Shown here in pieces: positions 1 to 64,000 of a DNA stretch of 64,000 bases. The stretch is from SAR92 clade bacterium H231 (GTDB lineage: Bacteria > Pseudomonadota > Gammaproteobacteria > Pseudomonadales > Porticoccaceae). The position numbers were made by a program, and so were the translations under genes. The notes under the pieces are model-generated. The model ran no database searches. It worked only from the letters and a program-made list of their open reading frames with translations, and had not been told where the DNA came from. How positions within the stretch are numbered: the stretch's first letter is position 1; each line of letters begins with the position of its first letter. The stretch spans positions 620,001 to 684,000 of the forward strand of contig JAOALC010000002.1 of NCBI GenBank assembly GCA_025153775.1, written 5' to 3'.

Positions 1-191
1 GGCTTAATCAGCTGCATACCTGGCTGAAAGAGTTCTGCGCGAATAATCATTGCGAATGCGCCGCCCATAATAAACATAGCAAAGCTGAACCAGAGGTACA
101 GTGTGCCGATATCTTTATGGTTGGTGGTGAATACCCACCGGCTTATATATTTTCCCCAGCCATCAGCCAGAGTTGCGGGACCATGTGCCAT
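1..191 (-). CDS. ctaD: Cytochrome c oxidase subunit I, N-terminal fragment
   Basis: Catalytic heme-copper subunit of the aa3-type terminal oxidase in the inner membrane. Only the first 63 or so residues are in the window; the gene runs off the left edge. The protein starts [15 protein letters not shown], followed by [15 protein letters not shown], the hallmark N-terminal HKDIGTLY segment of subunit I, and the first membrane helix. ATG at 191 is preceded by AGGGAG. It lies 12 bp behind the coxB stop, so the two are clearly co-transcribed. Heme and CuB ligands lie outside the window. Confidence 0.93.
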
Positions 192-203
192 ATCAAATAC
201 TCC

Positions 204-1349
204 CTATTGGCCTTGTTTGTAATTGAGAACATCAATTGGCTGAGTTACGTCGCCAACATCGTTGCCCCATGCGTTACGCTCGTAGTGCACGACCGCGGCA
301 ATATCAACTTCTGAAAGCTGATCAGCAAAAGACTGCATAGAGGTGCCAGCTACGCCATCGATCAGAACAGCGATATGACCCTCTTTTGCGCCCAGCGCAA
401 TTGGGCTATCTTTCAGCGCAGGGAAGACACCGGGAATACCGTTGCCGTCGCTCTGGTGACAGGCGGCACATGAACGCTCATAGACTTCTTCACCGCGAAC
501 CATAAGCTCGTCAAAGGTCCACTCTTTGCCAATAGTCGAGGCATATTCAGCAACTTCTGCTTTTTTGCCCGCTAGCCATTCGTTGTATTCAGCTTCTTCT
601 TTTACCTCTACAACCACTGGCATAAAGGCATGGCCGATACCACAGAGCTCAGTACATTCACCTACATAGGTGCCTGGAACATCTGTTTTTGCCCAGGCCG
701 CAGTAAACAGGCCGGGAACCGCATCGCGCTTAACACCGAAGTCGGGAACCCACCAGCTGTGGATTACGTCGTTACCGGTGATCAGGAAGCGTACTTTTTT
801 GCCCGTTGGAATCACCAGAGGCTCCGTTACTTCACGGAGGTAGTGCTCGCCTTTGGGGGCGCGACCATAGATTTCATCTTGGGAAGTGCGCAGCTCACTC
901 ATATACTTAACGCCTTCGCCAATATATTCGTACTGCCACTTCCACTGATATCCTGTCACTTTAATATCAATGTCTGCATTTTCAGTGTCATACACTTTTA
1001 GCAGGGCAGTGGTTGCTGGGATCGCCATAACGATCAAAATCAATGCGGGAACAATGGTCCAGATCAATTCAACAACGTGATTCTCGTGGAAGTTTGCCGC
1101 TACGGCTCCACGCGACTTGCGGTGGGCATACATAACGTAAAACATAAAGCCAAATACGGCAATGCCGATCACCGTACAGATCCACATCATAATCATGTGA
1201 ATATCGTAGGCTGCTTGACTGACTTCGGTCACTCCCTGAGGCATATTGAGCTGCCGCGTCGCGCTCTCCGCGCTTACGTTGCCTGCCATTGCTAGTGCAA
1301 TAACTGGGCTCAGCAGTCCCAAGAAAAGTGCTTGCGCTCTTTTCAACAT
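204..1349 (-). CDS. coxB: Cytochrome c oxidase subunit II with C-terminal cytochrome c domain (caa3 type)
   Basis: Subunit II takes electrons from cytochrome c through CuA and passes them to subunit I. Signal peptide at residues 1-28, two membrane helices (about 52-75 and 95-118), then a cupredoxin domain. The CuA site is visible as H197, C232, E234, C236, H240 and M243 (CTELCGIGHAFM). A fused C-terminal cytochrome c domain follows, with heme motif CAACH at 294-298 and a likely axial Met in GTSMQSF. The length of 381 residues fits the cytochrome-fused type rather than the short mitochondrial type. GGAGA lies 9 nt before ATG. First gene of the visible cox operon. Confidence 0.96.
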   Translation of the reverse strand: MLKRAQALFLGLLSPVIALAMAGNVSAESATRQLNMPQGVTEVSQAAYDIHMIMMWICTVIGIAVFGFMFYVMYAHRKSRGAVAANFHENHVVELIWTIVPALILIVMAIPATTALLKVYDTENADIDIKVTGYQWKWQYEYIGEGVKYMSELRTSQDEIYGRAPKGEHYLREVTEPLVIPTGKKVRFLITGNDVIHSWWVPDFGVKRDAVPGLFTAAWAKTDVPGTYVGECTELCGIGHAFMPVVVEVKEEAEYNEWLAGKKAEVAEYASTIGKEWTFDELMVRGEEVYERSCAACHQSDGNGIPGVFPALKDSPIALGAKEGHIAVLIDGVAGTSMQSFADQLSEVDIAAVVHYERNAWGNDVGDVTQPIDVLNYKQGQ

Positions 1350-1668
1350 CGCTTGTTTCTCCGTGGTAAATTAGGAATTAAAGCTCTTCCTCTGTATGGA
1401 CGCCCTAATAAATCAAATGAGCGCTTTAAAATGCGCCGCGAGTGTAGCAAAAGACAGTACTGATCTCTAGCGTGAAAGTAGCCAAATTAACCTATGTGGG
1501 GCATTAATTTTTGTGTCCGACGGGTCAGAACCACAAACTTTCTGTCGCCGCGCCTAAAATCTGCTAAATTTAACGGTAGGCGCGTTTGGTTGGAGAGAGT
1601 ATCGTCCCAGAGTATAACGGCTGAGACCTGCCAACGGATCACATAATAAAGGTGAAAGAGAGCCCCGT
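1350..1668. other. Intergenic region between divergent coxB and a hypothetical gene
   Basis: This gap of about 320 bp must carry the promoters of the cox operon (minus) and of the hypothetical gene at 1669 (plus). I see no convincing -35/-10 pair, no tRNA and no believable small ORF. A purine-rich stretch (AAAGGTGAAAGAGAG) just before 1669 can serve as that gene's ribosome binding site. Confidence 0.5.
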
Positions 1669-2298
1669 ATGCTGCCACTTTCAGCACAGACCAGTGAGTT
1701 TTTAGTCGCTTATTTAAATGAGCGAGTAAAACACCTGCACCATTCCATAAATCTGCGTGAGAATGACGGCACTGCAGCATTGGCGTCGTTTATTGAGCGC
1801 TATGTGGAGCTGGTGCCAGACTTTATCCGCGCTTTTGAAGATTTTCTCAGCATGGCGGATGTTGCCGGCGAGATAGCTCGACAGGTGGTCACCGCCAAAG
1901 AGTTTCTAGACGCACCAGTTGAGCTGGTGTCCAGCGAAGAGAGCCTGGAAGCCCATATGTATCAGGCCTATCTGGCCCATCGACTGCTAGAAGAGCTCAA
2001 CGATGTACTCAATGCCAGCTATCACTGCCCAGTCATTCCTGTAGATATGACCCGCTCCAACCTGATTGTCCATCATATTATTGGCGAGCCTTTCGCCAAT
2101 CAGATTGATGGCGCCATACAGTTACTCAACGACAAGCTAATTGTGGCGATTAATGCCGATGGGGTCATGCAGACCAAGCTCAAGAGCTATGCTGCCACAC
2201 TCAGCAATGACCCAATTACCCGCTACCCCTGCCTTACCGACTCTTCCAATATTCGCCTGCTATTCAAAAGCCAAAATAGTCGCGTACGCCTGCACTGA
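1669..2298 (+). CDS. Hypothetical protein, unknown function
   Basis: A 209-residue soluble, acidic, mostly helical-looking protein with no signal peptide or membrane segment. I do not recognise the family. Leu/Ala/Glu-rich stretches span residues 10-115 and a more mixed C-terminal half follows; I see no cysteine cluster or nucleotide-binding motif. The start at 1669 has AAAGAGAG upstream. It is divergent from coxB and convergent with the yheV-like gene. The composition is like neighbouring genes and the overlapping opposite-strand frame is implausible, so I take it as real. Its position next to coxB suggests a link to respiration only by proximity. Confidence 0.75.
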   Translation: MLPLSAQTSEFLVAYLNERVKHLHHSINLRENDGTAALASFIERYVELVPDFIRAFEDFLSMADVAGEIARQVVTAKEFLDAPVELVSSEESLEAHMYQAYLAHRLLEELNDVLNASYHCPVIPVDMTRSNLIVHHIIGEPFANQIDGAIQLLNDKLIVAINADGVMQTKLKSYAATLSNDPITRYPCLTDSSNIRLLFKSQNSRVRLH

Positions 2299-2336
2299 AG
2301 GTACAGGAGCGGCGCCTATTCCAAGAGGGGGGTTAG

Positions 2337-2582
2337 CTACTGAGCTTTTGGGTCGACTAGCCTTACGGGCTGAGTCTGGTTAGCAATCTCAGCGGCATCC
2401 GTGTTAACTCTTGTCTGCAATTCTCGCGGCGTCGATGCCAGGCGCATCTCATCTTTAAAACCACAGCTCACGCACTCGCGATAGTTAACTCCGCCCTCTG
2501 TATAGGCTTGAATCTTGTCCATCTCGGCACATTTGGGGCAAGTCACCCCTGCAATAAATTGTTTTTTAGTTGTAAAAGCCAT
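2337..2582 (-). CDS. yheV: YheV-family zinc-ribbon protein (DUF2387)
   Basis: An 81-residue protein with the YheV/TIGR02443 pattern: KKQFIAGVTCPKC near the N terminus (CPKC) and ECVSCGF about 20 residues later, forming a CX2C...CX2C zinc ribbon at residues 15-40. The C-terminal tail is polar and variable. The function of the family is not established. It is divergent from the gamma-carbonic anhydrase gene, with about 48 bp between start codons, so the promoters must overlap. Identification rests on the motif and length match. Confidence 0.85.
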   Translation of the reverse strand: MAFTTKKQFIAGVTCPKCAEMDKIQAYTEGGVNYRECVSCGFKDEMRLASTPRELQTRVNTDAAEIANQTQPVRLVDPKAQ

Positions 2583-2630
2583 GGATAGTTCACCACAATA
2601 GGACCCCTATTATAGAGGACATCTTTGACT

Positions 2631-3182
2631 ATGGATCACTCAATTCGCTCTCACCGCGGCATTTCTCCCCAGCTGGGTCAGCGGGTCTATGTAGACCCCG
2701 CAGCTACTGTGATTGGCAATGTCAGCCTGGGTGATGACGCCTCGGTATGGCCCGGAGCCGTGATTCGCGGCGATATGCACCGCATTGTGGTGGGCGCCAG
2801 ATCCAATGTTCAGGACAATGCCGTGCTGCATATTACCCACGCTTCTGACTTCAATCCCGATGGCTGGCCCCTGACGATTGGCGATGATGTGGTGATAGGC
2901 CACCGCGCCGTGCTGCACGGCTGTACCCTGGGTAACCGCATACTGGTGGGCAATGGCGCCATAGTTAACGATGGGGCAGTGATTGAGGACGAGGTGATTA
3001 TTGGTGCAGGCTGCATGGTGCCGCCTGGTAAGACTTTGGAAACAGGCTATGTCTATGTGGGCAACCCCTGTAAACAGATGCGAGCCCTATCTGACAGCGA
3101 GACGCAGTTTTTTACCTATTCCCCTGCCAACTACGTCAAGTTAAAAGACCAGTATCTGGCAGAAATACAGGCGCAAGACTAA
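2631..3182 (+). CDS. yrdA: Gamma-carbonic anhydrase-like hexapeptide-repeat protein
   Basis: A left-handed beta-helix protein of the YrdA/CaiE/gamma-carbonic anhydrase family. Repeated hexapeptide turns run through residues 20-150 (VIGNVSLGDDASVWPGAVIRGD, then NVQDNAVLH, TIGDDVVIGHRAVLHGCTLG, IIGAGCMVPPGK). The metal-binding histidines lie in LHITH and IGHRAVLHGC. Actual carbonic anhydrase activity varies in this family. I prefer ATG 2631 (11 nt after AGAGGA) over an in-frame TTG at 2625. Its TAA shares bases with the stop codon of convergent aroE. Confidence 0.88.
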   Translation: MDHSIRSHRGISPQLGQRVYVDPAATVIGNVSLGDDASVWPGAVIRGDMHRIVVGARSNVQDNAVLHITHASDFNPDGWPLTIGDDVVIGHRAVLHGCTLGNRILVGNGAIVNDGAVIEDEVIIGAGCMVPPGKTLETGYVYVGNPCKQMRALSDSETQFFTYSPANYVKLKDQYLAEIQAQD

Positions 3183-4036
3183 GTTTTGCTGTTGGCCTCT
3201 GCCACCAGTTTAAGGCGCAGAGCGTCCAGTACCTGATAGGTTTTAGGTCTGATGCCACGCCACAGGTAAAATGACTCCGCAGCCTGCTCAACCAACATAC
3301 CCAGGCCGTCTGAGGCCCGCGCGCCGCGCTGGCGAGCCCAGCTCATAAAGGGGGTGGGGGCCGCGCTGTACATCATGTCGTAACATGCCGCTGTATCAGT
3401 CCCAGAGCTTGGCGCCAACAGACTATCTGGCAGTGGCGGCATGCCACCCTGCAGGCTGGCGCTGGTGCCATTAATAATCAGATCAAATTCCTGACCGTCG
3501 AGCATATCTAGGCCACAGCCCAGCAAATAGCCCAGCTCAGCAAAACCCTTGGCCAGTTGCAGGGCCTTATCGACACTGCGATTAGCAATCACCACATGCT
3601 GGGGCTGCTCAGCGAGCAAAGGCTCGAGTACACCGCGCACGGCGCCTCCGGCACCCAGAATCAACACTCGCTTGGCGCGAATATCCCAGTTGAGGTTTTT
3701 GGTGATATCTCTGATCAGGCCCAGGCCATCTGTGGTATCCCCCAGAATGGTGCCGTCCTCTTGCAGCGCAAGGGTATTTACAGCGCCGGCGCGGCGCGCT
3801 CTGGGGCTGATGCGGGAGCCGTAGCCATAGGCATCCTGTTTAAAGGGCATGGTGATATTGAGGCCCTTGCCACCGGCCTGGAAAAATTGGTCTGCCGCTG
3901 CGGTAAAACTATCAATGTCCACCAAGTGCCGGCTGTATTCCATAGCCTGCAATGTCTGCACGGCAAAGGCTCGGTGAATCTCTGGCGATTTGCTCTGGGC
4001 AATGGGGTTGCCAAAAACAGCATATTGATCAGTCAT
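3179..4036 (-). CDS. aroE: Shikimate dehydrogenase
   Basis: NADPH-dependent reduction of 3-dehydroshikimate to shikimate in aromatic amino acid synthesis. Visible: substrate segment FGNPIAQSKSPEIH at the N terminus, NITMPFKQDAY with the catalytic Lys, GDTTDGLGL with the catalytic Asp, Rossmann motif VLILGAGGAVRG, and NGTSASLQGG with YDMMY. The length of 285 residues is normal. I choose ATG 4036, directly after the hemF stop, rather than the GTG at 4048 inside hemF. Last gene of the purE-tsaC-hemF-aroE run. Its TAG overlaps the TAA of yrdA (CTAA, 3179-3182). Confidence 0.95.
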   Translation of the reverse strand: MTDQYAVFGNPIAQSKSPEIHRAFAVQTLQAMEYSRHLVDIDSFTAAADQFFQAGGKGLNITMPFKQDAYGYGSRISPRARRAGAVNTLALQEDGTILGDTTDGLGLIRDITKNLNWDIRAKRVLILGAGGAVRGVLEPLLAEQPQHVVIANRSVDKALQLAKGFAELGYLLGCGLDMLDGQEFDLIINGTSASLQGGMPPLPDSLLAPSSGTDTAACYDMMYSAAPTPFMSWARQRGARASDGLGMLVEQAAESFYLWRGIRPKTYQVLDALRLKLVAEANSKT

Positions 4037-4038
4037 GG

Positions 4039-5515
<1,477 letters not shown>

Positions 5516-5521
5516 AGTTGA

Positions 5522-6028
5522 TCAGCTATTGTTAAGCTTTTCCTGCAATGCCGCGTCTTTGGCGATAATCGCCGCAGCATTTGCCGCGCGCTCAGCCACC
5601 AGCTTTTGATGCATTTCAGCGTCAGAAGTACCAATGATTTGGGCCGCCAGATAGGCTGCATTTTTAGCCCCAGCTTTTCCAATAGCCACAGTTGCCACTG
5701 GAATACCGCCAGGCATCTGCACTGTGGATAACAGCGCATCCAAACCATCGAGTGAGCCATTGATTGGCACGCCAATCACAGGCTTCAGAGTGGTCGCGGA
5801 CACAGCTCCAGCCAAATGAGCAGCCATACCTGCTGCACAGATAAAGGCCGCACAGCCGCGGGCATCTGCATCAGTCACAAAGTTATGGGTAGCTTCGGGA
5901 GTTCTGTGTGCCGATGTTACCTTCACTTCGAAGGGAATATCGAACTTTTTAAGTATTTCAAAACTGGCTTCCATTACCGGCAAATCGGAGTCGGAGCCCA
6001 TCAAAATTGCTACAAAGGGTTTGCTCAT
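5522..6028 (-). CDS. purE: N5-carboxyaminoimidazole ribonucleotide mutase
   Basis: Converts N5-CAIR to CAIR in purine synthesis. Shows the class I PurE signature: [19 protein letters not shown] with the catalytic His, and [15 protein letters not shown]-type active-site loop ([10 protein letters not shown]). The length of 168 residues is right for the octameric bacterial enzyme. GGTGA precedes ATG 6028. purK, its usual partner, is not adjacent; the gene heads purE-tsaC-hemF-aroE instead. Confidence 0.96.
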
Positions 6029-6094
6029 TTTAAGTCACCATAGTCAGAAACCGCGCAGGCTACCGGAAGTTTAGGTCCTGTGCAACCGCCGGTC

Positions 6095-7219
6095 CTAGAA
6101 CAGACGCTGGTATAAGCCGTCACTGTTGGAGATTACGCCTTTTAACTCCAGAGAGATTAATAACTGAGAGAGTTTTTCTGCCGGAAACTGGCCGCCTAGA
6201 CTATCTCGGTCAGTGGCCTCATAGCCAAGCTGGTTTAACAGCTGGGTTTCCTCAGCATCAAGCATAACATTGCTTTCGGCTATTGAGCTTGAGTGGGGCA
6301 GTGAGGCCTGAAGGCCTGCCAGTGGTCCGGTTAACTCGACCACTATATCCGCTGCAGTCTCTACCAGGGTTGCACCCTGTTTAATCAACCAGTGACAACC
6401 TCGGCTCTGGGGATTGTGAATAGAGCCTGGAATCGCAAAGACCTCGCGATCCTGCTCCATGGCATAGCGCGCCGTGATTAGAGATCCACTTTTTACTGCG
6501 GCCTCAACCACCAGCACCCCCAAGCTCAACCCACTGATAATTCGATTGCGCTGAGGAAACCGGGCAGCAACAGGTTCAGAGCCCGGCGCAAATTCAGTGA
6601 TCAGGGCGCCATCGGCCTGCAGTATCTGCTCAGCCAGCTGCCGATGGCGATAGGGGTATATCTGATCTATACCAGTAGCCATAACTGCAATAGTGCTGCC
6701 GGCTTGGGGCGATGCGAGCAGAGCACCAAGGTGGGCTGCGCCATCAATACCCACAGCCAAGCCACTGGTGATGGTAAAGCCAGCCTCAGCTAAATATTGT
6801 GCCCATTTGCCTGCATTGGTCTCTCCGCCCCTAGTCATGCGCCGACTGCCAACTATGGCTATTTGCGGCAAGTGCAGGCGGTCGCTATTGCCTAGCACAT
6901 AGAGCACTGGTGGCGGTCTTTGGATCTGCTTAAGTTGCGGTGGATAATCTGTATGACTGATAGGTATAACTTTAGCGCCGCTATTTTCAACCTGCTGCTG
7001 CAGTAATTCCAGCTCAGGCTGCCAATGGCGCCGGTGATATTGCGCCCGAATAGCAACAACTTTAGTACAGGCTGCGGAGCTGGTAAAAATTCCCCTGTAG
7101 CTGCCATATTTAGTCAGAAGATCAGCCTGCAGATGGTGAGAAAATCCCTCAATTAACTGAGACACCAGCGCAAAATGGCACTCCTCGCGGTATTGCGACT
7201 CTGATTCTGCGACGGACAC
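6095..7219 (-). CDS. dprA: DNA-processing protein DprA (Smf)
   Basis: Loads RecA on incoming single-stranded DNA during natural transformation. The Rossmann-like DprA core spans about residues 85-290, with IAIVGSRRMTRGGE, SGLAVGIDGAAH, FPQRNRIISGLS and KSGSLITARYA; a C-terminal winged-helix-like segment (about 305-374) follows. The length of 374 is typical of gammaproteobacterial DprA. Start GTG 7219, 19 nt after the LysM gene, so probably the same transcript. This is compatible with natural competence but does not prove it. Confidence 0.94.
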   Translation of the reverse strand: MSVAESESQYREECHFALVSQLIEGFSHHLQADLLTKYGSYRGIFTSSAACTKVVAIRAQYHRRHWQPELELLQQQVENSGAKVIPISHTDYPPQLKQIQRPPPVLYVLGNSDRLHLPQIAIVGSRRMTRGGETNAGKWAQYLAEAGFTITSGLAVGIDGAAHLGALLASPQAGSTIAVMATGIDQIYPYRHRQLAEQILQADGALITEFAPGSEPVAARFPQRNRIISGLSLGVLVVEAAVKSGSLITARYAMEQDREVFAIPGSIHNPQSRGCHWLIKQGATLVETAADIVVELTGPLAGLQASLPHSSSIAESNVMLDAEETQLLNQLGYEATDRDSLGGQFPAEKLSQLLISLELKGVISNSDGLYQRLF

Positions 7220-7238
7220 GAGATTGATAGACTAAAGA

Positions 7239-8279
7239 TCAGGGGTTGCGTGCTAGGTCGCCGAGATCAAGCTGCCGATCTGCCACTAGAACCAGGCCAT
7301 AACTCATTTTCTGGTAGGTTCTGAATACCATTAACAGGCCTATGCGCTCGTCTGGAAGGCGGACCTGCTGTTTGGTGACCTGGTCCTTAACTATTTCACC
7401 AGTTTTATAAATGGCTAGGGTATCGCCGGCTCGCAGGCCATCGCGATCCCCGCGATTGACTGCCACCACATCCAGCGCACCGGCATTGCGCACTCCGCCC
7501 TCTACACTGATAACCACAGCGTCGATCTGTCTGTCGGGCGCTCGGGGGTAAAATATCGAAGGTAATAGGCTATCCTCATAGCCTAATAATCGATCTTTGG
7601 CTCTTATTTCACCCTCGGCATATAACGCACCCAATGTGGCAATATCCCGATTGACCGTTTTTACCTGAGCTCTGCCTACAGACTGGGCGCGAACCCCTAG
7701 CAGCTCACCACTTAATGGGTCTAGGTAGGGAGCACCCCGGCGGTAGATACCATAGTTCAAAGGCTGATTGGTAAAGTCACCACGGGCATAAAAGTCATCT
7801 CCCAAGCCAACCAACAACCGACGCTCATAGCCTCCCAGCACATAGGGGGCGGACTGCAGCTCGCTATTGCTGGTTAGACGATTTTTCGACAGAAAATTTT
7901 CAATGGTTTCTAAGGGCAGGGCGGGTATTGGGGCCCTGTGATCCTCTATCCGTATTTGCGGTGAGCGCTTTTCTTCGCGGTTGCGGCTGAGCATTAGTTT
8001 AGGGCGGCCATCAATATAAACCAAACTGACAATGTCCCCGGGGTAGATAAGATGTGGATTGGCTATCTGTTGATTGGCATGCCATATTTCTGGCCACTTC
8101 CAGGGGTCGCGAAGAAACAGAGCTGAGATATCCCACAATGTATCTCCGGCAATGACTTCGTATTGCTCAGGCACAGTTTCATTGAGGAGGAGTGGTGGGT
8201 CGTCTTTAGCGTTGCCTGCTTGCACCGTGGCAACCATACCCCAGAGCATTAGAATAATGCCGAGTAGTGCTTTTTTCAT
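7239..8279 (-). CDS. LysM-domain exported protein
   Basis: Signal peptide at residues 1-21 (ends VQAGN) and one LysM domain at about 40-88 (YEVIAGDTLWDISALFLRDP...IYPGDIVSLV). The remaining 250 residues form a beta-rich domain seen in the LysM protein that precedes dprA in Pseudomonas; VVAVNRGDRDGLRAGDTLAIY resembles an SH3-like or PDZ-like segment. Likely binds peptidoglycan in the periplasm; no catalytic domain is visible. First gene of the LysM-dprA-purE run, divergent from def. Confidence 0.88.
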   Translation of the reverse strand: MKKALLGIILMLWGMVATVQAGNAKDDPPLLLNETVPEQYEVIAGDTLWDISALFLRDPWKWPEIWHANQQIANPHLIYPGDIVSLVYIDGRPKLMLSRNREEKRSPQIRIEDHRAPIPALPLETIENFLSKNRLTSNSELQSAPYVLGGYERRLLVGLGDDFYARGDFTNQPLNYGIYRRGAPYLDPLSGELLGVRAQSVGRAQVKTVNRDIATLGALYAEGEIRAKDRLLGYEDSLLPSIFYPRAPDRQIDAVVISVEGGVRNAGALDVVAVNRGDRDGLRAGDTLAIYKTGEIVKDQVTKQQVRLPDERIGLLMVFRTYQKMSYGLVLVADRQLDLGDLARNP

Positions 8280-8415
8280 CTGTTCGAGTCCTTTCCCTGC
8301 ACCGCGTTAGTGTATAATTACTCCCTGAGTCACCCAAGGTCTTGAAATCAGTGACTAGTTAACTTTATGTTAGCAGTGCTTTTAACTTATTTTTTAGAAA
8401 TTCATCACATTCGCT

Positions 8416-8913
8416 ATGGCTAAATTAAACATTCTTGAATACCCCCACCCCCGACTGCGCATCAAAGCAGAGCCAGTCGTCGAAGTTGACGAGCGTATTT
8501 CCCAGCTGGTTGACGATATGTTTGAGACCATGGAAGAGGCTAAGGGTATCGGCTTGGCCGCATCTCAGGTGGATGTTCATGAAAGAGTGATTGTGATGGA
8601 TATCTCTGATGACAAGGATGAGCCCCGAGTCTACATTAACCCTGAGATTGAGGTTCTTGAGCCAGGCACTCAACCGTACGATGAAGGCTGTCTGTCAGTG
8701 CCAGGTTTTTATGAGGTAGTAGATCGCCCGGCCCACGTCATGATTCGCGCACTGGATCGCGAAGGCAACCCCTTTGAAGAAGAGGCTGTTGGCCTTTTGG
8801 CGGTATGTATCCAACATGAAATCGATCATCTTGAAGGTAAATTATTTGTCGATTATCTGTCGCCACTAAAGCGCGACCGCATTCGCAAAAAACTTAAAAA
8901 ACAACGGGCATAG
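8416..8913 (+). CDS. def: Peptide deformylase
   Basis: Removes the formyl group from the N-terminal Met of new proteins. All three motifs are present: GIGLAASQ (residues 44-51), EGCLSVPG with metal-ligand C92, and QHEIDHLEG with H134, E135 and H138. The 165-residue length is normal. It forms the def-fmt-rsmB-trkA-trkH run, the order found near the origin in Pseudomonas. A TATAAT at 8313-8318 could be its -10, though no good -35 is visible. Confidence 0.97.
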
Positions 8914-8923
8914 GTAACACAGA

Positions 8924-9865
8924 TTGAAGATTATCTTCGCCGGTACCCCAGATTTTGCCGCCACACATCTTCAAGCGCTTATCAATGATGGCCGTCATTC
9001 TATTGTCGCCGTTTATACCCAACCTGATCGCCCCGCTGGTCGAGGCAAAAAACTCAGCGCCAGTCCAGTTAAGCTATTGGCCCAGCAACAGGGCCTGCCA
9101 GTTTGTCAGCCGGACTCATTAAAACCTCCGGAACAGCAGTCACTGCTGGCGGAGTTTGGCGCAGATATTATGGTGGTTGTGGCCTATGGCCTGATTCTGC
9201 CACAAACGGTTCTGGATATTCCCCGCCTCGGCTGTATCAATGTGCACGGCTCTATCCTACCCCGCTGGCGCGGTGCAGCACCCATCCAGAGAGCGGTTGA
9301 AGCCGGCGACGCAGAATCGGGGGTGACCATTATGCAAATGGATGCCGGGCTGGATACCGGTGCAATGCTAAGCATCAGCCGCTGCTCAATTGACTCCGAC
9401 GAAACCAGTGGCTCCCTCTACAACAAGTTAGCTGAGCTGGGCACCGCAGCGCTGTTGGATGACCTGGGTAGGCTGGAAAAGGGCACTGCGGTCGCTGTTA
9501 TACAGGACCACAGTCAGAGCACCTATGCCAACAAAATTGATAAAACAGAAGCTCTGATCGACTGGTCGGCAGAGGCGGCAACCATTGGCCGCCGCGTTCG
9601 CGCATTTAATCCCTTTCCCGCTGCATACACATTGATCCAGGGTCAACGCCTCAAGGTTTGGGCCGGCCTTGCAGATTCCACTGCGACAACGGGCAAAGCA
9701 GGGCAAATTATTGAATCCAATAACAGCGGGTTACTGGTAGCCTGCGGGCAGGGTCACTTGCTACTGACCGAAATTCAACTTGCCGGGAAATCGAGAATGC
9801 CGGTATCCGAAATTTTAAAATCCCGTGCTGAGCTCTTTGCTGTTGGCCAACAGCTGGGCAATTAA
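8924..9865 (+). CDS. fmt: Methionyl-tRNA formyltransferase (TTG start)
   Basis: Formylates initiator Met-tRNA using 10-formyl-THF. Visible: IIFAGTPDFAA at the N terminus, HGSILPRWRGAAPIQR (catalytic Asn-His-Asp region; CINVHGS) and MDAGLDTGAML, with the C-terminal OB-fold domain after about residue 205. The reading frame has a stop codon at 8915-8917, so the only upstream start that keeps MKIIFAGTPDF is TTG at 8924. AGGTAA nearby is a weak ribosome binding site. It follows def by 10 nt, pairing formylation with deformylation. Confidence 0.96.
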   Translation: MKIIFAGTPDFAATHLQALINDGRHSIVAVYTQPDRPAGRGKKLSASPVKLLAQQQGLPVCQPDSLKPPEQQSLLAEFGADIMVVVAYGLILPQTVLDIPRLGCINVHGSILPRWRGAAPIQRAVEAGDAESGVTIMQMDAGLDTGAMLSISRCSIDSDETSGSLYNKLAELGTAALLDDLGRLEKGTAVAVIQDHSQSTYANKIDKTEALIDWSAEAATIGRRVRAFNPFPAAYTLIQGQRLKVWAGLADSTATTGKAGQIIESNNSGLLVACGQGHLLLTEIQLAGKSRMPVSEILKSRAELFAVGQQLGN

Positions 9866-9868
9866 TTT

Positions 9869-11182
9869 ATGAATGTTCGCGCTGCAGCTGCAGAGGTTAT
9901 TGCCAAAGTGCTGCGCGGACAATCCCTGTCGGCCCTGTTACCAGACTACAGCGATCGAGTAGACGAAAAAGACCGCGCGCTTTTAAAGCAGATGTGTTTT
10001 GGCACCATGCGCTGGTATCCACAGATCGCCATTTTGCTTAAAGAGCTGCTGACCAAGCCACTGCGCGATAAAGACTTGGAGATTCAGGGGCTGCTGGCCT
10101 GCGGCCTCTATCAGTTGATGTATATGCGCATCGCCGAGCATGCGGTCATCAATGAAACCGTCTCAGCCAGTCACAAACTCAACCGCCGTTGGGCCAAGGG
10201 CCTGGTTAACGCAGTGCTGCGCAATTTCCAGCGGCAGCGACAGCAGCTGGTTGATCAGCAAGAAAATAATCAGGTATTCCAAGCCGCCCACCCAAAATGG
10301 CTGCTAAACCATATCCGTGACGCCTGGGGCCCAGAATTAGCCGAACAGATTATTGCCGCCAATAATCAGCAGGCGCCTATGATGCTGCGGATAAACCGAC
10401 TGCGCACCTGCCGAGAGGATTATTTGGCACAGCTGGCCGCCGCAGAGATTAACTGCGCAGCGGCCAGCTATAGCGCTGAGGGAATACTGCTCACTGAACC
10501 CAGGGATGTTTCTCTGCTTCCAGAATTCGCCAATGGCTATGTGAGTGTGCAAGATGAGGCTGCGCAACTCGCGGCTCCTCTTCTGATGCTGGAGCCAGGC
10601 CAGACTGTACTAGATGCCTGCTGTGCTCCGGGGGGCAAGACCTGTCATATTCTGGAGAGCCAGCCTGATCTGGCCCGAGTGGTGGCTGTGGATCTTGAGC
10701 CACGCCGCCTGGCCCGAGTTGAGGAAAACCTGCAGCGCCTGGGCCTCGGCGCTGAAATTATTGCCGCCGATGCCGGCGATTTGCAGCACTGGTGGGATAG
10801 TCAGCCCTTCGACCGCATACTGATCGATGCGCCCTGTTCAGCCTCTGGTGTTATTCGTCGCCATCCGGATATCAAAATACTGCGTAAACCCGCGGATATT
10901 GCTAAGCTAGCAGCCATCCAGCTGCAACTGGTCAACCAGCTGTGGCACGCTTTGAGCGAAGGGGGCATTTTGCTGTACGCAACCTGCTCTGTATTGCCTG
11001 ATGAAAATGACCAGGTGATCGGGCAGTTTTTGGCAACCAATGCCAATGCCTCAGTGCTGAACATTGATGCTGATTGGGGAATAAAAACAGATTACGGGCG
11101 GCAATTATTTCCCAAGATCAATGGCAACGATGGGTTTTATTACTCGCGGCTGCAAAAAGCAGCTGACAACAACTCGGAATGA
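9869..11182 (+). CDS. rsmB: 16S rRNA m5C967 methyltransferase
   Basis: SAM-dependent methylation of C967 in 16S rRNA. An N-terminal NusB-like RNA-binding domain (about 1-135) is followed by a Rossmann methyltransferase domain with VLDACCAPGGKTCH (SAM motif I), DAPCSASGVIRRHPD (motif IV Cys) and YATCSVLPDEN (catalytic Cys). The 437-residue length is typical. Starts 3 nt after fmt; its TGA overlaps an ATG in the trkA frame. Confidence 0.96.
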   Translation: MNVRAAAAEVIAKVLRGQSLSALLPDYSDRVDEKDRALLKQMCFGTMRWYPQIAILLKELLTKPLRDKDLEIQGLLACGLYQLMYMRIAEHAVINETVSASHKLNRRWAKGLVNAVLRNFQRQRQQLVDQQENNQVFQAAHPKWLLNHIRDAWGPELAEQIIAANNQQAPMMLRINRLRTCREDYLAQLAAAEINCAAASYSAEGILLTEPRDVSLLPEFANGYVSVQDEAAQLAAPLLMLEPGQTVLDACCAPGGKTCHILESQPDLARVVAVDLEPRRLARVEENLQRLGLGAEIIAADAGDLQHWWDSQPFDRILIDAPCSASGVIRRHPDIKILRKPADIAKLAAIQLQLVNQLWHALSEGGILLYATCSVLPDENDQVIGQFLATNANASVLNIDADWGIKTDYGRQLFPKINGNDGFYYSRLQKAADNNSE

Positions 11183-11184
11183 CC

Positions 11185-12567
11185 ATGAAAATAGTAATAG
11201 TAGGCGCCGGACAGGTTGGCGCCACACTGGCAGAGAACCTGGCCCGAGAATACAACGATATTACAGTTGTCGATATTAACGACAATGCTTTGCGCGCCCT
11301 GCAGGATCGCCTGGATATACGCACCGTGCCCGGCACTGGCTGCTACCCGGATGTGCTGGTGCAAGCTGGCATCGAGGATGCCGATATGCTGGTGGCAGTG
11401 ACCAACAGCGATGAGATTAATATTATCGCCTGCCAGGTTGCCTACTCGTTATTCCACACACCCACTAAGATTGCTCGAGTTCGCGCACCCAACTACACCA
11501 ACCCGAAATATAAAAAGCTGCTGTTTAACGACAAGCATATGCCTGTGGATGTGATGATTACTCCCGAGCAGGTGGTGACAGATTACATTCGCAAACTGGT
11601 TGAACAGCCCGGGGCGCTTCAGGTCTTGGACTTTGCCGATGGCATTATTCAACTGGTGGGTTTGCGGGCAGTTAAAGACAGTCCTCTGGTGGGTCAGGAG
11701 TTGCGTACCTTAAAAGAACATATGCCCAATGTGGATGCGCGAGTGGCGGCGATCTACCGCAAAGACCGGGCAATATTCCCCGAAGGGGATACGGTAATTG
11801 AAGATGGCGATGAGGTATTCTTTATTGCCGCCAAGAAAAATATCCGCAAGGTAATGGGTGAGCTGCGCCGACTGGAGAAACCCTACCATCGCCTGGTGAT
11901 CGCCGGGGGCGGCAATATTGGCTTCCGCCTGACCAAGGCTCTGGAGGACGATTACAATATTAAAATTATTGAGTACTCAGATAAGCGCGCAGCCTATCTC
12001 TCAGAAAAGCTCAACAGGGCGGTGGTATTAAAGGGATCGGCCACTGACCAAGAATTATTGCTGGATGAAAATATTGATAAGACCGATGTCTTTCTCGCCC
12101 TGACCAATGACGATGAAGTCAATATTATGGCCTCGTTGCTGGCTAAACGGCTGGGTGCTAAAAAGGTGATGACATTGATTTCCAATCCAGTCTACGCCGA
12201 CCTAATGCAGGGTGGTGAGATCGATATTGCTATATCGCCACAGCAGGCCACCACCAGCTCTCTACTGGCCCATGTGCGCAGGGGAGATACCGTAAGCGTG
12301 CACTCACTTAGGCGTGGGGCTGCAGAAGCACTTGAGATTGTTGTCCATGGCGACAAAAAAAGCTCCAAGGTTGTGGGCCGCGCTATTGGCGATATTAAAT
12401 CTCCGCCAGGCGCCACGCTGGCCGCTCTGGTGCGCAATGGCGAGGTGTTGGTTGCCCATCACGACACAGTTATTGAAGCCGAAGACCATGTAATTGTCTT
12501 TGTAGTGGATAAAGAAAATACCAAAGCCGTGGAAAAATTATTCGCGGTTAATTTTAGCTTCTTCTAG
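11185..12567 (+). CDS. trkA: Trk potassium uptake peripheral subunit TrkA
   Basis: Cytoplasmic NAD(H)/nucleotide-binding gate of the Trk K+ uptake system. Two RCK modules are visible: MKIVIVGAGQVGATLAENL with VVDIND, and a second GGGNIGFRL near residue 240, each followed by a TrkA_C domain. ATG 11185 gives the standard MKIVIVGAG start and has GGAA at proper distance; ATG 11179, overlapping the rsmB stop, is the alternative. TrkH follows after 13 nt. Confidence 0.96.
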   Translation: MKIVIVGAGQVGATLAENLAREYNDITVVDINDNALRALQDRLDIRTVPGTGCYPDVLVQAGIEDADMLVAVTNSDEINIIACQVAYSLFHTPTKIARVRAPNYTNPKYKKLLFNDKHMPVDVMITPEQVVTDYIRKLVEQPGALQVLDFADGIIQLVGLRAVKDSPLVGQELRTLKEHMPNVDARVAAIYRKDRAIFPEGDTVIEDGDEVFFIAAKKNIRKVMGELRRLEKPYHRLVIAGGGNIGFRLTKALEDDYNIKIIEYSDKRAAYLSEKLNRAVVLKGSATDQELLLDENIDKTDVFLALTNDDEVNIMASLLAKRLGAKKVMTLISNPVYADLMQGGEIDIAISPQQATTSSLLAHVRRGDTVSVHSLRRGAAEALEIVVHGDKKSSKVVGRAIGDIKSPPGATLAALVRNGEVLVAHHDTVIEAEDHVIVFVVDKENTKAVEKLFAVNFSFF

Positions 12568-12580
12568 GTTAACAATTGAT

Positions 12581-14029
12581 ATGCATTTAGCGGTTACAGC
12601 TAGGGTACTGGGATTTTTGCTGATGATCTTCAGCCTGACCATGTTGACGCCCATTATCGTAGCCTGGATCTATGGCGAGCAAACGTCGCAGACCTTCCTC
12701 AGCGCCTTTGCCATTACGTTGTTGGTAGGGCTGCTGTTCTGGTTTCCTGCTAAAAATAAAAAGGGAGAGCTGCGTACCCGGGATGGCTTTATTGTCACGG
12801 TGTTTTTCTGGTTAGTACTAAGTACCTTTGGTGCTCTGCCGCTAATGCTCTCAGAGGCCCCCAATCTAAGTTTTATGGATGCTCTGTTTGAATCGATTTC
12901 TGGTTTGACCACCACTGGGGCTACGGTGATTTCTGGTCTCGACGATCTGCCCAAGTCCATTCTCTACTATCGCCAGCAGCTGCAGTGGTTGGGTGGTATT
13001 GGTATTGTGGTTATTGCCGTCGCCATTCTGCCTATGCTGGGTGTGGGGGGCATGCAGATCTACCGCACCGAAACACCAGGGCCCATGAAAGATGCCAAGC
13101 TGACCCCGCGAATTACCGAAACTGCCAATGTGCTGTTTAAAATCTATCTCGGTTTAACCAGCATCTGCGCACTGGCCTACTGGATGGCGGGTATGAATGG
13201 TTTTGATGCCATTAGTCACAGCTTTTCTACGGTCGCCATAGGCGGATTTTCTACCCATGATGCCAGTATTGGATTTTTTGACAGTGGCGCAATTATGGCT
13301 ATCTGTTCATTCTTTATGGTGGTCTCAGGCCTAAACTTTGCCCTGCATTATCATGTGTTGCACAACCGCAAACTGGGTTACTACTGGGCAGACCCCGAAG
13401 CCAGAATGTATATCTATCTATTGCTGGTGGGTGCGATTATCACCTGTCTGTATCTGTATTACAGCGGCACCTATGACTGGAGCCAGAGCTTCAGCCAGGG
13501 CACATTCCAGCTTATCTCTATCATGACCACCACTGGGTTTGCCACCACAGAATTTAACGCCTGGCCCACTTTTTTGCCCTTTTTTCTGTTGTTTCTGTCG
13601 TTCTTTGGCGCCTGTGCCGGCTCTACTGGTGGCGGGATTAAAATCGGACGCATGCTGATTTTGGCTCAGCAGGGTATTAGAGAGATCTACAGGTTGGTGC
13701 ACCCCAATGCGCTGCTGCCTATCAAGATTCGCAACCGCAAAATTCCAGAGCGCGTTGCCGATGCCATTTGGGCCTTTGTGGGCGTCTATCTGGCGATTTT
13801 TTATCTGATGGTGCTGTTGCTACTGGCCTCGGGACTGGACTATGTGACGGCCTGGTCAGCGACCGCGGCGGCACTAAATAATCTTGGCCCAGGCCTTGGA
13901 GCTGTAGCCACCAACTATGCAGATATTGGTAGCTTTGCCAAGTGGGTGCTCTGCTGGGGCATGCTGCTGGGCCGCCTGGAAATATTTACCCTGCTGGTAT
14001 TGTTTACACCAACGTTCTGGAAAAATTAG
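12581..14029 (+). CDS. trkH: Trk potassium uptake channel subunit TrkH
   Basis: Integral membrane K+ channel subunit working with TrkA. It has 482 residues and about ten membrane helices. The four pore-loop repeats are recognisable from TTTGATV, STVAIGGFSTH, TTTGFATTE and NLGPGLGAV, each with the filter glycine. ACAGSTGGGIKIGR before the third to fourth repeat is the TrkH intramembrane loop. Last gene of the plus-strand run; it converges on the RimK-type fusion gene. Confidence 0.96.
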   Translation: MHLAVTARVLGFLLMIFSLTMLTPIIVAWIYGEQTSQTFLSAFAITLLVGLLFWFPAKNKKGELRTRDGFIVTVFFWLVLSTFGALPLMLSEAPNLSFMDALFESISGLTTTGATVISGLDDLPKSILYYRQQLQWLGGIGIVVIAVAILPMLGVGGMQIYRTETPGPMKDAKLTPRITETANVLFKIYLGLTSICALAYWMAGMNGFDAISHSFSTVAIGGFSTHDASIGFFDSGAIMAICSFFMVVSGLNFALHYHVLHNRKLGYYWADPEARMYIYLLLVGAIITCLYLYYSGTYDWSQSFSQGTFQLISIMTTTGFATTEFNAWPTFLPFFLLFLSFFGACAGSTGGGIKIGRMLILAQQGIREIYRLVHPNALLPIKIRNRKIPERVADAIWAFVGVYLAIFYLMVLLLLASGLDYVTAWSATAAALNNLGPGLGAVATNYADIGSFAKWVLCWGMLLGRLEIFTLLVLFTPTFWKN

Positions 14030-14086
14030 TTAAGCCTGCCCCTAAAGATTCTGCTTATAGGGCTCTGATTAAAGAGCTCTGATCAA

Positions 14087-15478
14087 TCAGGCTGCGTTGG
14101 GATCCCATTTCAGCTGGTGCTCAATGGCCGCAATCATCATGCCAGCCACATCTTTCTCAGTCGCTGATTCTATGCCTTCAAGTCCGGGTGAAGAATTGAC
14201 CTCCAATAGCAGGGGCCCTGTCTTGGAGCGAATAAGGTCGACACCAGCCACAGCTAGACCCATAGCCTTTGCAGCCTTTATCGCCAGGCGCCGTTCTTCT
14301 GGGCTGGGACGCACAACAGATGCACTGCCGCCCTGGTGAATATTGGCACGGAATTCGCCTGGTGCAGCTGTCCTTTGTATCGCTGCCTTAACCTTGCCAT
14401 TAATAACAAATAACCGCAGGTCTTTGCCGCCGGCTTCTTTAACAAATTCCTGCACCAGTAAATTTGCTTTTACTGCCTTAAAGGCATTGATCACACTCTG
14501 GGCAGCTTTTTTTGTCTCCGCCAACACAACACCTCGACCCTGGCTACCTTCAAGCAGTTTAACAATCAATGGCGCACCGCCGACCATATCAATCAGCTCG
14601 TTGGTATCAATGGGAGAATTGGCAAATCCTGTAAGAGGAATATCCAGGCCGCTCTTAATCAGCAGTTGCAGGGAAAACAATTTATCTCGCGACTGGCTGA
14701 TGGCCAGTGAACTATTCTGTACATAGACGCCCATGCTTTCAAACTGTCGGGTCAGAGCACAGCCATAAAATGTGGCGCTGGGGCGGATGCGCGGAATTAC
14801 CGCATCCAACCCATTGACTATATGCCCGCCGCGGTAGTGCACCTCTGGCATCTCATCATCGAGCTTCATATAACAGTCTTTGATATTGTAGAACACCATT
14901 TCGTGGCCGCGCTCTTCGCCGGCCTCCATAATGCGCTGATTGCTATAGAGGTCTGGGTTGCTGGCCAGTACTGCTATTTTTAATCCGTTATTGGCACTGG
15001 TGGTAATGCCATACATATCGCGCAATTCCAGGTCAGAGATTCGACCCAGGTTCATACTGGCCGCTGGATCTACCAGTATGCGACCGGTCATTGCCTCACG
15101 GCCAAGAAGCATGCGATAGCCCATGCTGTCGCGATTACTTAAGGTGAGTTCAATATCCCATACCTGGTCACCCAGGCGCATGGGCACTTTAATCACATAG
15201 CGTTTCTCGCTGGCACCGCTGGTATTTTTAACCATACGCCGGTCAACCACAGGCGCTTCACAGCGCAGAGAAACTTTGCGATTATTTTGCAGAGGATGCA
15301 CATCAAAGGAGACCCAGGCCGCAGTGCCGCGCTTAAACGCATGAATATTAAAGGCGTGAACTACGGAGGTTTTGGCTCCCGAATCTACCCGCATTTTAAT
15401 CGCAGGAATACCTAACTGAGGTAGGGCGCACCATTCCTCACTGCCAATAATTATTTTTTCTGATGCCGCTGTGTCCAT
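14087..15478 (-). CDS. Fusion of retropepsin-like protease domain (PF05618) and RimK-type ATP-grasp ligase
   Basis: 463 residues in two parts. Residues about 8-150 match the 'ATP-dependent zinc protease' family PF05618, which is retropepsin-like: the D32-S-G-A motif ([13 protein letters not shown]) and a later [16 protein letters not shown]. Residues about 165-455 are a RimK-type ATP-grasp: [45 protein letters not shown], and the metal-binding [14 protein letters not shown]. RimK adds glutamates to ribosomal protein S6, and a separate PF05618 protein, RimB, is described as its partner protease in Pseudomonas. Here both are one polypeptide. The substrate is unknown. Confidence 0.88.
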
Positions 15479-15506
15479 GTTTTTACCTTTGCTTTAATCC
15501 GCAATA

Positions 15507-16592
15507 TTATTGTTTTCGCGCTTGGTAATAAGCCTCTTCGGAAATACCATGGTAGGCAGTGGCCTGCTTCTGGAATGCCTTAACAGATTCGGCAATACGT
15601 CGAGACAGCTCATCTTCCTCCGCTAATTCCTCCAGCACCTCGGCAGACAGTCTGCGCAATTCTGCGATAACATCATCAGGTAACTTTCTGACGTCCACTC
15701 CATGGGTCTCGACCAGCTCTACCAATGCGGTGTTATTGCGCGCGGTATATTCATCGAGCATATCCTGATTAACGGCTCGCGCAGCACTTTCAACAATGGC
15801 CTGCAAATCTGCAGGCAGCGAGGCCAGTGCCTGTTTATTGACAATCAATTCTAAAATTGGGCCCGGCTCGTGCCAGCCTGGATAGTAATAGTATTTAGCT
15901 ACCTGATGGAAACCAAAAGCCAGATCATTGTAGGGCCCAACCCATTCAGTGGCATCAATCACACCTGTCTGCATAGAGGTATAAAGCTCACCCCCCGGCA
16001 TGGTGACAGACACCCCACCGGCGCGGGTGATTACATCACCGCCCAGTCCTGGGATGCGCATTTTTAACCCTTTGATATCTTGCATGGAATTAATTTCGCG
16101 GTTAAACCAACCGGCCATTTGCACGCCTGTACTGCCGCCCGCAAAGGGCACCAAATTAAAGGGCTCGTAGAGCTCGCGCCAGAGTTCCAGACCGCCGCCA
16201 TAGTGCAACCAGCCATTCATCTCCTGGGCATTTAAGCCAAAAGGAACAGAGGTAAAAAATCCGGTCGCCTTGGCTTTACCTGTCCAGTAATAGGCCGCGC
16301 CATGGCCCATTTCTGCGGTGCCCTGACTCACAGCGTCAAAGACTTCAAATGCTGGGACAAGCTGCCCTGCACCAAATACTTTTATACTGAGTCGGCCAGC
16401 GCTCATAGCCTCAACACGGCGAGCAAAATTTTCTGGTGCTGTGCCCAGACCAGGATAATTTTTTGGCCAGGTAGTGACCAGTTTCCACTCGAATGTCTGC
16501 TGCTTTTCAGCTGCACTCTGGCTGCTATCTGAGGCCTGTTGACCGCAACCTATTAACAGTAGAGACAGTAACGCAATAAATCCAATACGCAT
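15507..16592 (-). CDS. TRAP-type substrate-binding lipoprotein (DctP family)
   Basis: Solute-binding protein of a tripartite ATP-independent periplasmic transporter. Lipobox LLIGC gives a lipid-anchored Cys16. The DctP fold is supported by WKLVTTWPKNYPGLG, GTAEMGHGAAYYW, the MQDIKGLKMRIPG segment and VIDATEWVGPYND, resembling the TakP-like branch that binds 2-oxo acids; the ligand is inferred only. The usual DctQ and DctM membrane subunits are not adjacent, so this is an orphan within the window. It sits 28 nt upstream of the RimK-type fusion gene. Confidence 0.9.
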   Translation of the reverse strand: MRIGFIALLSLLLIGCGQQASDSSQSAAEKQQTFEWKLVTTWPKNYPGLGTAPENFARRVEAMSAGRLSIKVFGAGQLVPAFEVFDAVSQGTAEMGHGAAYYWTGKAKATGFFTSVPFGLNAQEMNGWLHYGGGLELWRELYEPFNLVPFAGGSTGVQMAGWFNREINSMQDIKGLKMRIPGLGGDVITRAGGVSVTMPGGELYTSMQTGVIDATEWVGPYNDLAFGFHQVAKYYYYPGWHEPGPILELIVNKQALASLPADLQAIVESAARAVNQDMLDEYTARNNTALVELVETHGVDVRKLPDDVIAELRRLSAEVLEELAEEDELSRRIAESVKAFQKQATAYHGISEEAYYQARKQ

Positions 16593-16624
16593 TTTTTCAC
16601 CTTGCTATAAACAACTTTTTATTT

Positions 16625-18784
16625 TTATATGGCAGCCAAGTTTGCCGACGCCAAGATTAATATTTTGGTACCCACTTCTTCAAAACTGACATGAACTCTA
16701 GCTCGGGGGCCATTGCCCTCAAAATTTAAAATAACGCCCTCGCCATAAACATTGTGCATAATTTGCTGACCCAGACTAAAACCCGTGGCCTGGCCCTGGT
16801 CGCTCTGAATAGCCCCTGCAGCATAACTGGTGGGCCGGGCAATATTATTTTGCAGGCGAACTTCTTCAATCACATCGCTTGGAATATCCCGCACAAAACG
16901 CGAGACAGAATTAAAGGTTTCATTGCCGTAGATAGAGCGACTCTCTGCAAAAGTAAGATAGAGTTTTTCCATTGCTCTGGTAATACCTACATAGGCGAGA
17001 CGACGCTCTTCTTCTAAACGGCCAGGCTCATCTAATGACATTTTATGGGGGAACAAATTTTCTTCCATACCCGCTAGAAACACTAACGGAAATTCCAAAC
17101 CTTTGGCGCTGTGCAATGTCATTAGCTGAACTGCATCCTGATCTTCATCGGCCTGGCGGTCACCGGCATCCAAGGCGACCTGATCAAGAAACTGCGGCAG
17201 TACCGGCAGGTCGTTATCCTCGGCTTCAAAATTGCGGCAGGCATTAACCAGTTCCTCGAGGTTTTCTACTCGAGCCTGACCCCGCTCACCTTTTTCGCGC
17301 TTGTGCATTTCAACTAACCCGCTCTGCTGAATAGCACTCTCAGCCTGCTCAAATAGTGGAAGCTCGTCCAGCTGCCCGCTCATCTCATTAATCAGTTCGA
17401 TAAATACTGCCACTGCATTGGTAGCTCTGGCGGCCAGTCTTTTTTCCGCCACAATAGTCGAGGCCGCGGTCCATAGAGAACTGTTCTGCTCTCGGGAGAG
17501 TTCACGAATTAATTCTAGGGTGCGATCACCAATGCCTCTGGGAGGTACATTGACAATTCTCTCAAAGGCGACATCGTCGTGGCAGTTAAGCATCATGCGC
17601 AGATAGGAGAGGGCATTTTTAATTTCCAGGCGTTCATAGAAGCGCTGGCCGCCATAGATACGATAGGGTATCTCAGCCTGTAAGAGCGCCGCTTCCAGTA
17701 CCCGAGACTGGGCATTGGACCTGTAGAGAATTGCGGAATCTTCCCGTCGATGACCTTCATTAACCCAGGTCTGCAGTCGGTCTGCAATGTAGCGAGCTTC
17801 GTCATGTTCGTTAAACGCAGCGTACAGCGCAATAGCTTCACCCTCGCCAGCATCTGTCCACAGGCTCTTACCCAACCGCCCGGCATTCTTGGATATAACC
17901 GCATTGGCCGCATTGAGAATATTGGAGGTAGAGCGATAATTTTGTTCCAATTTCACAGTGTGGGTATCAGCAAAATCACGTTCATAGCTGAGAATATTTT
18001 CGACTTTAGCGCCGCGCCAGCCATAGATTGACTGGTCGTCATCGCCAACCGCGGTTACCGCACTGGTCTTGCCCGCCAGTATGCGCAACCAGGCATATTG
18101 CACTGCGTTGGTGTCCTGAAATTCATCGACCAGAATCTGTTGGAAACGCTGCTGATAATGGTCCAGTACTTCGGGGTTGTGTTTCCAGAGCTCCAGCGCG
18201 CGCAACAATAGTTCGGCAAAATCTATCACCCCCAAGCGCTCGCAGGTGGCTTCATACTCGCGATAAATACGCAGCATGGTCGCCAAATAGGGGTCGCCTC
18301 CCTCCTGAAGATGGGCCGCGCGAAGACCCTCGTCTTTCTGACCATTGATCCACCACTGCGCCTGCTTGGGGGGCCAGCGCTGCTCATCCAGATCCATGGC
18401 GCGCATCACGCGCTTAACCAGTCGCAACTGATCATCAGAATCAAGAATTTGAAAATTCTCTGGCAAATTCACATCGCGCCAGTGGGCCTTTAACAAACGG
18501 TGCGCCAAACCATGGAAGGTGCCTACCCACATACCCCGCAGTGACATACCCAATAGCTGGTCAATACGCTCTCGCATTTCTCTTGAGGCTTTATTGGTAA
18601 ATGTAACTGCCAATATGCTGTAGGGCGAGACCCCATCAACCTGAATTTTCCAGGCGATACGATGCACTAGCACGCGGGTTTTACCGCTGCCAGCTCCCGC
18701 CAGCACCAGCAGATGTTTCTTATCGCTGGTTACTGCTTCTTCTTGGGCAGAATTTAATTTATTGAGTATTGGGGTAACGTCCAT
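16625..18784 (-). CDS. uvrD: DNA helicase II UvrD
   Basis: 3'-5' superfamily 1 helicase of nucleotide excision and mismatch repair. Visible: Q motif LNSAQEEAVTS, Walker A LAGAGSGKTRVLVHRI, motif II VDEFQDTNAVQY, GDDDQSIYGWRGA, QNYRS, LMTLHSAKGLEFP, VGITRAMEKLYL, and a C-terminal Tudor-like segment (VYGEGVILNFEGNG). Start ATG 18784 gives 719 residues beginning MDVTPILNKLNSAQ. The open frame extends 70 codons further to 18994, but that part is low-complexity, unlike UvrD, and overlaps hexR. No LexA box was recognised upstream. Confidence 0.96.
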   Translation of the reverse strand: MDVTPILNKLNSAQEEAVTSDKKHLLVLAGAGSGKTRVLVHRIAWKIQVDGVSPYSILAVTFTNKASREMRERIDQLLGMSLRGMWVGTFHGLAHRLLKAHWRDVNLPENFQILDSDDQLRLVKRVMRAMDLDEQRWPPKQAQWWINGQKDEGLRAAHLQEGGDPYLATMLRIYREYEATCERLGVIDFAELLLRALELWKHNPEVLDHYQQRFQQILVDEFQDTNAVQYAWLRILAGKTSAVTAVGDDDQSIYGWRGAKVENILSYERDFADTHTVKLEQNYRSTSNILNAANAVISKNAGRLGKSLWTDAGEGEAIALYAAFNEHDEARYIADRLQTWVNEGHRREDSAILYRSNAQSRVLEAALLQAEIPYRIYGGQRFYERLEIKNALSYLRMMLNCHDDVAFERIVNVPPRGIGDRTLELIRELSREQNSSLWTAASTIVAEKRLAARATNAVAVFIELINEMSGQLDELPLFEQAESAIQQSGLVEMHKREKGERGQARVENLEELVNACRNFEAEDNDLPVLPQFLDQVALDAGDRQADEDQDAVQLMTLHSAKGLEFPLVFLAGMEENLFPHKMSLDEPGRLEEERRLAYVGITRAMEKLYLTFAESRSIYGNETFNSVSRFVRDIPSDVIEEVRLQNNIARPTSYAAGAIQSDQGQATGFSLGQQIMHNVYGEGVILNFEGNGPRARVHVSFEEVGTKILILASANLAAI

Positions 18785-18935
18785 AGGGCTGCATTCTAGC
18801 AACTTAGGGATCAAAAATACCTGACCACAACTATTTCTTTTCCGCTTTTTATTACTATTAAGCGTGGATAATAGAGGGTATATGGGTTCAAACGCACTTT
18901 TTTTACTACAAAACTGGCAATCTTTAGGGTTTTCT

Positions 18936-18950
18936 TGTAAATTTTTTACA
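18936..18950. promoter_or_regulatory. Candidate HexR operator (autoregulation)
   Basis: TGTAAATTTTTTACA is a perfect inverted repeat with 6-bp arms TGTAAA/TTTACA around TTT, ending 20 bp before the hexR start. HexR regulons in gammaproteobacteria use a palindrome of the form TGTAAT-N3-ATTACA, which this closely resembles. The position fits repression of hexR by its own product. No other copy was found in the window, but I could not search exhaustively. Confidence 0.6.
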
Positions 18951-18970
18951 GAAATGATTTTGGATATTCT

Positions 18971-19819
18971 ATGAAACCCGCAGAACTCACTCAAACTATC
19001 AGCGACACTCTCCCGGAGCTGCGCAAGTCTGAGCGCAAGGTGGCCGACTTTGTACTCAGGAATCCGCTGCAGGTGATTCGGATGCGCATTGTTGATCTAG
19101 CCCAGGAGGCTGGGGTAAGCGAGCCCACAGTGGTGCGCTTTTGTCGAGCAGTGGGCTGTCGTGGCTTTCAGGATTTTAAACTGGCACTAGCACAACAGCT
19201 GGCCTCTAGCCCAAGCTATGGGCAGATAGCAGTCACTGACACGGACTCCACCCGCGAGTACACCCACAAGGTATTTGACTCCACTGTTGATACCTTATTG
19301 AAGGTTCGTGAAAGCCTAGTTATTGAGCGGCTGGATGCAGCTGTTGCGGCAATCTGTGCTGCCCAGCGGGTAGAGTTTTATGGCTTTGGTGCATCTGCTG
19401 CTGTTGCTTTTGATGCTCAGCATAAGTTTTTTCGCCTGCAAATTACCTCGGCTGCCTACTCTGACCCACATTTGCAGAATATGTCGGCAACCTCGCTGCA
19501 TCCTGGTGATGTGGTGGTAGCCATATCTCAGTCGGGGCGTACCCAGGCATTATTAGATTCTATGGAACTGGTTAAAAAAGCCGGCGCTATAGTGATTGCA
19601 CTGGCGCCGAGCGGTTCGCCCATTGCGCGTAATGCCAGTATCGCTATTGAGATAGACGCCAAAGAGGATATACAGATCTACACCCCCCTATCATCAAGAA
19701 TTGTTCACCTGGCGGTTATTGATGTGCTGGCAATTGGCGTAGCCCAGAAGAAAGGGCCTCAGCTCCAGGAGCATCTCCAGCAACTGCAAGAGGGCCTTCG
19801 CTCCCTGCGCAGCAACTGA
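18971..19819 (+). CDS. hexR: RpiR-family transcriptional regulator, HexR-like
   Basis: Regulator of central carbohydrate metabolism (Entner-Doudoroff genes) that senses KDPG in relatives. N-terminal RpiR helix-turn-helix domain at 1-77, with LRKSERKVADFVLRNP and AGVSEPTVVRFCRAVGCRGF; C-terminal SIS sugar-phosphate domain at about 125-250, with VEFYGFGASAAVAFDAQHKF and VVAISQSGRT. The 282-residue length matches HexR. None of its usual targets (zwf, edd, gap) is in the window. Divergent from uvrD, with a palindromic operator just upstream. Confidence 0.9.
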   Translation: MKPAELTQTISDTLPELRKSERKVADFVLRNPLQVIRMRIVDLAQEAGVSEPTVVRFCRAVGCRGFQDFKLALAQQLASSPSYGQIAVTDTDSTREYTHKVFDSTVDTLLKVRESLVIERLDAAVAAICAAQRVEFYGFGASAAVAFDAQHKFFRLQITSAAYSDPHLQNMSATSLHPGDVVVAISQSGRTQALLDSMELVKKAGAIVIALAPSGSPIARNASIAIEIDAKEDIQIYTPLSSRIVHLAVIDVLAIGVAQKKGPQLQEHLQQLQEGLRSLRSN

Positions 19820-19826
19820 TTTATCT

Positions 19827-19849
19827 CCAGGCTTTTCGCCTTGGATTTT
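19827..19849 (+). terminator. Weak terminator after hexR
   Basis: CCAGGC-TTTTC-GCCTTGG forms a short stem with one bulged T, followed by ATTTTA. It lies 8 nt after the hexR stop. Short, so efficiency is uncertain. Confidence 0.4.
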
Positions 19850-20022
19850 AACGAGCAATTTTGAACCCCTGCCATTTTTAGTCTAAGTTTAATCCAATAG
19901 TCTTTTATCTGAAAAGGTAATCCGTCGACTATTACTCGATTTGTTGTCAATGGTTACATGTAGTCAATACCTTAGGGAAACGGGCCTCTATGGCCTCCAT
20001 TTATTTGTTAGGGAGAAACCGG

Positions 20023-20346
20023 ATGTTAAACGAAGAGGGTAGTACTGAACTTGCTAAATCAACGGCGAAAATTTATTCCGTGCTTATTATAGGTGTGGAG
20101 ATTGCTATAGCCGCCGCCGCTATTATATTTCTGGCGGCACTGGCCCCCGGCGCTGCCGCACTGCTAGTTTTAGGTGCCGCGGCACTGTTGTTAATTCTTG
20201 GCACGGTAGCATTTCATGCGCTGACCTGCGCAATTAAAGCTCATTACGCAGCTAACCCAGCCGGTGCTGCAGCGGCTTATGGTTTTCCCACCTATGCCGC
20301 ACTAAAAGCATCATGGCCCTGGGCGGTGCGACTGGTCGCTTGTTAA
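20023..20346 (+). CDS. Small alanine-rich hydrophobic membrane protein, unknown
   Basis: About 107 residues starting MLNEEGSTELAKSTAKIY. ATG 20023 has AGGGAG 7 nt upstream, better than the ATG at 19990. After a polar N-terminal 18 residues come two very Ala/Leu/Ile-rich membrane segments (about 19-42 and 46-66) joined by APG, then a C-terminal half with NPAGAAAAYGF and a Trp pair, ending in Cys. There is no recognisable family. A perfect 16-bp terminator hairpin 7 bp behind the stop marks it as a single-gene transcript. It could be a membrane stress protein or a secreted hydrophobic peptide; neither is shown. Confidence 0.7.
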   Translation: MLNEEGSTELAKSTAKIYSVLIIGVEIAIAAAAIIFLAALAPGAAALLVLGAAALLLILGTVAFHALTCAIKAHYAANPAGAAAAYGFPTYAALKASWPWAVRLVAC

Positions 20347-20353
20347 AGTAGGT

Positions 20354-20395
20354 ACTGAGGCGGCCTCTTGAAAAGAGGCCGCCTCAGTTATTTTC
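20354..20395 (+). terminator. Strong intrinsic terminator
   Basis: Perfect 16-bp stem: arm ACTGAGGCGGCCTCTT (20354-20369), loop GAA, complementary arm at 20373-20388, then TATTTTC. Terminates the small Ala-rich membrane protein gene. The stem is unusually long and GC-rich for its AT-rich surroundings. Confidence 0.88.
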
Positions 20396-20523
20396 AATCA
20401 ACAGCTCTTCAGCCTGTGGTTGTGCTCTGCACTTAGGCTAGATTGAGTTCCTATCTATTATTTTTATTCTGTGGCCACTGATTATGCGAAAAGCTTGCAG
20501 TGCGAAAGATCATACCCTTGGTA

Positions 20524-20736
20524 TCAAGGTAGTCTAAATAAATCTTCAACAGAACAATTTAGTTTGTTTGCAATTTTTAGGGCAAGAACGGTTGAGGGCA
20601 CATAAATTCCATTTTCGATTGCATTGATGCTTTTCCTTGAAACTTCGGCACACTCTGATAGTTCTTGCTGAGTCAGGCCCGCAGACTTTCTCAGTTCTTC
20701 AAGGTTATTTAGCAGTTTTTTGTGATCTTTTCCCAA
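20524..20736 (-). CDS. Xre-family helix-turn-helix regulator
   Basis: 70 residues with a full Cro/CI-type HTH at about 10-65: LRKSAGLTQQELSECAEVSRKSINAIENGIYVPS, ending in the NKLNCSVEDLF helix that is typical of the short YozG-like group. TTG at 20736 is the only possible start that keeps the HTH; it lies 2 nt behind the stop of the membrane-protein gene, so the two are translationally coupled. The Lys/Asn-rich composition differs from the housekeeping neighbours. Small HTH genes coupled to a membrane protein are a recurring regulatory pair of unproven function. Confidence 0.85.
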   Translation of the reverse strand: MGKDHKKLLNNLEELRKSAGLTQQELSECAEVSRKSINAIENGIYVPSTVLALKIANKLNCSVEDLFRLP

Positions 20737-20738
20737 AA

Positions 20739-21128
20739 CTATTTCTTTTCAAACTCTTCAACAGCATTGGTTAATTCTTCACCGGTGTTTGGATAAAGAT
20801 ATCCAGCAACCATGGTGCCTATACCTATGGCGCCTACCAAATATCCAACACCCACAAAGAAAGATCCCATAGCAACATAACCGAGAAGGTAGATGCCAAC
20901 ACCGACAAAAATCGTGATTACTCCCCCTCTGCGATAATCTATGGGTTGTTTTTTTCTTTCATCAAAGATACCTAATAGATCCTCAAGTTTAGCTGGGTCA
21001 TTTAGGTGCTTTGATATCTCCAATATTGTTTTGTTCTTATCTTTGCTTTCTAAATATAACCAAATAAACACCGACACCGGAATAATGATCCCTGTAAGAA
21101 TTCCTAAAATAGGTATTAAATTTTCCAC
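20739..21128 (-). CDS. Small membrane protein, DUF6249-like, paired with HTH regulator
   Basis: 129 residues. The N-terminal membrane helix at about 4-25 (LGILTGIIIPVSVFIWLYLE) is followed by a cytoplasmic polar stretch (SKHLNDPAKLEDLLGIFDERKK) and two more helices at about 68-90 and 92-112, then an acidic/basic tail. The layout resembles the DUF6249 family, from memory, not tested. GTG start at 21128 with AAGGAG 5 nt upstream. Directly followed by the HTH gene, so they form a two-gene operon. It may be a membrane sensor controlling the regulator; this is inference. Confidence 0.75.
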   Translation of the reverse strand: MENLIPILGILTGIIIPVSVFIWLYLESKDKNKTILEISKHLNDPAKLEDLLGIFDERKKQPIDYRRGGVITIFVGVGIYLLGYVAMGSFFVGVGYLVGAIGIGTMVAGYLYPNTGEELTNAVEEFEKK

Positions 21129-21530
21129 AATGACTCCTTGTTAATATTTACAACAGACATTAGATCAAGATATGTAACGCAAAGTTATCATGACACTAAA
21201 GGGAAGTAAAGGTTACATTGGCAGGATAAGCCAGGTCCTCATAACACAGTGAAAACTGATGATAAAGTTATGGGTTATCTGTTGTCTCTTGTCTCTTGAT
21301 ATAGGTTTGGTCGAGTTTCAATGCTGAACTCTGAAACTACAGTCTGGTGAACCACTCAACTGTAATGGAGTAGCAATTACTGAGCCTTATTTTTCATAGA
21401 ATAAACTTAAAAAAGAACCAAAAAATAAGGCCCCACATAGTTGCATTAACAATAACGGATCTAATAAAACTGTTTGCATAGTATCTACTAATTTCTACTC
21501 GACAGTCACTGGGTGTTTTTGAACAGTGCA
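21129..21530. other. AT-rich non-coding stretch behind the glmS-linked small gene
   Basis: About 400 bp without a believable gene. It holds the upstream region of the membrane/HTH operon. ATGTAAC (21172-21178) and GTTACAT (21212-21218) form an inverted repeat with 33 bp between arms, possibly an operator. The same GGTTACAT octamer recurs at 19952-19959 ahead of the Ala-rich membrane gene. Short TCTCTTG direct repeats occur near 21282-21297. Otherwise nothing recognised. Confidence 0.4.
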
Positions 21531-21685
21531 TTACTCTTCTTTGTAATCCTCTTCAAGAATTCCCTTTTGTTTCAAAGTCTTTGTTAATTTTTCCAGACGA
21601 ACTAATGCTATTACACCAGCCATTCCGAAAACAAACCCTATTACTGCTAAACCTTCCATCATTTCTCCTTTTTAAAGCACTGTTC
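21521..21685. repeat. 9-bp perfect inverted repeat enclosing a tiny gene
   Basis: GAACAGTGC at 21521-21529 and GCACTGTTC at 21677-21685 are exact inverted copies. They flank the 42-residue gene at 21531-21659, and the right copy begins 4 bp after the glmS stop. It could be the ends of a small cassette or a long-range RNA stem. No target-site duplication was recognised. Confidence 0.5.
21531..21659 (-). CDS. 42-residue single-helix membrane protein behind glmS
   Basis: Encodes MEGLAVIGFVFGMAGVIALV, a hydrophobic N-terminal helix, followed by a charged tail RLEKLTKTLKQKG and an acidic end EEDYKEE. AAGGAG lies 5 nt before ATG 21659; an adjacent ATG at 21662 is too close to it. The gene starts 30 bp behind the glmS stop on the same strand, so it may be the last gene of glmU-glmS. 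The strong ribosome binding site and the clean helix-plus-charged-tail design argue it is real. Family unknown. Confidence 0.65.
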   Translation of the reverse strand: MEGLAVIGFVFGMAGVIALVRLEKLTKTLKQKGILEEDYKEE

Positions 21686-21689
21686 GAAA

Positions 21690-23519
21690 TTACTCTACCG
21701 TGACAGACTTCGCCAAGTTTCGAGGCTGGTCTACATCTGTGCCTTTTAACAGCGCCACATGATAGGAGAGCATCTGTAATGGTAATGTATAAATAATGGC
21801 CTCCAAACTCTGGGGTACATGGGGCATATCGATCACTGTGATACCTGGTTCGCTGACAAATCCAGAATCACGATCGGCAAATACAAAAAGTTGACCGCCG
21901 CGGGCACGTACTTCGTGTAAATTAGATTTTAGTTTTTCTAATAATTCATTGTTGGGCGCAACGGTAACTACCGGCATATCTTCATCTACCAGCGCCAGCG
22001 GCCCATGTTTTAGTTCACCCGATGGGTAGGCTTCTGCATGTATATATGAGATTTCTTTAAGTTTTAGTGCACCTTCAAGGGCGATGGGGTACTGCTCACC
22101 GCGCCCTAAAAATAACGCATGATGCTTGTTGGCAAAGGATTCCGATACCTGTTCAATAACAGAATCTAGGGCTAGTACCTGCCTGCAAAGCTCCGGGAGT
22201 TTGTGCAGATTCTGCACCAGCTGCTGTTCAATTTTTGTTTCCAGTCCTCTATGTTTGGCCAGCGACAATGCCAGCAACTGAAGTGCTACCAGTTGAGTGG
22301 TAAAAGCCTTGGTTGACGCCACCCCAATTTCAGGGCCCGCCATGGTCATCAAAGAAATATTTGACTCACGTACTAGAGAGCTATTGGCGACATTACAGAT
22401 TGCCAAAAAGCCTAAGTAGCCAGACTCTTTTGCTTTGCGCAACGCGGCTAATGTATCTGCGGTTTCACCAGATTGCGAAATAGTGACAAATAATGTTGCG
22501 GACGGCACTGCAACTTTTCGATAGCGATATTCACTAGCCACTTCTACCTGGCAGGGAATACCTGCATATTGTTCGAGCCAATATTTCGCCACCAGCCCAG
22601 AGTGAAAACTGGTGCCGCAGGCAATAATATGTATGGCCTGAGTCTGTTGGAAAAGCTCTTCAGCCTGGTAACCAAAAATTGCTTCGCGGATATGGTTTTC
22701 CGCTATGCGCCCGGCAAAGGTGTTGGCCAGCACTGTAGGCTGCTCAAACATTTCTTTTTGCATAAAGTGACGGTATTCGCCTTTATCTGCAATCTGGTCT
22801 TTCTCTTCCAGTTCTTGCATGCTGCGCTCAACAGAGTTGCCTGCTGTATCATAGATCCGATACTGATTATGACTTAATTCAACCAGATCACCTTCTTCTA
22901 AAAAGATAAAGCGATCGGTGACCTGGCGCAATGCCATTTGATCCGAGGCAATAAAATTCTCATCAATACCCAGGCCAAGCACCAGCGGACTGCCACTGCG
23001 AGCTGCAATGATGGTATTGGGTTGATCCTCAGCAATCACGCCCAGGGCATAGGCCCCCTCTAAACGGGCAATAGTTTTATGTACTGCGCTGCGAAGGTTT
23101 TTTTCGGTTTTTAAAAAGTGATGTACCAGGTGAGCAATCACCTCAGTATCTGTCGCCGACAAAAATTGATAGCCGGCCTCCGTTAGTTCGCTGCGCAGTT
23201 CGTCGTGGTTTTCAATAATGCCATTATGTACAACGGACACACCCTCGGATATATGCGGGTGGGAGTTGACTGTGCTAGGTTCGCCATGGGTGGCCCATCT
23301 AGTATGGGCAATGCCTGTATGACCGGCTATTGGATGTTGCTCAGCCACTGCTTCAAGTTCTGCAACCTTGCCGATATTTTTTCGGGTTTGTAATCTTTGG
23401 TTGGCATCAATAATTGACAGGCCGGCAGAATCATAGCCGCGATACTCCAGTCGTCGAAGACCTTCAATTAAAATTTTGTACACATTCCTTTGGGTGGCTG
23501 CACCAACAATTCCGCACAT
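21690..23519 (-). CDS. glmS: Glutamine-fructose-6-phosphate aminotransferase
   Basis: Makes glucosamine-6-phosphate from fructose-6-phosphate and Gln, the first step to UDP-GlcNAc. An N-terminal Ntn glutaminase domain begins CGIVGA with nucleophile Cys2, followed by RWATHGEPS and HNGIIENHDELR. Two SIS domains contain ACGTSFHSGLVAKYW, TISQSGETADT and GRGEQYPIALEGALKLKEISYIHAEAY. It ends DQPRNLAKSVTVE, the conserved GlmS C terminus that serves as attTn7 recognition DNA in many bacteria. Starts 3 nt after glmU. 609 residues. Confidence 0.98.
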   Translation of the reverse strand: MCGIVGAATQRNVYKILIEGLRRLEYRGYDSAGLSIIDANQRLQTRKNIGKVAELEAVAEQHPIAGHTGIAHTRWATHGEPSTVNSHPHISEGVSVVHNGIIENHDELRSELTEAGYQFLSATDTEVIAHLVHHFLKTEKNLRSAVHKTIARLEGAYALGVIAEDQPNTIIAARSGSPLVLGLGIDENFIASDQMALRQVTDRFIFLEEGDLVELSHNQYRIYDTAGNSVERSMQELEEKDQIADKGEYRHFMQKEMFEQPTVLANTFAGRIAENHIREAIFGYQAEELFQQTQAIHIIACGTSFHSGLVAKYWLEQYAGIPCQVEVASEYRYRKVAVPSATLFVTISQSGETADTLAALRKAKESGYLGFLAICNVANSSLVRESNISLMTMAGPEIGVASTKAFTTQLVALQLLALSLAKHRGLETKIEQQLVQNLHKLPELCRQVLALDSVIEQVSESFANKHHALFLGRGEQYPIALEGALKLKEISYIHAEAYPSGELKHGPLALVDEDMPVVTVAPNNELLEKLKSNLHEVRARGGQLFVFADRDSGFVSEPGITVIDMPHVPQSLEAIIYTLPLQMLSYHVALLKGTDVDQPRNLAKSVTVE

Positions 23520-23522
23520 GGA

Positions 23523-24890
23523 TTATTTTTCCTTTTTAGTTGGGCGTTTCCAGCCCTCAATATTTCGCTGTTTTGCTCTGCTTACCCCTAGGGTATGGGC
23601 AGGAATATTCTGGGTCAGGGTTGAACCTGCACCCACGAAACCCTGTGCACCAATGGTTACCGGAGCTACCAGGGTACTGTTGGATCCAATAAAAGCACCG
23701 TCGCCAATGTTGGTTTTGTGTTTATTGACGCCGTCATAATTACAGGTAATTGTGCCTGCTCCTACATTGACCTTTTCGCCAAGCTCGGCATCGCCAATAT
23801 AACTTAGGTGATTTATTTTACTGCCATCACCAACAACGGCTTTTTTTGTTTCAACAAAATTACCCACTTTGGTGTTCTGTCCCAGTTGGGTGCCAGGTCT
23901 TATTCTGGCAAAGGGTCCGAGCACTGCATGGTTACCAATTGAGGAGGACTCAATCACTGTATTGGATTTAATCTCGACGCCATCACCAATAATACTATGG
24001 CTAATATGGCAGTTGGGACCAATACGGACATTGGATCCTATTTTTACATCGCCCTCAAAAACGCAGTTAACATCGATAAAATTATCCGTACCTGCACTGA
24101 GATTGCCCCGCTGATCAAAACGACTTGGATCTGCCAGGCTAGTACCAGAGAGCATGAGTGTATTAGCCTGCTGTAACTGGTAGGCCCGCTCTAAATGACT
24201 GAGTTGAACGCGATTATTAACACCCTCTACCTCAGCGGCTGAGCTGGGGTTAATGCTGGAGATGCTATAACCATGGGCTCGGGCCAGGGCAATCAGATCG
24301 GTAAGATAATATTCTCCCTGAGCATTGCTATTGTTAATCAGCGGCAGCCAAGACATTAGCTCACGAGCGCCGAGCGCTAATACACCGGTATTGATCTCAG
24401 TAATTTTTAGTTGCTCAGGACTGGCATCTTTCTGCTCGATAATAGATTCAATCTTGCCCTGGCTATTACGTAGAATGCGCCCATAACCCATGGGATCATC
24501 AAGATCTATGGTCAACAGGCCGATAGTTGAATCAGAGACCGCGGACAACATCTTTGCAATAGTGGCTGGAGTTATTAAGGGCACATCGCCGTAAAGAATT
24601 AACACTGTGGCCTCTTCCCGCAGGTGGGGCACGGCCATCTGCACCGCATGGGCGGTACCCAACTGCTCAGTCTGCTGGACAAAGGTGCTGTTGGTATTTG
24701 CCATTGCCTCTTCAACCTGGGCTGCACCATGGCCAGTGACAATGATTTTCTTGGCATTGGTGAGGCTGTCTGCTGCGGCTATTACATGGGCCAGCATTGG
24801 CTGACCCGCCAGCGGGTGCAATACTTTGGGCAGGGCCGACTGCATGCGAGTCCCTTTGCCGGCGGCAAGAATGATGATATCTGTGATCAT
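23523..24890 (-). CDS. glmU: Bifunctional UDP-GlcNAc pyrophosphorylase / GlcN-1-P acetyltransferase
   Basis: Catalyses the last two steps to UDP-GlcNAc. N-terminal nucleotidyltransferase domain: IIILAAGKGTRMQSALPKVLH, EQLGTAHAVQ, LYGDVPLI. C-terminal left-handed beta-helix acetyltransferase: IGSNVRIGPNCHIS, FARIRPGTQLG, VGNFVETKKAVVGDGSKINHLSYIGD, GTITCNYDG. About 455 residues. I prefer ATG 24890 (MITDIIIL) to TTG 24896, although GGAG lies closer to the TTG. Operon with glmS. Confidence 0.97.
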   Translation of the reverse strand: MITDIIILAAGKGTRMQSALPKVLHPLAGQPMLAHVIAAADSLTNAKKIIVTGHGAAQVEEAMANTNSTFVQQTEQLGTAHAVQMAVPHLREEATVLILYGDVPLITPATIAKMLSAVSDSTIGLLTIDLDDPMGYGRILRNSQGKIESIIEQKDASPEQLKITEINTGVLALGARELMSWLPLINNSNAQGEYYLTDLIALARAHGYSISSINPSSAAEVEGVNNRVQLSHLERAYQLQQANTLMLSGTSLADPSRFDQRGNLSAGTDNFIDVNCVFEGDVKIGSNVRIGPNCHISHSIIGDGVEIKSNTVIESSSIGNHAVLGPFARIRPGTQLGQNTKVGNFVETKKAVVGDGSKINHLSYIGDAELGEKVNVGAGTITCNYDGVNKHKTNIGDGAFIGSNSTLVAPVTIGAQGFVGAGSTLTQNIPAHTLGVSRAKQRNIEGWKRPTKKEK

Positions 24891-25021
24891 AGGCAAATTT
24901 TATAGGCTCCTAGCTAGTGGGAGTTTCGACTGGTCACGGTACTGTCAAATAGGCCACAACACAAGTGCTCTGGGGCCTGACTAAATAGGATCAGGGTTTA
25001 AAAGTAACCACCCAGATAGCA

Positions 25022-25048
25022 AAAAAGGGTGGCTGTGCCACCCTTTTT
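25022..25048. terminator. Bidirectional terminator at the end of the atp operon
   Basis: AAAAAGGGTGGC-TGT-GCCACCCTTTTT: 12-bp perfect stem with a 3-nt loop and A/T tracts on both sides. Placed 18 bp behind atpC, so it ends the minus-strand ATP synthase operon and separates it from glmU. Confidence 0.92.
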
Positions 25049-25065
25049 CTACGGATTAGCTAGTA

Positions 25066-25491
25066 TTAGCCACCGAGTTTTTTACGCAATGTCTGGACTG
25101 TGCGCAGCTGTGCTGTGCTTTCCGCCAGCATGGCCGCGGCTTTTGAATATTCTATTTCGCCTGTTTGGTTGGCCAGCGCAGACTCCGCATCCTTGACAGC
25201 TTCTGCGGCAGCGGCTTCGTCAATATCGTTGGCGCGCACTGCTGTATCGGCCAGTATGGAGATATTGTTTGGCTGCACTTCCAGATAGCCGCCAGACAGA
25301 TAGTAAATTTCCTCTTCACCATTCTGTTTTACCAGGCGCACAGGGCCGGGACGCAAGTCACTCAGCAGTGGTGCATGACCAGCGGTAACACCCAACTCGC
25401 CTAGGGACCCAGTCGCAACAACCATCTCCACCAAACCAGAGAACAGGGATTCATCTGCACTTACGATGTCACAATGAACTGTTATAGCCAT
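25066..25491 (-). CDS. atpC: ATP synthase epsilon subunit
   Basis: Rotor-stalk and regulatory subunit of F1. N-terminal beta-sandwich ([51 protein letters not shown]) and a C-terminal pair of helices rich in Ala/Glu ([18 protein letters not shown] and later). 141 residues, full length, so the inhibitory helices are retained. Last gene of the atp operon. Confidence 0.97.
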
Positions 25492-25534
25492 TTCTTTATT
25501 GCCTTTGCTTGCTGCAATTTACAGGTTTATAGAC

Positions 25535-26944
<1,410 letters not shown>

Positions 26945-26973
26945 TTAACTAAACCTTTAAAATTCGTTTGGCT

Positions 26974-27834
26974 TTAAACGGCAGCTGCGCCACTTACAAT
27001 TTCTGACAGCTCTTGGGTAATCGCTGCCTGGCGCGCTTTGTTATAAAGCAGTTGTAATTCATCAATCATGTCACCGGCATTGTCGGTGGCATTTTTCATA
27101 GCTAACATTCGGGCTGCCTGCTCGCAGGCTTTGTTCTCTACAACACCCTGGTAAATCTGGGATTCTATATAGCGAATCAACAAGCCATCCAGCAACTCTT
27201 GAGCATCTGGTTCATAGATGTAGTCCCAGTGATGGTTGAGGCTGGTATCATCTGTAGCTGCCAATGGTAATAGTTGCTCAACGGTTGGCGACTGGGTCAT
27301 GGTGTTAACAAACTCGTTACTTACCACAAACAACTTATCGATACGGCCTTCATCAAAGGCGTCCAACATCACTTTTACACCGCCGATCAAATCTGCTGCA
27401 TTGGGCTCATCACCCACATCTTTAACTGCGGCAACAACATTGCCGCCCACAGCACTAAAGAAACCTGCAGCTTTATTACCAACCACACAGATATCAACTT
27501 CGACGCCCTGATCTGACCAGGCTTTCATTGACTTAAGCGCGGCTTTAAACAGGTTAATATTCAAGCCACCACAGAGACCGCGGTCTGTTGAGATCACTAC
27601 ATAAGCCACACGCTTAACTTCACGCTCTTCCAAATACTGATGTTTGTATTCAGACACTGCGTTTGCAATATGGCCCACCACATCACGGATACGCTGGGCA
27701 TAGGGCTTACCCAATGCCATGCGGTCCTGGGCGCGACGCATCTTGCTCGCCGCCACCATTTCCATGGCACTAGTGATCTTCTGCGTGCTGCCAATACTAG
27801 CAATTTTCGTTTTGACTTCTTTACCGATTGCCAT
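26974..27834 (-). CDS. atpG: ATP synthase gamma subunit
   Basis: Central rotating shaft of F1. N-terminal helix [29 protein letters not shown] and the C-terminal helix [28 protein letters not shown] are the two halves of the coiled-coil shaft; [11 protein letters not shown] marks the Rossmann-like middle. 286 residues. Lies between atpA and atpD in the standard order. Confidence 0.97.
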
Positions 27835-27861
27835 TTCTTATGCCTGTCCGGTTACTCTGTC

Positions 27862-29406
27862 TTACCAGGTTTGGGTTGCAACGAATTTATCCAGAGCCGC
27901 TTTAAAACCAGCGCCTATATCGTCGTTGTAATCGCCCGACTGATTGATTTGATCCATCAGATCACCGTGCTCAGCTTTCATATAAGAGAGTAGGGCCGCT
28001 TCAAAATCACCAATCTTGTTGACTTCAACTGCTTGCAAATAGCCATTGTCAGCCGCATAAACCATAACGCCCATCTCAGCGATACTTTGAGGCGAATACT
28101 GCTTTTGCTTCATAAGCTCGGTGACACGCTCACCGTGGTCAAGCTGTGCTTTGGTAGCTTCATCAAGGTCAGAGGCAAACTGTGAGAAAGCCGCAAGTTC
28201 ACGATACTGTGCCAGTGCGGTACGAATACCACCGGACAGCTTTTTAATGATTTTTGTCTGAGCTGCACCACCTACACGAGATACCGAAATACCGGCGTTC
28301 ATCGCAGGGCGAATACCAGAGTTGAACATATCCGCTTCAAGGAAAATCTGACCGTCGGTAATCGAAATTACGTTGGTCGGTACAAAGGCAGATACGTCAC
28401 CAGCCTGAGTTTCAATGACTGGCAGTGCAGTCAATGAACCCGTCTGGCCTTTAACTTCACCATCGGTGAACTTTTCTACGTAATCGGCGTTAACACGTGC
28501 CGCGCGCTCCAGTAGACGGGAGTGCAGATAGAAAACATCACCAGGATAGGCTTCACGGCCCGGAGGACGTTTCAACAGCAGTGAGATTTGACGGTAGGCC
28601 CAGGCCTGCTTAGTCAAATCATCATAGATAATCAGAGCATCTTGACCGCGATCGCGATAGTACTCACCCATGGAGCAACCGGCAAATGGTGCCAAGAACT
28701 GCATGGCTGCCGGATCAGATGCAGTAGCTGCAACAACAATGGTATGTTCCATTGCGCCGTGCTCTTCTAGCTTGCGCACTACGGCGGCAACAGAAGCGGC
28801 TTTCTGACCAACAGCTACATAGATACATTTAATACCTGAGCCTTTCTGGTTGATAATGGCGTCAACAGCAATAGCTGATTTACCAATCTGGCGATCACCA
28901 ATAATCAGCTCGCGCTGACCACGGCCGATTGGCACCATGGTATCTACTGCTTTCAAACCAATTTGTACTGGCTGGTCAACAGATTGACGCTCAATTACAC
29001 CTGGGGCAACTTTTTCAATTGCGTCGGTGAGGGCAGCGTTAACTGGACCCTTGCCATCAATAGGGTTACCCAGGGCGTCGACTACGCGACCTTCCAGTTC
29101 TGGACCTACTGGTACTTCCAATACACGTCCTGTGCATCGGGCTTTTTGTCCTTCGGCCAGTGTTTGGTAATCACCCAGTACCACGGCGCCGACTGAATCG
29201 CGCTCCAGGTTAAGTGCCATACCGTAAACACCGCCATCGAACTCGATCATTTCGCCGTACATCACGTCAGCTAGACCGTGAATACGAATGATACCGTCCG
29301 ATACGGAAACAATGGTGCCCTCATTTTGGGCTTCTGACGAAACATTAAGGTTGTCGATACGACTCTTAATAATTTCGCTGATTTCTGATGGATTCAGTTG
29401 CTGCAT
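27862..29406 (-). CDS. atpA: ATP synthase alpha subunit
   Basis: Non-catalytic nucleotide-binding F1 subunit. N-terminal [17 protein letters not shown], Walker [14 protein letters not shown], Walker [18 protein letters not shown], and [10 protein letters not shown] with [13 protein letters not shown]. 514 residues, usual length. [16 protein letters not shown] is the conserved crown domain strand. Confidence 0.98.
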
Positions 29407-29422
29407 GCTTTGGCCTCAATCC

Positions 29423-29959
29423 TTAGGAATTTAGTGATTCGGCGAGTTTGGTCAAACGACCGCGAATGGACCCGTCAATAACGGTGTCCCCGGCGCGTAT
29501 TACCGCACCACCCAACAGGCTCTTATCTAAGCTAACCTGCATATTTACTTTTCGTTCTAATTTTGCGCTCAGTGCATCGCTGAGTTTTTGCTGCTGTTCA
29601 GCATCCATCTCATGCGCTGCTACCAATTCCACATCAACCGCTTTTTCACGGTTAGCTTTCATAATTTCAAACTGATGGGAAATCTGTGGCAATAGTTGCA
29701 ACCTGCGATTTTCAGACAGGATGGAAATAAAGTTCTGACCAGTTGCGCCCAACTCGTCACCACATATCTCTACTACCGCTGCCGCTTGCTGCGCCGCTGT
29801 TGAACTCGGAGAGCTCAAAAGCTTAACAACCGCTGGTTGCTGTGCAACAGCTCCAGCAGTGGACAGGCTTTGCGACCAGCCCTGCAGGTCCCCGGCATCT
29901 GCAGCAAATTCAAACGCCGCCTTTGCATAGGGCCGAGCTAATGTGCTCAATTCTGCCAT
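29423..29959 (-). CDS. atpH: ATP synthase delta subunit
   Basis: Connects F1 to the peripheral stalk b2. 178 residues: N-terminal helical bundle (LARPYAKAAFEFA), middle LLSSPSSTAAQQ and C-terminal SLLGGAVIRAGDTVIDGSIRGRL, which is the typical OSCP/delta signature. 13 bp behind atpF. Confidence 0.97.
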   Translation of the reverse strand: MAELSTLARPYAKAAFEFAADAGDLQGWSQSLSTAGAVAQQPAVVKLLSSPSSTAAQQAAAVVEICGDELGATGQNFISILSENRRLQLLPQISHQFEIMKANREKAVDVELVAAHEMDAEQQQKLSDALSAKLERKVNMQVSLDKSLLGGAVIRAGDTVIDGSIRGRLTKLAESLNS

Positions 29960-29971
29960 GTTAAACCTCAG

Positions 29972-30442
29972 TTACAGCTGCGCTGCCAGTTTGTCGACCA
30001 GCGCGCGATTAGATTTTTCGTCAATTGATGCTTCGAGCACTTTTTCCGCACCAGCAAGAGCCAGACCTGCCACGGAGGCACGCAACTCTTCTTTGGCGCG
30101 GTTAATTTCCTGCTCTATATCTGCCTGAGCAGCAGCTTTGATGCGGTCGCCTTCTGCGACTGCCTGCTGCTTAGCTTCATCAATAATCTGATTGGCTCGC
30201 TTGTTGGCTTGATCAATAATACCGGCCGCTTCCTGCTTAGCTTCTTTCATTTGGTCAGTCGCTTTGTTCTGAGCCAGTTCAAGATCACGCAGGGCACGGT
30301 CAGCCGCATCAAGTCCATCGGCGATTTTTTTCTGGCGCTCTTCCATAGCCTCAATAATGACTGGCCATACAAACTTCATACAAAACCACACGAAGAATGC
30401 AAAGGTCACCATCTGACCAAAAAGCGTTAGATTAATATTCAC
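29972..30442 (-). CDS. atpF: ATP synthase b subunit
   Basis: Peripheral stalk subunit, present as a homodimer. N-terminal membrane helix ([24 protein letters not shown]), then a long charged coiled coil to the C terminus ([21 protein letters not shown] and on). 156 residues. Only one b gene is present, as in the usual proteobacterial H+ synthase without b'. Confidence 0.97.
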
Positions 30443-30486
30443 GCCATTACCTCATTAATAGATGAGTTAAAAATCATTTGTTCTTG

Positions 30487-30741
<255 letters not shown>

Positions 30742-30776
30742 TTAGTGATTAATTAGTAAATAAAAGTAAAGTGAAT

Positions 30777-31814
<1,038 letters not shown>

Positions 31815-31897
31815 TTAAATCGGTGCAACTCTGCTACAGGGGGGTACCCTTACATAGGTCGAGCCCTGTGATCAGCCTTGGTGCATAATATCTGCTG

Positions 31898-32269
31898 TTA
31901 ACTGTTTAGAATCCTTACCGTAATAAACCACTGTATCGGGATCATTACGGTAAAGGCACTAAAAACGGCCAAAAAATCTAGCTGTTTGCCCAGTATAAAG
32001 GTAGTAACAAATAATGCTGCTGTTAGAACTACCTTGCCGGACTCGCCCCAATAGATAGCTCGCACTACCTTATCTACCTGTCTGGCGCCGGTGTATTTAA
32101 AAGCTTGATGCGCAAACCAAGCCTGAGGGCCTATTTGAATAAGACCTCCCACCAATATGGAGCTGGCTAGAATTTTATCGAAGCCGGCTACAATCCCGCA
32201 AAAAGGCAGCAAGATTAGCAGCTGGTACAGCGCAACTTTGTAAAGTGGCGGTGTAGAAATGGTAGTCAT
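31898..32269 (-). CDS. atpI: ATP synthase assembly protein I
   Basis: Small membrane protein at the head of atp operons, thought to help c-ring assembly. About 123 residues with four predicted helices (YQLLILLPFCGIVAGF, SSILVGGLIQIGPQAWFAHQA, VVLTAALFVTTFILG, LAVFSAFTVMIPIQWFI). The start MTTIST at 32269 has GAAGGTGG upstream and is preferred to ATG 32299. The family is poorly conserved; the position just before atpB supports the call. Confidence 0.85.
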   Translation of the reverse strand: MTTISTPPLYKVALYQLLILLPFCGIVAGFDKILASSILVGGLIQIGPQAWFAHQAFKYTGARQVDKVVRAIYWGESGKVVLTAALFVTTFILGKQLDFLAVFSAFTVMIPIQWFITVRILNS

Positions 32270-32341
32270 ACGCGGCCACCTTCTTCTGCCTGGTTCCATG
32301 TCCGCAGCAAAGTAAATGGGGCCTACCTCGAACGGACCGGC

Positions 32342-32370
32342 ATTATAGGTATAGTATTGGGGATATTCAA
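32342..32370 (-). promoter_or_regulatory. Sigma70-type promoter of the atp operon
   Basis: On the minus strand TTGAAT (32370-32365), a 17-bp spacer, and a perfect TATAAT (32347-32342). Transcription should start near 32335, about 65 nt before atpI. It lies in the gap behind parB, so the atp operon has its own strong promoter rather than depending on mnmG-parB read-through. Confidence 0.8.
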
Positions 32371-32406
32371 CCGGCTTTGCAGCCTCAATAACCTTTGATT
32401 TACAGC

Positions 32407-33327
32407 TTATTTTAGGTGGGCGAGAATTCCGTCCAATTCATCGACACTGTTGTACTTAAAAATCAACTTGCCAGCACCTTTGGCGCTGTGCTGAATACTG
32501 ACTGCGGCGCCCAGCTTTTCGGAGAGCTCCTCCTGCAACCGCATAATGTCTGGATTGGGGGCCTGTGGTTTGGTATCTGGACTAGGGTTCTGCAGTTTCT
32601 TGACCAGCACCTCTGTCTGGCGAACGGTCATAGCATTGGCAGCTACAGATCGCGCGGCTTCAATTTGAGCATTGCCCTCAAGCCCGAGAAGACATTTGGC
32701 ATGGCCCAATTCCAGCTCACCGCGCTCCAGCTGTTGTTGCACTGCTTTTTCCAGAGAGGCCAGGCGCATTAAATTAGTGACGGCAGACCTGGACTTGCTC
32801 ACAGCATCTGCTACCTGCTGCTGGGTAAGCTTAAATTCATCCCGCAGGCGAATTAACGCCAAGCTCTCTTCCATGGCATTGAGATCTTCGCGCTGAATAT
32901 TTTCAATAAGGGCCATTGCGATGGTCGCCTCATCGGTAACTTCCCTGACTATGGCTGGGATAGTATCCAACCCGGCCTGCTGGGTGGCTCTCCACCGCCG
33001 CTCTCCAGCAATAATTTCATACTTATTGTCACCGGTGGGACGAACAATAATAGGCTGCATAACACCCTGGGTGGCAATTGAGTCAGCTAATTCCTGGAGC
33101 GCCTCGGAATTTAGATCTCGCCTGGGTTGGTATTGGCCAGGATGCAAGAACTCCACCGGTAAGTTCTGAAGGCTGCCATCTGCTGGCGAAACTGCATCAG
33201 CTAAGGTCTGTGCAAGCAATTCCTGAGAGGAGTCAATAACGGCCTGGTCCTGCAGTGTCTCTGCGTCCTCAGGTATACCGAGAAGAGCATCCAATCCTTT
33301 GCCAAGACTCTGTCGTTTTGCCGCCAT
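32407..33327 (-). CDS. parB: Chromosome-partitioning protein ParB
   Basis: CTP-dependent DNA clamp that loads at parS and spreads. IIAGERRWRATQQAG is the CTP-binding GERRxRA motif; LIENIQREDLNAMEEA-like helix (ENIQREDLNAMEES) and the HTH TQQQVADAVSKSRSAVTNLMRL bind parS; a C-terminal dimerisation domain follows. 306 residues. Its ATG abuts the parA stop (TAAATG). Candidate target sites are the parS sequences at 44691 and 45318. Confidence 0.97.
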   Translation of the reverse strand: MAAKRQSLGKGLDALLGIPEDAETLQDQAVIDSSQELLAQTLADAVSPADGSLQNLPVEFLHPGQYQPRRDLNSEALQELADSIATQGVMQPIIVRPTGDNKYEIIAGERRWRATQQAGLDTIPAIVREVTDEATIAMALIENIQREDLNAMEESLALIRLRDEFKLTQQQVADAVSKSRSAVTNLMRLASLEKAVQQQLERGELELGHAKCLLGLEGNAQIEAARSVAANAMTVRQTEVLVKKLQNPSPDTKPQAPNPDIMRLQEELSEKLGAAVSIQHSAKGAGKLIFKYNSVDELDGILAHLK

Positions 33328-34131
33328 TTATCTTCTTCCTGCTGCCTGTGGTTTAGGTGCTTGCGCTGCTTTTTCCTGTCTTAGTATCTCACCGGCCAAG
33401 GCCAGGTAAGCTACAGAACCCTTTGAGTTTCTATCATAGGCCAGTGCCGGCTTGCCATGACTAGGGGCTTCCGCCAACCTGACATTGCGCGGAATACTCA
33501 CCCGGTAAACCCGATCCCCAAAGTACTTTCTCAGCTGGGCTGATACTGCATTGGTCAAGCTGCTGCGTGGGTCGTACATGGTGCGCAATATACCTTCTAT
33601 GCGCAATCTTGGGTTAATTAACTTGGCGATTTGGCGAATAGTATTGTTCAGGGCAGACAGCCCCTCAAGCGCATAGTACTCGCACTGCATAGGTATCAGC
33701 ACGCCATCGCTGGCCACCAGTGCATTGACAGTTAGCATATTCAGCGAAGGAGGGCAGTCAATAATCACAAAGTCATAGTTAGCCTCAACCCGCTTTATTG
33801 CATGCCGCAGGCGACTCTCGCGGCCAATCTCCTGCATTAACTCTACTTCTGCAGCCACCAAATCACCATTGGCGGGCAAAAGATGATATTTGCCCTGCTC
33901 TGCAGTAACAATCACATCTTCTATAGCATTCTTTTCAGTTAATACATGGTAGACACTGCGCTTACACTCAGCTTTATTGATACCGGAGCCCATGGTTGCA
34001 TTGCCCTGTGGATCTATGTCCACCAAAAGCACACGCTTTTTATAGGCAGCCAGTGAGGCAGCCAGGTTCACGCTAGTGGTGGTTTTGCCAACGCCGCCTT
34101 TTTGATTTGCTATTGAGAGTATTCGAACCAC
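33328..34131 (-). CDS. parA: Chromosome-partitioning ATPase ParA (Soj)
   Basis: Deviant Walker-A ATPase that moves ParB-parS complexes along the nucleoid. The motif NQKGGVGKTTTSVNLAASL is at residues 8-26, DIDPQGNATMG follows, and FVIIDCPPSLNMLTVNAL is the Walker B region. 267 residues, without the N-terminal HTH of plasmid ParA, hence the chromosomal type. Operon mnmG-rsmG-parA-parB. Confidence 0.97.
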   Translation of the reverse strand: MVRILSIANQKGGVGKTTTSVNLAASLAAYKKRVLLVDIDPQGNATMGSGINKAECKRSVYHVLTEKNAIEDVIVTAEQGKYHLLPANGDLVAAEVELMQEIGRESRLRHAIKRVEANYDFVIIDCPPSLNMLTVNALVASDGVLIPMQCEYYALEGLSALNNTIRQIAKLINPRLRIEGILRTMYDPRSSLTNAVSAQLRKYFGDRVYRVSIPRNVRLAEAPSHGKPALAYDRNSKGSVAYLALAGEILRQEKAAQAPKPQAAGRR

Positions 34132-34142
34132 TGCATGTACCT

Positions 34143-34835
34143 TTAAAGGTTTAAATCGGGCGATCGATTAGTTTTAGTAATTTTCACCAGGTGTCGTTCG
34201 CCTTCAACACCTGGTACTACTAATCGACACAAGTCTGAGACCTTATAGTTTTTATCTAGTTGGCTCAACTCCGATTCAGGAATTTTGCCTTTCATGGCCA
34301 TAAACTGGCCCTGATCTGAAATAAGGTGTGAACAGTTCACAAGCATATCCGGGATAGAGCTAAATGCCCGGCTTAACACAGTATCGAAGGGTTTTGTCGG
34401 CTGAAATTCCTCTACCCTGGCATTGACCTCCGTCACATTGGCTAAACCCAGCTCATTAATTGCCTGAAACAGGAATCTTGTTTTTTTGCCATTACTGTCG
34501 AGCAGGGTAAAAGTTTTACCTGGACATATAATAGATAGGGGTATTCCAGGCAATCCAGGGCCTGTGCCTACATCAATAATATGTGAGGAATTATCTATAA
34601 AGGGCAAGATAGCCAGACTATCCAAAAGATGTAGATCGATCATCTGTAATGGGTCGCGGATGGCGGTCAAATTGTAGGCTTTATTCCAGCGCTCCAGCAT
34701 ATCCAAGTAAACTAACAGGCTGTCTACCTGACTTGGAGAACAGGCTATATCCAAGCTGTGGATACCAGCTTGCAGCCTTGTTCGCTTAGTATTTTTTAAG
34801 CTTTGACCATAGAGGCTGTGGTTATCAGGCGGCAT
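34143..34835 (-). CDS. rsmG: 16S rRNA m7G527 methyltransferase
   Basis: Methylates G527 of 16S rRNA with [30 protein letters not shown] motif [17 protein letters not shown], and [13 protein letters not shown] are the family landmarks. Start ATG 34835 ([11 protein letters not shown]), overlapping the mnmG end by 11 bp; the frame remains open to 34928 but that part lies inside mnmG and is not RsmG-like. About 230 residues. Confidence 0.95.
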
Positions 34836-36699
34836 GTTTTTTGAGTGACACCAGAAGAAGGGATATAGCGGCTGGGGTAACACCAGGTATACGTGCTGCC
34901 CTGGCCAGGGTCTCTGGCATGGCATCATCGAGTTTCTGTTTTACTTCATTGGATAGGCCGCGGATACTTTTATAGTCAAAGTCCCTGGGGATGGCTGTGT
35001 TTTCATGGCGCTGGAGGCGGTCAATTTCGTCCTGTTGCCTATTTATATATCCACTGTATTTGGCATCTATCTCAACCTGCTCGGCCACTACTGGGCTTAG
35101 TTCTCTATCCTCTTTGGGAAACAGAGAGTCAATAATGCCATGATTCAGTTCAGGTCTTTTAAGCAGTTCAAACAGGCTGTACTCATGGGAGAGCTTGTTC
35201 TCTATATGGTCCGCTAGCTTTTCGGCTGCAGCTGTGCCTGGTTGTACCCAGGTGTTTTTAAGCCGCTGGCGTTCAAGCTCAATTGCTTCGCGCTTTTCAC
35301 TAAACTGTTGCCAGCGGTTATCGTCTACCAACCCCAACTCACGGCCCTTTTCAGTTAGACGTAAATCTGCATTGTCTTCACGCAGTAAGAGTCGGTATTC
35401 CGCTCTGCTGGTAAACATGCGATAGGGCTCTGCGGTGCCCATACTGATTAGATCATCGACCAGCACACCCATATAGGCGTTATCCCTTCTTGGACACCAA
35501 CTGTCTTTGTCTTGAACCTGCAGCGCGGCATTGGTGCCAGCCAGCAAACCCTGAGCTCCAGCTTCTTCGTAGCCGGTTGTACCATTGATCTGTCCAGCAA
35601 AAAATAACCCCTGTACCGCCTTGGTTTCAAGACTGTACTTTAAATCTTGGGGGTTAAAATAATCATACTCGATGGCATAGCCTGGTCTGGTGATATGTGC
35701 CTTCTCAAAACCGCTGATTGAGCGCACCAGATTGAGTTGAACATCAAAGGGGAGGCTGGTTGAAATACCGTTGGGGTAGAGTTCATGGGTGTCCAGGCCC
35801 TCTGGCTCAACAAAGATTTGATGTTGATCTTTATCGGCAAAGCGCACCACCTTATCCTCGATAGAGGGGCAGTATCTTGGGCCGACCCCATCAATAACTC
35901 CGGTGTACATAGGGGATCTATCCATGCCACCACGGATAATATTGTGGGTATTGGCATTGGTGTAGGTAATCCAGCAGCAGGTTTGCTGTGGATGGTCTTC
36001 CACAGAACCCAGATAGGACATTACTGGTTCTGGCTGGTCGCCCCACTGCTCTTGAAGATTGCTGAAATCGACAGTGCGGGCATCAATCCTTGGTGGTGTC
36101 CCAGTTTTTAATCGCTCCACGCGAAAAGGTAATTCTCTCAGTCTTTTGGCCAGAGCCTCAGCAGGGGGATCGCCGGCTCGACCAGCTGAATGATTTTCCA
36201 GACCTATATGAACCTTGCCTGCCAGGAATGTGCCTGCGGTAACCACAACGGTTTTGGCATTAAACACAAGTCCCATCTGAGTGATCACACCTTTAACTCG
36301 GTCGCCCTCAACAATCAAATCGTCTACCGACTGTTGGAAAATACTGAGATTAGGTTGGTTTTCTAAAATATTGCGAATGGCTGCTTTGTAGCGAACTCTG
36401 TCCGCCTGAGCCCTGGTGGCTCTTACTGCAGGCCCTTTGCGTGAATTGAGGACTCGAAATTGAATGCCGCCCAGATCTGTTGCTGCAGCCATGGCCCCAC
36501 CCAAGGCATCAATCTCTTTGACTAGGTGGCTCTTGCCAATACCACCAATTGCGGGATTACAGGACATCTGACCAAGGGTTTCAATATTATGAGTTAGCAG
36601 CAATGTCTTACAGCCCATGCGTGCAGACGCCAGACAGGCTTCAGTGCCCGCATGTCCGCCGCCTATAACAATTACGTCAAACCTGTCCGGATGCTGCAT
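34825..36699 (-). CDS. mnmG: tRNA uridine-5-carboxymethylaminomethyl synthase subunit MnmG (GidA)
   Basis: FAD enzyme that with MnmE makes (c)mnm5U34 in tRNA. FAD-binding [44 protein letters not shown], the [13 protein letters not shown] and [10 protein letters not shown] segments, and a C-terminal tRNA-binding domain are all visible. 624 residues. First gene of the leftward mnmG-rsmG-parAB operon, directly beside the candidate origin, as gidA is in E. coli. Confidence 0.97.
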
Positions 36700-36732
36700 A
36701 GTAAATATTGTCGCTAATTAAACTAGGGGAGC

Positions 36733-36738
36733 ATTATA
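36733..36738 (-). promoter_or_regulatory. -10 element of the mnmG operon
   Basis: TATAAT on the minus strand, 34 bp before the mnmG ATG. The matching -35 region is T-rich and poor, so the promoter may need an activator or an UP element. Confidence 0.5.
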
Positions 36739-37216
36739 CGGTTGTAGCTCGAAAAAATAAGTAGTTTTATTGCGCTGCCGACCCTGTGGTTAACTGGACT
36801 TTTTTATACTTATAAGTAAGTAATGTTATTATCTATTTATAGTGTTTATTTATTTACTGTTGTTATTAGGCAGGCCTTTTTTTGTTAATAAAATTAAAAT
36901 TTAATTGTATTTCAATAGGTTATAGCCCATTCGGAGTTGTATGAACCGGTAGAGATGAGGTTGTTATGACTGTTAATAGCCCGGTTATGATTGGGGATAG
37001 TTTTAGGCTGTTAAATTTGGACTGGTATAAGGTTAACTATTTGTTTATTAAATTCGATCTTATACAGTTGTTTCCACAGAAAAGTAATTTTGCTTGATTA
37101 TATAGATCACTGTTAATTGATTTGGGGATAAGTTGTGGGGCAGCTGTTAGGTCATAAGCCGCTATTGCTGATTTAGATGCTTACATGAATATAACTAAGA
37201 ATAAGGCAATAAAGCG

Positions 37217-37245
37217 TTGATATAGCGAGCTAATTTCATTAAAAT
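37217..37245 (+). promoter_or_regulatory. Sigma70-type promoter of rpmH-rnpA-yidD-yidC
   Basis: TTGATA (37217-37222), 17-bp spacer, TAAAAT (37240-37245). Predicted start near 37252, about 41 nt before rpmH. It is the only good promoter pair seen before the co-oriented rpmH run. Confidence 0.75.
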
Positions 37246-37292
37246 CGCCCGCCTTAACAAAGTACCGCCATTTATTTTTTGGATTTAGAGCC

Positions 37293-37427
37293 ATGAAAAG
37301 AACATTTCAACCCAGCAACTTAAAGCGCAAGCGCACTCACGGCTTTAGATCACGTATGGCCACTAAAGGCGGCCGCGCAGTACTTAACCGTCGTCGTGCC
37401 AAGGGCCGCAAGCGCCTGGCAGCCTAA
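37293..37427 (+). CDS. rpmH: Ribosomal protein L34
   Basis: 44 residues, [19 protein letters not shown] and ending KGRKRLAA, an essentially universal L34 sequence of the 50S subunit. ATG 37293 follows TTTAGAGCC. Very basic, as expected. It is the first gene of rpmH-rnpA-yidD-yidC. Confidence 0.98.
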
Positions 37428-37441
37428 GGTTTTAGGGCTCC

Positions 37442-37816
37442 GTGCCCAGTTATAGCTTCAGCAAAAATCGACGTCTTCTCAAAGCCTCCGAATATCAGGA
37501 GGTTTTCGACCGCAATAAGCTCAAAGTTGCCCACCCTAAACTGCTGTTACTTGCTAAACAAAGTGATTGCAACCAGTCTCGTCTTGGTCTTGTGGTGGGT
37601 AAAAAAAATATTCCAACCGCTGTGGGCCGCAATCGCGTTAAACGCCTAGTGCGAGAAACTTTTCGTCAGGCACAATTTCCCACAGCCTTGGATATTATCT
37701 TCTTGGCGCGTAAAGATGCCGACAAGTTGAGCAAAACAGAGCTGAACTTGTTGTTGAAGCAATCTTGGGGCAGACTGCGCCAGCGCTGTGAAGGCTTGGA
37801 TAATAACAATGGTTAA
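37442..37816 (+). CDS. rnpA: Ribonuclease P protein component
   Basis: Protein cofactor of RNase P, which trims 5' ends of pre-tRNAs. Has [18 protein letters not shown] at the N terminus and the RNA-binding signature [19 protein letters not shown] start at 37442, 14 nt after rpmH. 124 residues. The order rpmH-rnpA-yidD-yidC is conserved in most bacteria. Confidence 0.96.
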
Positions 37817-38066
37817 AATCGCCTTAGGTCTGATCAAACTATATAGGTATGCTATCAGCCCATGGTTGGGAAATAATTGTCGTTTTCATCCTAGCTGTTC
37901 TGCCTATGCCGAAGAAGCGTTGAATACCCATGGATTTATTAAAGGGGGTTATATGACGGCGCGAAGACTTATAAAATGCCATCCTTTTCATCCTGGCGGA
38001 TACGATCCAGTAGTCAAAAACAGTAATAATAAACATGAAGTCAGCAACACTAACCACTCAGAGTGA
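37809..38066 (+). CDS. yidD: Membrane protein insertion efficiency factor YidD
   Basis: Small membrane-associated protein that aids YidC-dependent insertion. [30 protein letters not shown] with the three conserved Cys residues, then [23 protein letters not shown], are diagnostic. ATG 37809 overlaps the rnpA end by 8 bp; a longer frame from 37788 would lie inside rnpA. 85 residues. Confidence 0.96.
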
Positions 38067-38074
38067 TAAATAGT

Positions 38075-39739
38075 ATGGATTGGCAAAAAACACTTAATTT
38101 AGTCGCTATAGGCGTTGTTATCTGGCTTTTACTTATCGAATGGGATAAGAGGGACAGTGAGAATAAACAACAGATAGCCGCATCTGAGGTGTATGTGCCA
38201 GAACTGCAAGCCAGTGATTTGCCTGTACCCCAGGCAGATGATCTGGGCTCTGAACTACCAGTTGTTGTACAAGATTTGCCAATAGAGGTAACGCCCGTTA
38301 TCAATAATCGGTTGGTGGTGGTAACAACAGATGTTTTGCGGGTGACTATTGATACATTGGGCGGGGATATAGTTGAGGCTCAACTTCTTCAGCATTTTAC
38401 CGCTATGCCTGACGATAATGGCGCACCTTTTACCTTGCTCAATAGATCGGCTGACAGCCTTTATGTGGCTCAGAGCGGGTTGATAGGACAAAACGGGACT
38501 GACACAGCTGAGGGTCGTCCAGAGTTTTCTGTGGCTGACAGCAGCTACAACCTTGGTATGTCCGATAGCATTAATGTTGATCTCACGCTAAATCAAAATG
38601 GCGTAAAAATTGTTAAACGGTTTGAGTTTGTTGCTGGGGATTACAGTATTGGGGTTAAGTACTTAATTAATAATCTGACAGTTGAGCCATGGCAGGCGAA
38701 CTTTTATGGACAGATTAAAAGGGATTCAAAACCACCTGCTGTGACATCCAGCGGTGGTGTGATGCCGTTTCTCGGTGCTGCCATAAGAAAAGAGGACAAA
38801 AACTACGCCAAGTATGACTTTGGTGATCTGGAGGACGAATCAGTTAAGGCCAGGATCCAGGGCGGCTGGGTGGCCATGATTCAACATTACTTTGTGAGTG
38901 CCTGGGTACCACCAGCTGAGGATAAAAATACTTTTAGCCTGCGCAAGAGATCTGGCAAAGATCTGTATTTAATGGACTTTACCGGGCAGCGGATTGCTGT
39001 TGCCCCAGGCGGTTTTGGGGAGTATAGGGCGGAATTTTATGTGGGCCCCAAAGATCAAGAGCGACTGGCTAAGCTGGCAGAATACCTGGATTTGACCATT
39101 GATTATGGTTTCTTATGGATGCTTGCCAAGCCTTTGTTCGCAGGTCTTAAGATGATTCAGTCTGTGATAGGAAACTGGGGTTGGTCAATTATTTTACTGA
39201 CCCTGGTCATTAAGATTGCACTCTATCCTCTCTCAGCTGCCAGTCTTAAATCCATGGCGAAAATGCGTAACCTGCAGCCAGAAATGGCGCGCCTAAAAGA
39301 GCTTTATGGCGACGACCGGCAAAAAATGTCTCAGGAATTGATGGGCCTGTATAAGAAAGAGAAGGTCAATCCGGCTGGTGGCTGTCTGCCGATGCTATTG
39401 CAGATGCCCGTGTTTCTCGCCCTTTATTGGGTGTTGCTGGAATCTGTTGAGATTCGCCACTCACCCTGGATATTTTGGATCCAGGATCTTTCTGCCAAAG
39501 ATCCCCTATTTGTATTGCCCATTCTTATGGGCGCCAGCATGATGCTAATGCAGAAATTGCAGCCAATGCCTACAGACCCTATGCAGGCTCGTGTTATGCA
39601 GTTTTTACCTATTGTCTTTACCTTTTTCTTTATGATCTTCCCTGCTGGTCTGGTGCTTTATTGGACAGTCAATAATCTGCTGTCGATGGCCCAACAATGG
39701 TTTGTTAATCGACAAATTCAAACAGCTAAAAAGAACTGA
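38075..39739 (+). CDS. yidC: Membrane protein insertase YidC
   Basis: Inserts inner-membrane proteins (including AtpE-type subunits) with or without SecYEG. N-terminal helix MDWQKTLNLVAIGVVIWLLL, a large periplasmic beta-domain (about 60-330), then five core helices: LAKPLFAGLKMIQSVIGNWGW, the cytoplasmic hairpin AKMRNLQPEMARLKELYGDD, and GGCLPMLLQMPVFLALYWVL. About 554 residues, the gram-negative form. ATG 38075 is preferred to GTG 38063, which overlaps yidD. Confidence 0.97.
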   Translation: MDWQKTLNLVAIGVVIWLLLIEWDKRDSENKQQIAASEVYVPELQASDLPVPQADDLGSELPVVVQDLPIEVTPVINNRLVVVTTDVLRVTIDTLGGDIVEAQLLQHFTAMPDDNGAPFTLLNRSADSLYVAQSGLIGQNGTDTAEGRPEFSVADSSYNLGMSDSINVDLTLNQNGVKIVKRFEFVAGDYSIGVKYLINNLTVEPWQANFYGQIKRDSKPPAVTSSGGVMPFLGAAIRKEDKNYAKYDFGDLEDESVKARIQGGWVAMIQHYFVSAWVPPAEDKNTFSLRKRSGKDLYLMDFTGQRIAVAPGGFGEYRAEFYVGPKDQERLAKLAEYLDLTIDYGFLWMLAKPLFAGLKMIQSVIGNWGWSIILLTLVIKIALYPLSAASLKSMAKMRNLQPEMARLKELYGDDRQKMSQELMGLYKKEKVNPAGGCLPMLLQMPVFLALYWVLLESVEIRHSPWIFWIQDLSAKDPLFVLPILMGASMMLMQKLQPMPTDPMQARVMQFLPIVFTFFFMIFPAGLVLYWTVNNLLSMAQQWFVNRQIQTAKKN

Positions 39740-39751
39740 TTTAATCAAACT

Positions 39752-39778
39752 AAAAGGCTCCCAACGGAGCCTTTTTTC
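39752..39778 (+). terminator. Intrinsic terminator after yidC
   Basis: AAAAGGCTCC-CAAC-GGAGCCTTTT: 10-bp perfect stem, 4-nt loop, then TTC. 12 bp behind yidC and 18 bp before mnmE, so mnmE probably has its own promoter or depends on read-through. Confidence 0.88.
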
Positions 39779-39795
39779 TCTGGCATAATGATTCC

Positions 39796-41187
39796 ATGAC
39801 AGCTCAAGCTCACTCCCTTGCCAATAATAGAGACACCATTGTTGCCATTGCCACTGCTCCAGGTCGTGGAGGTATAGGCATAGTTAGGCTATCTGGCACT
39901 GATTTGGACCCCTTTATACAGGGTATTTTGGGCGCTAAAAAAAATCTTCAATCAAGGCAGGCAACCTACAGTAGTTTTATCGATGACAGTGGAGATGTGA
40001 TTGACGAAGGGGTGGCGGTTTATTTCCCCGGGCCCAATAGCTTCACTGGGGAGACAGTACTAGAGTTGCAGGGCCATGGCGGCCAGGTGGTGCTAAACCG
40101 GCTGGTACAGAGATGTATAGAGCTGGGAGCCCGGTTGGCTAGGCCAGGGGAGTTTAGTGAGCGGGCTTTTCTCAATGATAAAATGGATCTGGCTCAGGCG
40201 GAAGCTGTTGCAGATCTCATTGATGCCAGTTCCTACCAGGCTGCTCGTTCGGCGATTAAATCTCTGCAGGGGGAGTTTTCTACTCTGGTTACCCAGCTAG
40301 TTGAAACCATGATTCAACTGAGAATCTATGTCGAGGCCGCGATTGATTTTCCGGAGGAAGAAATTGACTTTTTGGCTGATGAAAATCTGCGGGCCAATCT
40401 GCGTAACCTGCAGGCAGAGCTCAGGCAGATAATGTCCCGGGCAGAGCAGGGCTCTCTGTTGCGAGAAGGTATGACCCTGGTTCTCGCTGGTAAGCCCAAC
40501 GCTGGCAAGTCGAGCCTGCTTAATGCGTTGGCAGGGACTGATACTGCCATAGTAACCCCTGTAGCTGGCACCACTAGGGACGTACTGCGTGAGAAAATTA
40601 GCCTGGGTGGTTTGCCCCTGAATATTGTAGATACGGCTGGGCTGCGTGAGACCTCTGATGAGGTTGAGATCGAGGGCGTGCGGCGAGCCTGGTCTGAGAT
40701 CGAAAAAGCCGATTTAATTCTGTTTGTCGTTGATATTACCGAGACAGACAGCCCCGATCTTCACGAAATCTGGCCGGAATATTTTATTCGGTTTCCAGAG
40801 GCACGTCAGCCGTTGATACTGGTGCTGAATAAGATAGATCGCTGCGACCAACAACCTGGCGCTGTAGAGGGCCGAGAGGGCTGTTTTGCACTGTCTGCCA
40901 AACAAAAGCAGGGCATTGCCCAATTAACCGCTCACCTGCAGCAGGTAGCTGGTTATCAGGACCAGGCTGAGGGTGTTTTTTCTGCTCGTCGACGGCATTT
41001 AGATGCCCTGGCTCGAGCCCTGGAGCTGGTATCCACAGGCATTCAACAGCTCGAGGAAACTGGTGCCGGTGAACTGCTTGCGGAGGACCTTCGCCAGGCA
41101 CAGAACAATCTCAGTGAAATCACGGGTCAGTTTACTTCTGATGATTTGTTGGGCCGTATCTTTTCTTCCTTCTGTATTGGAAAGTGA
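39796..41187 (+). CDS. mnmE: tRNA modification GTPase MnmE (TrmE)
   Basis: Partner of MnmG in (c)mnm5U34 formation. N-terminal tetrahydrofolate domain ([39 protein letters not shown]), helical domain with inserted G domain: [16 protein letters not shown] (about 232-247), [26 protein letters not shown]-terminal catalytic FCIGK is intact. 463 residues. MnmE and MnmG lie on opposite sides of the candidate origin and are transcribed apart. Confidence 0.97.
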
Positions 41188-41609
41188 CTGTATGGTTGGT
41201 GCTGGTCACGTTCGATTTAAAGTTTTTTGAAGGCACCTTTGTTTAAGGCATAAATTGTCGGTTAAACACTGGTTTTCTACTGTATATCCACAGGTTATCC
41301 CCAAAAATTGATTGTTTTTTAATCAGTTATTTCCTTTTTGTTGTTGATAAAAAAAACATTGTTTTTACCTAAAGCATTGATTTACATGGTTATTATATTT
41401 CTTCTGTCAATGAGGCTGTTTTTCGCTGTGTGGATAATCCCAATTACAGGGTATAGAATCCACACACATAGAAGAAATTAAAAAATAATAACGAAACTGC
41501 GGTTTTTCAGTTAATTAAAGCAGGGCTTTTAGGATATAGATCTACTCCGCTCTAAGGGAATGCTGTTTGATTATTTGAAAGCTCATTGGGTAATTTAAGG
41601 TTGTGTTAG
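41188..41609. other. dnaA upstream region with DnaA boxes
   Basis: A 422-bp AT-rich gap. One perfect DnaA box TGTGGATAA (41429-41437) and two one-mismatch boxes side by side, ATATCCACA (41284-41292) and TTATCCCCA (41295-41303); a weaker GAATCCACA at 41456-41464. Long T/A runs at 41310-41360 and 41478-41490. It serves at least as the autoregulated dnaA promoter, and is the alternative oriC since Pseudomonas oriC lies directly upstream of dnaA. No clear -35/-10 pair was found. Confidence 0.65.
41429..41437 (-). promoter_or_regulatory. Perfect DnaA box
   Basis: TGTGGATAA, the reverse complement of the consensus TTATCCACA, 172 bp before the dnaA start. High-affinity DnaA site by sequence. Confidence 0.8.
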
Positions 41610-43073
41610 ATGGGGTTTGATGTGCCAGAAACGGTTTGGTCTCGCTGTCAGAGTCAGCTCAAAGATGAGATGCCTGAACAGCAGTTTAATACCTGGATAA
41701 GGCCGCTAACTATTGAGCCTGGAAATGGTCCTACCACTGGTGATATTGGGGTCAAGTTAATTGCGCCAAATCGTTTTATTGAGGACTGGGTTAAGAGTAA
41801 GTTTTTTTCTCGCATTGAGGAGCTGTTTAACCAGCTGGGTGGTAGCTCAGTCTCTCTAGGTGTTACTGCCAGGCCCGCAAGGCAGCCTCAGTTCCAAAGC
41901 AAGACTTCAGATCAGTTCGGTTCCAACGGGTCGCTGGGGTCAGAGCGGTCGGTAATTTCTAATTCTAATGCTGATACTAACCAGCCGATAAGTGACTCCC
42001 AGATTATTGTCGATGCGCCAACAATTATTCGGTCGGCAGCTGAGAGCAGCCTTAAGACTAATTTAAATAGCAATTTCACCTTTGACAGTTTTGTTGAGGG
42101 TAAGTCCAATCAGCTGGCCTTTGCCGCTGCTCAACAGGTCGCTGAAAATCCCGGTGGATCCTATAACCCGCTGTTCATCTATGGCGGCGTTGGCTTGGGT
42201 AAAACCCACCTTATGCATGCGGTGGGTAATGCGCTCAAAGCTAAAAAACCTGACGCTAAAATTGTCTATCTGCACTCTGAGCGCTTTGTGGCCGATATGG
42301 TCAAGGCTCTGCAGTTGAAGGCAATTGACGAGTTTAAGCGCTTTTACCGCTCTGTGGATGCACTGTTGATCGATGATATTCAATTTTTTGCTGGTAAAGA
42401 GCGCTCACAGGAAGAGTTTTTCCATACCTACAATGCTTTGCTTGAGGGGGGGCAGCAGATGATTCTTACCTGCGACCGGTACCCCAAAGAAATTGACGGT
42501 GTAGAGGAGCGACTGAAGTCTCGATTTGGTTGGGGCTTAACCGTGGCGGTTGAGCCTCCTGAATTGGAGACTCGTGCCGCTATCCTGATCAATAAGGCGG
42601 AGCAGGCAGGTATGTCACTATCCAAGGATGCGGCATTTTTTATTGCCCAGCGTATTCGCTCTAATGTTCGTGAGCTGGAGGGGGCACTAAAAAGGGTGAT
42701 GGCCCATGCTCAGTTTACCGGTCGGGCAATTGATATAGATTTAATTCGTGAATCCCTGAAAGATCTGTTGGCACTTCAGGATAAGCTAGTTACCATAGAC
42801 AATATTCAGCGCGTGGTGGCTGACTACTATAAGCTTAAGATGTCGGACCTGCTGTCCAAGCGGCGCAGTCGATCGGTCGCGCGGCCCCGTCAGGTGGCCA
42901 TGTCTATAGCCAAAGAGCTTACCAATCACAGCTTGCCAGAAATTGGTGAGTCCTTTGGGGGTAGAGACCACACTACGGTGTTGCATGCTTGCCGCAAGGT
43001 GAAGGAGCTCGAAACCATAGATAGGGAAGTGCAAAGAGACCTTAAGAATCTCTACAGGACGCTATCAACCTGA
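41610..43073 (+). CDS. dnaA: Replication initiator DnaA
   Basis: AAA+ initiator that binds DnaA boxes and opens oriC. Domain I ([25 protein letters not shown]), Ser/Asn-rich linker II (about 90-150), AAA+ domain III with Walker [17 protein letters not shown] near residue 195 and [20 protein letters not shown], and DNA-binding domain IV with [20 protein letters not shown] and [15 protein letters not shown]. 487 residues. Leads dnaA-dnaN-recF-gyrB. Confidence 0.98.
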
Positions 43074-43126
43074 TTGGCGCCATTTAATAAATTACCTTTT
43101 TAGACAGTTGGAGCAGATAAGTTACC

Positions 43127-44224
43127 ATGAAATTTAGCCTTTCTCGCGAAGCGTTATTAAACCCGTTGCAGCTGGTTGTAGGTGTTGTAGAGCGCCGTCA
43201 GACCCTGCCCATTCTGTCCAATGTACTATTGAGCCTGCAGGGTAATCGTCTGTCCCTGACTGGTACCGACCTGGAAGTTGAAATAGTAGGCTCCACCGAA
43301 GTGGGCTCTGCGGGTGAGGAGGGCGAAGTAACGGTTTCAGCCCGCAAGTTCCTTGATATCTGTCGCTCTCTTCCCGAGGGGGCCAGCCTAGATTTTTCGA
43401 GCAGTGATGGTAAGGCCCAGTTAAAAAGTGGTCGCAGCAAATTTACCCTGGCAACACTTCCAGCCAATGAGTTTCCTTCGGTAGATGAGGGCGAGAAGTC
43501 TATTGAGTTTGGGGTTCAGGCGAGCACACTCAAGGCATTGATTGAGGCAACCTCTTTCGCTATGGCCCAGCAGGATGTCAGATACTACCTCAACGGCATG
43601 CTGTGGGAGGTGTCGACTAATAAGTTGCGCGCCGTAGCCACAGACGGCCATAGAATGGCTCTCTGTGACGGCGACTGTGAGGTTGAGGTTGAGGGCACTA
43701 TGACTGCCATTTTGCCCCGCAAAGGCATTATGGAGCTATCGCGTCTTTTGGGCGATGAAGAGGTGCAGCTGTCTATGGGGGCTAACCATATTCGTATTAC
43801 TGGCACTGACTACTGTTTTACTTCTAAATTGGTGGACGGTGCCTATCCTGACTATGACCGAGTTCTGCCCAAAGGTGGTGACAAGCAGGTGGTAGGTGAT
43901 CGCGCTGAGCTCAAGCAGGCCTTTGGGCGCACGGCAATCCTCTCTAACGAGAAGTACAGGGGTGTGCGCATATTGCTCTCCAATGGAGCGATTAAAATGG
44001 TTGCCAATAACCCTGAGCAGGAGGAGGCGGAGGAAGAGGTCTCAGTAAATTACGCTGGCGATGACCTGGAAATAGGCTTTAATGTGAGCTATCTGCTTGA
44101 TGTGCTCAATGTTCTTAAGGGCTCAGAGATCCGCTTTACTCTGTCTGACTCCAATAGCAGTGCGCTGGTTGAAGATGCCGCCAATGGCGCTGCTGTCTAT
44201 GTCGTTATGCCAATGAGGCTGTAA
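43127..44224 (+). CDS. dnaN: DNA polymerase III beta sliding clamp
   Basis: Ring-shaped processivity clamp. Three homologous clamp domains; MKFSLSREALLNPLQLVVGVVERRQTLPILSNVL-type N terminus (KFSLSREALLNPLQ), ATDGHRMALC in the middle, and ending in PMRL, the conserved VMPMRL tail that lines the binding pocket. 365 residues. 53 bp behind dnaA. Confidence 0.98.
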   Translation: MKFSLSREALLNPLQLVVGVVERRQTLPILSNVLLSLQGNRLSLTGTDLEVEIVGSTEVGSAGEEGEVTVSARKFLDICRSLPEGASLDFSSSDGKAQLKSGRSKFTLATLPANEFPSVDEGEKSIEFGVQASTLKALIEATSFAMAQQDVRYYLNGMLWEVSTNKLRAVATDGHRMALCDGDCEVEVEGTMTAILPRKGIMELSRLLGDEEVQLSMGANHIRITGTDYCFTSKLVDGAYPDYDRVLPKGGDKQVVGDRAELKQAFGRTAILSNEKYRGVRILLSNGAIKMVANNPEQEEAEEEVSVNYAGDDLEIGFNVSYLLDVLNVLKGSEIRFTLSDSNSSALVEDAANGAAVYVVMPMRL

Positions 44225-44266
44225 TCTTGGTTAACGCCGCTCCTTTACTAAAGTAATCAGTCATCC

Positions 44267-45355
44267 ATGCGTCTGTCTCGCTTGGATGTTCTACAAGTAA
44301 GAAATCTTGCCAGTGTCCAAATAGACTGCCATCCGGGAGCCAATGTGATTTATGGCTCAAATGGCAGCGGTAAAACCAGCCTGCTCGAGGCTATCTATAT
44401 TCTTGGCCGCGGCCGTTCCTTTAAGCACAGAGATTTGCGAGTCGTGGTCAATAAGTTGGCCGATGAGCTTGTGGTCTCCGCCCGCATAGAGCGGGAAATA
44501 TCTAAAACCAGTCACCAGCTGGGCATCCGGCGCACAGCCCAGGGCAAGTTCGAAGCACGCATTGATGGCAAGTCGCTGCAGTCAGCGGCGCAGCTGGTAG
44601 AGGAGCTGCCTTTGCAGCTTATCGATGCCCATAGCTTTACTCTTTTAGAAGGTGGCCCCCTACAGCGACGGCAGTTTTTGGATTGGGGTGTGTTCCACGT
44701 GGAACATGGCTACACAAACCTTTGGAGGCGCTTCCAAAAAGCGTTAAAACAGCGCAATCAACTGCTTCGACATGGTAGAATGGGCGAAGATACATTAGCT
44801 GCCTGGACGGCTGAGCTTCTCCCTTTGGCGGAGCAGGTAACAGACTACCGTCAGCGCTATTTGTTGGAGTTGTCAGGTATTGTAAAGCAGGTGGCTTCGT
44901 CCTTTGATGGCTTGGGCGAGGTGGAGCTTGAGTACTACCAGGGTTGGGCAGAAGGCCAGGCCCTAGCTCAGGTTTTTGAGCTGGATCGCAAGAGAGATAT
45001 GGCTCTGGGTAGTACCAACCACGGAGCCCATAAGGCTGATATCCGCATCAAGGTTGATGGTGCTGTTGCAGCAGAGGTGTTATCTAGAGGCCAGACCAAG
45101 CTTTTGGTTTATGCTTTAAAGCTGGCTCAGGCAGCCCATTATCGAGAGAGGATGGGCCAGTCCTGCTTGTTTTTGTTAGATGACTTGCCTGCCGAATTGG
45201 ATTATGAACACAGGGCGCAGGTAATTGCCTGCCTTAACAGGTTAGATTGCCAGTACTTTATGACTGGTGTGGATAAACAAGATTTTCAGATGTTGGTGGA
45301 TGGAATGGCGCACCAAATGTTCCACATGGAACATGGTGTTGCTTCGGCGGATTGA
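44267..45355 (+). CDS. recF: Recombination mediator RecF
   Basis: ABC/SMC-like ATPase that helps load RecA at gaps. Walker A GSNGSGKTSLLEAIYILGRGRSF, the signature VLSRGQTKLLVYALKLAQ and Walker B CLFLLDDLPAELD. 362 residues. Two parS-like 16-mers lie inside the gene, both read in the same frame as FHVEHG (about residue 144) and FHMEHG (about residue 353), so ParB binding sites are embedded in the protein sequence. Confidence 0.97.
   Translation: MRLSRLDVLQVRNLASVQIDCHPGANVIYGSNGSGKTSLLEAIYILGRGRSFKHRDLRVVVNKLADELVVSARIEREISKTSHQLGIRRTAQGKFEARIDGKSLQSAAQLVEELPLQLIDAHSFTLLEGGPLQRRQFLDWGVFHVEHGYTNLWRRFQKALKQRNQLLRHGRMGEDTLAAWTAELLPLAEQVTDYRQRYLLELSGIVKQVASSFDGLGEVELEYYQGWAEGQALAQVFELDRKRDMALGSTNHGAHKADIRIKVDGAVAAEVLSRGQTKLLVYALKLAQAAHYRERMGQSCLFLLDDLPAELDYEHRAQVIACLNRLDCQYFMTGVDKQDFQMLVDGMAHQMFHMEHGVASAD
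44691..44706. promoter_or_regulatory. parS: parS centromere site 1
   Basis: TGTTCCACGTGGAACA, a perfect 16-bp palindrome equal to the known Pseudomonas-type parS. Inside recF, about 10.5 kb from parAB and 7-8 kb from the candidate origin, a normal distance for chromosomal parS. Confidence 0.93.
45318..45333. promoter_or_regulatory. parS: parS centromere site 2 (one-base variant)
   Basis: TGTTCCACATGGAACA differs from site 1 at one central base (G to A), which breaks the CG centre. It is 627 bp from site 1, near the 3' end of recF. Probably a weaker ParB site. Confidence 0.7.
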
Positions 45356-45373
45356 ATAACGGGAAAAGAATAA

Positions 45374-47791
<2,418 letters not shown>

Positions 47792-47799
47792 AATCAATA

Positions 47800-47831
47800 A
47801 AACCTATTAATATTACCTAATTAATAGGTTT
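47800..47831. terminator. AT-rich hairpin behind gyrB, possible bidirectional terminator
   Basis: AAACCTATTAAT-ATTACCTA-ATTAATAGGTTT: 12-bp perfect arms with an 8-nt loop, only three G-C pairs. It starts 9 bp behind gyrB and overlaps the end of the small minus-strand gene. Low GC makes efficient termination uncertain. Confidence 0.45.
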
Positions 47832-47990
47832 CCACACATCTCTGTCTGTAGCTCGCCGTCCGCTGTTTTGGCGGCGATCCTCTTTTAGGGGTTCAAACCT
47901 GACCTCTTCTCTGCGATCTGGAATGACTCTTCGATTCTTGTGGCGCTTCTCTATGGGGCTGGGTCGTTTGGTGTTTTTGCGGTTATCCAT
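47817..47990 (-). CDS. Small highly charged Arg-rich protein, unknown
   Basis: About 57 residues beginning MDNRKNTKRPSPIEKRHKN. Nearly all polar, with repeated RR motifs (NRRVIPDRREEVRFEP, EDRRQNSGRRATD). No cysteine, membrane helix or known domain, but the DRREEVRFEP...DRRQ...GRR pattern reminds me of short conserved proteins in gammaproteobacteria. ATG 47990 has AAGGA 10 nt upstream; ATG 48002 is the alternative. Convergent with gyrB. Likely disordered and possibly nucleic-acid binding; function unknown. Confidence 0.65.
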   Translation of the reverse strand: MDNRKNTKRPSPIEKRHKNRRVIPDRREEVRFEPLKEDRRQNSGRRATDRDVWKPIN

Positions 47991-48083
47991 CGATTTAGGC
48001 ATCCTTTTGCTGGCTGCGCTACTGGCAGCAATAAACTGGATTGTATCCTCAATAAATAGAGTATTTTGTGCTCGGGTTGGCAG

Positions 48084-48797
48084 CTAGAGTGCGTTGTTGA
48101 TCCAGTCTCGGGCCTCAGCTGTGAGTTCCCTTGGGTCCTTGGAACTGCTATCGATAAGCGGGCCTATATGCATATAAATGGTTCCAGGCCGCTTAATCCA
48201 GCTATCCCGCGGCCAGTGATGTCCAGCATTATGGGCCACTGGCACTATGGGCACGCCGGCTTTTTTGGCCAGGGCAGCACCGCTGGTTTTAAACTCGCCT
48301 AGCTGCTCAGTACTTACTCTGGTTCCCTCAGGGTAAATCACCACCCTGTTGCCTGCTGCCAGGCGCCGAACTCCCTGCTTCAATACAAACCGAATGGCCT
48401 TTGCTGGCCTGGAGCGCTTTATAGCAATCGGCTGCATAAGCGCCAGCGCCCATCCAAACAGGGGTATCCATAGTAGCCCACGCTTTAAAATAACGCTGGC
48501 GGGCTGGAAGTACCACTGCAGATAGAAGGTTTCCCAGGTACTCTGGTGGTTACTGAGAACTAGGCAGGGACCATGGGGTACATTGTTTTCACCGCTGACT
48601 ACAATATGAATGTTGCAGGTTAGGCGCAACCACAGCATGGACAGCTGATTGCCTGTGGTGGCTATATGCTGAAGAATTGGAAAGGGCAGAAAACACAGAA
48701 GGCAGGCTAGAGCACTCATCAGTGCTACCACAGCGACAAAGCCGACATAAAAGATTGCCGATCTTAGCGCCCACCACCAGAGCTTTGCCCTTTCCAT
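48084..48797 (-). CDS. plsC: 1-acyl-sn-glycerol-3-phosphate acyltransferase
   Basis: Acylates lysophosphatidic acid to phosphatidic acid at the inner membrane. One or two N-terminal membrane helices (about 12-40), catalytic NHQSTWE (HX4E, the Asp of HX4D replaced), and YPEGTRVS with the downstream PIVPVAHNAG. 237 residues. Pseudomonas has an acyltransferase in the same place between gyrB and glyS. The gmhB gene found there is missing here. Confidence 0.9.
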   Translation of the reverse strand: MERAKLWWWALRSAIFYVGFVAVVALMSALACLLCFLPFPILQHIATTGNQLSMLWLRLTCNIHIVVSGENNVPHGPCLVLSNHQSTWETFYLQWYFQPASVILKRGLLWIPLFGWALALMQPIAIKRSRPAKAIRFVLKQGVRRLAAGNRVVIYPEGTRVSTEQLGEFKTSGAALAKKAGVPIVPVAHNAGHHWPRDSWIKRPGTIYMHIGPLIDSSSKDPRELTAEARDWINNAL

Positions 48798-48841
48798 GTT
48801 TAGCTTACCTGTTAGTACGGCCTGAACCTGGCCCCTGTTGG

Positions 48842-50935
48842 TTACTTTGCCGGTGCCAGCTGGGAGATATCTGCAACATTGATAAACAGCTGCCTTAGGT
48901 TGTGTAATAAAGCCAGGCGATTGTTGCGCACCTGAATATCCTCCGCCATCACCATTACATCGTCAAAAAACCTATCCACAGGTTCACGGAGTTTAGCTAG
49001 CTGACTGAGAACACCAGTGTAATCCCGCTGTGCAAATAACGGCGCGACCACCTGAGTGAGACGATCGATCTCAGCGGCTAACAGCTGTTCTGCATTCTCC
49101 TGGAGTAGCTTGGGATCAATGGCAGCAGGACTACTGGTACCCAGCTGTTTGGCAAGTATATTGGACACTCGCTTGTTAGCTGCTGCCAGGGAAACAGCCT
49201 CGGGTAACTGAGAAAACCGCTGCACCGCCTGTATTCTGGCATTGATATCCAGTGGGTTAGATAGGCCCAGAGAGGACACTGCAGAAAACACCTCTGAGCT
49301 TATTCCCTCTTCCTTATACCATGCTTTAAAGCGCTCTAAAATATAAGTAAGTACTTGCTCACATAACTCATCACCAGACAGTTTAGCTCCGCTGAGATCG
49401 GCAAATTGATCAGCAGCGCTGCTGATTGCCTGAGTTAAATCCAGATCAACATCCCGTTCGATAATAATCCTTAATACACCCAGGCTGGCACGACGCAGGG
49501 CAAAAGGATCTCTGGATCCAGAGGGCTGTTGGCCAATACTAAATATACCCACCAGGCTATCTAGACGATCGGCCAGTGCCAGGGTGGCGCCCGTGGCTGT
49601 ACTGGGGATCAGATCGCCAGCAAAGCGCGGCAGATACTGTTCGAACATCGCTTCAGCCACTTCTTTGGGCTCGCCATCATTGACAGCATAGTCGCGACCC
49701 ATGGAGCCCTGCAGGTCGTCAAACTCACCCACCATATCGGTCACCAGATCAGACTTACAGAGTTCTGCGGCTCGGCGAGCGAGCGCTTTTTCAGCGCCGG
49801 TGCTATCACATAGACTCTCTGCCAGTGCGGCAACACGTTCAGTTTTGTTATACAGGGAGCCCAGAGCAACCTGGAATACCACCTGTTTAAGTGAATCGCG
49901 ACGACTTTCCAGGGTAGTTTTTTTATCGTTACTATAGAAAAATGCGGCATCAGCGAGGCGGGGGCGAATAACTCGCTCATTGCCACTGATAACCTGGCCG
50001 GGATCCAGGCTCTCAATATTGGCCACGGTAATAAACGCGGATATCAGCTTGCCCTCAGCATCAACCAGATGAAAATATTTTTGATGCTCCTTCATGGATG
50101 AAATCAGTGCCTGGGCAGGCACCTCTAAAAAATGTTCGTCAAAACGCCCCATCAGAGGCACGGGCCATTCATTGAGTGCGCTGACCTCATCCAGCAGATC
50201 CCTATCAATTACAGCTATGCCCTCCACTTGGGCTGCCAGCTGCTCAACGCCGCTGCGAATAATCTCTCGGCGCTTGGCAAAATCTGCGATCACATAGGCG
50301 TCCTGTAGCTGTTGAACATAGGACTGCGGCGATTCAATCACAATATTTCCGCTGCTGTGAAATCTATGGCCGCGACTGACATTGCCTGAGGTTACCCCCA
50401 ACAGCGTCTCCTCACAGACCTGGCCATCGAACAGCAGTACCGCCCACTGTACCGGGCGGACAAACTCTTCCTTGCTGCTGCCCCAGCGCATGCGCTTTGG
50501 AATAGGCAGAGCGCTAAGCGAGCCGTTGATCACATCGGCCAGCAGAGTTTTGGTCTGGGCGCCCGTCTCTGTGCGTCTAACACAGAGTTTGTCCTGTTGC
50601 CCATCATTCTCAATATGCTGATTTAATTCGCTAACCAGTAGATCGTTTTTCTTGGCAAAGGCTTCGGCAGCTCGGGTCGGCTGGCCCTCAGCATCGAAGG
50701 CAACCCCAACGGGCGGTCCCCAGGCAACCAGTTCAGCATTGGGTGCCTGGGTATCCAGGCTGTTGATCACCAGCGCCAGACGGCGGGGGGCTGCATAGGC
50801 CGTCACCTCACCAAAGCTTAAATTCTCAGCTTTTAGGCGATCCACAATACCCTGGGTAAAGGCATTCGATAGGGACAGCAGCGCTTTGGGCGGCAACTCT
50901 TCGGTGCCAAGTTCAACCAGAAAATCTGCACTCAT
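48842..50935 (-). CDS. glyS: Glycine-tRNA ligase beta subunit
   Basis: Beta chain of the (alpha beta)2 glycyl-tRNA synthetase, holding tRNA recognition. Begins [16 protein letters not shown]; has [42 protein letters not shown] and a C-terminal DALR-like anticodon-binding domain ([16 protein letters not shown]). 697 residues. Its ATG overlaps the glyQ stop by 4 bp. Confidence 0.97.
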
Positions 50936-51888
50936 TTCGATTCTCCTGGAGCAGCCTGCTTGGCCAATACCTCAGCCGCAATAGCTTTATCGGCGAGAGG
51001 GAAGCCCGCAGCCATGCGCGAATCGAAATAACCCTGGGCCACGCCGCGGGCCAATGTGCGCACACGCAATATATATCGCTGACGCTCTGTTACTGAGATC
51101 GCCTTGCGGGCATCCAGCAGGTTAAATGTATGGGATGCCTTCATTACCATTTCATAAGCAGGCAGTGGCAGCTGTGATTCAGTCAGCCTCTGAGCGTCTT
51201 TTTCATACTGGTCAAAGGCAGTAAATAAAAAGTCTACATCTGCATGCTCAAAGTTAAATTGGGACATTTCTCGTTCGTTTTGCAGAAACACATCACCGTA
51301 GCTAACATCACCCTGGGGGCCATGGGCCCAGACCAGATCATAGATACTGTCGACACCCTGCAAATACATGGCGATACGCTCCAGACCATAGGTAATTTCG
51401 CCAGTGACTGGATAGCATTCAAGGCCGCCTACCTGCTGGAAATAGGTAAACTGGGACACTTCCATGCCATTTAGCCAAATTTCCCAGCCAAGACCCCAGG
51501 CTCCCAGCGTGGGCGACTCCCAGTTATCCTCAACAAAGCGCACATCGTGCACCAGCGTATCTATGCCAAGATTTTGCAATGAACCCAGATACAGTTCCTG
51601 AAATTCAGCAGGAGAGGGCTTCATCACCACCTGAAACTGGTAGTAGTGCTGCAGGCGATTGGGGTTTTCCCCATAGCGGCCATCTGTGGGCCTGCGGCTA
51701 GGCTGTACATAGGCAGCATTCCATACCTCAGGACCAATAGAGCGCAAAAAGGTCGCCGGATGGAATGTTCCCGCTCCTACTTCCATATCCAGAGGTTGCA
51801 TTACTACGCAGCCCTGGTCTGCCCAGTACTGCTGAAGTCTTGCTATAAGTTCCTGAAAAGTATCAGGGGGAGCACAGAGATTGCTCAC
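50932..51888 (-). CDS. glyQ: Glycine-tRNA ligase alpha subunit
   Basis: Catalytic class II core of glycyl-tRNA synthetase. [22 protein letters not shown] and [30 protein letters not shown] are nearly invariant in GlyQ. I choose GTG 51888 ([14 protein letters not shown]), 6 nt after AGGTGA; GTG 51897 overlaps that site. About 318 residues. Divergent from galU with about 170 bp between. Confidence 0.96.
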
Positions 51889-52013
51889 GCATATCACCTA
51901 CAAATGTTGTTGCCAATCAGAGAAGCGGCAATTATAAGCCCGGAAAACGAGAAAGATAGGGCAATCCATAGCTAATGAATCTATTTGATGGCGTAGAGCC
52001 AACCAATTATGGA

Positions 52014-52019
52014 TATAAT
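52014..52019 (+). promoter_or_regulatory. -10 element upstream of galU
   Basis: Perfect TATAAT, 43 bp before the galU ATG. No good -35 at 17 bp; a TTGATG lies 23 bp upstream. Part of the divergent glyQ/galU promoter region. Confidence 0.45.
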
Positions 52020-52061
52020 GCGGCCTCACAAACTAATGATCATTTGTTAAAGGAGTATGCA

Positions 52062-52958
52062 ATGGACCATGTGAAGCGTGGCGACAGGGTTAGGAAGGCG
52101 GTGTTCCCAGTAGCTGGTATGGGAACCAGATTTTTACCGGCGACCAAAGCCAGCCCTAAGGAAATGATGCCTGTAGTCGACAAACCACTGATCCAATATG
52201 CAGTTGAGGAAGCCGTAGAAGCTGGTATTACAGAGTTAATTTTTGTTACAGGGCGTACCAAACGCAGCATTGCTGATCATTTTGACAAAGCCTATGAGCT
52301 GGAGCACCAGCTAGAGCAGCGCGGCAAAAAAGCGCTGTTGGATATTGCACAGAACGTTGTGCCCAAAGGGGTCAGCTGCACCTATATCCGTCAGACCGAG
52401 GCCCTGGGCCTGGGCCATGCCGTCTCTACAGCAGCCCACCTGGTTGGCGACGAGCCCTTTGCAGTGCTGTTGGCCGACGATTTAATTCATCATCCCAAGG
52501 GCGCCATGAAGCAGATGGTGGAGATCTACGATTTTTACAAAAGCTCTGTGATTGCAGTACAGAAAGTGCCTGGGCCTGAAATCTCTTCCTATGGTGTGAT
52601 CAGTGGCAGCAAGCAGACCGACCGAGTGTACCTGCTGGACGAAATTGTGGAGAAGCCCGCCCATGAGGACGCGCCCTCTGATATGGGTGTGACCGGTCGC
52701 TATATCTTTACACCTCAGCTGTTTACTCATTTAGCGGCTCTAAAACCTGGCGCCGGAGGGGAGTTTCAGCTGACCGATGCGATTCAGACACTGCTTGCCG
52801 AGGAGCAGGTGCTAGCCTATGAATATGAGGGCATTCGCTATGACTGTGGCAGTAAAATGGGCCTGTTAAAAGCTAATATTGAGCTGGGCCTAGAGCATAA
52901 GGAAATCGGCGATGAGCTGCGCCAGTATCTGCAAAACGAGCTACCTGGCAAGCTGTGA
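52062..52958 (+). CDS. galU: UTP-glucose-1-phosphate uridylyltransferase
   Basis: Makes UDP-glucose. VRKAVFPVAGMGTRFLPATKASPKEMMPVVDKP is the nucleotide-binding signature; FAVLLADDLIHH carries the metal-binding Asp; EIVEKPAHEDAPSDMGVTGRYIFTP and YDCGSKMGLLKA follow. AAGGAG lies 6 nt before ATG 52062. The open frame extends to 51975 but those 29 residues are not GalU-like and cover the promoter. About 298 residues. Confidence 0.96.
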   Translation: MDHVKRGDRVRKAVFPVAGMGTRFLPATKASPKEMMPVVDKPLIQYAVEEAVEAGITELIFVTGRTKRSIADHFDKAYELEHQLEQRGKKALLDIAQNVVPKGVSCTYIRQTEALGLGHAVSTAAHLVGDEPFAVLLADDLIHHPKGAMKQMVEIYDFYKSSVIAVQKVPGPEISSYGVISGSKQTDRVYLLDEIVEKPAHEDAPSDMGVTGRYIFTPQLFTHLAALKPGAGGEFQLTDAIQTLLAEEQVLAYEYEGIRYDCGSKMGLLKANIELGLEHKEIGDELRQYLQNELPGKL

Positions 52959-53839
52959 AAAACAACGCACTGCTGTTTGTATTAAAAATAATAGCCTGGC
53001 TGCCGCTGGGGGTGGCCAGATATTTAGGTGCTGTGCTGGGTCATTTTCTGCGCCTGACCAATTCGCGCCCCTACAGGGTTACCCAGATTAACCTAGCTCT
53101 CTGCTATCCCCAGCTATCGGCACAGGAGCTCGATGGTCTCAGCAGACAGCGCATGTCTCAGCTGGGCCAGGCTTTTTTTGAGACGCCCAAGTTATGGCGC
53201 CAATCATCGCAGTGGTTGCTCAGTAAAATAGTCAGCGTAGAGGGATCTGAACATTTACAGGCTGCGCTGGATAACCCGAGGGGTACTATTTTGCTGGTTC
53301 CCCACCAGGGGAATTGGGAAGTAATAGGCCTCTGGGTATCCACCCTGACCACTATGACCTCAATGTACGAGCCTCCCAAAATGGCACAGCTCGAACACTG
53401 GATAAAGTCCTCAAGACAGAGAGCCGGTGCCACCTTGGTGCCTACCAATGTGCGCGGCGTTGCTGCACTCTTAAAGGCGCTGCGCAGAGGGGAGACCACA
53501 GCTATTTTGCCCGATCAGGTACCTCCGGCCGCCAGTGGCGATTTCTCCCCCATTTTTGGTGTGCCAGCCCAGACCATGACTCTGGTGCACAATCTGATTC
53601 AAAAGTCTGGCAGCCAGGTGCTACTGTGTACCGCACTGCGCGCAGATGGGGGCTGGCGACTGCACTTTATGCCAGCCGCAGAAGCGATTAATAGCGCCGA
53701 CCAGCAAACTAGCCTAGATGCCCTTAATCGGGGAGTAGAGTCTATTGTGGCCCTGGCACCCAGTCAGTATCAGTGGGAGTACAAGCGTTTTAAGGCCCGC
53801 CCGGAAGGCTTGCCGTCTATCTACCCCAAGGGCAGTTAA
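52955..53839 (+). CDS. LpxL/HtrB-type lysophospholipid or lipid A acyltransferase
   Basis: Transfers an acyl chain to a lipid A precursor or related lipid. N-terminal helix LLFVLKIIAWLPLGVARYLG, catalytic VPHQGNWEVIGLW (HX4E), LLKALRRGETTAILPDQVPP, and QYQWEYKRFKARPEG at the C terminus match the LpxL superfamily. GTG start overlaps the galU stop by 4 bp (GTGA). 294 residues. Assignment to LpxL, LpxM or another branch is not possible from sequence alone. Coupling with galU points to envelope polysaccharide or lipid work. Confidence 0.88.
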   Translation: MKNNALLFVLKIIAWLPLGVARYLGAVLGHFLRLTNSRPYRVTQINLALCYPQLSAQELDGLSRQRMSQLGQAFFETPKLWRQSSQWLLSKIVSVEGSEHLQAALDNPRGTILLVPHQGNWEVIGLWVSTLTTMTSMYEPPKMAQLEHWIKSSRQRAGATLVPTNVRGVAALLKALRRGETTAILPDQVPPAASGDFSPIFGVPAQTMTLVHNLIQKSGSQVLLCTALRADGGWRLHFMPAAEAINSADQQTSLDALNRGVESIVALAPSQYQWEYKRFKARPEGLPSIYPKGS

Positions 53840-54447
53840 TGGCTCTATCCTCAACTCAATTTTCTGATTTTCATCCAGTGTCTGAGCCCCTGTGGCGACA
53901 GATGGCTAGCGTTTCTGACTATAGAGTGCCCGCTCAGTTGCGGCCCTGGCTGTCGGACACCGGATCTCTTACGCAGCGGCTAATGGACGCCTGCGATAAT
54001 AGGCTGAAAGTACAGGTGCTAAGACAGAACCTGGGCGTACCCCGGTTATCGGAGCGCCGGGCATTAAAGTTACCCCAGCGCCGATTGGCATTAATTCGCG
54101 AGGTGCTGCTGCTGGGCGGCGGCACAGCCTGGGTCTATGCCCGCAGTATCATTCCCCTCAGCACCCTGACTGGCCGCCTGCGCAGCCTCAGACAGCTGGA
54201 TAATCGACCACTTGGAGCACTTTTATTTAGTGAGCCCTCCATGTGCCGCGAGCCCGTGGAGGTAGCCTGTTTCAACTCTCCCACCTCACAGATGCCAGCT
54301 GTACTGGCAGCCTATCAGCCGCCTATGTGGGGCCGACGCTCGGTATTTCGCCTAGACCACAAGCCTCTATTGGTCAGCGAGATATTCTTGCCGAGCTTTA
54401 GCCCTTACAATCAATGCCTCAGTTTTGATGATTCCCGATCAGTATGA
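53839..54447 (+). CDS. ubiC: Chorismate-pyruvate lyase
   Basis: Splits chorismate to 4-hydroxybenzoate and pyruvate, the first committed step of ubiquinone synthesis. VYARSIIPLSTLTGRL with the active-site Arg, NRPLGALLF, WGRRSVF and PLLVSEIFLPS with the catalytic Glu match UbiC. 202 residues. Starts within the stop of the preceding gene (TAATG) and overlaps ubiA by 4 bp. Confidence 0.94.
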   Translation: MALSSTQFSDFHPVSEPLWRQMASVSDYRVPAQLRPWLSDTGSLTQRLMDACDNRLKVQVLRQNLGVPRLSERRALKLPQRRLALIREVLLLGGGTAWVYARSIIPLSTLTGRLRSLRQLDNRPLGALLFSEPSMCREPVEVACFNSPTSQMPAVLAAYQPPMWGRRSVFRLDHKPLLVSEIFLPSFSPYNQCLSFDDSRSV

Positions 54448-55316
54448 CAATAGCAACCTTACCAACAGCTAATCGATGGCTGCGCCTAATGCGTCTAGAT
54501 AGACCCATAGGCACCTACCTTCTGCTCTGGCCAACCTATTGGGCGCTTTGGTTTGCCTCGGCTGGCAGCCCCTCGCTGGCTAACCTACTTATTTTTACTC
54601 TGGGTGTGGTGGTTATGCGAGCTGCGGGCTGTGTGATCAATGACTATGCAGATCGCCATGTAGACGGCGCTGTAGAGCGCACTAAAAATCGCCCATTGGT
54701 AACTGGTGAGATAACTCCGCGGCAGGCGTTGGCGCTGTTTTTCAGTCTGTTAGTACTGGCTCTGATACTGGTGCTTATGACCAATAGTATGACGATTGCA
54801 CTGTCTGTTGGCGGGCTTATATTGGCGGCCAGTTATCCCTTTTTAAAGCGGATCACCCATCTGCCACAGCTGGGGCTGGGTGCCGCCTGGGCCTGGGTTG
54901 TGCCCATGGCCTTTGCTGCCGAAACACAGGAGTTGCCGGGGGCGCTGTGGTTTATTTTTGCCGCCATTATTGTCTGGACTATTGCCTTTGATACCTATTA
55001 TGCAATGGTTGATCGGGAGGATGACTTAAAGATCGGCATCAAATCTACGGCTATACTTTTTGGCCGCCATGATCTGTTGATTATCGCCTTGTTGCAGTTG
55101 GCAACCCTGGTGCTGTTGCTAATGGCCGGCATCAGCTTTGGGCGAGGAGTCCTGTACTTTCTCGGCCTGGGTGCCGCAGCCGCTTATTTTATCAGCCAGA
55201 ATAGGCAGGCCAGAAGTCGCCATTCGGAGGGCTGTTTTAAAGCTTTTTTAAATAATCACCGAGTCGGCATGGTGATTTTTATTGGTTTGGCGCTGGACTA
55301 TTTTTTACAGCCTTAA
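54444..55316 (+). CDS. ubiA: 4-hydroxybenzoate octaprenyltransferase
   Basis: Prenylates 4-hydroxybenzoate in the inner membrane. Eight or nine helices; first Asp-rich motif NDYADRHVDGAVERTKNRPL and second TYYAMVDREDDLKIGIKST are both intact. 290 residues. Coupled to ubiC by ATGA. Its TAA overlaps the stop of the convergent methyltransferase gene (TTAA). Confidence 0.97.
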   Translation: MTIATLPTANRWLRLMRLDRPIGTYLLLWPTYWALWFASAGSPSLANLLIFTLGVVVMRAAGCVINDYADRHVDGAVERTKNRPLVTGEITPRQALALFFSLLVLALILVLMTNSMTIALSVGGLILAASYPFLKRITHLPQLGLGAAWAWVVPMAFAAETQELPGALWFIFAAIIVWTIAFDTYYAMVDREDDLKIGIKSTAILFGRHDLLIIALLQLATLVLLLMAGISFGRGVLYFLGLGAAAAYFISQNRQARSRHSEGCFKAFLNNHRVGMVIFIGLALDYFLQP

Positions 55317-55906
55317 GCCTTTTCCCAGATCAGCAGTCGATTATTGGCGGGCATTGGATGGTCATCCAGCAGCACCAATCCAGCGTTTAAAGCCAGGCGA
55401 TTAATATCATGAAAATCCCTAATCCCCATATGGGCTGCCTGTTGCCGCAGATGCTGGTCAAACAGGATATTGCTCTGTGGAGCTATCTCTCCTGCATAGG
55501 CCATGGGTCCATAGAGGCAAAATAGGCCGCCTGATAATAGGTGCAAGCCCACCTGAGATAACATATTTACCACCCCTTGCCAGGGCATAATATGTGCAGT
55601 ATTGGCCGAATAAATCACGTCATAGCTAGTCTCTGGCCAAGCATCGACCAGCATATCCAGGGCAATAGGAGGCCGCAGATTAGGGGAGGGCTGCTCCTCG
55701 AGCCAGAGCTGGATACCAGGGTGATTCTGGGGAAGATCACTGGTCTGCCAAACCAGATGGGGAAGCTGATGTGCAAACCATACAGCATGTTGTCCTGTAC
55801 CGCTGCCGATCTCCAGAACACTGGTCTTGTCTGCTATCAGGGGCCTTAGGGCATTAAAGATAGGTCCGCGATTATTTTCGCAGGCTTGAGAAAAAGGCTT
55901 ATCCAT
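55313..55906 (-). CDS. DUF938 family SAM-dependent methyltransferase
   Basis: About 197 residues from ATG 55906 (MDKPFSQACENNRGPI), preceded by GAAGGTG at 9 nt. SAM motif VLEIGSGTGQHAVWFA, substrate segment YSANTAHIMPWQGVVNML and FCLYGPMAYAG match DUF938, a class I methyltransferase family with unknown substrate. The frame stays open to 55960 inside yaaA. 16 bp behind yaaA and probably co-transcribed with it. Confidence 0.9.
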   Translation of the reverse strand: MDKPFSQACENNRGPIFNALRPLIADKTSVLEIGSGTGQHAVWFAHQLPHLVWQTSDLPQNHPGIQLWLEEQPSPNLRPPIALDMLVDAWPETSYDVIYSANTAHIMPWQGVVNMLSQVGLHLLSGGLFCLYGPMAYAGEIAPQSNILFDQHLRQQAAHMGIRDFHDINRLALNAGLVLLDDHPMPANNRLLIWEKA

Positions 55907-55922
55907 AGACAGTTGCACCTTC

Positions 55923-56693
55923 TTAATGCTCGCGGGTAAAGACCCACTTATCTCCCTCACTCATAGCGCTGTTATAGCTATAGCCATCGACGTCGAACTT
56001 TTTGATGTCTTCAACATTAGTAATTTTATTTTTAATAATAAAGGCACTCATCAGCCCGCGAGCTTTTTTGGCGAAGAAGCTGATAATCTTAAATTTATCG
56101 GTCTTTTTGTCCATAAATACCGGGGTTATGATGCGTCCCTGAATATCCTTTGCCTGCACCGATTTAAAATACTCATTGGATGCCAGATTAAGCAACACCG
56201 CATCTGAGGACTCAGTGAGCAGGATATTGATTTCGGAGGTAATAATATCGCCCCAGAACTGATAGAGATCCACCCCTCGGTCATTGGCAAACTTAGTACC
56301 CATTTCTAATCTGTAGGGCTGCATCAGATCCAGTGGACGCAGCAAACCATAGAGACCTGACAATATGCGCAGATTATCCTGGGCCCAATTTAGCTGCTTA
56401 TCACTCATGCTCTGCGCATCAAGACCCTGGTAAACATCTCCTTTGAAGGCCAAGACCGCAGGGCGAGCATTATCTGTGGTAAATGGTGTTTGCCATTCCT
56501 GAAAGCGCTCATAATTCAGCGCGCCCAACTTATCACTCAACCCCATGAGTGCGCAGACATCTTTGGGTGAAAGGGTTTTGAGCCCAGCGAGCAGTTCCTG
56601 GGAATGCTCTAAAAGAGCAGGCTGGGTGTGGGTTGCAGAGTTAACAGGGCTACTGTAATCGAGTTTTTTAGCGGGAGAAATAACAGTCAACAT
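55923..56693 (-). CDS. yaaA: Peroxide stress protein YaaA (DUF328)
   Basis: Lowers free iron and protects DNA from peroxide in E. coli. MLTVISPAKKLDY at the start, FKGDVYQGLDA, ILSGLYGLLRPLDLMQPYRLEMGTK, LNLASNEYFKSV and ARGLMSAFIIKN are the family landmarks. 256 residues, full length. A helix-hairpin-helix-like DNA-binding part is described for the family. Confidence 0.95.
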   Translation of the reverse strand: MLTVISPAKKLDYSSPVNSATHTQPALLEHSQELLAGLKTLSPKDVCALMGLSDKLGALNYERFQEWQTPFTTDNARPAVLAFKGDVYQGLDAQSMSDKQLNWAQDNLRILSGLYGLLRPLDLMQPYRLEMGTKFANDRGVDLYQFWGDIITSEINILLTESSDAVLLNLASNEYFKSVQAKDIQGRIITPVFMDKKTDKFKIISFFAKKARGLMSAFIIKNKITNVEDIKKFDVDGYSYNSAMSEGDKWVFTREH

Positions 56694-56786
56694 GATTTAC
56701 TTTCACCGTTTTATGGAAATCCAGAGCGTTTAGTGCTGTCATTATAGCAACCTATGGACCTCAGATTGAACCAAGGAGCATACATA

Positions 56787-58322
56787 ATGCACAACCCATT
56801 AATCCCTCTTTACGCAGTCAGCCTGATGGCGGTTTTATTCGCAGCCGGCTGTGCCGTTAACCCGGTGACCGGGGAAAAGGAGCTATCACTGATTTCAGAA
56901 AGACAAGAGATTAGCCTGGGCGAAAACAACTATGGGCCCTCGCGGCAGTCTCAGGGCGGCGACTATTATCTGGACTCAGAACTGCAGGCCTATATAACCT
57001 CAGTAGGTCGCCGGCTTGCCGCCCAGAGTGATCGTCCAGATTTGCCCTATGAGTTTGTCGTGCTAAACAACTCAGTGCCCAATGCCTGGGCTCTGCCTGG
57101 AGGTAAAATCGCCATTAACCGTGGCCTACTGGAGTATTTGGACGATGAGTCCCAATTGGCAGCAGTGCTTGCCCATGAAATTGTGCACGCCGCCGCCCGC
57201 CACAGTGCTTCTCAAATGAGTCGAGGAACTCTGGCTAATATTGGCATGCTTGCTGTAGCTGTTGGTACTCAGGGCCGCGACAATGGACAGCTCTACGCCG
57301 CGGCTTCACAGCTTGGGACTGCAGCCTGGATGGCTAAATATGGCCGCGATGATGAACTGGAATCCGACTACTACGGCATGGAATATATGGCCAGAGCAGG
57401 CTATGAGCCCCAGGGTGCGGTGGAATTACAGCGCACCTTTGTGAAACTCAGTGAAGACCGCCAGACAGACTTTATTAGTGGCCTGTTTGCCAGTCATCCG
57501 CCCTCTATTCGGCGTGTCGAAGCCAACAGTGCCCGGGCCAGTAGTTTGCCCAGTGGTCAGCGCTACAGACAGCGCTATCAAGCCGCCATCGCCCAGCTTA
57601 AAAAGGATGCTCCGGCCTACGCCGCACAGAAAACTGCCTTAGCAGCATTAGATAAAAAGCAGAGCAAAAAGGCCCTTGCCGCTCTTGATAAAGCGGTGGC
57701 CATACAGCCTGAAGAAAGCGCCTTTTGGGAGCTGCGCGGTCAGGCTTGGAAGCAGATGGATAATCTTGCCAATGCTGACAGAGCCTTCACCACCGCGATC
57801 AGTAAAAATCCACAGTATTTCAGCCCCTACCTGGCCCGCGGGGTATTGCGCCACGAGCGCGGCCAAACAACTCAGGGTTTAACCGATATTAAACGCAGCT
57901 ATGCCCTGCTGCCCACTCCAACGGCCAGCTATTACCTGGGTGAAGAGGCCATGGAGGGAGAGCAATACAGCCTGGCAGCCAAATATTACAAGCAGGCCTA
58001 TCAGGCTGGCGGAGACCTGCAGCTGCGGGCCAAGCAACAGCTTCAAGCCATTGCGCTTGAGCTGGAACCTCAGCGCTTTATAACAGCTCAACTATTGCTT
58101 TCCGACCGCCGAGAGTTACTGGTGCGCACCAGCAATAGTAGCCCGGTCACCATGCAAGCAGTGCGACTGCGTATTACCGTAGCAGGTCAAGCTAGCTATT
58201 TAACATTGCCTGCGCCATTGGCCGCAGGTCAGACTCTCACTCTGGGAACTGGCATTGGACCCATTGTTGATCCTAGTTCCCAGTATCAGGTTGAGGTCAC
58301 AGCCGCAGCTGTTTTGCGCTAG
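56787..58322 (+). CDS. M48-family zinc metalloprotease lipoprotein with C-terminal repeats
   Basis: About 511 residues from ATG 56787, with AAGGAG 8 nt upstream. Lipobox LFAAGC (Cys about 22). The peptidase domain carries zinc motif HEIVHAAARH with the third ligand in DDELESDYYGMEYM, and LPGGKIAINRGLLEYL before it. Residues about 285-430 form TPR-like repeats (ALDKAVAIQPEESAFWELRG, AFTTAISKNPQYFSPYLARG). The last 80 residues are beta-rich. Similar to BepA/YfgC-type outer-membrane quality-control proteases, but with an extra C-terminal domain. Confidence 0.9.
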   Translation: MHNPLIPLYAVSLMAVLFAAGCAVNPVTGEKELSLISERQEISLGENNYGPSRQSQGGDYYLDSELQAYITSVGRRLAAQSDRPDLPYEFVVLNNSVPNAWALPGGKIAINRGLLEYLDDESQLAAVLAHEIVHAAARHSASQMSRGTLANIGMLAVAVGTQGRDNGQLYAAASQLGTAAWMAKYGRDDELESDYYGMEYMARAGYEPQGAVELQRTFVKLSEDRQTDFISGLFASHPPSIRRVEANSARASSLPSGQRYRQRYQAAIAQLKKDAPAYAAQKTALAALDKKQSKKALAALDKAVAIQPEESAFWELRGQAWKQMDNLANADRAFTTAISKNPQYFSPYLARGVLRHERGQTTQGLTDIKRSYALLPTPTASYYLGEEAMEGEQYSLAAKYYKQAYQAGGDLQLRAKQQLQAIALELEPQRFITAQLLLSDRRELLVRTSNSSPVTMQAVRLRITVAGQASYLTLPAPLAAGQTLTLGTGIGPIVDPSSQYQVEVTAAAVLR

Positions 58323-58425
58323 CTCGATTGGTTAGTTTGCACCGGGAGTCGCAGGAGGCATACAATGCGAGCTCTATACAGATGTTTATAGCCTGGCAAT
58401 TCACAGGCTGTTACGGAGACTCAAT

Positions 58426-58659
58426 ATGACAGGCCAACACAGAAAGCCACCCTGCGAATTTTGCCGCCGCATGCGCTTTATTGGCATTATGGCTGTGATG
58501 ATTATTGGCATAGCCACTACCAGGCCAGAGTTTGCATTTCTGAGAGGGGTGGACCTGACCAGCGCCGCGGTTTACTTTTTTGCAGCGGTCTTTGTGTCGT
58601 TGCTGCTGTGGAAATCCTATCAGGAGTACTGGAAAAACAGCAATGACGAGTCCTCCTAG
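58426..58659 (+). CDS. Small two-helix membrane protein, unknown
   Basis: 77 residues: N-terminal CEFCRRMR (a CXXC pair), helix 1 (FIGIMAVMIIGIATT), short loop, helix 2 (AAVYFFAAVFVSLLLWKSY) and a polar tail. GGAGA lies before ATG 58426. The next small gene overlaps its end by 17 bp, so the two are coupled. Function unknown; the CXXC could bind a metal or be redox active. Confidence 0.65.
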   Translation: MTGQHRKPPCEFCRRMRFIGIMAVMIIGIATTRPEFAFLRGVDLTSAAVYFFAAVFVSLLLWKSYQEYWKNSNDESS

Positions 58660-58840
58660 CCAACAGACCAACTGCTGGGGCTGCAGATATTTCAAAATTA
58701 CCCACGAAAAAAACATGCCCTACGCCTGTAATGCCATGGGGTTTAAATCCAAAATGCTGCCCTGTCTGGAAGTCACCCGCATAGAGGGCAGCCGATGTCT
58801 CAGCTTTGCTCCCAAACCTAGTCAGGGCAAACCTAGCTAG
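58643..58840 (+). CDS. Small cysteine-rich protein (often labelled 'uracil-DNA glycosylase' in databases)
   Basis: 65 residues from ATG 58643: NCWGCRYFKITHEKNMPYAC, then AMGFKSKMLPCLEVTRIEG and C near FAP. The pattern CXXCRYF...P-C-AMGFKSK.LP resembles a widespread short family that some annotations call uracil-DNA glycosylase although it lacks the glycosylase domain. Four or five cysteines suggest metal binding. A longer frame from 58580 lies inside the preceding gene. Comes just before the flagellar stator genes. Confidence 0.75.
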   Translation: MTSPPSQQTNCWGCRYFKITHEKNMPYACNAMGFKSKMLPCLEVTRIEGSRCLSFAPKPSQGKPS

Positions 58841-58921
58841 CCGAATTCTCCCTTAGCAAACAGGAATTAGCATCCTGCTTCCTATGGGGAATTGAATGGC
58901 TTAAACTTGCCGCCAGCGGCC

Positions 58922-58948
58922 TAAATAAAAACATCAAACTGTCGATAG
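58922..58948 (+). promoter_or_regulatory. Candidate sigma28 (FliA) promoter of the stator operon
   Basis: TAAATAAA (58922-58929), 11-bp spacer, GTCGATAG (58941-58948). The FliA consensus is TAAAGTTT-N11-GCCGATAA: the -35 matches in TAAA and the -10 in six of eight bases, with exact spacing. It lies about 94 bp before pomA, a flagellar late gene, which fits class 3 control. Confidence 0.55.
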
Positions 58949-59042
58949 TTAACCCATGGAGAAAAGTCTTGCGGCATCTCTATGCGGTTTTGCGGCTAAA
59001 CGGCTGCTGCAAACAATAATCTATTAACCTCTGGGAGTACCA

Positions 59043-59816
59043 ATGGACATTGCAACAATTATCGGCCTGGTTGGCGCGCTTGCCGCGATAAATCTGGCGG
59101 TTACAGATCCCACGCCACTGATGAATGCTAACTCCGCGTATCTAGTGGTACTAGGGACCTTTGCGGTGACATTGTTTCGCTCCTCTATGGGTGAATTTTT
59201 AAATATGTTTATCGTGTCGTTGAAAATGTTTCGCTACAAGATGGACAAGCCAGAGGATTTGATTGATCGCCTGGTTGAGCTGGCAGGCATAGCTCGAAAA
59301 GACGGTATGATCGCGCTGGAGAATGAGGAAATTCCCAATCGTTTTCTAGCCAAGGGCATCAGTGCTCTGGTCGACGGCAATGAGGCCGGCTTTATTCGCA
59401 GCTCTCTGGAGCGCGATATGTTTATGACCGCCAGGCGCCATGAGACTGGCCGGGGAACGCTGCAGGCCGCAGGAGATATTGCGCCTTCCATGGGCATGAT
59501 CGGCACATTGATCGGTCTGGTCAATCTGCTTCAAAATATGGCGTCCGACCCCGAGGGCATTGGCCCCGCTATGGCCCTGGCCCTTTTGACCACACTCTAT
59601 GGTTCACTGCTGGCGAACATTGTTTTTATCCCTATCGCAATGAAACTAGAGAACCATGCCAAAAACGAAGAGATGAACAGCCAGCTTATTATTGAGGGAG
59701 TTCTGTTTATCCAGGGTGGCGGTAACCCGCGATTATTGGGTGACCTGTTATCGGCCTTCCTAAACCCCAAGAAAAACAAAAAACGCGCCAATGCTGAGCC
59801 CGCAGCGGCCGAATAG
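59043..59816 (+). CDS. pomA: Flagellar stator protein PomA (MotA family)
   Basis: Ion-channel subunit A of the flagellar motor. Four membrane helices: MDIATIIGLVGALAAI, AYLVVLGTFAVTLF, and the last pair with DIAPSMGMIGTLIGLVNLLQ and ALALLTTLYGSLLANIVF, which contain the conserved Pro/Thr/Gly channel residues. The large cytoplasmic loop has charged residues for rotor contact. The short 257-residue form resembles Na+-type PomA more than E. coli MotA (295). Followed by two motB-like genes. Confidence 0.93.
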   Translation: MDIATIIGLVGALAAINLAVTDPTPLMNANSAYLVVLGTFAVTLFRSSMGEFLNMFIVSLKMFRYKMDKPEDLIDRLVELAGIARKDGMIALENEEIPNRFLAKGISALVDGNEAGFIRSSLERDMFMTARRHETGRGTLQAAGDIAPSMGMIGTLIGLVNLLQNMASDPEGIGPAMALALLTTLYGSLLANIVFIPIAMKLENHAKNEEMNSQLIIEGVLFIQGGGNPRLLGDLLSAFLNPKKNKKRANAEPAAAE

Positions 59817-59919
59817 CAATGGATATGCAGAAAAAATCAGCGGTTTAAACCCATGGGAACTATGCCAGGCATCAATCCTCATCGACTAGCAGCTTACAGA
59901 GCTGCTCTGGTGAGCGCCC

Positions 59920-60972
59920 ATGGCTGATGAAGAGCTGCTGGAAGACGAGAATGAGCTGCCAGAGGACTGCCCAAAATGCAAAAGATTTGCACCGCCATGG
60001 ATGACAACCTTCGCCGATATGGCGACCCTGCTGATGGCCTTTTTTGCACTGCTGTATAACTTTGCGACCATGGATGTGGGAGAGCGCGCCAAGGCCATGG
60101 GCTCTTTGAACGCGGCCTTCGGTGCCACTGTTATTAGTCCTCTGATAGAAATACCCATCTCTACCACCCTTATGGTTTCGGAAGATGCCAGCGACAGCGA
60201 GTCTGATCTAGATCTAAAGAGCCTAAGCTCAGAGGAGCTGGCAGCTCTCAGGGCGGAGGAGACCATGGCATCTCTGCGCGAGAGCCTGGCCAAAGAAATT
60301 AAAGAAGGTTCAGTGGTGCTGCGCAAAGCTGACAGCAAAGTGATTGTCGAGCTGCAGACCTTTTCCAGTCGTGAGCCAGAGTCTACGGGTTTCTATCTGA
60401 CTCAACCTGTTCTGGACGTGTCCGAGAAGGTGCTTGCGGCTCAGGCAGCTACCACCACTGAGATAGAGGTACGCAAGCAGGACCTGGCTGCTCTAGAGCA
60501 AGCCAAAGAACGCCGCCGCGAGGATGCCAAGGCTCAGTATGAAAAAATGACCCAGGATCTTGCCGAGGAAATCGAAGCCGGTGCCGTGGAATTAGTGCTG
60601 CAGGACGAAAACCTGATTGTGCGCCTAGCCAGTCAGGGCTCTTTTGTATCCGGCAGCGCCAATGTGCAGGATGGTTTTAGAGGCCTATTGACCAAGATAG
60701 GCTCAACTTTGTCCCTGTCAGAGGGCCGCATTCGAGTGGAGGGACACACAGATAATGTACCTATTGCTTTCAGTGATCGCTTTACCTCCAACTGGGATCT
60801 CTCCTCAGCTCGCTCCTCTTCCGTGGCCGCAGTGTTGATTCAAGAGGTGGGTCTGAATCAAGAGCGAGTTATTGTAGCTGGCCTAGCAGACTCGCGACCA
60901 CTGGAGAGCAATGATAGTGCTGAGGGTCGATCGCGCAACCGACGTATTGAGGTAATTGTCCGTGGCAAGTAA
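59920..60972 (+). CDS. motB: Flagellar stator MotB/PomB-like protein, copy 1
   Basis: 350 residues. N-terminal CPKC, membrane helix with channel Asp33 (TTFADMATLLMAFFALLYNF), a long charged periplasmic linker, and a C-terminal OmpA-like peptidoglycan-binding domain (VEGHTDNVPIAFSDRF, SNWDLSSARSSSV, NRRIEVIV). Unusual: the module L..EI..G.V...L......VIV.L occurs twice, at about 122-146 (LAKEIKEGSVVLRKADSK) and 213-240 (LAEEIEAGAVELVLQDEN). Typical PomB has only the second. 103 bp behind pomA; the next gene is a paralog. Confidence 0.9.
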   Translation: MADEELLEDENELPEDCPKCKRFAPPWMTTFADMATLLMAFFALLYNFATMDVGERAKAMGSLNAAFGATVISPLIEIPISTTLMVSEDASDSESDLDLKSLSSEELAALRAEETMASLRESLAKEIKEGSVVLRKADSKVIVELQTFSSREPESTGFYLTQPVLDVSEKVLAAQAATTTEIEVRKQDLAALEQAKERRREDAKAQYEKMTQDLAEEIEAGAVELVLQDENLIVRLASQGSFVSGSANVQDGFRGLLTKIGSTLSLSEGRIRVEGHTDNVPIAFSDRFTSNWDLSSARSSSVAAVLIQEVGLNQERVIVAGLADSRPLESNDSAEGRSRNRRIEVIVRGK

Positions 60973-61945
60973 GAAAAAAGAAGATTGCCCGGAGTGCGGG
61001 ACAGGGGCACCTATGTGGATGGCCACCTTTGCCGATATGGCCACACTATTGATGTCCTTTTTTGTGCTTCTTATTGCCTTTGCGGAAATGGAGAAGCAAG
61101 ACTCGGTGATGGCCTCGGAGGGGCAAACCGGCAAAAACCTCGGTGTTCAGGACGAGATTCCCTCAGAAGAGGCGCCGCCGGTTAACGAGGGTGAAGCCGA
61201 AGATGATGCCTTGAAAAAGGCGGACGCGGATACAGACGCAGGCTTTGAAATCGTCAAGGCCGCACTGGCAAAAGAAATTACCGAGGGCAAGGTAGAGGTC
61301 AGCATTAAAGACCAGGAGATTGTTGTAGAAGTAGCTCAAGCGGAGACAGCGGAGCCAGAGGCCAGTGCCAAAGTACTCCAGGAGCAGTTGGAAATCTATG
61401 CCAAGGTCAGAGACGCCCAGACTAAAATTGAGGTCGGCGTCAAAATTGCCCAGGAGGCAGACGATGTGTCTGCGGAACAGCTGGCGCGCGAGGCCATGAT
61501 TGCCGAACAGTATCGACGTATTCGCGAAAACCTCTCCAATGAGATCGAGAAAGAGCTGGTAGAGGTGATCCGCGAAGGTGAAATTATTATTGTGCGGCTC
61601 GCCGAGCAGGGCTCGTTTACCAGTGGTGCAGCAACGCTTCAACCAGGTTTTGGCAAGCTATTGGACAAGGTGGGTGTGTCCCTAAAAGGGGCCGAGGGCC
61701 TTATTACCATTGAAGGGCACACAGATAATGTACCTGTTGCCTTCAGTGAGCGTTTTAGATCTAACTGGGATCTCTCTGCTGCCCGTTCCGCCGCTGTTGC
61801 CGACTACCTGCTTGACTCCGCCTCTCTGGAGGGCGGCAATGTTATGGTCACCGGGTTGGCCGATACCAAGCCAATTATGCCCAATGACACCAAGGAAGGG
61901 CGGGCCAAAAATCGCCGTATTGAGATCGTTATTGACGGCAGCTAA
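60962..61945 (+). CDS. motB: Flagellar stator MotB/PomB-like protein, copy 2
   Basis: About 327 residues from GTG 60962 (9 nt after GAGG; TTG 60956 is the alternative), overlapping the end of copy 1 by 11 bp. N-terminal CPEC, channel Asp25 (ATFADMATLLMSFFVLLIAF), acidic linker, OmpA-like domain (IEGHTDNVPVAFSERF, SNWDLSAARSAAV, NRRIEIVI). It too has the doubled module, at about 102-125 (LAKEITEGKVEVSIKDQE) and 191-218 (LSNEIEKELVEVIREGE). The TM segment is closer to classical PomB than copy 1. Confidence 0.9.
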   Translation: MASKKKEDCPECGTGAPMWMATFADMATLLMSFFVLLIAFAEMEKQDSVMASEGQTGKNLGVQDEIPSEEAPPVNEGEAEDDALKKADADTDAGFEIVKAALAKEITEGKVEVSIKDQEIVVEVAQAETAEPEASAKVLQEQLEIYAKVRDAQTKIEVGVKIAQEADDVSAEQLAREAMIAEQYRRIRENLSNEIEKELVEVIREGEIIIVRLAEQGSFTSGAATLQPGFGKLLDKVGVSLKGAEGLITIEGHTDNVPVAFSERFRSNWDLSAARSAAVADYLLDSASLEGGNVMVTGLADTKPIMPNDTKEGRAKNRRIEIVIDGS

Positions 61946-62069
61946 ATCTCCCCAGGCTAAGGTAACTGTATTCCCCGCTTGGGTTTAGGGGCAGAGCCCA
62001 GACGCTCTTTGGTAGAGGGTTTATTGCCCAGGACGTCCAGAGAGGTGACTAGCCTTGAGAGTGGAATGA

Positions 62070-62117
62070 CCTAGAGAGAAGAACAACCTAGAGAGAAGAA
62101 CAACCTAGAGAGACAAG
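62070..62117 (+). repeat. 17-bp tandem repeat, 2.8 copies
   Basis: CCTAGAGAGAAGAACAA occurs twice exactly (62070-62086, 62087-62103), then a partial copy CCTAGAGAGACAAG. In the gap between motB copy 2 and fliS. Purine-rich; no known function. Likely a slippage-prone spacer. Confidence 0.85.
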
Positions 62118-62133
62118 TAGAAAGCCCAGATAC

Positions 62134-62163
62134 AAAAAAACACCGCGCTAGCGGTGCTTTTTA
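62134..62163. terminator. Bidirectional terminator between motB copy 2 and fliS
   Basis: CACCGC-GCTA-GCGGTG with an A-run on the left and CTTTTT on the right, so it works on both strands. Separates the convergent stator operon and fliS. Confidence 0.85.
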
Positions 62164-62195
62164 GAGTTCCTCGATGATGCTAATAACTCTGGCCT

Positions 62196-62612
62196 TCAAG
62201 AAGCCTGAGCAACAGGAGCATCGTTTAACAGCATGGGCAGGATTTCCCAGGCGCCGTTAATTTCGCCCAGCAAACCTTTCACTTCGCGCACACCTTCAAC
62301 ATCATTGCGAAGGTTCGCTTTCAGCAGCCGGCGCGTGCAGTAATCGTAGAGATCGGCCAGATTTCTCGCCAGCTCCTGGCCTTTCTCAAAATCCAGAGAA
62401 CCCTGCAAACCCACAATAATTTTAGTTGCCCGACTGATGGCTGCATTTTTACCAGCAATATCACTTCGCTCAAAATGACCCTCAGCATCGGCCAGAGCTG
62501 TCATCAAACCATTAAACAATAGCTGAATTAGCTGCACACTATCGGCGTAGGGAACAGAGGTTGATACATCCACATTGCGGTAGGCATTTACGCCACGTTT
62601 GCTAAAGCTCAT
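62196..62612 (-). CDS. fliS: Flagellar export chaperone FliS
   Basis: Cytoplasmic chaperone that binds the flagellin C terminus. 138 residues, all-helical. SADSVQLIQLLFNGLMTALADAE-like segment (YADSVQLIQLLFNGL), ISRATKIIVGLQGSLDFEKG and LADLYDYCTRRLLKANLRND match FliS. Start ATG 62612 (MSFSKRGVNAYRNV) is preferred to TTG 62621. fliC and fliD are not in the window. Confidence 0.93.
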   Translation of the reverse strand: MSFSKRGVNAYRNVDVSTSVPYADSVQLIQLLFNGLMTALADAEGHFERSDIAGKNAAISRATKIIVGLQGSLDFEKGQELARNLADLYDYCTRRLLKANLRNDVEGVREVKGLLGEINGAWEILPMLLNDAPVAQAS

Positions 62613-62753
62613 TGCTGACAAATCCTATGTGTTAAATCATGTTAACTATAAGATCGGTACAACAGGGGAATTCTTTAGTATTAAAGGCCGTTATTTGCCA
62701 ATCAATCGATTATCGGTGGGCGTTGGTGGCAGATTGTCTGTTTGCCAGGTAGT

Positions 62754-63476
62754 TTACTCCGGGCACTGAGCGTAATTAGTTGCTAGGCATTGATCCACAA
62801 TACCCTGTACAGCACTGATTTCCCGCTCTTCCATCTGCATGGCCGCAACTGAGGTGATACTGATGGCGTCAGTTTTACCATTGTGTTCTGAAAGGGCTGC
62901 CCAGACCATAGCTTTTTGTGGTTCGGGTTCTTCGTCTCCACCCTGAGCAGACTGCAGCATATAGGCATACATAAACTGTGCGTTGGCGTAGGCTCTCTTA
63001 GCGGATTTTAAAAACCAGTCCCGGGCCCTATCGTAATCCGCTTCTCCCCCGTGACCCTGGTGATACATAAGACCCAACATATACTGGGCCTCAATCACAT
63101 CCTGCTGGGCAGCTTTCTCAAACAGGCTAAGTGCCTGGCTATAGTCCTGTTCTGCTCCGATCCCATTGTAGTAGAGCATCCCCACATTATGTTGCGCTGC
63201 TGCCAGACCCTGTTCGCTGGCCTTGAGATACCAGCTTATGGCCTGGTCATAGTCCTGTTTTACCCCCAGACCCTGCTCATAAAAATGACCCACATTATTC
63301 TGTGCCTCTGCGCGACCAGCTTCCGCCAGCGGCAAAAATGCCCGCATAGCTGTTTCATAATGTCCGCGTTTGATCGCCATAATGCCGGCTTCATAGGCGT
63401 CGGCGAAGGATAGTCCTGGGGCCAAAATAGAGATAAGAGAACAGCAGCAAACAATGGTTTTAAGGAGTGGTTTCAC
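62754..63476 (-). CDS. Exported SEL1-repeat (TPR-like) protein
   Basis: About 240 residues from GTG 63476, with AAGGA 8 nt upstream. Signal peptide at 1-26 (LSFADA). Four or more SEL1 repeats at about 45-190: AEAQNNVGHFYEQGLGVKQD, AAAQHNVGMLYYNGIGAEQD, IEAQYMLGLMYHQGHGGEAD, ANAQFMYAYMLQSAQGG. Such repeats act as protein-binding scaffolds. Partner unknown. Ends with two cysteines (QCLATNYAQCPE) that may form a disulfide. 19 bp behind the ClC gene and possibly co-transcribed with it. Confidence 0.88.
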   Translation of the reverse strand: MKPLLKTIVCCCSLISILAPGLSFADAYEAGIMAIKRGHYETAMRAFLPLAEAGRAEAQNNVGHFYEQGLGVKQDYDQAISWYLKASEQGLAAAQHNVGMLYYNGIGAEQDYSQALSLFEKAAQQDVIEAQYMLGLMYHQGHGGEADYDRARDWFLKSAKRAYANAQFMYAYMLQSAQGGDEEPEPQKAMVWAALSEHNGKTDAISITSVAAMQMEEREISAVQGIVDQCLATNYAQCPE

Positions 63477-63502
63477 AGACAAATTCCTTTGTTATTATTT
63501 TA

Positions 63503-64000
63503 TTAATAGCGCTCTTGGCTTCGCGCCTGTTTTTGTACCGCGATGACCGCCTGAAAAAGTGACCCCTCTGTCACCGTACCCACAAGCCGCCCGCTGGCTA
63601 GGTCTACAATTGGCAGGCTCTCACCTACAAACTCAGAGGCGGTCGTCATGGCCTGCTCTAGAGACTCATGAGTATAAAGCCTGAGGGGAGCAGTATCCAT
63701 AAAACCGGCGACGCTTTCCGCGCCGGCCTCAAGCACAGAATAAATACATAGCTTGCCAAGCAGAACGCCCTCCTTATCCAGTACATAGGACTCGGTATCG
63801 CCTCCGGTGCGCATAGCTTGCAGCAGCTCATCGCCACGGCTGCTAACAGAGGCAGAAATATAGTTCTGGCTAGCATAGCCAGCAATCAGCACATGACTTA
63901 GGGCAATAGCTTCGCGCCCCTGGGACAAATCAATGCCGCGGTCCAGCAGCTGGCGATCAAAGAAGGAATGACCAAACAGCCTGTTGGTCAGCAGGCTGCA
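63503..64000 (-). CDS. ClC-type chloride channel/transporter, C-terminal part with CBS domains (5' truncated)
   Basis: The frame is open to the right edge with no start codon needed: upstream of the first TTG come SLLTNRLFGHSFFDRQLLDR and GIDLSQGREAIA, the segment that follows the last membrane helices in ClC proteins. Two CBS domains follow (about 50 residues each), with ESYVLDKEGVLLGKL and ESLPIVDLASGRLVGTVTEG. So this is the cytoplasmic tail of a ClC anion channel or H+/Cl- exchanger, not a separate CBS gene. About 165 residues are visible. Confidence 0.85.
   Translation of the reverse strand, partial: CSLLTNRLFGHSFFDRQLLDRGIDLSQGREAIALSHVLIAGYASQNYISASVSSRGDELLQAMRTGGDTESYVLDKEGVLLGKLCIYSVLEAGAESVAGFMDTAPLRLYTHESLEQAMTTASEFVGESLPIVDLASGRLVGTVTEGSLFQAVIAVQKQARSQERY

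Follow-up and report, generated by a model that had tools for sequence, protein, structure and literature searches.

A candidate PomAB-type flagellar stator with one pomA and two tandem pomB genes, each carrying a doubled periplasmic module, in a SAR92 clade bacterium

The stator locus of SAR92 clade bacterium H231 occupies positions 59043-61945 of the window (the whole stretch of DNA that was analysed, 64,000 nucleotides) and consists of one pomA and two adjacent pomB genes, all on the forward strand. pomA (59043..59816) codes for the ring (A) subunit of 257 aa, pomB1 (59920..60972) for a protein of 350 aa (B1), and pomB2 (60962..61945) for a protein of 327 aa (B2), with the 5' end of pomB2 overlapping the 3' end of pomB1 by 11 nt. 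The latter length is counted from the GTG at 60962, which is probably the start codon, with a GAGG at 60949-60952; the TTG at 60956 is a possible alternative. PomA matches the Pfam family MotA_ExbB (95.4 bits), and B1 and B2 each match both MotB_plug and OmpA, in all cases over the cut-offs. Two tandem MotB/PomB genes served by one pomA had been proposed in an earlier sequence-only reading of this DNA, and both features are borne out by the open reading frames and Pfam domains at the locus. Against solved chains, the best matches are Vibrio PomA for PomA (1.1e-65) and Vibrio PomB for B1 (2e-38) and B2 (2e-40). The best NCBIfam matches fall below the cut-offs, at 282.7 of 341 bits for PomA with the PomA model NF006527, and at 225.4 (B1) and 237.4 (B2) of 259 bits with the MotB family NF006508; the proteins are therefore called PomAB-type here on the basis of domains and residues, and not as equivalogs by NCBI's rule. 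A profile search of the same genome returned two MotB_plug and five MotA_ExbB matches, and the four MotA_ExbB stretches other than pomA score best as TolQ or ExbB. Because this genome is 97.8% complete, 59043-61945 is probably its sole stator. Among named relatives, Porticoccaceae UBA2002 (94%) is closest to the window. A promoter and terminator scan gave a signal no higher than in shuffles.

On the minus strand, at 62754..63482, lies a gene for a Sel1-repeat protein of 242 aa (Sel1, 113.8 bits), possibly MotX-like, which is treated as a neighbour and not as part of the stator. A Sel1 protein accompanies the stator genes in 12 of 20 stretches from relatives, representing four families; of the stretches without it, L223 and L230 are not cut by a contig end, whereas most of the remaining six stop at or close to one. 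According to the part of PMC9093738 consulted, MotX is a Sel1-motif protein of the T-ring whose contact with PomB stabilises stators. The MotX-like label is only a lead because the NCBIfam MotX model gives the protein 31.5 of 330 bits, below the cut-off; synteny and the Sel1 repeats make it a possible stator partner like MotX. The profile PF18393, which we take to be MotY, had no match in the same genome, in a search whose controls also gave none. Other ORFs were noted in these regions. A 565-aa ORF on the minus strand, extending from 63503 onward (L232:7504-9201) and starting outside the window, is also present near the stator genes in several relatives, and the corresponding ORF of G450 (L221:923-2626) codes for a CLC chloride channel with CBS domains. 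An OmpA-type ORF of 314 aa (L231:2038-2982) resembles an OmpA porin by eye, and two successive fliS-like ORFs lie upstream of pomA in G227 (L224:1404-2363).

The sequence-only reading had described a segment of the form LxxEIxxGxVxVxxxxxxIxVxL as occurring twice per B protein, and it is indeed present twice in B1 and twice in B2. The repeated unit, however, is about 78 residues long (helix-strand-strand-helix-strand) and not 23, and corresponds to the half of the PomB periplasmic region nearer the N-terminus; the other half, which carries the GHTD, NWDLS and NRR motifs, is not repeated. In B1, profile and model place module 1 (the extra copy) at residues 113-190 (60256..60489) and module 2 (the original copy, i.e., the linker helix and the first half of the OmpA domain) at residues 206-278 (60535..60753), with the Pfam OmpA match at residues 242-341. 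In B2, module 1 was placed by profile at residues 92-166 (61235..61459) and module 2 by Pfam and profile at residues 182-255 (61505..61726). HMM alignment of the two modules found significant similarity in both proteins, with hhalign E values of 4.8e-7 over 35 columns for B1 and 1.1e-5 over 33 columns for B2, each from a single comparison with few effective sequences. A second profile (A2, 80 positions), built from 23 module-1 rows only, matched the single copy in two module-less PomB proteins over positions 2-79 and 4-79 (E of 2.7e-9 and 2.5e-9), and it matched module 2 in five single-PomB genomes over positions 3-79 (E of 1.1e-7 to 4.4e-7 per genome). None of the 1060 shuffled controls for the module-1 profile matched at 1e-3. 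Together, the hhalign comparisons, the A2 matches and the silent shuffles indicate a likeness between modules 1 and 2 beyond chance. Searched against Pfam, module 1 gave no domain over the cut-off. As the earlier reading had it, known PomB carries a single copy: the extra module is absent from the PomB proteins of Vibrio (the solved PomB), Marinobacter and Halopseudomonas.

In the AlphaFold2 model of B1 (mean pLDDT 82.6, 42 sequences), a transmembrane helix that includes Asp33 is predicted at residues 26-50 (59995..60069), and a helix at the plug position is predicted at residues 53-67 (60076..60120), the plug function being assigned from general background and from part of PMC9093738. Further along, the order helix-strand-strand-helix-strand occurs twice. 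The first unit comprises helices 104-122 and 124-128, strands 132-137 and 140-145, helix 162-177 and strand 182-186, and the second comprises helices 189-213 and 215-219, strands 223-228 and 231-236, helix 251-264 and strand 271-276, followed by the remaining OmpA domain. The model refutes the earlier view of a charged helix acting as a spacer between the two motifs, where it has helix 162-177, strand 182-186 and helix 189-213; this stretch is part of the folded unit and not simply a charged helix. Across residues 141 to 220, pLDDT in 10-residue blocks is 81-97, except for 62 at 151-160. When modelled alone, module 1 again gives helix-strand-strand-helix-strand (mean pLDDT 81.9).

Residues 200-349 of B1 align with the Vibrio PomB fold with a Z of 24.3 and an rmsd of 1.4, and a VIA search with full-length B1 gave matches mostly over residues 195-350. 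The best VIA matches of module 1 were YscD (Z 7.6), a designed binder (7.2) and PrgH (7.1), with BonA at 6.1, and at this level (Z under 8) a match may reflect merely a common arrangement; a Foldseek search with module 1 returned nothing at E<=0.001. The periplasmic domains of YscD and PrgH and the BON proteins have the same element order as module 1 of B1, but identity is low, Z stays under 8, and unrelated proteins rank between them. Module 1 is assigned to PomB itself, and not to YscD/PrgH/BON, because of its sequence homology. No claim is made for a ring-building motif (RBM) or a BON domain, given these search results.

Counted on an alignment with Vibrio PomA, residues T158, T185 and T186 are kept in PomA. 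The transmembrane Asp of B2 aligns with D24 of Vibrio PomB, and Asp33 of B1 falls in the same invariant column in both the 12-row and the 42-row alignments. These residues are essential for Na+ conduction or motor function (PMC6677748, consulted in part), and their retention makes Na+ coupling likely; judged from sequence, the stator of the window is probably Na+-driven and PomAB-type. The coupling is less sure because the transmembrane signature is not the DLMSLLMC of Vibrio and Marinobacter PomB: it is mostly DMATLLMA in PomB proteins with module 1 and DMATLLMS in B2 of the window. It was also observed that, with DLMSLLMC in the module-less rows, the signature has the appearance of an ion-site change accompanying the module.

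A change of the plug had been suggested as well, and this holds for part of the group. In the subclade of the window (the window, L228 and L229), B2 has lost recognisable plug sequence, and B1 has a modelled helix at this position. Many B2 rows outside this subclade keep it, so plug loss is not general. Measured by alignment columns in 17 pairs, the transmembrane Asp and module 1 lie 104-107 residues apart in single PomB proteins, B1 and B2 alike, except in the subclade of the window, where the distance is shortened to 87-91 residues in B1 and 72-78 in B2; the parallel shortening is only suggestive because it represents one event on the tree. Elsewhere, the spacing of 104-107 residues is held through a linker of variable sequence.

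Among 80 public loci, all 15 of L098-L112 were taken as having module 1 (L108 weakly). Twelve of these 15 have two tandem PomB proteins, the second one being cut by a contig end in L106, and the other three (L104, L107 and L111) have a single PomB. L108 reached only 2.6e-5 and 8.3e-4 in the search with the initial module-1 profile, no better than the ordinary OmpA halves in L125 and L127, and was kept as a carrier because of its position and its placement in the tree; its better score with A2 is partly by construction, as A2 contains the L108 rows. L113 is a fragment of 104 residues, and in L114-L177 matches to the module-1 profile did not go beyond 2.6e-5, which an ordinary OmpA half also reaches. 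In the order of the window, presumably Pseudomonadales of GTDB, 33 of 390 genomes matched the module-1 profile at 1e-6. Five of them (G016, G091, G119, G128 and G145, best E 1.4e-7 to 4.7e-7) were set aside as module-2 matches, a status that was checked for G119 and G091 and assumed for G016, G128 and G145. The carriers were thus taken as 28, belonging to families f15 (12), f1 (7), f44 (4), f40 (3), f38 (1) and f13 (1). Two module-1 PomB genes are present in 14 carriers (f1, f40 and f44). A MotB_plug search covered 8 of the 12 f15 genomes and the f38 genome and gave one match in each, and in the f13 carrier the contig ends beside the PomB gene. At the level of the class, 3 of 369 genomes matched, including the window and two weak matches (G775 and G830), and in the sample of the phylum the one match among 378 is the window itself. 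We do not claim restriction of module 1 to the order because L104 and L111, whose records are titled betaproteobacterial, may lie outside it. The tandem pair is present in SAR92 clade bacterium H921 (L112), and a single PomB with the module occurs already in the cultivated OM252 strain LSUCC0096 (VIEA01000001.1, G014). The OM252 group has flagellar genes and LSUCC0096 has evidence of a polar flagellum, according to part of PMC8269220.

In a tree of 53 PomB rows, the 18 B2 rows form one clade (support 100/99) and the 19 B1 rows form another (99/96), which also includes L224, a row with a contig end directly behind its PomB gene. The row L100_B1, which contains runs of X, was kept in the tree and left out of the 42-row alignment and of the B1/B2 column comparison. 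Outside both clades are the rows of genomes that have module 1 in a single PomB, five from f15 and one from f38 (L223), and L104 and L111 lie beside B2 with weak support (89/87). Grouping B1 and B2 as one clade without L104 and L111 is neither shown nor rejected (p-AU 0.243), and loss of B1 in these two is possible. Because single-PomB rows with the module (the f15 singles, L104, L111 and L223) fall outside the B1 and B2 clades, the doubling of the module is placed before the duplication of the gene, which was one of two orders of events offered in the sequence-only reading. Most likely, as far as the sequences indicate, the module was doubled first and the gene was duplicated later, once, with both copies kept.

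The other option offered was that the copies were kept in step by gene conversion after a recent duplication, as a shared 18-bp tract seemed to imply. The identical tract does exist, at 60745-60762 and 61718-61735, and the same codon is used at 30 of 77 identical residues of four-fold families, against 22.2 expected from codon use. As a sign of recent exchange the tract does not hold up, since a longest run of at least 18 was reached in 106 of 2000 codon-resampled B1/B2 pairs, which is near chance, and since the tract is absent from the sister genome G295. Moreover, B1 and B2 keep to their own clades across families and share 139 of 324 aligned residues, which argues against copies kept alike. 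Conversion is therefore considered highly improbable.

Flagellar stators are described as five A subunits that enclose two identical B subunits. With one pomA and two B genes, the sequence-only reading had envisaged either a mixed stator or alternative stators, and the indirect evidence leans to the mixed one. Within the genus of the window, 39 of 50 genomes had any match, in 8 of them only weak OmpA-type matches, and 30 of the 31 genomes with stator-type matches hold both B genes, a count in which a contig end cuts one gene in G307, G311, G322 and G329 and one of the two pairs of G327 is partial; the exception, G328, is at a contig edge. As a separate observation, G319 and G327 each have two PomB pairs on different contigs, which may be duplicate stators or mixed bins. 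This co-retention, and the adjacency of the B genes after a single pomA (overlapping in the window), speak against two homodimeric stators on one PomA, PomA5-(B1)2 and PomA5-(B2)2, which would replace each other or coexist at the rotor depending on conditions. Such homodimers would fit the fact that each B is complete, with the transmembrane Asp, the OmpA motifs and thus everything a homodimer needs, which is also the main point against a mixed stator, and they would fit the plug-like sequence kept in many B2. They would fit as well the finding that B1 and B2 are consistently told apart by just one alignment column (at least 75% in each), a result for which we dropped a conserved B1/B2 asymmetry as a candidate. 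In the subclade of the window, a B2 homodimer would be without a recognisable plug and might leak, making B1-B2 pairing the economical reading there. On balance, alternative homodimers appear somewhat unlikely. The loss of plug and linker sequence from B2 in the same subclade might also indicate that one B (perhaps this B2) is no channel subunit of the stator and instead acts as a regulator or decoy with only occasional pairing to B1, or that it is on its way to being lost; as B2 keeps its transmembrane Asp and its motifs for wall binding and persists in several families, this appears improbable.

We infer a heteromeric assembly of B1 and B2. That the locus codes for a PomAB-type stator whose B subunit changed in two steps, with PomA5-B1-B2 as the working form, is in our assessment about evenly balanced. 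The stricter version, an obligate heterodimeric axle PomA5-B1-B2 sharing ion sites, plug and anchors, in which the half-OmpA storey pairs B1 with B2 or links stators, is put forward more tentatively. In the proposed two-step course, the periplasmic region would have gained a copy of its N-terminal half (about 78 residues), placed after the plug/linker and ahead of the original wall-binding domain, and then the whole module-bearing gene would have been duplicated in tandem, both copies being kept together in several families. In the working form, one PomA ring would surround one B1 and one B2, each B supplying its transmembrane Asp together with a module-1 domain and an intact wall-binding domain; the plug role, if any, would fall to B1 in the subclade of the window. 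Module 1 would most likely pair to form a periplasmic neck beneath the wall anchor, which may set the anchor height or dock to a T-ring-like scaffold, perhaps via the neighbouring Sel1 protein.

By sequence and fold, the closest solved relative is the Vibrio PomA/PomB sodium stator (PDB 8bri and 8zyv; periplasmic part 3wpw), whose T158, T185, T186 and D24 are kept in the proteins of the window. The solved complex has one B gene and one module copy, whereas two B genes and two copies per B are found here, and the Vibrio signature DLMSLLMC contrasts with the DMATLLMA of most of this group. Aeromonas resembles the window in having two PomB per cell, but its PomA/PomB and PomA2/PomB2 are two complete, non-exchangeable A/B pairs (PMC4960245, in part), while here one A serves two B. 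No report of a doubled PomB module or of a pomA-pomB-pomB locus was found in titles and abstract openings, with subscription journals mostly outside the search. The AglRQS gliding motor of Myxococcus xanthus is the nearest precedent for a single A gene with two B genes; like the present locus, it combines one MotA/TolQ-like gene with two distinct B-type genes. It differs in that AglQ and AglS are ExbD/TolR proteins (PMC3169522, in part) of a gliding motor, whereas B1 and B2 are MotB/OmpA proteins of a flagellar stator, matching MotB_plug and OmpA, with no ExbD/TolR among the Pfam matches listed. Whether AglQ and AglS form hetero- or homodimers is stated as not known in the part of PMC9389320 consulted, and a two-B stator would bear on that question. 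If true, a natural stator with two long-kept B genes would let the two B positions be altered one at a time, something difficult in a homodimer, and the steps towards it are visible side by side in module-less PomB, the single PomB with the module in LSUCC0096, and the tandem pair of the SAR92 group.
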